64,000 bases of DNA. It comes from Auriscalpium vulgare (Eukaryota > Basidiomycota > Agaricomycetes > Russulales > Auriscalpiaceae). The position numbers and the translations under genes were made by a program. Location of the stretch: assembly GCA_019915015.1 (NCBI GenBank), contig JAHBBC010000049.1:62001-126000 (forward strand). Direction: 5' to 3'. Of the stretch, positions 1 to 64,000 are shown one piece after another. Numbering within the stretch: position 1 is the stretch's first letter; each line of letters opens with the position of its first letter. The notes beneath the pieces were generated by a model that saw nothing but the letters and a program-made list of their open reading frames with translations, had not been told where the DNA came from and ran no database searches.

Positions 1-828
1 CTCGAGCGCAAGCTTCCGCAAGACAGTGCTCCGCGTGAGTTTGGCGAGCACAAGCTGCCCGAACGAGATCGGCCACGGCGCGCCGAAGTCGATCTGCAGC
101 AACAAATCAAATGCGTCAGGACCGCGGAGACAGGGGAAAGGGAGGGAGTGTACCTCGTTCATGCACACCCAAGCGTTGCGCTTGGCGCCGTCGGTCATGA
201 CGCGGTAATCACACGCGAGCGCAATCATGGCGCCCGCTGCAAAACAATGACCGTTGATTGCAGCGACAGTAGGGACTGCCCCCAGGGTCAGCATCACGCC
301 GCGCTGTGTCCGACGAGCACGTACTCGGGAAGGTGAGGAGATGCAAGAGGAGCGGGTCGAAAGTGGCTGCCGAGGAGGTCAGCAATATGGCGCTCTCCAT
401 AGAAGAGGGTAGTACGTACTGAGGAACCACGTCGGATCCGCGACGACACTCTCGATATTGAAGCCTACGGAGGCGAACCATATCAGTCGGTAGGAATGGG
501 CAACCGCAAGTCTACACACCGTTGCTGAAGAACTTGTCCTGGTCGAGCCGCCCGGTGATCACCAGCGCGCCTGCGCCGCTGCCGTCCTTCTTCGCTGCGC
601 GCCACTCGCGCTCGACCTGCCCAAGCGCAGGCTTGAAAGCGCCGTTGACCAAATCGTGCGTCAGGCGGTTGTCCTTGCCGTTGTGTAATTCGATCTGCCA
701 GAGCCCGTCCTTCGCTGCAGGCGCCGTCCGGCGTCAGTCCTCCGGTTCCGCGAGCGAGCGCGTCACGTACGGCGGGTGAGCGTGAGCAGAGGCTCAGCAG
801 AGTCCTTCGGGTACTGGGTGGTCGCCAT
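1..828 (-). CDS. Enoyl-CoA hydratase/isomerase (crotonase) family protein, 3' end outside window
   Basis: Crotonase-fold enzyme, probably acting in fatty-acid beta-oxidation as an enoyl-CoA isomerase or hydratase. The start at 828 gives MATTQYPKDSAEPLLTLTR; a short intron then leads to KDGLWQIELHNGKDNRLTH and a stretch ending LVITGRLDQDKFFSNG. A later exon (about 145-290) carries PTVAAINGHCFAAGAM followed by IALACDYRVM. That is the family's signature, with the glycine-rich oxyanion-hole segment after the conserved AAING. At least three introns are needed. The C-terminus is cut off by the window edge, so a peroxisomal PTS1 signal cannot be checked and isomerase cannot be told from hydratase. 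The gene is divergent from the complex I subunit to its right. Confidence 0.8.
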
Positions 829-1164
829 AGTGCTGATGCAGAGCGAAGCAACAAGTGCGGGGTAAGAGGCGGAGGAGAAAAGTGCTCTTGTACCCCGGGA
901 ACCGGCCGCTGCCAACATCACACAAACACATGCACCTGCGCAAGCGCGCACCTGACCATAAGTGTGATATTCGTCTGGGTGTCTGTGGGGAAGGTAGATG
1001 ACAGCATAGCGGCCAATTCGGCGTGCATGGAACTCGACAAGTGTGCTGGGATCGGTGCTGCACAAAGCAGTCACAAAGCCCGACGACGGACGCCGATGCC
1101 GATGCCGTGGGAACGCAGCCAGCGCACCTCGCCGACCGGCCGAATTGGCGTACTCACCACCGTC
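829..1164. other. Divergent intergenic promoter region
   Basis: 336 bp between the starts of the crotonase (-) and the complex I subunit (+). I see no convincing ORF, RNA gene or repeat. It presumably holds both promoters. Confidence 0.5.
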
Positions 1165-1495
1165 ATGTCAGAACGAGCAGAAGAACTCAAAGGTGAGCAC
1201 GCTCGCTGCAGATACAGGGCGTGGCTGATTCTGTCGGTTTAGCACGCGTTGCGGCGCGCGAGGCGCACATGCGCGAGTCCTGGGTCCGTGCGATGGAGGC
1301 ACGCATTGTCCAGGAGCAACTCCAGACGTGCTACCGCGTAGAGGGCGTCAACCACTACGAGAACTGCCGCGAAATCTCGGAGAAGTACCTCACGATGCTC
1401 AGGGAAAATAGGGTGCGTTGCTTTTTTTGTCGGTCCTGGTGTGGTGTTCTGACGGTGCGTTTGTAGGTGACGGGATACAAGCAGGTCGATGTTTG
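1165..1495 (+). CDS. NADH:ubiquinone oxidoreductase 12 kDa subunit (NDUFB10/PDSW-like)
   Basis: Accessory subunit of mitochondrial respiratory complex I. Three exons (1165-1192, 1243-1412, 1467-1495) join in phase through GT-AG introns of 50 and 54 bp. They give a protein of about 75 residues beginning MSERAEELKARVAAREAHM and ending VTGYKQVDV. The core, ESWVRAMEARIVQEQLQTCY followed by RVEGVNHYENC, contains a Cys-x11-Cys pair. Such twin cysteines are typical of intermembrane-space subunits of this class. There is no cleavable presequence. The product is a little shorter than I expect for fungal homologues, so an extra 5' exon cannot be excluded. Confidence 0.75.
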
Positions 1496-1752
1496 AGAGC
1501 TTCTGCAGCCTGTCGACGTCTTCCCGTTTTACTCTCACCCATTCAATGCATTCCAAACCCACGAGCATATGTCGATCGTGTCACTCAGTCTCAGCGTGAA
1601 TTTCGATGGATATCTGACCATTCCCAACTCCCGAACCGCAATTCAATACGACCAAGTACATGCTCGGAAGACAGGTTGATTTAGAGCGAAGTGAGCCTGC
1701 GTGGCTTTATTAAATAGAGCAATCCAGCATGCACACAGTTAGTTTTGGGAGA

Positions 1753-2920
1753 CTACTTCCGGCCCTTGCGCCTCTTGCCCTCGGTCCCGCTCGTCTCCGC
1801 ACCGCTCAGCTCATCCGCGCTGCTCACAGCGCCCAGGCCCTTCTTCCCCTTCGACTTCCTCAAGTGGTGCTCGGGGATCCATTCCTCCTGATATCCACCA
1901 GCGCCAGTCGCAGTGACCGTCACCGGGGCTGACACCACCGCCTTCTTCGCCTTGGGCTTCTTCGCTTGCGGGACAAACGTCACATACGCAAAATACCCAA
2001 GGGCGGAGACAAGCCCAAGAACAATGGCGTACGTCGTGAGGCTGAAACGCGGAGAATCAGCGGGGGACAGCGTGCGCGGGAGATATGTGCACGCACAGTT
2101 TCAAGTCGAAAATTGAGAGCTCCGGCTCCACGACCGTGACGATGGATCCGAACGCCTGCACACGCTCCCTCTCGCCCTACGAGAGATCAGATCAGACCGG
2201 AGCAACACAAGGAAACCATATTGCAGGACGCACTTCAGTCAGAGTGTCAATCCAAACGTTCAGCTTGACATCACCGGGCTGCGCACATGGAACACGTCAA
2301 AGGCGGACAGTTTGTAGGGCCAAGCTGCATACCTTGTACCTGGAGCACGCGGTGATAGTTAGAAGGCGATTCGGAAGAATATTCGAAGGTACTCACTCGC
2401 TGTAAAAGGTGTATGGCACCTGAATCTTTGCGCCGTCGATGAGAGCGACACCATACGTGTTGTTATTGGCCTGTGATTAAGAAAACGGCGATGTCAGTAG
2501 CGGTGCGGAGAAGCGCACGCGGGTGACTAACGGCCTTAATGAGCTTGTCCGTGTCCGGGTGGTGGAATTCGCCTGCAACACTTAGGAGCGTCACATTCTT
2601 GCCGGAGAAATTCTCAATCTTCAAAATCAGTTGGTTGTTTTCTCCATTGACGACGTCTGGCATGGCCCAAAGTGAGCATCCGGTGTGGAGGGTGAAGCCT
2701 GTGTGACACGCACGACCAAAAGGATTGTTGTCCGGGAACCCCGCAGTGACTACAAGCTCCTTGGGAGGCGCAGCATCCTCCTCGGGGATATCAGCTGCGT
2801 GGAACGCGTCAGAATGGAAGCAGAAACCAAGAGTAGGACGTCGCACGCACAGACAATTTCCACAGCAAGTGCGGAAGTTACGAAGAGAGCAACCGCGGCA
2901 AAGAGCGACCGGACACGCAT
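1753..2920 (-). CDS. Translocon-associated protein alpha subunit (TRAP-alpha/SSR1, Irc22-like)
   Basis: ER membrane protein that associates with the Sec61 translocon. The start at 2920 gives a signal peptide, MRVRSLFAAVALFVTSALA. Lumenal exons follow with an acidic PEEDAAPPKELVVTAGFPDN stretch and the beta-sandwich segment NQLILKIENFSGKNVTLLSV plus AGEFHHPDTDKLIKA, characteristic of TRAP-alpha. One transmembrane helix (TTYAIVLGLVSALGYFAYVT, near 1980-2035) is followed by a Lys-rich cytosolic tail (PQAKKPKAKKAV ... GKRRKGRK). The order signal peptide, lumenal domain, single membrane span and basic tail fits the family. At least four introns are needed. The 3' end converges on the complex I gene. 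Confidence 0.82.
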
Positions 2921-3065
2921 GACACCGAAAGACGACTAAAAGATACGACGAGTAGGATATGGGCCCGTTGTTTCAAACCAGGGCGCGAGGAGATGGCGGG
3001 AGGACTGATGAGCTGTGGAGTGCGCGACTGGACCGCCACGTCGAAATTTCGCTCAGGGGATAGTC

Positions 3066-3075
3066 GTCACGTGAC
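3066..3075. promoter_or_regulatory. Palindromic E-box GTCACGTGAC
   Basis: A 10-bp perfect palindrome containing CACGTG, about 146 bp upstream of the TRAP-alpha start. It matches the classic bHLH/Cbf1-type recognition sequence; function here is inferred. Confidence 0.35.
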
Positions 3076-3264
3076 TGCTATTTGCCACGCTGCTCAGTGC
3101 CGCGCTCAGCGCTGCAGTCTCGGGACCGACTCTGCTGGCGCTTACAGTCGTCTGACGGCGTCCAGCTCAACGACCTCTTTCGGAGATGCATGGAGCCCAG
3201 AATGTCATACAACAGTATATACAAGGGACAAATACATGAGCGAGGCGCCTGCGGTACACACGAG

Positions 3265-4630
3265 TCAGCCTGGAGGTTTTCGCAATAGCTCCTTGGCGAT
3301 GTCGTCTGCGTCGGGAGTCTGATCGGGAAGCCAGAATGCCTATACGGACGTGAGCAAACATTGTGGCGCGCCGCATGGAGAAGGGAAAAAAATTGACCAG
3401 TTCTGCTCCTGCAGTCGCCATCATGGCAAGACGGGGGTTGAACCGCACACAGCGCGCTGGGCTCGGGTGACCGTCCATCTTCGCGAGCGGTTGTAGACGC
3501 ATAGGCGGCGTCTTCAAGTCCACAGGGCCCGACTTGGCCGGCAGGCCCTGCACGTCCCACACACAAATCCTGCCATCCAAGCCTCCTCCAACGATGAACT
3601 TGCTGTCCGGTGTCCATGAAACCTCCTCGCCACTACATCCTCGCGAGGGTGTGAGCACGACCGGCTCCTCGAGGCGTCGCCTCTCCAGCCCGACATAGCC
3701 CTCCAACTTGGCCAAGAGGTGCCCTTCGAAAGCGTCTACAATGTAGTGGGCGTCTCCGGAGCACCCTATGAGGAGGTATTTTCCATTTCCCGAGAACGCC
3801 ATGGAGGTCATGTAGATGGGGCGCGGGGGGAACGTAATGAGCGATAATGTTGTGTCCTCGAGCGTGATGGTAAGAAACGGCGCCTTGTCGAAGTTCGCGT
3901 GGTCGTAAATGAGGATTCGTGAGTACTGGTTTACCGCTACCGCGAATACGATGCCTGAGCTGTCGTACGCAATGATCGGAGGGGCGGGAAGGTTCAGGAT
4001 ACCGCGACATGCGGGCGCTCGCAGGTCCCATAGGCGCACGGTTTTGTCCATAGACCCCGACATGAAACCGTCGTCCATGGGGGACATTTCAAGGGAGATG
4101 ACGCGTTGCTTGTGCCCCTTGAAGTACTGCAAGTACTTGTTGTCGTGGAGGGAGTGGTAGCGGATCGTGTCATCCTCCTTGGTGGACGCGTGTAGGATGG
4201 TGGTATTCTTGTGCGTAAAGCGTGGCAAATCGACACCATACTTCTTGGAGTAGAGCGTTTTTATAAACCTAGAAGACTGCTATAAGTTGGAGCAGAACAG
4301 GGAGCCACAGTCGTGAAAGACGTGCTTGCCAGATTTACAACTGTACAACCGGAAGGTCTCGTCCTCCGAAGCCGTGACTAGATGGTCTCCTCTGTCGTCG
4401 AACGACATGCCCGTGATGTGTCGGGCAGCGGGTGGGGACCGATTGCCAGCCGTCGGCGGTGGGGGAGGCTCGACCGAGCCTTTGAATATCTTGGCGGGTT
4501 TCAATTTGCTCTGGAAAGACGACGTTAGCGAAAAGCCTGTCCATCAGAGTTGCATGGATACCATGAGAGCAGGTGTGAGCGTGAGCATTGGCGGCGGCGG
4601 CGCATGATTGGCAGGAACGGAGGGAGCCAT
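3265..4630 (-). CDS. SWD2: WD40 protein Swd2/WDR82, COMPASS and cleavage-polyadenylation factor subunit
   Basis: WD40 beta-propeller shared by the Set1/COMPASS histone H3K4 methyltransferase and the mRNA 3'-end processing machinery. The first exon (from 4630) encodes MAPSVPANHAPPPPMLTLTP and splices to SKLKPAKIFKG. Propeller motifs follow: ITGMSFDDRGDHLVTASEDE, FKGHKQRVISLEMSPMDDGF then MSGSMDKTVRLWDLR, MTSMAFSGNGKYLLIGCSGD, and GGGLDGRICVWDVQG. The final exon is AFWLPDQTPDADDIAKELLR. This order and the SMDKTVRLWDLR repeat are diagnostic of Swd2. The protein, about 400 residues by my estimate, is longer than human WDR82, mainly through an N-terminal Pro-rich piece and a loop near LEEPVVLTPSRG. 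It is divergent from RPB5 with only 99 bp between start codons. Confidence 0.88.
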
Positions 4631-4729
4631 GGACAAGACGCGTCGGGTTGCACTTGCAGTGACGCCGCGCGCGACACAACCGCCGCACAGTCGAGCGGAG
4701 TTGGAATTCACTCTTTCCTCCTGCCCGAC

Positions 4730-5629
4730 ATGTCGGATGGCGACGACGCGGCCGCGCTATGGAAGGTCAACAGGACAATCCACGAGCTCGTCAAGGACAG
4801 AGTGTGTTTACGTCTTGTCTATCGCAACATGAGCTCACGGCACATAGGGCTTCCAAGTTTCAGATGAGGAGATTAACATGGATTTGACCGCTTTCAAGGC
4901 CGAATATGCAAGCAATGGCGGCAGTGTGGAGTATGCGCACTCCTTTTTACTCAACAGCCATCTTAATGAATGCTTTCATGGTGCTCACGCAGCCGAAATC
5001 GTCTCAATTTCTTCACAAACTCCCGCCTCAACCCTCAGGACCAAATCTTCGTATTCTTCACCGACGAGAGAAGCGTTGGAGTGAAGACCATGCGCAAGTA
5101 TGTCTAGTCTCAGTTTCGCGACTGCACTATCTTATTTATACATCGACAGGTTCCTCAATATCTTGGAGGAGAAAGATATCTCTCGCGGTATCATCATATA
5201 CCCCGTCACGATGACGCCCTCAGCTCGGAGGGTTAGCTTTGCCTACATGCGGATGCATCATCTTTCCGGTCTGCTGACAGCGACTGATTTGACAGGTTGT
5301 TACGGGCATGCAGGCAAGGTTCAAGCTGGAAGAGTTCTCCGAGGCCGATCTCTTGGTGAACATTACGCACCACAAACTGGTCCCTCGACACGAAGTTTTG
5401 ACCCCAGAGCAAAAGAAAATACTGCTGGAACGATAGTGCGTCAGTCTTTATCACGCAATGTTGCCTCGCTGACGCGCCGAATAGCCGCCTGAAGGAAACG
5501 CAGCTCCCTCGTATCCAGATCGCCGACCCTATCGCACGATATTATGGCCTCCGGCGTGGGCAGGTCGTCAAAATCACCCGGCCTAGCGAAACGAGCGGGC
5601 GTTACGCCAGTTATCGCATATGTTTCTGA
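4730..5629 (+). CDS. RPB5: RNA polymerase I/II/III common subunit RPB5 (RPABC1)
   Basis: Shared subunit of the three nuclear RNA polymerases. The protein starts [20 protein letters not shown] and runs through [17 protein letters not shown], the jaw-domain segment [17 protein letters not shown], and [18 protein letters not shown]. The C-terminal assembly domain has [61 protein letters not shown] and a stop. That C-terminus is close to the yeast ending [14 protein letters not shown] as I recall it. Five or so short introns interrupt the gene. It is divergent from SWD2 across a 99-bp shared promoter. Confidence 0.92.
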
Positions 5630-7941
5630 GCTGCACCTCTGCATGGCGCTTTGATGCATCCGTCGGGGTCCACCATGCGTACCATATCCTGCCGTCCTCT
5701 TCCCTGCCAATACTACTGAAGAAACGCCTTCCTTGTCTTAATAATAGTGTGTACATCATCTGTCGCAAATTTCACGCACACACGCCAATGTCCACTGCTA
5801 AGGCCGCGGATCATGGTCACTTCGTAGGCAAGTGGAGGCCTTGCTCCGTTCCCCAACTCGGCTTTCTCCAATCATGTGAGTGCTGTTATCTTTGTCCCCG
5901 CGCACTCTAACCGCTCGCTGTCAAACTTTTGTTGGTCGCCCTCCTCGCCTTTCGCTCACTCCGAGCATTGGTACAGGTGCCGTACATTCCAAGATATGAA
6001 AGCTCTTGCCACGGGGTGTCGTGGCCCGCAATTTCGCCGCGCCCAGTGGAATTTGGCGCGGTCATTTTCGATGCCCGGTGCAGAAAGACGCTGTGTCCGT
6101 TATCTCATACAGGATGAAACTGCCTTCAAAGAGCTGGCATTTCACTATGTGCTGGATCTCCTGAGGCTGCGCACGCGCGGTGTTACTGTTTTCGAGTCAA
6201 GAGCCTGGGCGCCTCCTCGAGCGTCTGTCTTCAAAGTGCGCTCGACGTTTGGTTACGTCTCCGTTTCAACTTTCGCTCCGTGTGGATCTGGACTCGAGCA
6301 CGCATTGATCGCACTGAGCTGGGCCACGCCGACAGAACTTGTGATGCTCGATAAAACCCATCTTCTCAGTATCCACTTCTAGGTATGCGGCCGCCAAAGT
6401 GTTGGTCCGTGACGTCCTGTGCACAGGCAAAAATATAACGGCAGATCTAGGCTATAGCCGTCGCCGTTTCAATTTTGGAGAGCGCGACTACAGACGCTCG
6501 GATGAACCAGGCTCAACGGCTGCTTTGATTATGCCCATGACGTGGCCTTGTGTCCGGCGTCAGAAATAGGGCGCCTCGTCTTCGTATCGCCCTCAGGGCA
6601 ATTTGGTGCTCGCGCTAGCTCCGTTCGTTCTAGTTCTGACAACCGCGTTTTGTTTAGGGGAGTGTTTGGAAAATGCGGTGCCCAGATGCGGATGCCGTTC
6701 CGCTTGACAAGCTGGAATGACTCCTTAAACTGTGCAATATATCATTTACTGCCTACAGAAAATTAACTAACGCAGACTGGAGATGCTTGCAATTACAGCA
6801 AAGTCGTAGTCGCACTCAAAGGTACGCTCCCCTATATGTTGTGTATGCCCGATGACCACGAAGTTGACGAGATGTCCATCCGATGGCCAAACACCCTTGT
6901 TTAGTCACAAAGGATAGGCGCAAGTTACTCTTGCAAATCTGCTTTGTCGTAGAACCGTTGTAACCTATGGTCAACAGATTCAACCTCAACCGAACTTCGG
7001 GCCGATCGGAGCACGATCCACTGCGTTCTGCCTCGCATCTCTCGCCATCCTATGGGATTCGCAGAAACTCAATTGCTCCGGCTTCTCTGGCAAGAATGGA
7101 ACGCCGGAACGTCCATTGAGAGACCGTGCGGTGTACAGAGTGTCAGCGATCATGCTCTTTGGGATGGGCAAAGCTGTCCCTGAACGCAGGGTATGGGTGT
7201 TCGATGACAAAACATATCCGCGCTGACTGTCTTTCAGAAGTCTCAGATCTTGAGCCCAGCGAAAGTCCACCGGAACGGGAGAATGCAGGGCACTTTACCT
7301 CGAGCGCCGTGTCCCGGGCCTGGCGTCGGCGCTAAGAACGGTATGCAGATTTGTTCGATTTGTTCGATTGGTCTGCCCGGCCCTGGTGTCATTGACAGCA
7401 TAGAGATTTGAAGTTGTGGTGCCTCTCTGTCATCTATGACCGTGAGCCGTTCTGCGCCCGCGGGTCCGCGCGGGAGCCCGTCGCCTATTGCGCGGACGGA
7501 CGTTGGGTCACTTGCTGTGGCACAGAGCAGGTGGAACGCGTCAGAGCGGATTGAGCGTTGCCATACACCGCCTCCTCCGCATGCCAGCACGGATGTAGGC
7601 ATTTCCGACTGCCGCCATATTCATCATCAGGGGCGCTCGTTTGGGCATCGCCGTACAAGGAGACGGTCGCTGCCGGATCTCATAGCTCGCGCACCAGACT
7701 CTGCATGTTCGAACAAGACCGGACAGTACGACGTCCCCCGTCTCCGTGGCTAGTCCCTGTGCGCGCGTCTCGCACGCTCGAAACAAGTCTAGAGTATGGT
7801 CACCGGCCTTGTCCGTTCCTCGGTCGGCAGCTCTCTGCTCGCCGCTGCTGCCCATGAAACCTATAAAAGAGCACACAGAAGTGGCTTCTCAGATCCTCCA
7901 TCCCATCGCCTTTCCAGCGTTCTGCATCACTTCCATCCAAC
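5630..7941. other. 2.3 kb stretch with no recognised gene
   Basis: Between RPB5 and the sesquiterpene synthase. Open frames exist, the longest about 168 codons (5876-6382, +), but none shows a motif or an exon pattern I can build into a recognised protein. No tRNA, inverted repeat or transposon end was seen. The last 80 bp hold the terpene synthase promoter. It may be true intergenic DNA, a non-coding RNA locus or a decayed gene. Confidence 0.5.
7862..7869 (+). promoter_or_regulatory. TATA box (TATAAAAG) of the terpene synthase
   Basis: A consensus TATA element 80 bp upstream of the sesquiterpene synthase ATG. Distance and sequence suit a core promoter; transcription start is not visible. 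Confidence 0.5.
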
Positions 7942-9062
7942 ATGCTTACTTCTCCCGGACATTTCTATCTCCCCGACTTGCTCGCCCTCTCCACCCCCTT
8001 CCATTCTTCCACAAACCCCCACTACAAGGAGGCAGCTGCCGAGTCCAGGGCTTGGATAAACAGCTACAATGTTTTCACCGACCGCAAGCGTGCCTTCTTC
8101 GTCCAAGGCTGCAACGAGCTTCTAGTCTCCCACACTTACCCACATGCGGGATATGCAGAGTTTCGCACTATATGCGACTTTGTGAACCTTCTCTTCGTCG
8201 TCGACGAGGTCAGTGACGACCAGAACGGTGCCGACGCCCGGAAGACCGGGGAGGTATATCTCAACGCCATGCGCGACCCCGAATGGGACGACGGCTCACC
8301 GCTGGCCAAGATGACGAAAGAGTAGGTCTTGATTCTTTTGTGCAGACATGAGCTTCTGCTAATCCACAATGCTTAGATTCCGCGCTCGCCTTCTCGGCTC
8401 CTGTGGTCCGCGCTCGTTCGCCCGCTTCCTCCAACATAGCAAGGACTACATCAACTGCGTAGCCCTGGAGGCGGAATACCGCGAGCGCGGTGAAGTACTC
8501 GACATGGAGGCATTCAAGCATCTCCGCCGCGAGAACAGCGCCATCAGACTTTGCTTCGGGCTCTTCGAGTTTTCGCTCGGCATCGACTTACCAGACGAGG
8601 TTTTCCAAGAGACCACGTTCTCCAGCCTCTACTGGGCTGCCGCGGACATGGTTTGCTGGGCGAATGTCAGTCCCTCTCGCATCCTCGAGGCATGACCCGC
8701 GCTTATTCCTTTTCCGTCAGGATGTGTATTCGTACAATATGGAGCAAGCCAAGGGACACACCGGCAACAACATCGTCACCGTCCTCATGAAGGCAAAGTG
8801 TCTCGACCTCCAGGCAGCCAGTGACTACATCGGCATCCACTACGCCGAGCTCATGAACCGCTACATCGCTGACAAGGTTCGCCTTCCATCATTCGGCCCC
8901 TCTATCGACACCGACGTCCAGCGCTACGTAACCGCCATGGAGAACTGGCCAATCGGCAACCTGGTCTGGAGTTTCGAGACAAACCGCTATTTTGGCCCCC
9001 GGCACGCGGAGATCAAGCGGACGCGTCTGGTCGCACTCAAGCCGCGGGAGGACGACGCATGA
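7942..9062 (+). CDS. Sesquiterpene synthase (class I terpene cyclase, fungal trichodiene/protoilludene type)
   Basis: Cyclises farnesyl diphosphate to a sesquiterpene. Three exons (7942-8321, 8377-8665, 8721-9062) give 336 residues, the normal length for fungal single-domain sesquiterpene synthases. The first metal-binding motif is DEVSD in [16 protein letters not shown], the D(D/E)xxD position. The second, the NSE triad, is [13 protein letters not shown], whose Asn and Asp codons are separated by the second intron. A C-terminal RY pair (NRYFGPRH) follows [14 protein letters not shown]. All residues needed for diphosphate binding and ionisation are present, so the enzyme should be active; the product cannot be read from sequence. 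The C-terminal sequence and DExxD motif resemble basidiomycete protoilludene-synthase-type enzymes. Its neighbour is mevalonate kinase, from the same precursor pathway; no P450 is nearby. Confidence 0.9.
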
Positions 9063-9613
9063 GGTAGAGACGCAGTCCAACCTCTCCCCTCCTCGATCTA
9101 ACGAACATTCCTTTGAAGGTGTCGCGCTGTCTGCTGAGTTCGAAGGACCTGGTGTCTGTCAACTTGAGTCTACCAAACGCTAATTTTACCGCCTCAGCGC
9201 CTGCTTCACAATTTCATTATCTCTACTCTTACCCACACCTAAAGTTCTCCAGGTTGAACCGCTTATTGACAACCTTAGACATTTTATCTACTCTTTGTCC
9301 TACTCATGTATTTCCTCTAAAGACTCGTAATGTATCACTTTATGCCGTCTTCGAGCGTCTGTATGTGTCAGAATGCCCCATGCTACAGCTTCTATGCCGA
9401 TGGTTGCACTCGACTTAGGTTCGTGTGCGCTGCCCTCGGCAAGGCAGTCTTGACGAGCATGCTCGGGTCCGGGTTATCAAGCATCAGTAGAGAGGCACAT
9501 GTACTGTTGTACAGCATGCGTCCATCCTGGCAAGGCATCACACAGTTCATGTGGTGCGCAGTATAGTTCTGTCACATCTTGACTGTTGTACTGAGATTTA
9601 CAACCAGTTACAA
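9063..9613. other. Convergent 3' intergenic region
   Basis: 551 bp between the stops of the terpene synthase and the mevalonate kinase. It is relatively AT-rich with no supported ORF, presumably two 3' UTRs with terminators. Confidence 0.5.
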
Positions 9614-11346
9614 TCAAACATACAACCACTTTCCCTTGTCATCCGCCCACGCGGTCAGCTCCGTGACGCCCTTCTCCTCGAAAGCCACGCGTACGGACTC
9701 GTGTAACACGTGCAGAGGTCCATCCGCGACATCATTGGGCGTCTCTGGCGGCGTGATAGGCCCGAGGTGATTGTCCGGCGCATACGGGGACAGGATGCCT
9801 AGTCCGCTGCCTCCCACAGAGGTCAGGTATGGATGGAAGCCGCTCTCCTCCAGGGCCGCCATAAGCTCGGCAAGTAGCGACTCGTCAACATCTGGCAGAG
9901 ACACAATGAGAAGACGTTGCCGCAGGGAAGCTTAACGGACATACCGTCCGGGATAAGGGTCACCGAGCACCCACCGCCACCAGCGCCCGTCAGCTTCGTG
10001 CTCAGCCGATACGGGTCTGCCGCAGTCTTCTCGCGGATTGTCTCCAGCACGGGGTGCGACACTCCCAGCGAAACGAGGTGCGCGTGGTTCTCTTTGATCA
10101 AGGCCTGCGGTTGGTCTCCGTCAATATGGTGAATCAGACAGAGTTCCTGCGGACACGTACCGCGAGCGCCTTGAGCAAGCCCTCCCTCGCCATCTCCGGG
10201 TCACCCAGCGCCCGCCGTGCCTCGTCACTGATGCTCTGGATAGCTTCCAGGAGGTGTCCCACAAGATCGGGCTCCTATATCATTGTCAATGTTGGGAGCA
10301 CTGGATATATGATGGTCCCTCCACTCACCGCAAGCTTCTTGGCTGAAACCCCGCGACCAAGCGCTTTGTATCGCGGGGCACTCTGGAGTCCGTGAGAAGG
10401 AAACGGAACGACTTGAATCTAGATTAAGAGCGCGTCTAAGCATATGTGTCGAGGGTCTCGGCCGATACACACATACCCATGGATAGCCTCCATTCCGCTC
10501 TTACGGTTGAATCCGGGGCGAGTATATGCGAGGGCGCCACCAAAGACGGCCACGGAGTTGTCGACGCCACTGGGGTTCCCGTGCAGGATCTTCTCAGCAA
10601 TGAACGCCCACCTGTTCACCTCCTCCGCGATCTCCATGGGAATTGCGCGGCGACCTTGATGCGAGACGTGGATGTGCCCCGGATCACTCTCAGTGGCCTG
10701 ACGCGTCGGCTCGGGTACCGAAGGGATCGACACGCGGCGGTGAAGCAGAAGCAGCGCGGTGACCACGCAAGTCGAGAAGGACGCAGACGAGCCAAGCCCC
10801 GCACCGACCGGCAGCGTCGACCTGACGGAGAAGTGGAACGACGGACTGCAGTGGCACTCTCTAGTCAGCGTAAGGCATAGCGGCATCAGGGCGACACGTA
10901 CCGCTCAGTTCCGTGGGCCATCACCATGTACAGGTAGAGGAAAGTGATCGCCGCGGCTTTCGCGCTGAGATTGCTTTCAAGGAAGGAAGGCAGGGCTCGC
11001 TTTTGGATGGCATCGACGAGCTTCTGGTCAAGGACCTCGGGGTGCTGGTCTCCGACACCAACAGACGTAACGGCATCCCAGGGAAGATCGTCAAGCACCC
11101 ATTCGTGGTAGAAGTCGCCCAGATCTGAAAATCGCAGCGCAACCTTCCCGTCATGGCGAGGCGACGTCAAGCCGTAACAGCGTAAATCGACAGACGCTGC
11201 AATGGCAGTCTAAAATAGAAGATGTCGATCAGGGCCAAGCACGAAGACAAAAGACTCTGCACACGCACAACTCCATGTACAACGGCATGCTCTCCGAACA
11301 GAATAACCTTTCCAGGCGCACTGACGAACCACTCCCGGTCCTCCCG
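9614..11346 (-). other. ERG12: Mevalonate kinase module of the fused frame (ERG12-like)
   Basis: GHMP kinase of the mevalonate pathway. Visible in order: APGKVILFGEHAVVHG; TAIAASVDLRCYGLTSPRHD; the ATP-binding motif LPVGAGLGSSASFSTCVVTA; KILHGNPSGVDNSVAVFGGA; and the C-terminal GHMP motif STKLTGAGGGGCSVTLIPDG. It ends at 9614. All expected motifs are intact. The kinase has no ATG of its own within its first recognised exon. Confidence 0.87.
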
Positions 11347-12894
11347 AGGGCGCGCGGAGACAGCGTTCTCGTTGAATGCGAGCTTCTCGACCGCACGGCT
11401 GATGGAGACTCCCTTCTGCGCAATTGTGGCACGCACGAAAGAGTGCTGCTCCGCCCCGGCAGACACGGTAATGGCGCCCGCCTCGAGTAGAGCATGCTCA
11501 AGGTCATCAATCAGGTCCGCGGGGTCCTCGATGCCGACACACAGTCGAATTAAATCCTCCGGAAGACCGCGCTCTGCTCGAATGGCAGGATCGATTGAGG
11601 CGTGGCTGCCATATAGCGTTATTGTTGAGAAGATGTACATGTGACGAAGAAACTCACGACATAACGCAGGGCATGCTGATGAGCGAATTCACACAGCCAA
11701 AGCTAACGCTGATGCCCCAGAGCCGAGCAGCACCTACGATGCGCTCGCTGAGGGCCGTGTCTCCTGTCGTAAAGCTGAGAACAGCTCCATATCCATCGGC
11801 ATTGCGCTCGTGAATTTCCCGGCCAGGATGGTTCGGTAAGCCAGGGTAATTGACCTTGAAACCAAGGCGGTCTAGCATAGCCGCCACCGCCATCGCGGTT
11901 TCTTGCTGACGATCCATGCGGATAGCAAGCGTCTTGATTCCGCGCAGGAGCAGGAAGCAGTCAAACGGCGAGAGCGCGTTCCCGACGGAATTGATCACAA
12001 ATGCCATTTGCTGCCAGAAAGAGGTCAATAAACAGATAGGCCAGAGTACGTCCTCCAACTCACCTTCGCAAGATCGTCGCGGTTGCAAGTGATTACGCCA
12101 GCCATCAGGTCGTGGTGGCCGCTCAGGTACTTGGTCGCGCTGTCGTACACGATGTCCGCGCCGTACTCGAGCGGGCGCTGCAGGTACGGGCTCATCATCG
12201 TGTTGTCTACGACGACGAGCGCATCCGGCGCGCGCGCTTTGACGTCGGCCGCGATCGTCGCGAGGTCTGCAATCCTCAACAACGGGTTAGTGGGGCTCTC
12301 AAGGAGCACCATGGCGGTCTTGCCGGCCTTGATGTGAGCGTGGAGGTTCTTGGGGTTAGTAGTGTCGACGTGGTGCACAGTAACACCGCCGTGGGTCTTC
12401 AGATAGGTTAGCAGACGGTTGGTTCCGCCGTAGATGTCGTCGCCGGCGATGACCTCGTCGCCCGGCTTGAGAATGCGGAGTATTACGTCCAGCGCGGCCA
12501 TGCCGGAGGCCACAGTAAAGGCATGGCCTGCGGATGATATTTTGGCGATGTGGTGCTCTGAAGATCCAAGTCAGAACACGTCGGGGGATTGCCGAGCAAG
12601 AGTGGTGGGCGCCCGCTTAGCGATCGCACGCTGCTCACCGAGATGGCTGCGGGTCGGGTTCCCGCTCCTCGTGTAGTCATACTCGCCGCTGACACCCTTG
12701 AAGGTCGCGGTCTGATATATGGGCACGGAGCTGGACCCATACTGGTCCTTCTGGTCAGGGTTCTCGACAGTCGCGACGAGCGTGCCCAATCGGTAGGGCT
12801 TGCGGGGGCGGTAGGGGGACTCTGGCTCTGGAGTCGGCAGATCGTGCTGAGGGATCAGACCCTGCTGGGATGTCTCTATGGTAGCAGGAGCCAT
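9614..12894 (-). CDS. Apparent cystathionine beta-lyase / mevalonate kinase fusion
   Basis: One continuous multi-exon reading frame encodes two enzymes. It starts at 12894 (MAPATIETSQQGLIPQHDLP) with a full PLP-dependent trans-sulfuration lyase, which cleaves cystathionine to homocysteine. It then runs without a stop or an in-frame ATG into a full GHMP-family mevalonate kinase, which phosphorylates mevalonate, ending at 9614. The junction lies inside one exon (about 11250-11615): DLIDDLEHALLEAGAI, some 45 residues including SISRAVEKLAFNENAV, then EWFVSAPGKVILFGEHAVVH. Splice sites on both sides keep the frame. One alternative is a separate kinase transcript starting at the in-frame ATG at 11640, inside the last lyase intron; another is an unseen 5' exon. 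The fusion rests on the reading frame only. Confidence 0.7.
11347..12894 (-). other. Cystathionine beta-lyase module of the fused frame
   Basis: Cys/Met-metabolism PLP enzyme (fold type I) of methionine synthesis. Visible in order: VPIYQTATFKGVSGEYDYTR and SGNPTR near the N-terminus; MASGMAALDVILRILKPGDE; DDIYGGTNRLLTYL; VVDNTMMSPYLQRPLEYGAD with the cofactor-binding Asp; and the PLP-lysine motif DSATKYLSGHHDLMAG. The C-terminal part has SVSFGCVNSLISMPCVMS spliced to HASIDPAIRAERGLPEDL and RLCVGIEDPADLIDDLEHAL. The lyase appears complete. Beta-lyase is preferred over gamma-lyase from the SGHHDLMAG context. Confidence 0.85.
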
Positions 12895-13053
12895 GTTGGA
12901 GAGAGTGAAAGAGAGGAAATGTGCAACGAGGATGTATGCACGCCGACGCGGATCGTGAGAGTGTATTGCGCGAGCGTTGCAGAGCCGCCTCGTTCCAGCT
13001 TCGGCCTCTCTCTTCGCTTTATACCACCATCCGACCCGACAAGCTCGGCAGTT

Positions 13054-13731
13054 ATGCCGCCCAGACGCCATCAGCGTATGTCTTCCATCCTCGCTGCACC
13101 GTACACGTTCTCAGTCTCCTCGGTGCAGCGGCGCGGCAGACACAGGCGGTCTCCGCGCTCGACTCGGAGGTCATCGCCAAACGCACGAAGAGGCACCTAG
13201 ATGAGTTGGAGGTATTTGCTGCTCGCCTAATCACATTAGATCGACTTCATCCCGGTCTCGTCGGTCATTTAGCGCTCAAATTATGCCGAGCCGTCCTCCT
13301 CGTATCTGGGTATGGAGGAAGAGGAGGAGACCGCCGGCAAGTCTGCGAAGGGGCGGGCACGGCAGACCATCTCCGACAGACGCAGCCTATCCGGGGCCGG
13401 AGCGAAGCGAAAGAAGTCGACCATGAACATACGCTCTGCTGTCTTGTACAAGAAGAATCTCGCCACGCTTATAGACGAATCGGTACGCCCGTGACAAGGA
13501 AGAAATCTCATTTGGCTCTCATCCGATTCACAGGGCATCGCCAGCCTTCCCTCTCATCTGTCTACGTATCTGACCGCAGAGACTGGCCCTCCAAGGGAGC
13601 CTGCCCGCATGTTGTGTTCCGTGTGCGGATACTGGGGAAGTTACAGGTGCAAAAAGTGCGCTATGCCATATTGTGATATGAACTGCCAAGGTGTCCACGA
13701 CGAAACGCGATGCGAACGACGTATTGTGTGA
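13054..13731 (+). CDS. VPS71: HIT-type zinc finger protein, SWR1-complex subunit Vps71/ZNHIT1
   Basis: Subunit of the SWR1 chromatin remodeller that deposits histone H2A.Z. My spliced model begins MPPRRHQPARQTQAVSALDS, continues EVIAKRTKRHLDELERSNYA, then an acidic/basic linker (MEEEEETAGKSAKGRARQTI) and NIRSAVLYKKNLATLIDES. It ends with a C-terminal HIT zinc finger: MLCSVCGYWGSYRCKKCAMP then YCDMNCQGVHDETRCERRIV. Cys/His spacing is complete (CxxC, CxxC, YCxxxC, HxxxC). The finger sits at the extreme C-terminus, as in ZNHIT1. Three introns are required. The gene is divergent from the lyase-kinase fusion with 159 bp between starts. Confidence 0.85.
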
Positions 13732-16028
<2,297 letters not shown>

Positions 16029-17422
16029 CCATCATCGTACCTGGATAAAAAAGCGGTGGCGCAAAGAACGTTTAGCGCAGTTTTGGCCACTAAAAATACC
16101 CGCCTTGTGAAGTGTCAAGCCGTCGGCGGTGCGGCTGCAGAAGCTCGGGAGAGGGAGCTCGCAATAATCAATTGTACATTTATCACGATCTCACCGAGTT
16201 TATGAAGACAGGAGGTGCTGCGAATCATATGGTACATACTTCTGTCCTCGCCAGATCAGGGTGCGGCGCGACGCGACGCCCATCTTCTCGGCCCACACGC
16301 AGTATTATTGGTCTAGCAGCGTGTCAGGAATATCTCAGCCGTTGATTGAGAGCGAAGAGAGAACCGCGACGGCATGTAGGGAAGATGGTATCTAGTACTA
16401 GTCTCCCTGAGGCAGAGTAGCTAGATTCAACCTTCGCAGGCTCAGGATCACCTACTATTGGACACTAGTACGTCTACCACCTAACCGCGGATGTGGACCA
16501 GCTCGACGGCAGCCGCGCGCATAGCGTGCCGTGCCACTAGGGATGCCTGAGGCGCTGCCCACTGGCCTACTGGCATCACGACTGCGTTCGATTACTTATT
16601 GGATGCCAGAGCGGGCCCGGGATCATCCTGCTTTTCAAGCAAGTGGACGACCGATGGCATAGTAGTCAAAGATGGGCCCAGGACCCAGGCAGTAGCAACT
16701 CCGTTCAGACTCGGAGACAGCCCAACTAGACTGACCAGGCTTCTACTGAGCCAGTGACGCGACAGGCCGGGTGCCAACCTCCTCGTTAGTACTTGGGCCT
16801 GGTAGCCCGGGCAGGAAAACCCCAGTGGACGGACTCATGGGAACAGACATGCGCTGACTTCCCCCTAGTTGACAGGACAGACAAATGGCAAAAGCGCTTG
16901 TAGAGCAAAGTACTCATTCATCAAGCACACGGAGTAGACTCATATATACACGTCCGTTACAGTGAAGTCTACGAGGCTGTGAGAGGCTAGAATTGAGCGT
17001 GAGCAGCCATAGTCAAGGAAAAGGTTAGAATAAGGTTAGACTACTTAATCAACCATCAGCTGTCAAAGTCAGCTACGGAGACTACTATCGTGACAGCGAG
17101 GGGAAATGACACAGAACCTGACTATATGAACGGCGAGGGATCCAGGATAAACGCATGCAACATAAGTTCGCAAGATGGATGATGATGATGTGATGATGAT
17201 GATATGAGGAACGACTACAAATGAAGAGATGCGCGACATACAAGCAAAACAAGCGAGACGGCAGGACAGATGAGATAAAAGGATCAGAATATATCGCCGC
17301 TCCCAAATAAGTGGGGAGACGTGGGTGCCATGCAGAGAGAACGAGAGCGAGAAGAATGGCATGCAGATGAAGCGAATGGTTGGTGCAGAGGGAAACAAGA
17401 TGACAGAAACAATAGGTAGGTG
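16029..17422. other. 1.4 kb intergenic stretch without recognised gene
   Basis: Between the convergent homocitrate synthase and histidine kinase. Frames are short and show no motif. It contains a GAT-type microsatellite. No inverted-repeat element or tRNA was found by eye. Confidence 0.5.
17177..17203. repeat. GAT trinucleotide microsatellite
   Basis: An imperfect run of GAT units (two tracts of four units interrupted by a TG step) in intergenic DNA. Confidence 0.75.
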
Positions 17423-20400
17423 TCATGACATGCCGAGGCGGGAGAATATTTCTGAGAGCGTTTTGAAGGCGACTGGCTTGACGAGACTGCCGATGATGAT
17501 GATGTTAATTTGTATCAGAACAAGTAAACGTAGTGCTTACTAGCCATCGACACCTGCTTCAAAAGCCCTGCGTTTATCCTCTAGCGATGACATTCCGGTG
17601 AGAGCTAAGATGCGACATCGGTGATCGGATTGACGGGACTCTTCTATCCTTCGTATCTGTGTCGTTGCTCCGTATCCTATCACGCAAAGCAAGTCAATGG
17701 TGAACAACAAGGATACATGGTATAGCATACCATCCAGCACGGGCATGGATAAGTCGAGCAAAACAACGCTAGTGCAATTGTCAATATCAAGCGTCAGGCA
17801 TACAGTGACGACACTCACTCAAAGAGTCCGTCTGATTCGAAGACTTGAACCCCCTCACGTCCATCAACTGCATCTCTGAATGCGTAGCCCTATTGTCCAA
17901 GCAGTCAGGAAAGGCTCAGATAAAACACAAACAACTGACCTTTCCGGACAGCCACTTGATGCTGTGGCCAAGAACAATTAAGATACAGCCGGCTTTCAGC
18001 TAATGGGACGTACAGGAGATTCCGAAGGATGCTGTTGTCTTCCACCACGAGCACGCGCATAGCATTCGCATTTGCGTGCCTCAAGGATCCGACGGAGGAC
18101 TTGAGCAGCGATCCACCTGTGCCCACAGGTATCGTCGGACTCGGGGCCATATGAGACTGACTCAAAGCTCGCGCCCGGCTGACGGGTGGCTCCTCAGACG
18201 CCGGCCCTTCTTCCTGAACGGTCGCGGGCATGTCATTCCACGTCGCAGTAGGGTGCACCGTGATAGATCGTGGCCCCAGAGATGGTCGGCGGGTGCCCAC
18301 TACGCTCCCTGAAGTCTCCTCCGAATTGCGACGCGCTACAGCTGACGGGGAGATCAGTGTCGGCTGCCCCGCGACTGGCGTGGTCGACCCAGACACCCTA
18401 GGAGTGGTTTCGGCGATCTTGAGCGCATGTAGACAGAGTTTCAGCGCCGCCCTCAAACGAGACGGACCACCTGGCTTGAAGACGGTCCGACAGAAGCCTC
18501 CTAATCGCTCAAACTCCGTTACCGCGGCCCCCAGTTGTGCGTCACCCCGCGCCTCGGTCAGAATAATGAACGGCCTGCCTACGTCCTTCCGCTGGATAGC
18601 ATGCGAGAGGGGCGCCAGATCATCGTTCGTAACCACTATATCGCCGGGATCGCCAGGAGAGGCTAGCTTGAGGCCCCACCACTTCACCAGGTAGTTGGTC
18701 ACAACCCTGCGAAGCAGCTGCACGCCCCGATGTGCACCGTCGAAGCCGTGCAGTAAGATAGTCCGCGAGTACTCAGTCGTCAGCGGCTCAAAGATAGTAT
18801 TCGCGGAGTCATCTGCAGTCCTCTCAGCCATGATGGTGACCTTGATCTCCGTTCCGACATTCTCGGCGCTCCAGACATCCACTTTCCCGTCGACGGCCTT
18901 GGATTGAACGATACTGTTGACGATCGCCAAGCCAAGCCCAGTCCCCGTTTGAAGTGGGTTTTCTTGAGAGAATGGGTGAAACAGTTGGTTCTGTAGAATA
19001 TTGAGCATCTGTACGTGACGGCCTCTCACATTCGTTGTTACCTTCAAGAAGTCTTGACTGATCCCCTGTGGCCCGCCGTCAGTGAGCTGCGAAGTATATC
19101 GCAACACCGCGCTAACCTTTCCTGTATCCACGACTGAGAGCTCTATCTTGACTTTATCTGGTTTCAGATCAGGTGAGGAAGGTAGTTGGCGTAGAAGTAC
19201 ATGGATATAGCCGTCCTGAAGGTGAAGTCAGCTTTCGCCATGGTCGAGGTGGGCCAATGACGTTACCGAAGTGAACTTCAAACTGTTTCCGAACAGGTTC
19301 ATCAAGACTCGACGAATACCGCCCTTCTCGCATTTCAAGGCCCAGCCCTGTAAACGTGTGAGAAGTACCCCAAGAGTTATACGTCAGGACAAACCGCTTC
19401 GCGGTCACCAATTTCCACCACGATCTCTACATGCTTCTTGACCTTGTTGCTGTTAGGGTCTTGCCACGGAGGTGAGTACAAGCTCCCTATCTCTGAATCA
19501 TTGAATGCGTGTGTCCGAGCCCGATGGCCAATCCAACATCCGTCGACCGCTTCCTCCACTAGTTGCATGAGATCCACTCTGGATACCCTCAATTAGTAAA
19601 AAAAAAAAGGGTACGAGCGTCCCAAGCACATACTTCGTAAGATGGATGACATGTTCCAATCCGCCGGCCTTGGCGTTGCCACTAAGCTTCGTAAAGTCCA
19701 GAACGTGATTCACAGTTTCTACTAGAGATGTCCCGCATGCTTGCACGGTCTGAAGGAATGAAACTTGACTATGGGTCAGTGTAGTGTCCGCTAGAAGCTC
19801 GGCTGCAGCTAGGATTCCATGTAACGGTGTCCGCAGCTCATGAGAGATACTAAACAAAAGACGAGGTCAGCGCTCAGACGGCACACGTCTAGAAGAAGAC
19901 TCACTTCGAGATGAACAAGGATTTCGCCTTATCAGCTAAAGTCATTCTGCGCTTCAGAACAGCAGATAGGATGATAACACCTGTACCGCCTATGAGTAGG
20001 CAGTAGCTGCGGACAGCGAGCGACTACCGACCTATAGCACGCAAATACGACAGTTCGTGTCCCTCCAGCTGCCAATGTCAGTCAACAAAAAGGATCAAGG
20101 GAAGAGTGTACGACGCATACAAATCGTTTTCCATGCTCCGAGGAATTGTATGCGCATATCACGGCGAACGGCTGCTTATCAATGTTGAATATCGGCACAC
20201 CTAATCAAACGTCGACCACATGCTCCTCGAACCCTAAAGAAACAAGCCACTCACTCAATGCGTATTGTATGCCACTGGGGATGAACGGCCGCAGCGGTGC
20301 AGGCACAACGCCCTCGAATATACGCCCATCTGGATACTTCATGAACGTGTCCCAGAGCTTCCCGCAATCTTCAGCAGTCAGCTGGTGGGTTGTCGTGCCG

Positions 20401-23273
20401 ACGGAGGCGTCCGCGCTGTGCACAAGTACGGACACTATAGCTTCCGAGCCTACCGTTTCTAGCACTTCGCCGTGGGACACGTCCATGACAATTGCGCCCT
20501 CGACATCCAGCGTCTTCTTGACGAGCTTAGCAGCACGTCCGTATACTTGATCCATGGAGAACGAGCTCGTCAACCGCGGTTCCGACCCCTCACTAGGCTC
20601 CAGGTCAATCTCGAGACACTCCCGCGTAAATTGCTCCATCTGCAAAGATGGTATTAATACTGAGTGGATGTCCGCCGCGTCTATTATGTCCGGATACACA
20701 TACCGAGGTTTGTATCCGATCGCGGATACGCAGCTGAATCTTGTCCCGCCATAACTCCATCTCCCGCATCGCGATAGCCTGATACAGTAGATCGTCAGAT
20801 CTAGTCAACCGGCGCAAGAGAGGGAACGCACGGCAAATTCCTTGAGCGTATGCCGTTGTCGGGGGCTAAAATCTTGCCGTGGAACGTCATCCATCACCGC
20901 CAGCGTGCCGATATTGTATCCATCCTGCGTGCGCAGCGGCGCGCCTGCGTAGAATCGGACAAGTGATGGGCCGACAACAAGCGGCTGTCGTTGTGATGCG
21001 TATTCAAGGCACCGCCCGGTGAACGCACGAAGAAGCGACTCACGTTCTTTTCAAATCGCCAGTCTTCAATCGTGTCCAAAACGACCAGTGGTTCATCGCC
21101 CCTGCAGGGGTCAGTATGTGCCTAGAATGCGGCACTGGACGCTGCTCACCGTTGCAAAATCGCGTGAGCGCATATACAGCCCGTCCTAGGAACGGTATGC
21201 ACGTCCCGGGCCCATCCCGCTGTAACCGGGCCAGTCGAATTCAGGCCCAGCCGTGCGCATGTAATAACTGAATATCACTCACACGCCGACTTCATCCACC
21301 TGCAATTCTATTCAATAACGCGAGGAACATTCCAACAGCACAACTTACTGCTCGTTTCCGTCTATGAGGCTGATGATGACGGTCTTTGAATTGAACACAA
21401 GCTTCGTTAGGTGTTCAATACGGTCGAAATTGGTATCGGGGCCCGTAGCCCATATATTGAATTGATGAAGTGCTCGACGGCGCTCGAGCTCGTCCGGAGG
21501 ATAAGGTGGCGCCAAGTAGCCAAGCTCGGCAAACATCGATTCCTCCTTCATCGAGCGCCCTGCCTTGAGCGTAATCGCCGAGGAAGAGCCCGTCCGCTGT
21601 CCACTGAGTGACTCGGGGCTTACAGACTGTGGCAAGGGCGACGACGTCTGACGTGTGAGGATCACACGCCGCGGCAGTGCGGGGACGGTCTGTATCGCGG
21701 GTGAGGAACCCTCATAAGCAGGCGCCGTGTGATGTCGCGGAGCATCCGGGCGGAGAAGCGACGCAGACGGTGGACTGTGCGCGGGGGAGGAGCCGATACC
21801 AAAGTAGTCGTCGTCTTCATCATGCTCGGCATTCGAGCCGGCCGGAGCGGTGGCTGGCTGAGGCAAGCCTGGCTTCACATACAGCGAGAAAGGCGACGAC
21901 TCATCGGGGGGTTTTTCAGCCGGAACGTCGACGTTCGGAGGTGTGGACGGTGGGCTCCCTTGGATAGAGCTTAGTCGACCAGGTTCTACGTCAGTTGTTC
22001 CCTCCCAGAAGCTTGCAAGACGCGGCTTCCGTCCAGGCGATAGCGATGCAGTGCCCGCACTGATATCACCCAACCCATATGTGCCAGGCAGGACTGCCAT
22101 TGCATTTCGAAAGGGATCTGTGAGCTCGTGCTCTGGTGATGGCAGGGCCAGAGGGGCGATGTTCACACGCACAGCCGCCCATCGCATGGCGGCAGCTGCA
22201 GTCGCTGATTCTGCGATGGACACGGGTGGAACTCCGTCCAAGGACACTGGCAAGGGTCGCGGATGTGTTGAAGATCGGATGTCAGCGAATGAATTGCGGA
22301 GCCGATGGGAGGTGGAAGGCGGTGGGGGGTTATTGACGGGCCGGCGAGCAAGGGGAGATGACCGCGAGGAGGACGCCATTGGGCTGAGTATATCTGGAGG
22401 TGAATTACCCTTTCCAGGAAGTCCCGAGGGTTGCAGGGTATCGCTTTCGTCTTCATGCGAAAAAACCTTGCTCGAAGATGCTACTGTGGAGAGTAAAGAC
22501 GCGTCGCGAACCGGAGTGGGCTCTTCTAGATCAAGCTCTCCGATGGCAGAGGTAAGGTCAGTCACGCCCAAAGATTGATAGAAAGAAGATCGAGGGGGGT
22601 TCGGTGTCTTGTGCGGATCCCAGCGGCCCAGAGCATACGCGCTGATGAAGGCTGCCCAGTCATAATCCGAGACGGAAGGCTCTCCCTTCCTCTGCAGGTA
22701 TGAAGCCTCGGAGGTATGATCATGGAGCGGAAATGTCGCAGGCGCTGCTTCGGATAGCGAGGAGGGGGCTAAGGGCACCGGAGGTAAAGCGGGAGGCTTG
22801 TGAGGAACATCATACTGTATATGCGTACCGTGCTCACCGCCGGGATCTGATCTCCTGCTCATCTCGTCGCGTAAGCTCATGACGGAGTTATACAGCGGCT
22901 TGGACATGGAGTTTTTATGGGAAATTTCCCCAGGAGCAGAATCTGCGTCCTTCGGCAAGAGCATGCGGCTGGAGGACGGAGACTGGGAGCGCGGGGACGC
23001 CACGGGAGTGCTGCCCTCGCTGACGGAAGAGCCCGAGGGCTTGGATGGCAGCAGGAAAGAATCGCGCTCGACCGCAGAGGCGGTCGCCGGCCGTGCTGAG
23101 CGACGGACTCCGCGTTTGGCAGGCGCTATATGGACATGAGGCAAGAAGGACACGCTGGGGTTTGCCTGTGCCGAGAGGGAAAGTGGGAGGGACACTTCGT
23201 CGACGGAGATCGCGGAGACGGCCAGCGGGGGATTGGAGGAGCGGTGGACGGTTGGTGGAGGCTGGTCTGGCAT
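17423..23273 (-). CDS. Hybrid histidine kinase with GAF domains and C-terminal receiver
   Basis: Fungal two-component sensor, apparently without membrane spans. A Ser/Pro-rich disordered N-terminus of about 600 residues precedes a GAF-like region: FNIWATGPDTNFDRIEHLTK, VIISLIDGNEQ and YNIGTLAVMDDVPRQDF. A second GAF-like region follows (QVYGRAAKLVKKTLDVEGAI through EAIVSVLVHSADAS). The kinase has the phospho-acceptor H-box ISHELRTPLHGILAAAELLA, an N-box near NLFGNSLKFTS, and FSQENPLQTGTGLGLAIVNS. The receiver shows MRVLVVEDNSILRNLL and the acceptor Asp in VVLLDLSMPVLDG. An apparent stop at GVDG is an intron boundary: splicing 17540 to the next exon restores GVDGYLVKPVAFKTLSEIFS with the conserved Lys and ends at 17423. 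The start at 23273 (MPDQPPPTVHRSSNPPLAVS) is preferred; the upstream His/Arg-rich open frame looks like leader. It probably signals through an HPt protein to the HOG-type pathway. Confidence 0.85.
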
Positions 23274-23654
23274 CAAAGTAGGCGGCCGTCGGGTGGATGG
23301 GTGTGGCCGATTGGAGACGGAGGACGCGCGGAGGACGACGGGAGGACGACGGTGATGATGGGCTGAAGAGAAAGGGAAAAGGAACGAGTGTCTAGAAGGA
23401 GGAGAGAGGCGTCGTGGACACGGTCGCCGACGGCGAGCACATAGAGATGAGCGACGATGACGGCGGCGATGAGGAAGGCGAGAGATGGCGACCCCGGACC
23501 GCGAATGTCGCTCCACCCCCCGGGCCTCTCAACCGCCCGTTGACGTCAGTGTTTGGGCTTATATTACGCGTAAGGTACCTTAACTGGCCTTGCCGCCGGC
23601 CTCCCCAGTAAACACTCCGAGTCACTCATTCCTACAACAAATCTATAGCTTGTG
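23274..23654. other. Intergenic region between dolichol kinase stop and histidine kinase start
   Basis: 381 bp between two genes on the same strand. It should contain the histidine kinase promoter and leader. The minus strand is open for 80 codons with His/Arg-rich content, not resembling a protein domain. Confidence 0.4.
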
Positions 23655-26600
23655 CTAAGCCGATGCTACCGCCAGCATGCTCCACATGTACACAGGCAGC
23701 GTAATGTTATCGTTCTGCACAGACAACGCCTCCAGCACAGATGTAAGCCCCACAATCACCGTGTACCTCAGCGCCTAGCTCGTTTTGTTAGACACGCCGC
23801 CGTACTATAAAAAACCAAACTCACCGAAAATGCCTCCACTAGCCCGCACAGCCGTAGCACCCAAGCAGATGCGACGACCGAAACCGTAAATGCAACGCTC
23901 CCTTCGACCGTCTTGGACGTTGTCGGAGACCACTTGTGTCGTCCTAGTCGCTTCCCAACGACAGACGCCTGTCCACAATAGTCAGAAGACCGCAGCCTGC
24001 CAAGTTTGAAACATCCGCACCACCGCATCCCCGACGCCGACGGTCAAAACGCCCGTGTACAGCAAAAGCCTCGAAGGCCTAGTCCGCCCACAAGTCAGTG
24101 AAAATTGCACGACAGCAGCCGCCGACGTCACTCACGCCTCGAACCAGAGCGACCCCGCACACCCCGTCAGCAGGTAGAAGTGGCTCAAAATCGCCGTCCC
24201 GCTGTCCTTGTGGTCCAGAAACTCGTTCATGAACACGTGTACCGACGCGCCGAACGGATACAGTGCAAAGTAGCGCACGTACTCCGCAAACGTGAACAGC
24301 GCGAACGCCGCGCTAAACGCGAGGTGCGTAAATGCCGGATCAGCCGCCACACCCGGCACGAACATGACCACCGCGAGCAGATGGAAAAATTTCCTCCGTG
24401 CGTTGAGGCCGAGCGTCGGAACATGCTTGTCGGCTGCATCTAGCCACTCCGTTGCGCCAAGGGCTGCGCTCAGATTTGCGCCATTCGGAAAGCTTGGGAG
24501 CTGCGGCATCGTCACCGCGGGGAACATGCTCGATGCCGACGATGCACCGCCCGACGGTGGCGTCGTCGGCTCGCTCGGCGCTGTCGTGCCGTCCGACAAC
24601 GGTTGCGGGACGCCGAGTTGTTCGCTGCGGCCGGTCGTCGCATGTCGTGGCCGGATCCTGCGGGACCGAGCAAGTTGGCGGTTCCACCCCGCGACGCTGA
24701 CGCTGCCCAAGGTGCCCCAGTACGCCAGCAGCGCCGGGCGCGTCCACTTCTTCCGGCCCTCCAGGAGCCAGTACACCACCCACAGCCACGGATTGCGGCC
24801 ACGGAGGCACCACTGCGCCCATATGCTGATGAGCCCACCCACAACGACCACTGTACCGAGGTAGAATGCCGCAGCGAGTGCCCGACGATGAGCCTGCTTC
24901 TCGTGGGGGAACCGCAAGCGACGCGAGGGGCGCTGGGCGATCTGTCGCGACAGGGCGAGGAGGGGCGAGAGCAGGAATCCCGTCAAGAGCGAGCCTGGGA
25001 TGAGGGCAATCTGGAAAATCAGCAGCGGCGTAGCAAGGCGGTACGTTTTGATGTATGGTGTTGTCACCGGCCATATCTGCAGCGCCAAAAAAAATTAGTG
25101 AGCTGTGCTAGACATAATCAGCAACGACCGCTTACTCTCGCTATGGTCAAATGCACTAGCTCCATGAACACCGCGGTAGCGCCGAACACAACGAGACTGA
25201 GCTCGCCGAGCGTGAAGCCACGGTGTGCGAGGCGCACCGCGCTATACAGAGAGAATTGGAAGAATACGGAGACAGAAGCGACCTCCCAGTATGACATGTC
25301 TACACGCCACAGATTGGCATCATTCGTCATTCGTCTAATGCAACGACGGGAGAGACTGCACCCACGTTGCCAAATCTTGATATTTGTGAACGCGAAAGCA
25401 TATCGCAGGACGAGCAGCGCGACGGTCGCGGACAGCACCAACAGCGTGTACATCCACCACTTGCGCATCTCGCTCCTCGGCACAGATCCACGCTCGCCAA
25501 GTGCAACTTTATGGCGCCTGCGGTACCGCGACTCGAACTTGCTGGATGCGCACACATGGATGGACAGGATCGTGGAACACAAGGTGCTCAAGTTGACGGC
25601 GTTCCGACGCGCGAGCACGAGCGCCTCGGCAGGATCGAAAGGCTTGCCGAAATTGCTTAGTTGAATAGGGGGTTCTATGTGCCAGTTTGGCGGATGAGGG
25701 GTATCAGGTGATGACAGGAATGTTCTGAGAGCAATGTGATACAGAGCAGATGCGATGAGGGGGCCGAGTATTAGACCTGAGACCAAACCGTCGTCAGGCG
25801 ATGTTCTGATGATGGAGGGTCAGCGACAGCAGCATTCTAGGTACGCGACTTTGCGTACCTATAGTTCTTGGGAACGGTCATCCATATGAAGGATTGGTAT
25901 TGTTTCACGGTAGTAGTAGGCTGCGATGGTCCACGGCGATCTCGCAGCTCTTGGAGGCGGAGCGTAGGCGACGAGTCGGGCCGTGCGACTCCTGCCGTTG
26001 GCGAAGAGGCTGTCTCAGACAGCCGCATGAATGACAGGTGACACCATGCGGCGTGCATGAGCGCAGCAAAGGCCACGAGCAATAACTCTGCCGGCAGTCA
26101 ATCAACCGACGTAGTACAGCACATGGTGAACCCACCTAACGCTAACCACTCGTCTTCCGAGTTCAAACGTATAGATAGCTTCCACGCCGACGACGTCAAT
26201 GCTAGTAGCAAGAGAAAGCACTCCGCAGCGTACTTGGCATCGATCAATAGCCTGATCTGAATGCCGGCAAGTGGGACATCCCAGGACCACGAAAAGGTCC
26301 CCGGCAGCGCGTATGCGACCGCCGTGACGGGCGTATTTCGCGTCCGAAAGAATGAAGAGGGCGAGGGCGTTCGCGGGATGCGCCCAGCGCCGTTGGCGAG
26401 TGTATGGGGTGCTGGGGAACGTGATCGAGTGAATGCACGCCGGCCCGTGGTGCCTCCGCCGCTCGGTTTCGACCCGTCCGAGCTCGACGGCGGCTGCGGG
26501 CTTGCAGGGCGCGGATTCGGGTTCAATACGTTCAATGAGGATGGTCTGCCGTTCGCCTCCGGAGCACCGCCCCATCTCTCGCGCACCGAATTCCTGCGAC

Positions 26601-26936
26601 CCCCGTCCACAGTATGCGCGTCGTCTTCGCTATATTCGTCCTCAGAACTCGAACCCTCGCCTGGGCTAGCAATCCGTCAGCGTGCTCAAAAGCGTTGCAA
26701 CAGCAGCACCCGCAAGTGCAGAGCATGCAGGGCATCCGGGCCGACATGTAGTGGGCGCATGTGCATTGGTCCGATGGCCCCTCCGCAGCAGCAGCGAGCA
26801 CACGAGAGACAGGAACTCACCTGGAAGACCCGGCCTGATAACTTGTGCTCCAGTCAAGGGGCTTGTTTGCGGCAGGAACTACGAATGAGCCTGGACGGCG
26901 GCGCCCTGTGCGTGCATTGACATTCCCTTTCCGCAT
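23655..26936 (-). CDS. SEC59: Dolichol kinase (Sec59-like)
   Basis: CTP-dependent ER membrane kinase that makes dolichyl phosphate for N-glycosylation, GPI anchors and O-mannosylation. The N-terminus is a long, Ser/Pro-rich cytosolic extension, then many hydrophobic segments (for example FFQFSLYSAVRLAHRGFTLG, ELSLVVFGATAVFMELVHLT, FQIALIPGSLLTGFLLSPLL). The catalytic C-terminal part has LNARRKFFHLLAVVMFVPGV, FAEYVRYFALYPFGASVHVF, DHKDSGTAILSHFYLLTGCA, and SVVGKRLGRHKWSPTTSKTV followed by EGS. These are the conserved polyprenol-kinase motifs. It ends RYTVIVGLTSVLEALSVQND ... WSMLAVASA. An exon junction near 26820/26670 links SYQAGSS to PGEGSSSEDEYSEDD. The start at 26936 (MRKGNVNARTGRRRPGSF) is chosen; an in-frame ATG at 27086 would add 50 residues. 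Confidence 0.85.
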
Positions 26937-27086
26937 AGGCGGGTCGGGTGCACTGCCAGACAAGATAAAGCGCGGGGGCGACGGTGATCGTGGGAGGATG
27001 GAGATGATAGAGTCTATGTCCTCGGCGAAGTGTAAAAGGGGATGTAGAACACGGCGAGCGTGGTGCGTCGACAGCGAGTGGGCCAA

Positions 27087-28172
27087 GCCGCAGCGTGCGC
27101 GAATGATGAATTTCGTGGCGGGCGCTTAAGCCCTCCCCGCGCCACGTGGCACGTGCCAGATTCCTATTCTCCGAACCGCTGTCCCCTCAGTTCAGGCCGA
27201 CTCTCCACACAGTACGCAAGGGACGCAAGGGACGCCGAGGCATTTTCGGTCAAAATCTAGACGCTCCTTCCTCGGACATACCCAGGGGATGCGACGGTAA
27301 CCACATTACCGTACGCCGATGCAAGGGCGCAACGGCCGACGGGTATTGACAACGGAAATAGCGGGCACGCCTTTGTGCAGTCTTGAATACGTATACTTAC
27401 GCAGATGGTTTGGCAGTTGTCTGACTCTGTACGCTTCATAGAAGAGTCGGCGTTTACGCATCGACAGCTTCCGGAAAGCCATGATGGACGCGTGCGCAGC
27501 GCAGAGGCGCACAGAAGCGATCGAGGCCGTGCCGAGAGCATATCCCTCGTTCGACACGTTATCCAAATTTAACTACGCCCGCCTCCAGCCGCCACGCCGT
27601 GACAGAAGGTGATTTCCGCGCCTTCCATCGTCGGGTTCGACGGGGCATGGAAACTTCCTAGCGAGTAATCAAAACTTATTGATCAGACGCACAGACCGTG
27701 CACGGAGATGAGGGGGGCTATAGTGGAATACGACCGACACAAACACCGATGAACAAATATGAGACAACGAGATAAGCTTCGTTGCGGCGATGATCCGAAG
27801 TAAAATAGCGCAGTCACCTGGAAAATGCACCGTTCCTTGACGCAGATTGGGACTCCGGGATACATCGGGTCCATCATGCGGCTCCTGCTGGGTGCGTGCA
27901 ATGCACGAGGCATGCTTGTCGGCCATAAGCATGCCAGAGGAAGCGGAGACAACGGCTAGAAGGGCGTTTCTGAGTCTGAAAAATTGCTAAGGGCATCGTC
28001 CAGTGTTGAAGGCATTCCCAACGGTGACATGCGAGCGCCATATGAAGTGTCCGCCAAGGAGGGAGGCCATCATACTGTCGTGCTAATGACCAGTTGACCT
28101 CGCATTTGACGCTGGAGTTTGGGAGGGCGCGTTCTGCAACAGTGTGGGAATCAGTATTCTAAGTCCGCGAAC
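27087..28172. other. Divergent intergenic region between dolichol kinase and UNG1
   Basis: 1.1 kb. Two small minus-strand frames (27306-27566, with MAFRKLSMRKRRLFYEAYRV followed by a GTAAGT donor, and about 27669-27950) could be exons of an unrecognised small gene, but I cannot assemble a product. A tandem E-box pair and a short direct repeat, GGGACGCAAGGGACGC (about 27219-27236), are present. Confidence 0.45.
27143..27155. promoter_or_regulatory. Tandem CACGTG E-boxes
   Basis: Two CACGTG hexamers one base apart (CACGTGGCACGTG), about 210 bp upstream of the preferred dolichol kinase start. Spacing of 7 bp centre to centre is not expected by chance; a bHLH or SREBP-like factor is possible, inferred only. 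Confidence 0.4.
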
Positions 28173-29818
28173 ATGGCTCGGCACACGGCGCTTCTTGCCA
28201 CCTTGCATACGCGCCCGCGGTCTTCATCCGCTGGCTCTCGTCACTCCCCTACGCCCCTTTCAATGGCCTCCGACGCACGCGTAGTTTACCATGCTGACCT
28301 AGATGGCTCTGCCGATGGCGCGCAAAGCGCTCACCATAGCTCAGGCGACGCGTCTTCCGCTACGCGCCAGATTGTCACTGAGCCTGCGGCTGTTGGGGTC
28401 AAGCGTCAGCGCACTTTGGTGGACATGTTTAAGTCCAGTGAAAGCACCCCGCACGCTTACAAAAAGCTCAAGTCGAGCAACTCCGCGTCCGGTTCGAGTG
28501 GAAGGCACCCGGCCGGGACGACAGTCACTCCAGCCGGGGAATCACAGTCTCTAAACTCGATACCTTTCTCTCAGTCGGCGTATATCGATTCTCTGACAGA
28601 AAATCAGAAACGGCTTCTGAGTCTGGAATGTGAAGCCATGGGCAAGAGTTGGTAAGCCGATCGCGTCTGACGTTCCTGAAGCTATTAACTGACCGACGGA
28701 GCGTGAACCCCAGGTTGAAGGTACTCAAGGACGAGATCAAGAAGCCATACTTTGTCTCATTGAAGGAGTTCCTCTGGAAAGAGGGTATTCGGGGTTTGAC
28801 CGACAGCGCACCAGGACTGAAGATATACCCTGCACGTCAGCGCTTCCTTATTAACCTGCCAGGCCGCCGCGCTCATCTTCCATCACAGCTCGAGACATAT
28901 ACTCGTGGTCCAACTTTACCCCTCTTGGCAAAGTCAGAGTCGTCATTGTGGGGCAGGACCCATATCACGGTGCCGGACAAGCACACGGCGAGTATCTCCT
29001 ACCCGGGCCCGAGCGTACACATGCTGATTTTATCGTAGGCCTCTGTTTTTCCGTGCCCTCGGGGGTGCCGATCCCGCCGTCGTTGCGGAATGTGCGTAAA
29101 TCCGGGCCTAATTGCTTTTAATCTCACCTTGTTGAGCACGGGCGCCAACCAGATCTACGCGGAAATCAAAGCGGAATATCCTGACTTTGAACCGCCGAAA
29201 CATGGGTCAGTGACGTCGTGCGCTAACCGGCGAACGGTTAGTCGAATTCACAGCAAGCATTCGCTCATGGATTTTTTCTTCGATACAGCAACCTGACAAG
29301 TTGGGCAGAGAACGGCGTCCTCATGCTGAATACGTGTTTGACCGTACGCGCCGGCCAACCTGGTTCCCACTTCAACAAGGGATGGGAGCAATTCACGGAC
29401 AAGATTGTAGACGTCGTGGACCGCTATGGAGGCGCAAACCTCCCGGCTGTCTCCACCTCCGATAAAACAGGCTTTGGACGGGGCGTCGTCTTTCTGGCAT
29501 GGGGTGCCGGAGCCGCGAAGAGAGTCGCAAAGATGAGCAGCGTACGTATCTGCACTCCCGATCAATCGATCGCTTCTGACTCCCCTTCCCTGCGTTCGAA
29601 ACAGAAAAAGCACCTGATTCTCACCAGTGCGGTAAGCGCAGCAGTCGCCATCTCAGCATCAACACCGATCAACCCGTAATGCACAGCATCCATCTCCTTA
29701 CAGTGCACACAAGGGGTTTCTGGGCAACGGCCACTTCAGAAAGGCGAACGAGTGGTTGGAACAGAGGTATGGCGCAGATGGCCGCGTTAACTGGTGCCGG
29801 CTGGATCCCGTCAGATGA
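28173..29818 (+). CDS. UNG1: Uracil-DNA glycosylase (family 1 UDG)
   Basis: Excises uracil from DNA to start base-excision repair. The catalytic core has [15 protein letters not shown], the water-activating motif [34 protein letters not shown], and [20 protein letters not shown]. The DNA-intercalating loop [17 protein letters not shown] is restored by splicing just after LTSA (intron ending about 29685). It ends [11 protein letters not shown]. The N-terminal region contains QRTLVDMF, a PCNA-interacting PIP-box-like motif. The first ATG (28173) gives [20 protein letters not shown], rich in Arg/Ser/His without acids, like a mitochondrial presequence. A second in-frame ATG at 28263 ([16 protein letters not shown]) could give a nuclear form. 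About five introns. Confidence 0.93.
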
Positions 29819-29981
29819 CGGATGGAGTCAAGTCCGCGCGCCATCACGCGGCGCGCGGTGAGGTTGCCTTGTTGCGGCCGCCGTCTGGGCAGCTATGCGA
29901 ATCCAACGCGAATCCTTTCCGGACGTTTCACGCGGAACCTGTTCTGCTTCTTCAGCAAACGACGCTAGTCGCGTACGTACA

Positions 29982-29986
29982 ATATT
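29982..29986. repeat. Candidate target-site duplication ATATT (left) of the Harbinger element
   Basis: ATATT directly abuts the left inverted repeat and recurs at 33375-33379. Because the flanks also pair as CAATATT/AATATTG, a 3-bp duplication (TAT) with slightly longer inverted repeats is equally possible. Confidence 0.55.
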
Positions 29987-30054
29987 AGGGGAGCTCAGAG
30001 TAGACCGTTTTCGTTTCCGTTTCGTTTTCAAACGCCTTTCGTTTTCGATTCGGC
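29987..30054 (+). repeat. Left terminal inverted repeat of the Harbinger element (68 bp)
   Basis: Reads AGGGGAGCTCAGAGTAGACC and continues with a T-rich tract of CGTTTTCG/CGTTTC units, ending ATTCGGC. It is the exact reverse complement of 33307-33374; homology stops at both inner edges. Confidence 0.92.
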
Positions 30055-30139
30055 GCCCCGGCGTGATATTACATAATGTCACTCAATCTACGCCGCTGCG
30101 CGACACCGCCGCCATTGCTTTCGAGCTCTTCCACCAGCC

Positions 30140-31463
30140 ATGGCCCGTGCTACCTACCACGATGAGATTATCGACGCATACATCACATATATGGCTATCC
30201 AGATGGCACTCATGCCTCCATCTTCAGCCACAGCTATGATGGAGCAGCTCCAACGCGATAGCTCAATCCTTCACACCATCCTATCCTCCCGCTACATCAA
30301 CCCCCGTCCTCCCGTCGTTAAAGCCGGCAATCTCCAGCTTGCATGGGAGTATGCACAGGATCCTGCCCATCACCACCGCTTTATCAACATGCTCCGTGTC
30401 TCTCCCCACGTCTTCGACACTATCCTTGGCCTCATCGAGGGTCATCCCGTATTCCAGAACAACTCGAACACCCCGCAGGAGGATATCCGAACGCAATTAG
30501 CGGTGACCCTGTACCGTATGGGTCGCTATGGCAATGGCGCATCTCTCGAGGATATCAGCCGTGCAGCGGGCTGTTCAGAGGGCGCTGTGGAGCTATACAC
30601 GGAGAGATGTCAGGAGGCGCTGATGTCCTTGCATGGGATGTTTGTACGGCCGCTAACAGAGGAGGAGAAAGAGGTCGAGAAAAGGTGGATTGATGAGCAG
30701 CTTGGTTTCACGGGATCCACCTGGAGGGAGGGATGGGTGATGTACGACGGGACAATTGTTGTCCTGTACAGTCGCCCCGGCCTCGACGGTGACGCGTACT
30801 ACACAAGGAAGTGCAACTATGGGTTCAACGTCCAGGTATGCTGGATATCTTCTAATAGCTCCTGACTGACATATCTGTACACAGATTGGCAATACACCGT
30901 CGAATCTACGAATCGTTGACTATTCGCTTGGCATGACCGGTTCTGCTCATGATGCATCTGCATTTGAGCATACTGCAGCTGTCAAGCATACCGACTGGTT
31001 CTTCAGAGGTGACGAGTTTGCATGGGGTGACTCTGCGTACCCTGTCAGCTCGCGGACCATCCCAGTTCACAAGAAACCAGCGTCGTTAGACCGCTCAAAT
31101 GCCTTATTCGACAAACACGTAGCTCGCCTACGCGTTCGCTCTGAACACACCATGGGTGCACTCAAGGGCCGATGGCAATCCCTTCGTGGCTTACGGCTCA
31201 ATATCCGTTACAATCGGGACCATATACGAGCGTGTCGGTGGATTTCATGTTGCATCATCTTGCACAACGCAGTGCTCGACATCGAAGGATGGGCGAGTGG
31301 GACAAGCTTTGCGACTTGGCACTCACGTGCTCAGGAAGAGGACGATAGGGGGGAGCCAGATGATCCTATAGATGATGATATCACAGAGGATGATGATTGC
31401 GAGGCTAGGAGACGTGGCCTTGTGGCAGAAATAGTAGCCGCTCAACGAGCAGGACTTGTATAA
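30140..31463 (+). CDS. Harbinger-type DDE transposase (DDE_Tnp_4 superfamily)
   Basis: Catalyses cut-and-paste movement of the surrounding element. Two exons (30140-30835, 30885-31463) give 424 residues. The N-terminal part holds a helix-turn-helix-like stretch (QLAVTLYRMGRYGNGASLED then ISRAAGCSEGAVELYTERC). The catalytic domain shows D1 in WVMYDGTIVVLYSRPGLDGD, D2 in GMTGSAHDASAFEH, GDSAYP, and the acidic E in RSEHTMGALKGRWQSLRGLR. This is the usual D...D...E layout of nuclease-derived HARBI1-like proteins. A strongly acidic tail (DDPIDDDITEDDDCE) ends the protein. No frameshift or premature stop is seen. It converges on the accessory gene about 115 bp downstream. Confidence 0.9.
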
Positions 31464-31578
31464 ATGAACAAGATTAAATCTGAGATTGTAAAGAGTAAGA
31501 GAGATATAATCAGAAAGAAGAAAGGACTGTGTAGCATTAAATGAGAGGCTGCAGTTAGAAAGGACAAAAGCAAAATGA

Positions 31579-33175
31579 TCAGACTAAGCCTCGCTCCAAC
31601 TCGTCTGGAACCACAGATGATCCTCGTCCAAGATCTCTGTCCAACTGGCTCTCATCCCAGGGAGGACTATTTTCTCTCTGGCTTGTCATCTCGCTCTCGG
31701 GCTCATCATCCGGAGGTGTCGATGCGCGCGGCAGAGATGAAGGCGTCGATGCAGCGGTTGACATAGAGCCCGTGCGTGAGATGGAACGAGCGGGCGTAGC
31801 GGCGGCGACAACCAGAGGAGGATTCTGAAGGCGCGATATATTTTCACGGAGATCTTGAAGCTGCAGCTGAAGGTCATCGTCAAGTGCTTCCGACTTGCGG
31901 CGATACTCATCGTTCGTCCACAAGCCAATCTGCAGCTCACGAAAGAGGCGGTCGTGGCGATCGCGAGCGTCTTGGCGAAGACTATTCATGTCATCGCGCA
32001 GCCTGTCGACAGCTTTGCGGATGTTCTCTTCCTTTGACACCGCAAAGCTACGCCTGCCACATGAATTAGTCCACGTGCATTACCAACAACTAGTATTACT
32101 TACTCGATGGACTCCTTCAGTATGTCTTGAATGCCGGTGCGTGACGTGGGCTTGAAGCGACCCTTCAAGCTCTCCAGCTTCTCTTCCGACAGGTGTGCGG
32201 GAGTCTTCTTCGCACTTGCTTGCGACGAGGGCGGCACGCGGTTCTCTTTGGGAGTGTGTGGCGTCTGCGGTGGCGATCCCGGGCCGGGTGCGGTCGCAGA
32301 AGAGTCTTGCGCGAGAGGCGCCGGGCCATCGTGAACGCGTAGGACGGGGTCTATGTCCTCTTCGCGCGGTTGCCGCACAGGTGGCGCGTCGTCGGGAGGC
32401 TGATAGTGCACTGTGCGGTGACCGTCCGGACCAACCCCAGTCGTGATGATGATCGGGTTTTCATTTGGGCGGGTGGCAAGGATCGCGTGAATTCGGGGGA
32501 AGACAGCGAACTCGGCCTCGATCTCCTCTGCACAGGATGTGTTAGCCTCCAGCGTGCTCATCGGAGATCACAAAATGAACTTACGCCAGATATTCTTGTG
32601 GCGTGCATCGGTATCCTCGGATGGGCCATCTGGCCCTATGTAGCAGACCAAATACTCATCTGGACCATCGTCGGCATCACCTGTGTCGACGATGGCCTCA
32701 TTCCCAGTGAGGACACCTCCACCCGTGCACTTAATGCGCCGAACCTTGGAGTGATAGGTGATGCGTAGCCTACACAAGCCTGTGAGCACGTATGAGGCAT
32801 CCAATAAGGGTATGGACATACTGATTTATTTTCCCGAGCACCTTTGCTCCCAGACTGACGAAATCCGAGTCCGGAGCATCCTTCCAGAGGATGCGAGCAA
32901 GCCGCTGACCCGCTGCGACCTTACTTTCTCCGCTTTTCTTCTGGAAAGATGTCAGTAACAAAGCCCAGATGATGCGTGGGCCACCTGCATACCTCACCAC
33001 GCTTGTTACCAAACATAACCTTGCGATTTTGCGGCTGTTCGAGCTCCGTGATGAGCTGCAGGAGCAGCTCATTTGGCTTCTTATTTGTGCCCCAGCTGAT
33101 GTTCTCCTCACGGGATTTCTTGCCCGGAGCTGTCTCAGGCTGGTCGGAGTCCGAGCGGCCGCGTTTCCGGGGCAT
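31579..33175 (-). CDS. SANT/Myb-like accessory protein of the Harbinger element
   Basis: Second gene of the element. Start MPRKRGRSDSDQPETAPGKK, then a predicted SANT/Myb-like helical domain, WGTNKKPNELLLQLITELEQ ... RKVMFGNKRGE spliced to KSGESKVAAGQRLARILWKD. Middle exons hold ITYHSKVRRIKCTGGGVLTG and an EEIEAEFAVFPRIHAILATR segment. The C-terminal third is a likely coiled coil (SKEENIRKAVDRLRDDMNSL ... LQLQLQDLRENISRLQN) and a Ser/Pro-rich tail. In Harbinger elements the SANT partner brings the transposase into the nucleus and onto the terminal repeats; I infer that role from position and fold-like pattern. Four introns. Family membership is moderately certain. Confidence 0.75.
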
Positions 33176-33306
33176 TAAGAGAGTAGGAGAGTGTAGATTA
33201 AGGAGGTATCGCGAGGGAATGAGTGTGTGAGACACGAAGACGCCGCACAACGCGAGCGTCACCTAAAGTCACACGATTGTCACACATCGGGTCACTTATG
33301 CCGCGG

Positions 33307-33374
33307 GCCGAATCGAAAACGAAAGGCGTTTGAAAACGAAACGGAAACGAAAACGGTCTACTCTGAGCTCCCCT
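33307..33374 (-). repeat. Right terminal inverted repeat of the Harbinger element (68 bp)
   Basis: Exact reverse complement of the left repeat, ending GGTCTACTCTGAGCTCCCCT and followed by ATATT. Confidence 0.92.
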
Positions 33375-33569
33375 ATATTGAGTATTAGCTTTGTGGATAA
33401 TGGAGTTATATCAAGCATTGTGATTAGAATTGAGTTAGTTCCGATAGAAAGTAAAAAAAGGCGTGCCTGATAACCTCACAACGTCGGCAGGATTGTCATA
33501 GACGCCCGAAGAACGAGACTTTCCACGCGGTCGTGTTGCCATTGGTCTACAGTATAGATCAGCCTGGAC

Positions 33570-33578
33570 GAAGATACC
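33570..33578 (+). repeat. 9-bp target-site duplication GAAGATACC (left)
   Basis: Immediately precedes the left 349-bp inverted repeat; the same nine bases in the same orientation follow the right repeat at 41142-41150. Confidence 0.9.
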
Positions 33579-33927
33579 TAGACTCGTTCCCAGTCCGCTC
33601 GCCGGCGATGCTTACCTAACAAAAGACAAAAGAGGACGCGAGCCTGCGAGCGGACTGGGCCCACCTGTCGCGCTTTTGGCGGGACGCGATTTCCCCCCGC
33701 CATTCCACCAGCCTCGAAAGTCGAAAAAATCGTCTCTAAGTTGGTATATAGAATCGCATTTTCTAGCCCGTCTCTACAACTTTGAGTATATAAGTTTTTC
33801 GGAAATTTCTGACAGTGAGGGCGCCCGACTTCGAGCAAGCGCCAGCAGGCTTCGCGTGGGAGTTTCCACTTCGCCGTCGCGCAACTGGCGCCCGCGCTCG
33901 ACGACCCTCTCCCTCGTTCCCAACACC
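33579..33927 (+). repeat. Left 349-bp terminal inverted repeat
   Basis: Starts TAGACTCGTTCCCAGTCCGC and ends CTCGTTCCCAACACC. Read by eye it matches the reverse complement of 40793-41141 throughout, with no net insertion or deletion. It contains a 13-bp subterminal hairpin and a TATATAAG sequence. Confidence 0.93.
33589..33659. repeat. Subterminal hairpin in the left inverted repeat
   Basis: Arms CCCAGTCCGCTCG (33589-33601) and CGAGCGGACTGGG (33647-33659) are perfect reverse complements separated by 45 bp. The mirror copy in the right repeat occupies 41061-41073 and 41119-41131. It could be a transposase recognition palindrome. Confidence 0.85.
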
Positions 33928-33991
33928 CGCACGGTGCTCCTTGCTCACATAGGGAAGTCTTTGGAACCATATGACTGATTATCTCTCTTTT

Positions 33992-36900
33992 CTAACCCCC
34001 TTCTTCACTATCTACATCTGTATTGACATCTAGACCTGCAACACCATCATCACCCTCGGAGTCCGTTGACTGCCACTCATCTGCGTCGTCTGAATCGAGA
34101 CGGAAAGTGTCCATGTCAAGTGCAACATCATTCTCTCCCTCAAGACGGAGGCCATTTGTGTTGGTATGGCTGCTGCTATCAGTGTCCGAGGTTTGAGTGC
34201 TCGAGTCGGAGCCTGGGTTGCTGACGACATCTTCCCAATCCCCAACGTCAACATCATGGTCGCGCACGAAAGGAAGGTCGGCCGCGTTCGGAGGTATATC
34301 GCCGTGAGGTGCACCGGGTGAAGGGGACGATGTGGTAGGCACTGGCGCAAGGGACGATGCCGGTATGTCATCCGGCTCTCCAAGCAGCCACTTGCCCATC
34401 TCTGATTCAGGATCCAAGGCCTCGAGGAGCTCCGACACAGGCTTCAGCTGGCGGCGCGCACGCGCTCGTTCAAGCTGTGCATTGAACTCCGCAAGAGGGT
34501 TGGTGCCCGACCCGTGTACAAGTGCTGCATGGCCCATGGAAAGGGCGTCGACGGCGGGTTTCTCGTCGGCATCGAAGACGCGTCCCTCTTTGACAACGTA
34601 GACTTCATGCTCCTTCAAGCTTTGCATGATTGCAGCTATGTCTTTCTTCAAGTCCGGGTGTGTATGGTGAGTCCCTTGGTGTGCGCCAATCTCTGCGTTG
34701 ATAGAGGCAGCCAGGTGTCGCAAAACATCGATGCAAGGGGCCACCATGGCAAGCCAGTCCCATGAATGTGCATCGCCGTCGGCCTTGTACACACGCTGGA
34801 CGTCTCGGTTGGTCACCGCCGTCTCCCCTGTAAGCAAATTCACGTACCTTTATCCAGAAGTTGAGATGTTCTTGCGCTAGATCAACCTCGACCCACGCGT
34901 TTTCCTTCCCTGTTGGATTGATCAACCAGTTCTTGATCACAATATCGCTGGGCAAGCACAATTGGCATCAGGAGAAGATTCATGTGAGGTATGTGCGACA
35001 GCATACCGAAATTCGTCGGGCCATACATTGACCAAGTTATGGATAATGTGTAGCATCTCGTGCGCGTATTTCGAGCGTCCGTTACCTCGAAACGCGAACG
35101 CCCATAGCTTCAGTACAATGATTACCGGGCCCGAATCACCAGCCTTGATGGTGTCCGCGAACATTCTCGAGAGCAGCGCGTCCCGATTGAATAGTACGGC
35201 GTTCTCGTAGACCATGTCACCAGCCTGAACGTGCCCGGCTGGTGCAGCTGCAGCATCTGCCTGCTTATCGGGTGCTGCAAGCGGGGTGGCGGTTGTTTCA
35301 GTTGCGCCGGGTCTTACTTTACTTTTCCGACTCTTCGCCGCCTTAGCCTCTGCTGCGGCTGCAGACTCTCGACGACGTTCCTCCGGGATCCGCCGCTCAC
35401 GTAGCTCTTGTACGAAGTCCGCGTCAGTGTACGTGCGATATATTGACCGTGCATGGTGGACGAGGAGTGTCCACGATTCGGTTGAGTCAGAATATTCAGC
35501 GAGTGACTCCTTGTTGGATACCAGGAGCAAGCAGTGTAAAATGCGCCCATACAGCGATACCATGACAAGGTCGCGGCATGTTCGGAAGTTGGGGAGCGAC
35601 GTGAGGACAATGGGTAGGCGATCCAGAACAGTGTTATGGAATGCAAGGCCGCCAGGGCTACGTGTACCGGCGTTCGGCTTCCCGAAGTGAAGTTCCAAGA
35701 CTCCTTGACAGTCCGCAATCTTCGCGTGGAACAGACCAGGCATAAGAACGACATGCTTCCATGACTCCGTCCCGTCTTCGTGTCCCAGGCGAATCATTAG
35801 GATAGCTCGTTGACGCGCTATCGTGAGTTGATCGCCTGCGACAATCTTCGCGTACTTCACAAAGTCCCCGCTCTTCATGCTCAACTCGAGCTCAGAGTAG
35901 ATGGCCTCCAACACTTCGATGTTGCCCACAATCGACGCCTCTTCAATCTCCATCGCTGGCAAGGGATAGATGTCCGTGGTATGGATCGGTATCTTGTCCG
36001 CCGATGCTGGCTGACTGGCACTTAGTTCCTTTTCCCACTTCTTGAAACCGTCACCACCATGCAAGACAATGATGCGGAGGATGGTGTGAATCATGCATTG
36101 GTCAAGGAGAGTTGACTCGGCGTCGGTGAGTTCCAAATCTTCAATTGAGAGTGGTGGCGCGCTCATGATGCACTTATCGATCTTTGCGGTGAGCATTTTG
36201 TCAAGCGCAGCCTCGAAGAGCCGAAAGATTGTAGCGCATGTCCCATTCTCTTGCGCATCTACATGACACGTGTAAGTGCAGGTCATTGGTATCGGCTTCG
36301 AGGCTCACTCTTCCTGCCGAGGATCTGTTCAGCAACACGGAACATCAGGTTGATGTTGTCGTACACCGTGAAGAACAGTCCGACGGAAGCAACGCGACGA
36401 GCATCCATGCGACACGACTGTGACAGCTCCCACAGCGCACCTGCGCGGTACGTCCGAGCCTGCTTCTTTGTCCGCTCTGTGCTGTTCGGCTCTACAGGTG
36501 CTTCTATGACGCTTTCAATCCCTGCCATTGGGCGTACTATTTTATCTGCCTCCGACTCAGTATGTGGAACCTGTCGACAACGCGTCGTACCGGTAAGTTC
36601 CATGATCCATCATTCGAGTTGCGATAAATGCTTACGGTCAATCCCAGTTTGCGAAGATTCCCTGGTGCAATAATGCTATTGTACCCCGAAGACACTCCCA
36701 TGGCTCCGAGTACGCTGAAGTGCTGGCGCTGCGCACCGGTGGCCATAAGATAAGTTCCATGGACGACACCTGGATAGCTGTTTTGCATGCTCCGCGCCTT
36801 CAACAAGGCCATGACTGCCGAGCCCTCAACCTATGTAGAGTTAGCTGAACATATTCAATCAGCTCCACCGTGATCGTGCGTACCAGTTCTTTCCGGTGCC

Positions 36901-38000
36901 AGCCTCTCGCTGACAGCCCCTTCTTAGCATGAGCCTGACGGATTGTTGTGGAGAACCCGCGAACAATCTCAAACATTGATGGCGCCAGTGTGCGCAGTTT
37001 CCGGGTGAGTCCTGCCAGACTGTACGCCATGAAGAACGATCGGTTCACATCGCGTCCTGTTGTACGCAGAATCCCGCGCCGCGTGATTTCGGCTGCCTCT
37101 CTACGCACCAAGCGCTTGGATACAGAGACTGCCCAGTCAAATATTATTGCGCGGGAAGTTTTTGGGTAACTCGACGTCGTCCAGTAGTTGAGGATCTCAA
37201 CAACCTGTCGCTTTCTCTTGAAGAATCCAAGCCATCGGTGATCAACTGCTATACCTGTAAGTTGCGCCAGAAATTCGTAGCTGTTACAACTCACCTGCGA
37301 GTCGGTTCTTAGGGTTGAACACATACTCTAGCAGCTCAACAAGCACATATCCCCTCGCAGACAGCTGCGCTAGCAGGTTCTCGAAGAAATCGTTCCGGTC
37401 TTCCTCCCTCGCGACAGATTCTTCTAGGGCAAGTCGTGCCGCTTCGTTAGCGGCGTCTTCCTTCTGACGCTGGATGGTCGCAGCTCGTTTGACTGCTCGT
37501 GCAGTAGACTTCACCATGCGGACTTCATCCGGGGTCGGCACATCAGGTGTGTACGGAGCAGCAGGTTCTTCGAAAGTAGGTGCTGCCGGTGCTGATGAGC
37601 TTCGTAGGTGGCCCCTGCGGTGCAGGCGCTGCAATGGACGTCTCTCGGGACTCGACAAGGGATCCCTTGCGGGCCGCCTCACAAAGAGCTGCTGCGCCAA
37701 CGGGACTCCTTCCGATTCAGAGGTGTCCTCGATAAGCCGGCGCGTTGCATCCGCCGATGCAAATCCTCGACCACCAGCAAGAAGCGCTGCAAGAGGGTTT
37801 GCCTGGCCGCGAATATTGATTGCAGGAAGGTACAGAGGGTTCTGTGTACCTGCTGTGGGCTGGTACAGTGGCTCGCTGCCCGAGGATGAGTTGGGCGAAG
37901 GAATGTCGGATGGTGGTAGGTTCTCGATCAGATTGTCGTGGTCAACACTTGTGCTGACCTCGGAGGACAGGATGCGGAGTCCTCGGTGTCGGGATGCCAT
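33992..38000 (-). CDS. DUF6589-family protein, putative transposase of the 7.6-kb element
   Basis: A large protein, about 1,150 residues over eight or so exons. The start at 38000 (MASRHRGLRILSSEVSTSVD) leads a Ser/Pro-rich region, a Lys/Arg/Glu-rich helix (VKRAATIQRQKEDAANEAAR) and ARGYVLVELLEYVFNPKNRL. Middle segments are QVVEILNYWTTSSYPKTSRA and FFTVYDNINLMFRVAEQILG followed by ENGTCATIFRLFEAALDKML. Then VAGDQLTIARQRAILMIRLG, VVLMPGLFHAKIADCQGVLE, LAFHNTVLDRLPIVLTSLPN, LKLWAFAFRGNGRSKYAHEM, and WVEVDLAQEHLNFWIK. I recognise this order as the fungal DUF6589 family, for which I know no assigned function. The tail is acidic. D (YDNIN), D (GDQLT) and E (QEH) might form an RNase-H-like triad; this is inference from position within a transposon. 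Confidence 0.78.
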
Positions 38001-38086
38001 CGAAGGGCGGAGCGGGTGCGGTGGTGGGCTGTGGCGCGATGCCGCACATTTAGGAGCCACTCCTCTTGTCACTCTCACACTCACAC
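38001..38086. promoter_or_regulatory. 86-bp bidirectional promoter of the element
   Basis: The DUF6589 gene (start 38000, -) and the helicase gene (start 38087, +) diverge from this short interval, so both must be transcribed from overlapping control sequences. It includes ACTCTCACACTCACAC, a pyrimidine/CA-rich tract just before the helicase ATG. Confidence 0.55.
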
Positions 38087-40790
38087 ATGTCGTCTATACC
38101 TCCCAATCTCACTGCCCGGCGTGTTCATCCTATTCAACGCCAATCGCCAGTCGGCACCCGTCACAAGAGAAAGCGTGCCAACAGCGTCGCATACAATGCT
38201 GTTAAATTATCAGCGGCTCCTCTTACCGCCGATGAAAGCACTGCGCGAGTGGAAGAACTCAAGTTACTTCCTGGTTTGATCAAGGCAAACTTCAAGAGCT
38301 GGACTGCCGGGGCAAAACCATTTCAACTCGAGGGCATCGCGGCGCAGGTCCTCCGACACGACACGATCATTCATGCCGCTACAGGTGCGGGAAAGACAGG
38401 CATCATTGCAGGTCCGCATCTCCTGCCGTCAAGCAAGGGGAAAGTCACTCTTGTGGTTTCGCCATTGATTGCACTGCAAGACGAACAGGTATCACCGTGT
38501 TCACGCAATGCATATCCCGTGTCTGATCTTTTTTCCCCGCTATCCTCAGGTTGCCACGTTCAAGGACGAGTTTGGCATGGCCGCTGTAGCTATCAACAGC
38601 TCGCATGGTGGGTGCACTATAGACAAGTTGAAGGTGAGCTCATTCAAGAGTACCACAACGAGCCCATCTCTTACATGTCCGGCCAGAAAATTGTGAATGG
38701 TGACTGGCAGATTGTCCTGCTCTCACCGGAGATGCTTCAGTCCAGGCGCTTTACCGAGAACGTGCTTCGCAAGAAAGTGTTTGGCTCGCGCTGCCTATCG
38801 GTTTTTATCGACGAGGCTCATTGTGTTTCGCATTGGGGAGCCTCCTTCCGCAAGAAGTACGGCACCGTCGGTGTCGTGCGCGCATTCCTCCCGAAGTCGA
38901 CACCTTTCATCGCGGTGTCTGCAACCATGACCTCACGAGTGCGGCATGACATCGCACATAAACTGCAATTCCACCGCTCGGACTACATCTACATCAATAC
39001 TGGCAACGACCGACCCGCAGTCGCGCAGATTGTCCGCGCCATCGAGCACCCCCTGAACACATTCGCCGACCTCGACTTCGTCATACCGGCGCGTCTCACC
39101 CGGATCTCGGAGATACCGAAGACATTCTTGTATACAGACGACATCCAGGGCGGCAGTCTCATTGTTGATTACTTGAATGGGCGGGTGTCCAACGAGTTCC
39201 AGAACCTCGGGCTCGTACGCCCGTACAGTGCTGCAATGTCAAAGAAGTATCGTCGGGATGTCATGAAGTTATTCTATGCAGGTATTGTCCGCGTGCTTGT
39301 GTGTACGGACGCCGCCGGAATGGTGAGCATCTGGATGATTAGACGATTCGGTATCGCTGATGAATTTCAGGGATGTAACATACCAGACATCGACCTTGTT
39401 GTACAGTGGAAGCTACCACCGTCGTTAAGTGCATGGGTGCAGCGTGCCGGTCGAGCAGCCCGCGCTCCTGGACGATCAGGGAAAGCCATCCTCCTCGCGG
39501 AGAAGTCGGCATTTGAGGTTGACCCGTGCGGAGCAATACCTGAGGCAGCGATCAGCAAGCCTATCCGCGGGTCGAAGGTAAAACAACGGCGGCTTCGGAA
39601 ATCCGCAACATCGGCCGCAAAACGCGGTCGCGTATATGCTGTCCTACATGGGCAGCTCCGAGGTTCTATGAATGCGCAGCACGACGCAGTGGAGGTCCGC
39701 GAGGAGCCCCAACTCGTAGACGAAGCACCTGGAGAAGGTTTGTATGCATTTATTCAAACAACTGTTTGTCGTCGAGATATTCTTGTCAAGGTCTTTGAGA
39801 ATGACCGGTCAGGTATTTGTGTCCCACGAAGGATAGCGAGTGTCTGCTCACCCGAGTATACAGATGTTCCGAAGGCGCAATGCTGCGACCTCTGCAACCC
39901 GACCCTTTTCAACGGTCTTCGGGCCGGTCAACCACCGAAGCTCGGGCGCAAAAGAAATGCGAAACGTGGCGAAGCCGATGAACATGTGCGCGAACGCCTT
40001 TTCGCCTGGCGACGAGCTGTGAAGAAGTCAAAATATCCTCGCGCACGGTGGGCCCCACACGCAATCCTCGATGACGACACTTGCGAGTTGCTAGCAAGTC
40101 TCGTTATTGACTCCATCGACAAGCTTGCCGGTCTTCTCAAAACGTCTTGGGCATATTGGGACACTCTCGGGTCTGACCTCTTCGAGCTCCTGTCGCAATC
40201 GTGCGCAGTCAACAACACGGACCACGACGATCAACAAATTCAAGACATACCGGCACCCAATCTGGTCCGCGAAGATCCTGACCTCAGACAGAACAAGCGG
40301 GCACGTCGTGCCATACCCACGGAGATACGGAGTGCGGCAGACTTGCCGGCGTATGACCACATCGAGTTCATGCCGCCAAATGTCATCGTGAAACCCACGA
40401 CCCCAGACCAGAACGAGGGTCCCAAGGGCGACCAGAACGCCGTCAAATATGTCTTCATGCCCCTGGAAACATTCGTGGTACCAAATTCTTTGGCACCCGG
40501 TGCACTCAGTGCGAGCGCAGCAGAAGGAGCACGATCTGACCCACCTGTCGCAACTGGCTCGAAGCCGCGTCCACGGCGCGTTCACCCGACTCGTAAAACA
40601 CCCTACGATCGCCCTTTGGACAGCTCCGAGGCCCATAGCGGCCGCAGCAGGGCAGTGTCGCAAGAAATAGCTCCTGTGGTGCGTGTCTCAGCTTTCCTGT
40701 GTCAAATAAGAGATGATATGAGCTAATTTCCTGGTTCAGGGTCACTTCATGGAGGTGCCCGAGCATCCTGAGCTCCAAATGCAGGAATGA
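38087..40790 (+). CDS. RecQ-like superfamily 2 DNA helicase of the 7.6-kb element
   Basis: Start MSSIPPNLTARRVHPIQRQS. The helicase core has FKSWTAGAKPFQLEGIAAQV (Q-motif-like), Walker A HAATGAGKTGIIA, LVVSPLIALQDEQ, the DEAH box FIDEAHCVSHWGASFRKKYG, motif III FIAVSATMTSRV, VLVCTDAAGMGCNIPDIDLV (after splicing) and motif VI WVQRAGRAARAPGRSG. DEAHCVSHWG is the RecQ-type box. A downstream Cys-containing segment (PKAQCCDLCNPTLF) may bind zinc. The uninterrupted frame is deceptive: introns at about 38490-38550, 38637-38689 and 39324-39370 are needed to keep motifs in register. A last intron (about 40681-40739) gives the C-terminus GHFMEVPEHPELQMQE and a stop at 40790, two bases before the inverted repeat. 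No RQC or HRDC domain was recognised. Confidence 0.82.
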
Positions 40791-40792
40791 GA

Positions 40793-41141
40793 GGTGTTGG
40801 GAACGAGGGAGAGGGTCGTCGAGCGCGGGCGCCAGTTGCGCGACGGCGAAGTGGAAACTCCCACGCGAAGCCTGCTGGCGCTTGCTCGAAGTCGGGCGCC
40901 CTCACTGTCAGAAATTTCCGAAAAACTTATATACTCAAAGTTGTAGAGACGGGCTAGAAAATGCGATTCTATATACCAACTTAGAGACGATTTTTTCGAC
41001 TTTCGAGGCTGGTGGAATGGCGGGGGGAAATCGCGTCCCGCCAAAAGCGCGACAGGTGGGCCCAGTCCGCTCGCAGGCTCGCGTCCTCTTTTGTCTTTTG
41101 TTAGGTAAGCATCGCCGGCGAGCGGACTGGGAACGAGTCTA
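40793..41141 (-). repeat. Right 349-bp terminal inverted repeat
   Basis: Reverse complement of 33579-33927. The inner edge is sharp: sequences diverge right after CCCAACACC. It ends GGGAACGAGTCTA, then the 9-bp duplication. Confidence 0.93.
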
Positions 41142-41150
41142 GAAGATACC
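41142..41150 (+). repeat. 9-bp target-site duplication GAAGATACC (right)
   Basis: Direct copy of 33570-33578. A perfect pair at the exact ends of the inverted repeats shows insertion by a cut-and-paste-type integrase leaving 9-bp staggered gaps. Confidence 0.9.
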
Positions 41151-41309
41151 TCCTGAGCGGAGGAAACGAGGACGCCGTAACAAGCATGGGTAACTGGAAT
41201 AATGATACGGAAACTTCCCAAAATTGATTGAAGCAAACGGTACAAAGTTCTTGGCAACGGAGACGCGAATCGCAAGTGTCGGCCGTGGCGCACTGAGTAG
41301 CAAAAGGCC

Positions 41310-42400
41310 TTAACTCCCGCCTTGGCCGCCAAAGGGGCGCAATGAAGGCGCGTTGTCTGGTGGTCTTGGCGGCGATTGGCGACGCATGGAGGGCGGCGGC
41401 TGGGGCGGTGGGAGGTGCCCGGGGTATTGCCCCGTCATGGAAGAGCGAAAAGGTAGGTCGGGTTCGGTGATGGAACGTCGATGCGGATACGGCTGGGGCT
41501 GGGGCGTCTGCCGCTGGGAATGGTGCATCTGCATTTGCTGTGCCTGTGGCGAATGCTGATGCATGTGGCTGGGATCGGGGGACGTGAAGGCGGCCTGCGC
41601 AGGATAAGAGAAATGCTGCTGTTGGGGCTGGGATTGCTCTTCGCGGGGATCGCGAAGCGGGTAGCCGCCGCCGGCGGCGTAGGCGTCTGGCATAGGTCGG
41701 TCGGGAGGACCGGCATAAGTTTGCGCGCCCTGAGGCACGGAGGGCATGTACATGGAGCCGGGGAGAGCGCTGCGGGACGACGAGGCGACGGGGCCGGGGT
41801 AGGAGGAGTACGCAGGCTTGTGGGTAGCCACCGCACTGCTTAACGGATAGCCGACGGAGGGTGGCGACGCATGAAGAGCCGGTTGGGGGTCGTCTTCCCC
41901 CATCAGCATGGGTTGATCCCAGGTGCCGCCAGCGCCGCCTTCAAGGCTGTGAGCGGAGTGGGGAGAGGGACGCATGGGGGCCGTAATGGTCGTCGGCGAT
42001 AGAGAGTGGGCGCGTGTGGAGGAAGGCGAATCAGCGGAGGAGCTCTCGCGGCTGAAGGTCTCCAGCGAGCCCGATGCCATGCCGGGGCCACGGGAGGAGG
42101 TGGGGGTTGGGGGTGCCCCCGGCTTGGGTTTGTCCTTGCCGGTGGGACCCTTTCCCAGCGCGGGCCTGTTCGCGGGGGGGAGGCTGAGGGCAGCGCGGAG
42201 GGTGTGGTTCTCCTCCTCGAGCTCAGAAACGCGCTGCTCGAGGGCCTGTGCGGGGGATGTGAGTGCGGGCGGGGGGCGGGGGTGCGGGGCGGGCGTACCT
42301 CGAGATGGGCTGCTCGACGCGCGCGGAAGGCGCGCTGGACATCTCTGGCACGGTTGGGAGGGAGATTATCGTTGCGTTTTCTGCCTCTTTTCGACGACAT
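41310..42400 (-). CDS. bZIP transcription factor with atypical basic region
   Basis: A nuclear DNA-binding protein of about 345 residues in two exons. Exon 1 (42400 to about 42300) gives MSSKRGRKRNDNLPPNRARD then VQRAFRARRAAHLE. After a 52-bp intron follows ALEQRVSELEEENHTLRAAL and LPPANRPALGKGPTGKDKPK. QRAFRARR followed by heptad leucines identifies a Yap-like basic-leucine zipper. The Asn expected eight residues before the conserved Arg is Ala in this alignment; an Asn lies two residues further upstream. The rest is disordered, Pro/Gln/His/Ser-rich (HMHQHSPQAQQMQMHHSQRQ, PPPQPPPSMRRQ), typical of activation regions. The 3' end lies 168 bp from the DUF6589 element. Confidence 0.8.
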
Positions 42401-42695
42401 TCGCGGGGGGATGTCGAGGCAGAGGGCGGCGCAGAGTAGAAATGATGGGTGCGGGGGTCATGCGACACATAAGTATAAGAAGGAATATTGAGGACCGTGG
42501 CCGAGGGGCGCTAGGCTATTGAATCTTTGTTAGCCGCGTTTAGACGCGTCGATCTCGAGGAACTCATGGGCCAGGCCGCCCAGCGGGTTCGACCCTCTTT
42601 TTGGCGCACCGACCGCGTCCCCAACGACACCCCCAATGTCACAAAACAAAACATCTCATTAATTGCGACCATCAGTCCCGTGTCTAGTAGGCACC
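42401..42695. other. Spacer between SSL2 stop and bZIP start
   Basis: 295 bp between two minus-strand genes; it should contain the bZIP promoter. Nothing else recognised. Confidence 0.4.
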
Positions 42696-46039
<3,344 letters not shown>

Positions 46040-46328
46040 CAACACTAAACAGCTGACCTAGAACTCCCTAGCAAGCGGCTACGTAGAAGATTTGTTGACC
46101 GCCGATGCAAGAGGTGGTCGGACACTTGGTGGGACGAGAGAGAAACGGATGACTGAGCTCGGACTGCCGCCGGGACCGCGACAAGTCGAGAAAATCCGCC
46201 ACGATTTGTCAGCGTGCTGAGTTTGAAAGGCGCTCATCATCAAGCGCAAGACGTTTGTTGTCGTTCATCTCGTTCCTCTGACATCTCCTCTAACCTTTCC
46301 CTTGCACACTTACTGTCCGTCTCTTGTT

Positions 46329-48180
46329 ATGTGGAAACCAGCTACGCGGACGATTACGGGCACGAATGATGGTACGATGTTCGGTTCGCTTGCGCGGATC
46401 TTACTCATTCTTTCACAGTCCCGCTTGGAAATCGTCGTCGTTTTGGCCCAGCACCTGTCGAAGAGGTGGCCCCGCCGCAGCTAGCCCAGCCATCTCCGTC
46501 AGCGTATCCTCGCCCTCAGCATGACGACCGGAGGGTTAAGGAGGAGTCCCCCTCGAATGGCAGCCCGACGCCAGGTAAGTCGCCCGCTGACGCTCCTACC
46601 GTCCGTGTTCTGCACAGGCAGCATCGTGCTCCTTCAATCTCTCCTATGATGACGGGGGAAGTACTCGTGTCGTATGACCTGTGACTTTCACCTAGTTTAC
46701 ACTTCGGCTCATGCGCTAACCCTGACGATCATACTAATCATGGCAATTTTCGGTATCCCTTCATCATAGCTGACGCTAACGGTGCTCGCAAGAAGCGCAG
46801 TCGCTGGGGCGAAGCCAAGACCGAGATTCCTGGCTTGCCCACTGCGATCAATGCCGCCGGCGTATCACAGGCGCAGCTAGACAACTATGCTATCCATCTC
46901 CGATTAGAAGAGATCAATCGCAAGCTCAGATTGAATGACTTCATCCCCCCCGAGCGTGAACGGTAAGCCTAGACCATGCATACCTTCCGGAACGTTTTTT
47001 GACTTGGTTCCGTCGAACAGATCGCAATCTCCCCCACCAACGTATGATGCTCATGGTCGTCGTACGAATACCCGCGAAGTGCGCTACCGGAAGAAACTGG
47101 AGGACGAACGGATCCGCCTTGTCGACCGCGCGATGAAGAACGACCCGAATTTCCGTCCTCCTGTCGAGTATCATCAGCAAAAGCGTTCTCAGCGTCCCTC
47201 CGACAAAGTCTACATCCCTGTCAAGGAGTTCCCGGAGATCAACTTCTTCGGGCTTCTCGTCGGACCCCGTGGCAATAGCCTGAAGAAAATGGAGAGGGAG
47301 AGCGGTGCGAAAATCAGCATCAGGGGGAAAGGCAGCGTGAAGGAAGGCAAAGCGCGTCCTGATCAGTTCGCCGAAGATGCTGAGGAGGACTTGCATTGCC
47401 TCGTCCTTGCCGAGACCGATGAGAAGGTTGCTGCGTGCGTTAGAATGATTAATAAAGTCATCGAAACTGTGAGTCCTGAGTGCGGCTTTTCCATCCGCTG
47501 TTCTGACGATCGTTCTCCGATAGGCCGCTTCGACGCCCGAAGGTCAGAACGACCACAAGCGCAACCAGTTGCGCGAGCTCGCGGCTCTCAACGGTACCCT
47601 CCGTGACGACGAGAATCAGATCTGCCAGAATTGTGGTGGCGTCGGTCATCGCAAATACGACTGCCCAGAGCAACGTAACTTCACCGCTAACATTATATGT
47701 CGTGTCTGCGGTAGCGCTGGTCACATGGCGCGGGACTGCACTGTCAACAAGGACCCGAACGCTTCTTTCTCCAGCGGCCCATCGCAGTCGAGCGCGCTGG
47801 TCAAGGGCGGCTTCGACTCAGAGTACGCAAGCCTCATGGCCGAGTTGGGCGAGAGTGGGAAGGGTCCGGGTGGCGATCCGGGCAAGGGCTCGTGGGGTGG
47901 GGGTGGAGCAGGGCACGATATCACGGCGGGCGGCTCGAACGTTCCTCCGTGGCGGAGACCAGAGGTGTGGCAGACGAACACCGGCCCTCCCCAGGGCACT
48001 CCCCAGGCCGGCTATCGTCCACCCCAGCAAGGCGGCTATGGCGGCGGCTACGGTGCTCCAGCCGGCTATGGTGCTCCGCAACAAGCGTATGGCTATTCTC
48101 AGGGCTCGTACCAGGCTCCACAGGACTTCGGCTACGCCCAGTACTACCAGAACCAATACGCCCAGCAGACAACCACCTAA
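46329..48180 (+). CDS. MSL5: Branchpoint-binding protein BBP/SF1
   Basis: Binds the intron branchpoint sequence during early spliceosome assembly. Exon 1 (46329-46371) is followed by an intron that restores [20 protein letters not shown]. Then [20 protein letters not shown] (the U2AF-ligand-type Trp motif and helix-hairpin region), [20 protein letters not shown] and [20 protein letters not shown]. The KH-QUA2 domain has [40 protein letters not shown] and [15 protein letters not shown]. Two CCHC zinc knuckles follow: [14 protein letters not shown] and [14 protein letters not shown]. The C-terminus is rich in Gly, Pro, Gln and Tyr ([20 protein letters not shown]). All domains are in canonical order. 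Divergent from SSL2 with 289 bp between starts. Confidence 0.93.
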
Positions 48181-48636
48181 CGCCTGGCCGCGCACAATTC
48201 CTGACAATTCTGACACACTCGCGCCTCTCACAGCATCCAGTCTTTTACTCAGCACACCATCGGCCGTCGTCCGCCGATACTCGATTCCTTCCTTTTTCTA
48301 GGTATCCATTTCACTCACAGGTTTCGCGTGAAAATGTGGTTGACGGCAGCTCTCACACCCTCGTACTCATGTACCGTTTGGCTCCGCATCGTGGCCACTT
48401 TGTTGGTTCCTCACGATTGACACCATACGTAACTCCTTTTCCCTTCCACATGACTCTCGAAATGTAGCTCACCTCATCGACTTGGTTGTTTGTTAATTGT
48501 GGCATGAGCAATGCAATGCCACTGATTGAAGGAGTCTGATGTCCGACAATTAGTGCCGTGAGCGATAATACCAACGAAACTTTAGACGACGCACTCGTTT
48601 CCATAGCATCGATGTGTGCATGTGAATGAAGCGATG
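48181..48636. other. Convergent 3' region between BBP and RCM1
   Basis: 456 bp of relatively AT-rich sequence with no gene recognised; presumably the 3' UTRs. Confidence 0.45.
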
Positions 48637-50564
48637 TCAGGGGTTTTCTGATTTTGCCTTCTTCCTACGCTTGCGATTGGGTCTACGTCTCGATGTTACC
48701 GGCTCCTCGCCCTCCCCGTCTTCCGAAATGTTTCGTTTCACGGGTGCGCCTTTCCCTAACCCTTGAACGTTATTACGTCCTGGCTCGCCATGTAGCGCAT
48801 CCTCCATTGGACGGCTTCGTAGGAAGCAGGAGACGAAGAAGCCGTTCGTGGCATCCTCCCCTGGAGAGCATCGCACCATTCCATCAGCTTCCGCTGTATC
48901 GCCCGCCGTCAATTTATGCATCTGCCGTAGCTGGAGCGGACATACTGCGCACCTTCATTGCTGAGGATCTCAGGCAGCCCCCGCCGATGCCACGACGGGA
49001 GCACATGCTCCCTTGTTGCTAGTGTGAAGCCGCCGAGGAAAGCCTCCTCGCTCGCGGCTGCCGCGCGCACAACGTGCTCGTTTTCTGTGGCATGGACGCT
49101 GCACGTGGAATACACAATCTTTTCCACACCCGGATCTGCGCGTGTGGCGGTCAGAAACGGATCTATTGTGCCGCAGGGAAAACTGACATTTCATCGCATG
49201 TCGGATCATCATCAGCTGGAACGATGCCAGCTTGTTCAACCGCTCCTCCAGCTGGTCATCGTTTTCCTGCTCTATTTCCGGTGCGCCAGGTGAGCGCGCG
49301 GCGACAGGTGGATGGATCACACGGGCGTACCTGATTCCACGAGGTAATCCAGACGATTCACGATGCCGGAGCCACTGCATGACGGATCCAGAAGACTGGA
49401 CAGCACTAATGAGCAAAGGCCGACTAGGCAACTCCAGGTCAACCCACATGTGTGTGGCGCGGGCATATTCAGGGTTGCTGGGGTCTGTGTTCAGGAAATC
49501 TGCATTGACAGCGTCGACATTGCGGCATGCGGCCCTGGCCAGCATGCTCTGGAGCGTCGAGAATCTTCTCTTGTCTCTTTCGAAGGCTAGAAGCTGCACG
49601 GGGCCCGCATCAGCATGGAACGCGCGCGGGGGGAGCCGAGAGATAGGGATCCACCTTTCCGCGGTTGCGCATAAGCGCACTGAGATGGGACGTTTTATTG
49701 CCTGGGGCGGCTGTCGCATCGATGACCATGCTGTCCTCGCTTGCCGGAGGCGCGAGGACGGTCGCCGGGAAGCAGGACGCCTTGTCCTGGAGGATAATCT
49801 CGCCGCTGGCATACGCGGGATCATCGTGGAACTGCATCTGTGGCGGGAACAGCAGCAAATTGGGTATATGCTCGTCCTTTGCGAAGTGTCTCAAGAAAGG
49901 GAGTAAGTATCATGTTTGGAACACACTGGACGGCGTGTACGGGGCTTACAAGGGCACGAGAGGGTCGCCGATTTGATATCCTTTGGCTTGGTATGCCTTC
50001 ACGGCTTCGTCCAGCGACCACTTCAGCGTATTGACACGGACATATCGCGGTATCAAAGCTTCACATGACATAATTCAACGGTGTAATTCAGTGCGCAAGA
50101 CCTTGGCGGCTCCACGTACAGGCTCTGCTGTCGCCCGTCTGCGCCAGCTCCGCATTCGACCGGGCGCCTCGTTTTATTTTGATCCGTTCAAACTCGCTGC
50201 GAAGCCGCGTCTTATGCCGCAGGACTGCCTGTTTGATAGGACCGTCGCCGGCTTGGATGCCCGACGAAAGGAGGAGGTCGTGCACAAGCACGAGCGCCAG
50301 GCTCTGCGACGTAAGTTTCCGCTCGAGCGCCAGCAGCTTCGCCGCAAGGATAACGTCCGCTAAAGCGGCCTTGTCTGCGGCCGTTCAATACATTGAGATG
50401 CACTCTAATAACCGGGAGCGTTCCTCACATTTCAGGGTCTCGATGACCAGCGCCGCAGTGCGCTTGCGGTCCTTGTCCGGCAGCGTACTGAGCAGACTTT
50501 TGACGGAGCCTTGTTTCGCATCCAGACGGTCAATTATCTTAGCAGCTTCAAAGTAGAAGTTCAT
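48637..50564 (-). CDS. RCM1: 25S rRNA cytosine-C5 methyltransferase, NSUN5/Rcm1 family
   Basis: S-adenosylmethionine-dependent NOL1/NOP2/Sun enzyme that methylates a cytosine in large-subunit rRNA in the nucleolus. Start [20 protein letters not shown]. Then [40 protein letters not shown], the SAM-binding segment [40 protein letters not shown] and [20 protein letters not shown] (motif IV; the frame is restored by an intron starting GTGGGT). Next come [20 protein letters not shown] and the catalytic [20 protein letters not shown], then [20 protein letters not shown]. The C-terminus is Lys/Arg-rich ([14 protein letters not shown]), fitting nucleolar targeting. Both catalytic cysteines (PSCSG and STCS) are present. 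DPSCSGSG argues for NSUN5 rather than NOP2. Confidence 0.88.
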
Positions 50565-51142
50565 TGTATATGACTATGCGAGGGAAAGATATTAGGTCCG
50601 GGTGGACGACAAGTGTGTGATGACATGCATTGAGCAAGAGGTCAGACGAGGGAGGTCAGGTCATGATCACAGGCCGTCCAGGTTGCAGCAATCGCGTGGA
50701 CGGGACAGAAGGACAGAACCTAAAAAGCAGGAGGTCAGAACGAGAGAGAACTGGCGCATTGGACACGAAAGTCAGGCAAATTGAAAATTGTCTTCAAGCG
50801 AGCAAGCCCGATCAGACAATGTAGATAAGTATTTGAAAGAGCATCATGTATCTCCAAACTGGTAGAGAGTGGAACTCACGAAGAAGAGAACCGCAGAGCG
50901 GAAAGCCGGATGCTGGCTCAGAGCAAGTGAGCAGTGGAAGAGTTGGAAGGCAAAGGGCGTTTCGGACTCCGACCCAACGCGTGTTCGGCACGACCTCGGA
51001 GGCGCGTCTTCATTTCCTTCGACAACTCATCGCGGCCACTGGCGAGCCACTCTTGAACACGGCACGGTAGTCAGGATTCAGCGCAAGAGTGACGGTCTTC
51101 CTTTACTGTCCGCGATTGAAGCTGACGCTCTGCGCGGCACAG
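50565..51142. other. Divergent region between RCM1 and the DnaJ gene
   Basis: 578 bp with promoters for both sides. If the DnaJ start codon is split by an intron, its 5' exon ends near 50926. Otherwise nothing recognised. Confidence 0.4.
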
Positions 51143-53010
51143 TGCCCATCGAAACAGAGCTCTATGACCTGCTCGGCGTTCCGCCCAATGCAAGTGAAGG
51201 TACCATCCACCGAGTCCTTTATCCCAGTAAATGCTGAAGAATTATGCGTATAGGTGACATCAAGAAAGCATACCGTAAGAAGGTGCGCACCGTTTCTCTA
51301 GTGCCGAATTCTCTCGTCATAACCATTCTCAGGCCAAGGACTTGCACCCGGTGCGTAGGACATAGGCGCGCTCGCTATGAGCGGATTCCTCAATCTAAAC
51401 GCGTTATACTGTTTTTATCCAGGACAAGGTACGTTGCACACTTGTCACAATTCCGCTCGCGCTTACAGACGTCGGCAGAATCCCAATGACCCGGAAGCTA
51501 TTCAAAATTTCCAAGAGATGGCCGCTGCGTCCGTACTACACCCGCTTGGATCACCCCAGCCCGTCGTTGATCACCTCCCAGATATGAAATCCTCAACGAT
51601 CCCAACTCGCGAGAAGCGTACGATTCGTACGGCATGGAGGGGCTCGCAGGACCGGGAGGCGGCGGCGCCCCTAGGAACATGGACGACATGTTCGCAGAGT
51701 TCTTCATGGGTAGCATGGGAGGCGGCGGAGGTGGTATGCCCTTTGGGTTCGATTTCGGTGGCGGCGGTGGCCGCGGATCGCGGAGGCGGACTAAGGGCGA
51801 GGACTCGGTCATCCCGTACGAGGTATCCCTAGAGGACCTGTACAACGGCAAGAGCGTGAAGATGATGATGGAGAGGGAAATTGAATGTGGGACATGTAAA
51901 GGGTGCGTTGTGCTTCGCTTTCGCTGTTCGTCTCGCTTATCTCGGCCTTAGCACTGGAGCGCGGGGGAACGCAAAGCCCAAAAAGTGCGTTTCTTGCGAA
52001 GGCAAGGGATGGACGCACGTTCAGACACAGGTATGCATATATCCTAACACATACCCTGCGTACTTAGTAAATTTGGGATACAGATCGCGCCCGGACGGTT
52101 AGGGACTGCACGCGCTCCGTGCAATGAATGCGACGGTGTAGGGGAGAAGTTGCGGGAGAAAGACAGGTTCGTTATCCGTGGTAACTCCCCTCCTGCCGCT
52201 GTAACACGCCTTACAGATGCAAGAAGTGCAAGGGGGAAAAGACTGTGAAGGAGAAAAATCGACAGGAAATATACGTCGAGAAGGGGATGTCTGACGGCCA
52301 ACGTATAGTGCTTGCAGGTGCTGGGGACCAAGAAGTGAGTTTCTTTCTGCGTCCATATGAAACCAGACCATGTCTAACGTCTTGTTGAAGCCTGGTCTGC
52401 CTCCTGGGGATGTAATATTTGTCCTCAAAGCGCAACCACATCCGTCATTCGAGCGGTCCGGGAACGACTTGCTCACTACCGTCAAAGTCACCCTTTCAGA
52501 AGCCCTCCTCGGTTTTGATCGCATACTTCTAAACCACTTGGACGGGCGCGGACTGCATGTGGCGTCACCACCGCGGAAAATCATAAAGTCAGGCCAAACC
52601 ATCGTCCTGCGGGGTGAGGGTATGCCAACCCACAAAAGAACGGACGAACGGGGGGATATGTACGTCGTACTCGAGATTGAAATGCCAGAGGAGCAATGGC
52701 TGCAAAATGTCGACGTCAAGGTCCGTTCTTTGCCTTCGCCGATGTGCAGATACTGACCGCGCTATACCTGCAGACTTTGGAGACTTTGCTTCCTCCGAAA
52801 AAAGCCGACGTCGAGCCGAAGCCCTCTATAGTGGATGAAGCGAAGTACGAGGAGAGCGACATGGTCGAAGTGCGTGCTCGGTCATTCCCTGCGGGGTCGG
52901 ATTTCTTTGACCAGGGATTCGGACATCAGTTCGGTGAGGGCGCAGACGACGATGCGTGGGAGGATGCGGACGACGAGGAAGGCGGGGAGACAGAGTGCCG
53001 TACGCAGTGA
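51143..53010 (+). CDS. Type I DnaJ/Hsp40 co-chaperone with C-terminal CaaX box (Ydj1/DNAJA-like)
   Basis: Hsp70 co-chaperone. J domain: [40 protein letters not shown]; the HPD triad is assembled across introns. A Gly-rich linker ([20 protein letters not shown]) follows. The Cys-rich zinc region starts [20 protein letters not shown], then [33 protein letters not shown]. Client-binding domains: [80 protein letters not shown]. The acidic tail ends ECRTQ and a stop, so CRTQ is a CaaX prenylation motif as in Ydj1. The true start is uncertain: no in-frame ATG precedes the J domain. A donor at 50926/27 would join A to TG at 51143, making ATG CCC ATC ([13 protein letters not shown]). About nine introns. 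Confidence 0.87.
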
Positions 53011-53352
53011 GCGGCGGTGTCATACCTCTGACCCATTGGAGGGATGTCATCTTACGACCTTGACGACTTTGTGCGGCGCATCAGGGATGTGCAGGCTGGC
53101 TAGCTTCCCCACTTCACATCTACACCACTCATCTACATAGACCATAGTTAGTATACCTTGCATCGCAGATAAAAAGTAATGATCGCCAAATACTGCCCAT
53201 GCCTATTAGTCTCCGTGGCTGACCTTGGCACAGAAGATAGTCGTTCTGTTATACATGCCTATATATCCGTCGGACGTCGCGGCCGACGGCACCAGGATTC
53301 GGTGATGCGCGCCTATGCCGGATTCGGCAACGGCACTACTCTCTCTTCAACG
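53011..53352. other. Intergenic region between DnaJ and ThuA-like genes
   Basis: 342 bp between two plus-strand genes: 3' UTR of the first and promoter of the second. No other feature recognised. Confidence 0.4.
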
Positions 53353-54753
53353 ATGCGCCTTTGTAGGCACGCCCTTGCTGTATCGATCCTGGCCACGGTG
53401 GGACTCGCCCAGCACTCCGCGCGCGGCCTCATCTACTCCGCCACCGCCGACTTCAGACACGACTCCATCCCCACCGCCCGCGACGCTCTCATCTCGCGCG
53501 GAACGTCGCTGAACGTCCAGTTCGACGCGACCGAAGACGCCACCCGCTTCACCGACGCCGCCCTTGCGCAGTATGACGTGGTCGTGTTCCTGATGAACAC
53601 CGGCGAAGGTGAGCACATGCATGGCCTGGTGGCCCGAGGCGTCCGCCGCTTACGCTGCGCTTCGAGTCCTGGATGCGAACGGGAAGAACGCGCTGCAGAA
53701 GTACCTCGACCTGGGCGGGAACTTTGTGGCCATCCACTCAGCGTCGGACTGCTTGAGGAATACGACGTTCTATGGCCGCGAGGTCGGTGAGCACCGCGTG
53801 CCTGCGAGTGTTTTGTGCGGCGCCAATGTCCTTTGCTAGGCGCGTTCTTCGACTACCACCCTCAGATACAGAACGCGGTACTTGCTTTCGCTTCTCGGGT
53901 GTCAGTTCCCTGATTTGACACAACTTAAGATCGTAGACGTGATCGACGCTACCCATCCGAGCACAAGTATGTTACCCGCACAGTGGAGCGTTCGAGATGA
54001 AATGTATGTTTCGATAGGACCAGCTTTTGCCTTTTCTGAAGCTCCACTCTTGCAGGTACAACTTCAAGTCGGATCCGCGCTCTGTGGGGGCCATTGTCGT
54101 CTTGTCAGCAAACGAATCCTCTTATACAGGTACGAAACCCTCCGCGGCGGTTAACACAAGAGGTCACGCGTCTCATGGAGATCCCGGCCCACGTAACTTC
54201 GACCAGGGCACGCCCCACCCTACAGGTGTGTTGCACCGCTTGCGTGTCCCAATGTGCTCCGCTCACCGCCTTCGTCCGCCTAGCATGGTATCAGGAGCAC
54301 GGCGCCGGTGTAGACGCCGGGGGAACTGCCGGCCGCAGTTTCTACACCAGCCTCGGGCATCTCAACGAGACGTGGCAGGTGAGGCATCGTGCCTATTCGT
54401 TTGGTGTGTCCCGCTTGGCTGACGCCAGGCAAGGACAATCTCTTTCTCGGTCATGTTTCTGGCGGCATCTCCTGGGTGCTGCAGTCTAACACGACCAGGG
54501 CTTTCAACGCCTCGGCACAGGTTGGCAGCTCTGGCACATCTTCAAGCTCACAGTCGCCGTCGGGGTCCGCAGGCTCAACATCGGCACCCAGCACAACGTG
54601 AGTCGCGTTTCCTGCCTGAAAATCAACGTCAGATTAAGTGGAGGGCATCACAGTAGCGCGCCCTCGGAGGCGTCTCATTCAATCGTTGCTGCAGCAGGCA
54701 TCGGTGCGAGTCTCCTGGCGGCACTCATGACATTGACATCACTATGGATCTGA
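53353..54753 (+). CDS. Secreted, GPI-anchored ThuA-like domain protein
   Basis: Probable cell-surface protein with a ThuA (trehalose-utilisation, class I glutamine-amidotransferase-like fold) domain. The start MRLCRHALAVSILATVGLAQ is a signal peptide. The domain begins RGLIYSATADFRHDSIPTAR, then FTDAALAQYDVVVFLMNTGE, LQKYLDLGGNFVAIHSASDC, FYGREVGAFFDYHP, VIDATHPSTSMLPAQWSVRD, NFKSDPRSVGAIVVLSANES and AWYQEHGAGVDAGGTAGRSF followed by YTSLGHLNETWQ. Invariant GRSFYTSLGH/HLNETW-like sequence supports the family. A Ser/Thr-rich stretch (SSGTSSSSQSPSGSAGSTSA) and a hydrophobic end (GIGASLLAALMTLTSLWI) predict GPI attachment. About eight introns. Substrate unknown. Confidence 0.8.
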
Positions 54754-55630
54754 ATGGACCATCTTACCCTACCACACGCTCTATCTCATCACACAAGGAA
54801 TCTTTGGACGCACCTCGGCTAGTTACTCGCATGGTCGATATATATCTTGGACTCCGCATCGTATATGGTGTCACCCGCCGGCGAAAGGCCCTCCTGCCGT
54901 TGGATTGCGGGACTTGAGAGATTTCTTGGACAGATCCGTCGGCGCAATTCACGTCTCATGCCTCAAGCTTGTTGCTGGTCATCATTTATTCGGAGCCTAT
55001 TGGTCAGGACGAGGACCAACTCCGGTAAGAAGCATGCAGCCTGATGTAGCGACGTGTGTGCATCCTCGACCCATTTGCCTTGAATTTGGTATCTCTCAGG
55101 CTCTTCCTCCGACGCCCTGCCACTCGGCATGTCCGGACTGCTCTCCGCATTGGTACTTTGGCGGCCGCGGAGAACAACCGCACGTATCAGGATGCTTGAT
55201 AGATTGTGATATGTGTGCTTATAACAACGCCCGCTACGTATTTCTTCAATCGGTACCCCTTGCCAATAAGAGGGATTAGTACCTCCATGTGTTGTGAGCT
55301 GGCAGCAGCTATTTTATTCCGTTGTTGCATGAGGTCTTTGAGTTTCTTTTACTACAGTAATGATCACCGTAAGCCCTTTGCCAACTGCTCAACGCACCGT
55401 TTGAACGTAGCGACCGGCAGGCATATACAGATTCTATCGGGAGCCCTAACCCAATCCTGAGGTCCAACAGCCTCAATGACATCACAGCGTAACGGACACT
55501 CCGCGATTGGACGGCTCGTATTTAGAGATCGGATGCACTCCCCCACCCGTGTATGCGCCTCCCCACACTCCTCCGACCCTTACGCACTAGTCCTTGCTTT
55601 CGCCGCCTCACACCAGCCCCAACCCGCACC
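54754..55630. other. 877-bp intergenic stretch
   Basis: No recognised gene. A 124-codon plus-strand frame (54905-55279) has no motif. The distal part should carry the oxidoreductase promoter. Confidence 0.45.
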
Positions 55631-57974
55631 ATGTCCACCACCACAATCGCCGTGCTCGACGAGAGCGAGCTCAAAGATGGCCAGATGTGCGTCAGCGCGT
55701 TGCGGAGGCTAATAGTACCGGCAGACTGACATGTTGGTACGCAGGAAAGAGGTCGAGTTTGCGTCGGGCAAGGTGCTGCTGTCGCGGCTCGGTGACAAGG
55801 TCCACGCGACGAGCGCTTTCTGCACGCACTACGGTGCCCCGCTGTCGAAGGGCGTCTTGACCGCCGATGGACGGGTGGTCTGGTGTGTGGCTGTTTCCAC
55901 CTCTGTCAACAATTGGCACTCAGACGGTTTTCGCGCAGCCCGTGGCATGGAGGTACGCGCAATTTGCACACGTGCTGCTGCGTGCTCACACCACCATAGC
56001 TTGCTTCCGCGTTGCCACTGGCGACATCGGTACGAGGCTCCCAGTACGTTATTCCGGAAGCAATGTGCTCATTTATGTTGGCAGAGGATGCGCCTGCGCC
56101 GTCAGCGCTGCACTGCTTCAAGACACATGTCGCGGACGGCAAGATCCATGTCACCGCCGATCCAGTAAATACAACGAAGGAAAAGATGTCTCGCGCGCCG
56201 CGACTGCTTGCCTCTGGGGCCGAGGTCGGAGGTGCCGGCGTGGTCATTGTTGGCGGAGGCTCCGGTGCGTTCCATGCAATTGAGAGCTTGAGAGAGGTTG
56301 GTGTGTTTGTATAGATGTGCGCTCTGGCTGATCGGCTATCTTCTAGCATGGCTTCGGAGGACACATCACGGTTTTGTCGAAAGAGACCTACTCGCCTATC
56401 GATAGGTGATGCTCGACACGAATCACCAGGCTACCCGCATGATCTCACCTTTTACTTTCAGGACAAAGTTGAGCAAGGCATTGATCACCGATGCTTCGAA
56501 ACTGGAGTGGCGTACCGCGGCCGACCTGAAGATCAAGTATGGTACCGCATTGCGGACAGGCGTTGTCGGTACCTTAATTTTATTGAGATGCGGTTTTTAA
56601 TGACGGTGGCTTCCAGACGGTCACCTCGGTTGATGCCGATACAAAGGAAGTCACTCTAGACGAAGGGAAGGAGGTCATCAATTACGACACCTTGATTTTG
56701 GCGAGCGGAGGATTGCCGCGCCGCCTCCCCATCGACGGTGCGGATGCGGAAAATGTCTTCACCTTACGATATGTACAAGACGCCCAGAAGATCGACGCAG
56801 GTTAGTCTCGTCCATCTTGTCCTTTGTGGCATGTCCAATGCATGTGCGCATGTAGCTTGCCAGGAGGGTAAAAAGCTGGTGGTGATCGGCAGCTCCTTCA
56901 TCAGCATGGAGCTCGTGGCGGCGGTTTCCAAACGCAAACTCGAGTCTATCCATGTCATCGGAATGGAGGAGTATCCGTTTGAGGCCGTGCTTGGCAAGGA
57001 GGTCGGCAAGGGTCTGAAGAAGGTCTGTCATGGTTTTCTTCAAGATCTAGAACGACGCTCACACCGACAATCTCAGTTCCACGAATCACAAGGCGTGATC
57101 TTCCACGCGTCAACCTCTGTCAAGGCAATCCGCCCCTCTTCCGACGCGCCTACGGAAGTTGAGCTTGCCACCGGGGAGGTCTTGCCCGCGGACGTGATCG
57201 TGATGGGCACTGGCGTGCGGCCGGCGACCGACTACGTCAAGGCCAGCGGGTGGGCTTTAGAGAAGGACGGCAGCGTGAAGGTCGACGAGTACCTGCGTGT
57301 CCCCGGCAAGCAGAACGTCTACGCCATCGGTGACATCGCGACGTACCCACAGATTGGCACGAACGATTTTCGCAGAGTCGAGCATTGGAATGTATGGCCA
57401 TTTTGCTTGCAGGAAGTGTGCAGGAATTCACGGCTTCGTCTTTTAGGTTGCTGGAAACCATGGTCGGGCAGTCGGCAAGACTATTGCAGGCGACGCACAA
57501 CCGTTCGTCAAGGTACCCGTGTTTTGGAGTGCGCGTACGTCTGTCTCTCGCGGCCGTCAAAGATGTTGTGTTGATTTCTTCTTTCCAGAGGGGCAGCAGC
57601 TGCGCTATTGTGGTATCGGCAGTGGCTACGACGACATTTACATCAGCGGTGATCCTGGAGAGATGAAGTTCATTGCCTACTATATCAAGCACGGCAAAGT
57701 CGTCGCTGTCGCAAGGTGTGTGGTACATCACTTCGTCAGTGGCCGCTGCCCACCTAACTCTCGGCATGTTTAGCATGCAAAATGACCCAGTCGTATCGAA
57801 GGCGTCCGAGCTGTTGCGTCTGGGGCTGATGCCGTCGGCGGAGGAGATAAAGGCAGGCAAGGTGAGTCACGGTGCTTGTTTCGCTGCATTTGTTGGGCAA
57901 GCTCACTGACTGGCTCGCAGAACTTGCTGGAGGTAGACATTGAAACGACGTCGGCGAACATCCAGAGCAAGTAG
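55631..57974 (+). CDS. Rieske [2Fe-2S] plus FAD/NAD(P) oxidoreductase (AIFM3/apoptosis-inducing-factor-like)
   Basis: Redox flavoprotein. Start MSTTTIAVLDESELKDGQM. The N-terminal Rieske domain has cluster ligands in FCTHYGAPLSKGVLTADGRV and, after an intron, VCPWHGACFRVATGDI (CxH...CxxH). The FAD-binding motif GAGVVIVGGGSGAFHAIESL is followed by ITVLSKETYSPIDR, YDTLILASGGLPRRLPIDGA, and the NAD-binding segment KKLVVIGSSFISMELVAAVS. Then LPADVIVMGTGVRPATDYVK, NVYAIGDIATYPQIG (second FAD motif) and HWNVAGNHGRAVGKTIAG. The C-terminal domain is PVFWSAQGQQLRYCGIGSGY ... LRLGLMPSAEEIKAGK, ending IETTSANIQSK. Order and length match AIFM3-type proteins. No targeting sequence is evident. More than ten short introns. 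Confidence 0.9.
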
Positions 57975-58045
57975 TTGGTTATAGAATGTGTACGAATAGC
58001 AGTTTTCTCTGAATTTGAAGAGAACGCGTCGCGTCCAGCGGCAGT

Positions 58046-58051
58046 CACGTG
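58046..58051. promoter_or_regulatory. E-box CACGTG upstream of DNA polymerase eta
   Basis: A single CACGTG within GTCACGTGCC, 71-76 bp upstream of the RAD30 start. Sequence match only. Confidence 0.25.
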
Positions 58052-58121
58052 CCTAATAAAGACGACGTTGGTTATCATCGTCCCTCTGAACGTATGTGCG
58101 CAAGCCCAAGCACTACTACTT

Positions 58122-60686
58122 ATGGCCAACGCAGAGTCGTCCACCCGCCCTTCGCTATGGAAGGGCAAGTCCAAAGCCGCCGCCGTGCCCCCCGACGACT
58201 TCGCCGACCTCCACCTGCCCATCACCTACCGCCACCTCCTCTCGCCCCCGCCTGGCGCGCGCGACCCCCTGCGCGTCGTCGCCCTGTGCGACAGCGACGC
58301 CTTCTACGCCGCGTGCGAGCAGCGCCGCCTCGCTGCCGACCCCGCACGTCCGCTCGTCGTGCGCCAGTGGGACGCGCTCATCGCCGTCAACTACCCCGCG
58401 CGCACGTACGGCATCTCGCGCATGAGCAAGTGGCGCGATGCGGTCAAGAAGTGCCCCGAGCTTCTTGTCGTGCACGTCGCGACGTACAAGGAGGGCGATG
58501 CGGAGCCTCAGTATTGGGATAATCCGGATACGTCGACGCACAAGGTGCATCGGTAGCATCGGAGGTTGACAAGACGTTGTGTTGACTCTTCGTAGGTGTC
58601 CTTGGATTACTACAGGCGCGAGAGTGCCAAGATTATTGCGATATTCAAAGAGGGTCTCCCGGAGGGTGAAATCGGTCAGTACTCCACCCGCGGATAGGAG
58701 CCAGGTCTTACCGAACCGCAGAAAAGGCGTCCATCGACGAGGCCTTCATCGATTTTACGAATCTCGTGCACACCGAGATCCTTGCGCGCTTTCCCCACCT
58801 CAAGCAGTTGCCCCCTGACGCCTCGCACGGCCTCGACACCGTCCTCCCACCGCCCCCGCCTATCTCATGGCAAAATCTAGGCAATGTTGTGCCGATCCAT
58901 CCTCCTCCTCCCGCGGATGGTGGGGAGCAGGCGGCCGAGGTGGGGGACGTGGATGGCGACGACGCGGGACCTACATGGCACGATGTGGCGCTGTCCATTG
59001 CAGCTGAGCGGATGGACAAGATCAGAGCGGACGTGCGCACGAGGTTAGGTTATACGACGTCCGCGGTATGCCCAATCTGTTTCTTAGCTGCTGGCCAGTG
59101 TGCTGACTTGAATACATACAGGGGATTGCGAGAAACAAGTTCCTCGCGAAGGTGCGTACTCTCATTCGAGCATACATTGCAGCTTTCCGGACTCATTCCG
59201 GAATGCGACAGCTCAGCGCATCTTACAAGAAGTACGACAGCCAAGTGAGCCCGCAGTTCATTTGCTAACCCGAAGCTCACCTGGCGATGACCTAGAATAT
59301 CTTGAGAAATGCAGCAATTCCAAACTACTTGCGCCCTATGCCGTTTCAGAAGGTGCCTCTGTTTTACAGCGACGCCTATCTAGTACGAGGCACGCTAATC
59401 CCTTGCAGATCAGGTTCCTCGGAGGCAAACTGGGCCAGGCGCTCGCTGATCAGTACGACGTGTCCACCGTGGGCGACTTGCTGTGCGTGTATATTCGGTT
59501 GTCAACGGCATTGAAGGGCGCAGCTGATCCACACTTCGTGTGAGATGGTAGTACGATCTCGTTAGGTATGCGGCGTCGAGTTCCATAACTCTGTCGACGG
59601 CTCATCATTTTCCCAGAGGAACTGCAGAGCAAGTTCGGGGAGAGTTCGATATGGGTTTACGAAGTCCTTAGGTGAGTGCGCTGTTCATTCACGACGCCCT
59701 TCACTCACGCCAAAGATTTCTACAGAGGCATAGATCGTTCTGACGGTACGTACACGACGCTTGATCATCTTGTCACTCCCATGCCTATTCCCTTATGGCA
59801 GTGAAGGAGAAGCCCACATTGACGAAGAGCATGATGGCATCGAAGAATTTACCCCAAGCCATCACCAAGGCATCTGAAGGCCCACCTAGGTTACGTATAC
59901 TCGCCGCCGAACTAGCCCTGCGCCTCAATGATGCCCGGTCAGCCTCGCCCGCCGTTTGGCCGAAAACGATCGTGCTGCATGTCAAGCATGGTATGCACAC
60001 CTGCTCCGCACGCAGTCGACATCTGAAATGAAATTGTGCTCGCAGGCTACGACACCTCGCGGTCGAAGCAGGTGCCGTTCCCCTTCACGCGGAACGTCAC
60101 GGTAGATGTCATCGCTGGCTTCGCCGACAAGCTGTGGAAAGAATTTGTTGGCGCGGGCCGAGATGGCGCGCCGCCCATCAAAGTGACGCATATCGGGCTG
60201 GGCTTCACTGGGCTCGAGGGAGGGGAGAACGGGCAGAAGAGCATCGAGGGGTTCTTCCGATCCTCGTCGAAGCCGCCCTCCTGGGGCCCGTCTGTGTACC
60301 CCAAGCGAAAACGCGAGCCCACACCAGGGGGATCCGCACATGAACCTGAAACTGAAACCGAAGACACCACGTCTGTCGCAACGGCGCCAGTGGCTATGCG
60401 AGACGCGGCGGCATCAAGTGACAAAGATAATGGCGCTTATGTGTGTCCTCGGTGTCACAGACGCATCGACACGGAACCGGCAGGCGTCGGCGATCCAAGT
60501 TCGGAGGCCCTGGCGCGGGCGCGCTTGGAACACGAAGATTTCCACTTTGCCGAAGACTTGGCCAAGGACGATGGTGGCGGCGGGCTGCGGCCGACTAGTC
60601 CGCGCTCACGACCCGCTAAGCGCAAGAAGGCGGGGCGCCCAAAGAAGGGCGAAGAGGGTATTGCAAAGTTCTTCACGCGTACGTAG
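58122..60686 (+). CDS. RAD30: DNA polymerase eta (translesion Y-family polymerase)
   Basis: Y-family polymerase that bypasses UV dimers. Start MANAESSTRPSLWKGKSKAA. The palm has the first catalytic Asp in VVALCDSDAFYAACEQRRLA and RQWDALIAVNYPARTYGISR, VSLDYYRRESAKIIAIFKEG, and the catalytic Asp-Glu in KASIDEAFIDFTNLVHTEIL. A Pro-rich insert (LPPPPPISWQNLG) is followed by TTSAGIARNKFLAKLSASYK, KIRFLGGKLGQALADQYDVS and the little-finger domain (KTIVLHVKHGYDTSRSKQVP). The C-terminus has a C2H2 ubiquitin-binding UBZ finger (YVCPRCHRRI ... ARLEHEDFHFAEDLAKD) and basic tail ending GIAKFFTRT, a PIP-box-like PCNA motif. Insertions such as the Pro-rich loop are common in fungal homologues. About eight introns. 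Confidence 0.9.
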
Positions 60687-61150
60687 GAGGGCGCGCGAGG
60701 GCGCGCTCCCGTGAGGAGGTCGCGAAAGCACAGCCTCCGGCCATTTGTGATGTGATGCCTTGGTGATGCTGCAGAGATCGCACCGCGTCACCCGAGGCCG
60801 AGCGCATGGGCTCCGGGGCGCAATGATTTGTCCATCAACGATGTGCCTAATCGAGTGATGTGGCTGGACAGACGTATGACGGTTGCTCGACCGCGCAGAC
60901 GTACTTCCCCAGGTTGTCTGTTGACCTCCTTCACGACTTTTCCTTTCGTTCACCTGCTCTCTCGGGACTGGTTTCCTTTTGGTCCTCTCTTTCCTTGAGG
61001 CCATTATTGACGACTAAGGCGCAGGACGGCCTCTTCCCTCGTTGCTCTTACCAAGTCTGTCTGGAACAGTCGTCGCTGTAGACCAGCAGTTTCTTTACGA
61101 GTCGTCCATCCCTCCGTCTTTCGTCCCATCTCCTCCATTCATTGATCCTC
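60687..61150. other. Intergenic region between RAD30 and the GPCR gene
   Basis: 464 bp; 3' UTR and promoter expected. Pyrimidine-rich tracts near 60930-61010 resemble fungal core-promoter CT boxes. No gene recognised. Confidence 0.4.
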
Positions 61151-63657
61151 ATGGCCGTTCCACCACGCACAATGGTGTACGCCGGCTCAGACAAGTCGGG
61201 GGCTACGGTGAGTCGCACATCACTTGCACACGTAGTCCACGCGCTGACAACGACACAGGCCGTCTTTGTTTTCGCGCTCCTTTCAACATTAGCAGTCTCC
61301 CTGGTGCTCATCAGGGCGGCCTATGTTGCACTCCATTCGATGCTTTGGAGGCGGGACGCCAACGAGACGTCGCGGGAAGCTTTCTTCTTCCGGTCGCAAC
61401 TCGGTCAATATGCCTTGTGCCTGCTCATCAGCAACTGGCTCAGCAGCATTGGGGGCATGATTGAGATTGACTGGATAACGACGGGAGCAGTCGTGACAGG
61501 TGCGTCTGAATGCCCTGTGGCTTCTCTGAAGTGTGTCTTACGACAGAGCCGCTCTCACAGGATCGTCGTGCACTGCGCAGGGTGAGTGTCTTCGAGATAT
61601 TGCCAAGAGGTCTATTTTGATGACCATTTACTAGGTGTCCTGACGCAAATGGGCCAATTCGGTTCCTCGTACTTCATCGTCGCGATGGGCATCCATACGT
61701 TCAACTCGCTCGTCCTCCGTAACCGGCAACCTCATTGGGTGGGCATCACCATCATTGCACTTGGTGTTTTTGGGGCCTTGGCGATTGGTATGACGTTTTA
61801 TGCGTATCTTGCAACTGAGGAGTGGCTGACTTTGCGCCCTGATCAATAGGCGCCATGCCAGCCGCCGTCTCCGACTCTGTTTCTGGCCCACTATACGCCG
61901 TCGTTGGCCTTGACTGCGGCGTCTCTAGGAACTATCCCGTTGCCCACATGCTCCTCTACTTTTTGCCTGTTCGTCGCCGCACAATATCTTCTCCTGACAA
62001 TGACTGACATTCCACGCAGATCTATCTGGCCGCGTTCCTTTCCACTATCTTTTATTCTCTTATTTTCTTGGTCCTTCGTGGCACCCTTACGATCAACGGT
62101 GGTCTCAAGTTCAAGCTCAACCCGCAGTACCGTTGGCGTTCGCAGTCCGGTGACTTTGAGGAGTACCAGCGATTCGTGAGCTCCATTGCTCGCTCATTGC
62201 TATGGTGCGTGGTCCCGTAGCTGCCTCATGCGCTTACGGCTGACATAGTCCTTGTAGGTTCCCCACAGGTACATCTCCCTGACGACGTTTGGTCGCCTGT
62301 ACTGACTGCGCTGGTGTAGTTTACTCTTTCTGCATGCTACCGTCGTCAGTGGTACAGCTCATGGACATTTCTGGCTCGCCTGCCTCCGTCGGTGCTATGT
62401 CATTTGCCTTGATCTTGGTCCATATTAACGGTACGTCTTTTCGTTGCATCTCACAAAGGCCTATATTTGACGGCAGCGTCAGGTGTCCTCAATGTCCTGA
62501 TCCTCATCAACGTCCTGAGGGTACTCGGCCCCGCTGTACGCGCCAACAGTTCTTCCTTTACGGCCCGCTCAGGGGACATCGAGAAGAACGGGAGCGCGGC
62601 GCCGGCTGTCCACGCCGCCTTCGCACCTCGCAGCATTCCTCGGAAATCCAGCCGCGTCCCCCCACCCAAGCCGGAGCGCCAAGGCTCCTTAGACTGGCGC
62701 AGCTCTCCCTTCGTCTCGCATCACCGGGCAAACTCCAGCGTCGACTCCACCTCCCGCCTGCTGACGCCGGTCCAAGAGCACGCGCGCTCCGCGAGTGCAG
62801 CAAGCATGGTGTCTGCCAGCTCTCTGCAGCGCAAAATCTCACCTCTCGCCGACACGATCCTCGCTCCCCCGCCGGCCGCTGCACAGAGGGAGATCCCCGT
62901 GGTGCCGCAGCTGCACCGGCTTTCTGTGACCGAGCACTCCGGTCCAGGGGGCCTGCCTGCCGCGCCCCGCAAAATGCGCTCCCCCGTGTCTCGTGAGATC
63001 GTCAGTCCTCCACAGCTGCCCGAGTCTCCTCAGGACGACCAGGCGCGGGATCTCTTCCACGAGGCATTCAGGCCGCGCGCGGACTCGTCCGGCTCCGAGT
63101 ACTCGCCCGACCGCACGTCCTCCGGCGACGGGCACAGCTCGCTCATCAGCATGTACCTCTCCCGGACCTCCTCGACAAACGCCCAGCTCCCGACATTCCC
63201 CGTGAACGTGCGCGAGTCGCACCGCGGGGCGCGTGGGCTGCAGGCGTCGGCGTCGGTCACCGCGGTCGGTGGGCGCCCGCCCGTCGCGCCGCCGCTGCCC
63301 ACGCCGCCCGCCGCCACCTCGCCCGCGCTCTCGTCGCCGAGCCACTACGGCGGCACGGAGTACGCGAGCGACTCGGACATCGCGCTCAGCCCGCCGCCGC
63401 TGCCCCCGCTCCCGACGTTCCCGCGCCACACCCCACTGCGCACGTCCATCGACTCAGTGCGCAGCTCGCGCGCGCTGCCCACCCCGCCGACGATGCACTC
63501 GGTTCCCCGTCGCTCTCTTGACGAGACCGGCGGCCGTCCGAGCGTGCCCGGCCTGCACATCCGCAAGGCGAGCATGGCGAGCTTGAACACCGTCGGGCGC
63601 AACGCGTCCGTGCGCAGCAACGCGAGCATGAGCCAGGCGTACGGTGGGTATCTGTAG
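61151..63657 (+). CDS. Seven-transmembrane G-protein-coupled receptor (Git3/cAMP-receptor-like)
   Basis: Plasma-membrane receptor. Start MAVPPRTMVYAGSDKSGAT. Hydrophobic spans in order: FVFALLSTLAVSLVLIRAAY; QLGQYALCLLISNWLSSIGG; GQFGSSYFIVAMGIHTFNSL; WVGITIIALGVFGALAIG; HMLLYFLPIYLAAFLSTIFY with SLIFLVLRG; SLLWFPTVYSFCMLPSSVVQ; and MSFALILVHINASGVLNVLI. Conserved IEIDW, LNPQYRW and the seven-span layout fit the fungal Git3/Gpr1-type nutrient receptors. A C-terminal tail of about 370 residues, very rich in Ser, Pro and Arg (SRVPPPKPERQGSLDWRSSP, LSPPPLPPLPTFPRHT), should be cytosolic and heavily phosphorylated. It ends NASMSQAYGGYL. About six introns. The ligand is unknown; carbon-source sensing is inferred from the family. 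Confidence 0.82.
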
Positions 63658-64000
63658 GTGGATGGTTTCCGGCTTGAGGTTGTGATTGCGTTACTGTTGG
63701 ACTTTGGGGGACACTTGGGGGGGGTGTCCGTTTGTATCATGCATGGCATTTGTTGTAGAAATACTTGACGACACTGACGATATCGCTGTACATTTACTGC
63801 CGTTGATGATCCTCGGTGCTACGCCATCCGTTTCGCATTTTCTTACACACTCTTTTGCTAGACTTCCCGTATCATTATTATGCTTTGCATGTACGCATTC
63901 GTGACACATGTCAATACTGGATAGCGCATGCGCTGCCCTGTACCCCACGCCCCACGAATGTCTTTGACCTCGGACCTCGAGGCGCGGTGCGCAAGCTGAA
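63658..64000. other. 3' flank of the GPCR gene
   Basis: 343 bp to the window edge with no recognised gene; probably 3' UTR and spacer. Confidence 0.4.

Follow-up and report, generated by a model that had tools for sequence, protein, structure and literature searches.

The AcademH lineage of DNA transposons was reportedly defined by Kojima in 2020. In the accessible parts of the literature, AcademH elements carry a helicase and form target-site duplications of 9 or 10 bp (PMC10045372), and this helicase-encoding Academ lineage is described at low copy number in Basidiomycota, Ascomycota and Mucoromycota (PMC10799480). According to available excerpts, helicases of the recQ type are encoded by fungal Academ elements and mis-annotated as host genes (PMC6416283), a RecQ helicase in Academ having been reported earlier (PMC3627910), and Marasmius oreades has Academ elements that are putatively non-autonomous (PMC8290104); in the same excerpted form, PMC8290104, PMC12210899 and PMC12411881 hold nothing further on Academ proteins. 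A RecQ helicase is likewise described for KolobokH, a fungal DNA transposon in which it lies downstream of the transposase domain, and for a red-alga Kolobok, in which it is encoded on the complementary strand (PMC9587614, in part). As for hAT elements, their duplications are usually of 8 bp, with groups of 5, 6 and 7 bp (PMC12730594, in part).

The window studied here is a stretch of 64,000 nucleotides from Auriscalpium vulgare (contig C49), which contains a block encoding a DUF6589 protein and a RecQ-like helicase. We think that this block is very probably a DNA transposon, most likely AcademH, whose DUF6589 protein is a predicted DDE cut-and-paste transposase and whose helicase is likely a helper at the element ends. 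It is filed as most likely AcademH because every AcademH feature tested fits, the match being to the published description and not to sequence. The original prediction of a new transposon class is not supported, since helicase-bearing fungal AcademH elements with 9–10-bp duplications are already described in the available parts of those papers.

The element in the window and its two genes

The block (33579–41141) is 7,563 bp long and lies between 349-bp terminal inverted repeats that are 100% complementary in an inverted-repeat search, the left one at 33579–33927 (plus strand, starting TAGACTCGTTCCCAG) and an identical right one at 40793–41141 (minus strand). The raw inverted pair, the single one found, measured 350 nt (33578–33927 / 40793–41142, 100% complementary); its outermost base (C before, G after) is part of the target duplication and was assigned to it, which sets the repeat at 349 bp. 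The target-site duplication itself, which carries no strand, consists of two perfect 9-bp copies of GAAGATACC at 33570–33578 and 41142–41150. Both the repeats and the 9-bp direct repeat coincide exactly with those originally reported. Beside the block there is a separate transposon at 29986–33375, with 69-bp perfect inverted repeats, a TAT duplication (29983–29985 and 33376–33378) and a DDE_Tnp_4 domain in 30870–31463 (E 2.1e-22), which we take to be PIF/Harbinger-like.

The element encodes two divergent genes. The DUF6589 gene (33992–38000, minus strand) has about seven exons with short introns and was delimited by means of open frames, Pfam and tblastn; its ATG (37998–38000) and stop (33992) come from the frames and its exon pieces from tblastn, with approximate joins. 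Each of the seven tblastn matches of the homologue P0004 lies inside a single open frame, and two frames of the minus strand match the Pfam family DUF6589 (PF20231; E = 8.9e-103 and 7.1e-10). The gene of the RecQ-like superfamily II helicase (38087–40726, plus strand) is taken to begin at the first ATG in the open frame 38054–40726, which also runs through short introns, judged by eye against P0182. This frame matches Pfam DEAD and Helicase_C, and it reaches E = 1e-31 against recQ_fam, under that model's curated cut-off; the nearest solved chains are WRN, RecQ and RECQ5. A superfamily II / RecQ-type helicase, as encoded by AcademH, is present at that level of match. The Pfam scan of the element covered seven frames, and the remaining open frames of at least 80 aa overlap the DUF6589 gene, the helicase gene or the repeats, which bears out the earlier statement that only two proteins are encoded.

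The three motifs of the putative catalytic site are all found in the window element, on the minus strand. The predicted first Asp lies in YDNIN (codon 36358–36360) and the predicted second Asp in GDQLT (codon 35831–35833; 85/85 in alignment A1), with roles suggested by the fold, and the predicted Glu lies in QEHLN (codon 34869–34871, placed from aligned-range ends; 43/45 in A1). For the homologue P0004 the predicted triad is D275/D450/E721, and among the aligned DUF6589 proteins the two Asp residues are conserved, with Glu as the probable third. E629 was discarded as the catalytic Glu, being replaced in 4/5 diverged elements of the alignment concerned.

Structure models were made for two DUF6589 homologues, the main exon of the window protein forming one row in both alignments; the second homologue was modelled because Foldseek by itself was weak for the first (best E 0.03). 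DDE transposases (Hermes, P element, Transib/RAG1) rank first in structure comparison for the two models, and the best 16 rows of each list are DDE recombinases, although the absence of a family from these lists does not exclude it. The models predict an RNase-H-like core with an all-helical insertion, like Hermes and P element, so that the DDE-type transposase of AcademH is matched here by predicted fold only. Literature searches for DUF6589 and PF20231 found no paper linking DUF6589 to a transposase, and, as far as the papers found go, an enzymatic role for this family is new here.

Recurrence of the unit in the genome

A search of the 51.6-Mb genome with the repeat gave one other full-length pair, C14:135413–142973. 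It is the same locus as the window, because its alignment to window 32550–42554, which spans 10,005 bp and takes in both flanks, has 6 gaps and 0 mismatches; at this locus contig C49 is redundant, there is no second insertion, and the C14 copy was ruled out as proof of mobility. The additional full copy that the original prediction looked for was thus lacking, whereas DUF6589 elements with different 9-mers do occur elsewhere.

The genome holds 43 DUF6589 matches, merged to 24 loci (with C14 and C49 representing the same locus). The ends were examined at 10 distinct loci, and TAG...CTA ends with a 9-bp duplication were found at eight of them, seven perfect and one 8/9. Besides GAAGATACC in the window, the 9-mers are CGGTAAAGT at C20, GTCGAGACC at C7, GACTTTCTG at C23, GTGCGCGGC at C2:1773037, GGCTGGCGC at C51, CCCAGCAAG at C19:563149 and, with one mismatch, GGAATCTGC/GGAATTTGC at C6. 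For the C2:1553k and C37 loci, the ends were not found in the stretches examined. In a control scan, a 9-bp duplication with matching TAG ends appeared in 5/6 same-locus pairs versus 0/30 cross-locus pairs, and no duplication was seen at 6, 7, 8, 10 or 11 bp.

In the 11-kb gap between the two genes of C37, the DUF6589 and helicase parts are separated by a nested LTR-like element (C37:273368–282872, with 1486-bp direct repeats, 99%, 8 kb apart), and no cargo is evident. At C20:906387–910040, the left end of the element and part of its helicase are tandemly duplicated (1.83 kb, 99.9% identity).

Short non-autonomous copies are bounded by ends of the same type. A 17-base end pattern, allowing at most one mismatch, has 66 matches in the genome versus 12 for the reversed pattern; from the 66, 12 element candidates were examined (11 facing pairs and one from a single end), and 11 of these 12 have TAG...CTA ends and a 9-bp duplication. 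The duplication is perfect in 10/11 facing pairs, the exception being C25:574407–574790, which was rejected as an insertion (3/9 matching). The copy found from one end, C2:100512–100641, measures 130 bp and has ACTATTCTC on both sides, while the facing pairs at C1 and C9 have the same length, 2,133 bp, and the same end sequences but differ in their 9-mers. C1:2696991, with an 82-bp palindromic end and flanks without duplication, was dismissed as a copy. The duplication length is therefore one of the two, 9 or 10 bp, given for AcademH. At C4:2217377–2217896, two non-autonomous copies of 254/257 bp stand in tandem, with GAGCAAACC before, between and after them, which could be due to repeat insertion or to recombination. 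In raw counts over the 18 resolved 9-mers, G is first in 11 and C is last in 12, and therefore CTAG is often created at the insertion junctions; a weak target preference is possible from these counts, which are taken regardless of base composition.

For 16 insertions, the flanks were joined around a single 9-mer and the genome was searched for uninterrupted sites. At least seven of these insertions have a match that runs unbroken through the join; 40/74 candidates were scored in one of the searches, so that seven is a lower bound. Near-identical sites with one 9-bp target copy were obtained for six insertions: C6 (98%, on C28), C2:1773037 (99%, three places), C51 (up to 100%), and the non-autonomous C20:700373 (15 places at 100%), C1:613365 (99%, two places) and C3:1034184 (100%, on C93). 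A weaker, gapped one was obtained for the seventh, C19:563149 (81%, on C13). The C51 element (C51:91034–96755) interrupts a satellite array, and the matches listed include over 100 of its units in uninterrupted form; the units recur on C26, C27, C52 and C56 (530 matches, whole query). For the other nine insertions, the window element included, no uninterrupted match appeared among the matches listed. These empty sites show precise insertion, not excision.

The two genes are mostly found together. A RecQ-like helicase match lies within 20 kb of 18/24 DUF6589 loci, against a chance expectation of at most 3.2% per locus, and in all 18 cases on the opposite strand; 14 of the pairs are convergent and four are divergent like that of the window, C14 and C49 being counted separately. 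The other six loci have no helicase match within 20 kb. Conversely, 19 of 40 helicase loci are near a DUF6589 locus, and the unpaired ones include C11, the sole match above the recQ_fam cut-off, which is probably the host RecQ. In other genomes, at least 8 of 38 NCBI-named DUF6589 relatives share species and contig size with a helicase relative (by eye, best 120 rows each), which suggests that both would be on the same contig in those eight cases; one of them concerns Hygrophoropsis aurantiaca, with a contig of 5,792 bp. For both proteins, the relatives that carry a name among the matches listed are Agaricomycetes, and no relatives were found in the viral contigs searched. A neighbouring gene in the window has its best named relative in Bondarzewia mesenterica (44% identity). 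Much of the original prediction is borne out here: in this genome, DUF6589 genes do have inverted-repeat ends (8/10 distinct loci, the window included, with the 9-bp duplication) and adjoining RecQ genes (18/24 loci), and DUF6589 and helicase form a recurrent transposon unit with 9-bp duplications and uninterrupted sites. The assignment of DUF6589 as transposase and the helicase as its partner gains support from this recurrent mobile unit and from the predicted DDE fold.

Hairpins at the element ends

Each end of the window element contains a subterminal hairpin. At the left end (33589–33659, plus strand) a 14-bp perfect stem joins 33589–33602 with 33646–33659, and at the right end (41061–41131, minus strand) the same sequence joins 41118–41131 with 41061–41074. 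This stem, within about 85 bp of the tip, is reached by 0/200 letter shuffles. At 15 of the 24 ends tested the stem is reached by at most 4/200 shuffles; the diverged C7 and C51 elements have stems of 8 to 10 bp at both ends. No stem beyond chance is seen at the other nine ends (both ends of C19:563149 and of C23, the left end of C2:1773037 and four non-autonomous ends), and for this reason we regard the hairpin as a feature of part of the group only.

For the window's group, stems were compared at eight ends, picked because they carry one, and 111/112 cells are Watson-Crick pairs, with one T-G. The pairing is kept although the stem sequence varies from element to element, and even from one end to the other within a single element. 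Among five distinct rows, changes on both sides occur in 6/14 pairs, which is reached by 1/500 shuffles, a figure that is no probability as the rows are related. When the partner is slid by 1–3 columns, 18–52% of the cells pair versus 100% in register. New here is that, in part of the group, compensatory base changes preserve the end hairpins.

Two views of these hairpins can be put forward. It is possible, and we say so tentatively, that DUF6589, a family abundant in mushrooms to which no function has been assigned, is the transposase of a hairpin-ended superfamily in which the RecQ-like helicase and the end stem form one machine, the stem being conserved as a structure; in such a machine the stem might be opened or read during transposition, with its sequence free to change, a point on which our confidence is also low. 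The hairpins may otherwise be a by-product of two inverted transposase-binding boxes per end, in DNA that stays unfolded in life, a view that we hold possible if doubtful: the nine ends without a stem are in line with it, but paired changes would be needless for a fixed binding box.

Mechanism and comparison with known transposons

Returning to the AcademH reading, the unit of two opposite-strand genes, TAG...CTA ends and 9-bp duplication recurs in far-diverged form at independent places. The transposase would pair and cut both element ends and join them to the target strands at positions 9 bp apart; gap filling by the host would then leave the 9-bp duplication. The end hairpin might be a structure read by the transposase, or one opened by the helicase during excision or repair.

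A different history is conceivable, in which a superfamily apart from Academ arrived on its own at the combination of DDE transposase, RecQ-like helicase and 9-bp duplications. The likeness to Academ rests on descriptions and not on sequence, no relevant paper was found that mentions DUF6589 or PF20231, and RecQ helicases have joined transposons repeatedly, as KolobokH and the red-alga Kolobok with its complementary-strand helicase illustrate in the available part of PMC9587614. Yet the type of helicase, the length of the duplications and the fungal hosts all agree with the accessible descriptions of AcademH and fungal Academ, and we consider a separate origin unlikely. Copy-and-paste movement, with the helicase as replication engine and DUF6589 merely joining the ends, seems improbable as well. 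The helicase kept on the opposite strand at 18/24 loci and the C4 tandem with its threefold 9-mer would suit such movement, but the seven Pfam-scanned frames contain no Rep/HUH or polymerase domain, and a predicted DDE-type fold together with inverted-repeat ends is what cut-and-paste elements usually have. An artefact of assembly, or a plain inverted repeat enclosing two host genes, might be suspected from the redundancy of C49, but it is refuted by independent loci with different 9-mers and by the uninterrupted sites, and can practically be dismissed.

Reading DUF6589 and the RecQ-like helicase as one transposon gives a function to both families. In mushroom protein sets they are named, among the matches listed, 'hypothetical protein' and 'P-loop containing nucleoside triphosphate hydrolase protein', respectively, and the transposon reading is a caution against taking them for host genes or for RecQ-repair expansions. 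In our opinion, the paired-change hairpins also provide a testable handle on why a DNA transposon carries its own RecQ helicase.

Among known systems, Helitrons have a Rep/HUH protein and no target duplication, whereas the seven frames of the window element contain no Rep/HUH and a 9-bp duplication is present. Mutator-like elements share long inverted repeats and a 9-bp duplication with it; the seven frames give only DUF6589 and helicase domains over Pfam cut-offs and no MULE transposase domain, in agreement with the original view that neither protein looks like a MULE transposase. The two DUF6589 models find their best fold matches in hAT (Hermes) and P element, with an RNase-H core and an all-helical insertion, at 6–11% identity in those alignments. 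The duplications, however, do not follow hAT, being of 9 bp in every resolved case and of 6, 7 or 8 bp in 0/6, and we know of no hAT or P element that carries a RecQ helicase. KolobokH is also a fungal DNA transposon carrying a RecQ helicase, but there the helicase is downstream of the transposase domain, and in the window element the genes are on opposite strands; besides, Kolobok duplicates TTAA (4 bp), whereas the group of the window element has varied 9-bp duplications. Three features of the window's group do not appear in the accessible parts of the AcademH descriptions found: a transposase that belongs to DUF6589, the occurrence of two gene orders, and hairpins with paired changes. What the window element does share with AcademH, as described in those same parts, is a helicase gene beside the transposase, duplications of 9 or 10 bp and a fungal host, and with fungal Academ it shares the recQ-type helicase.
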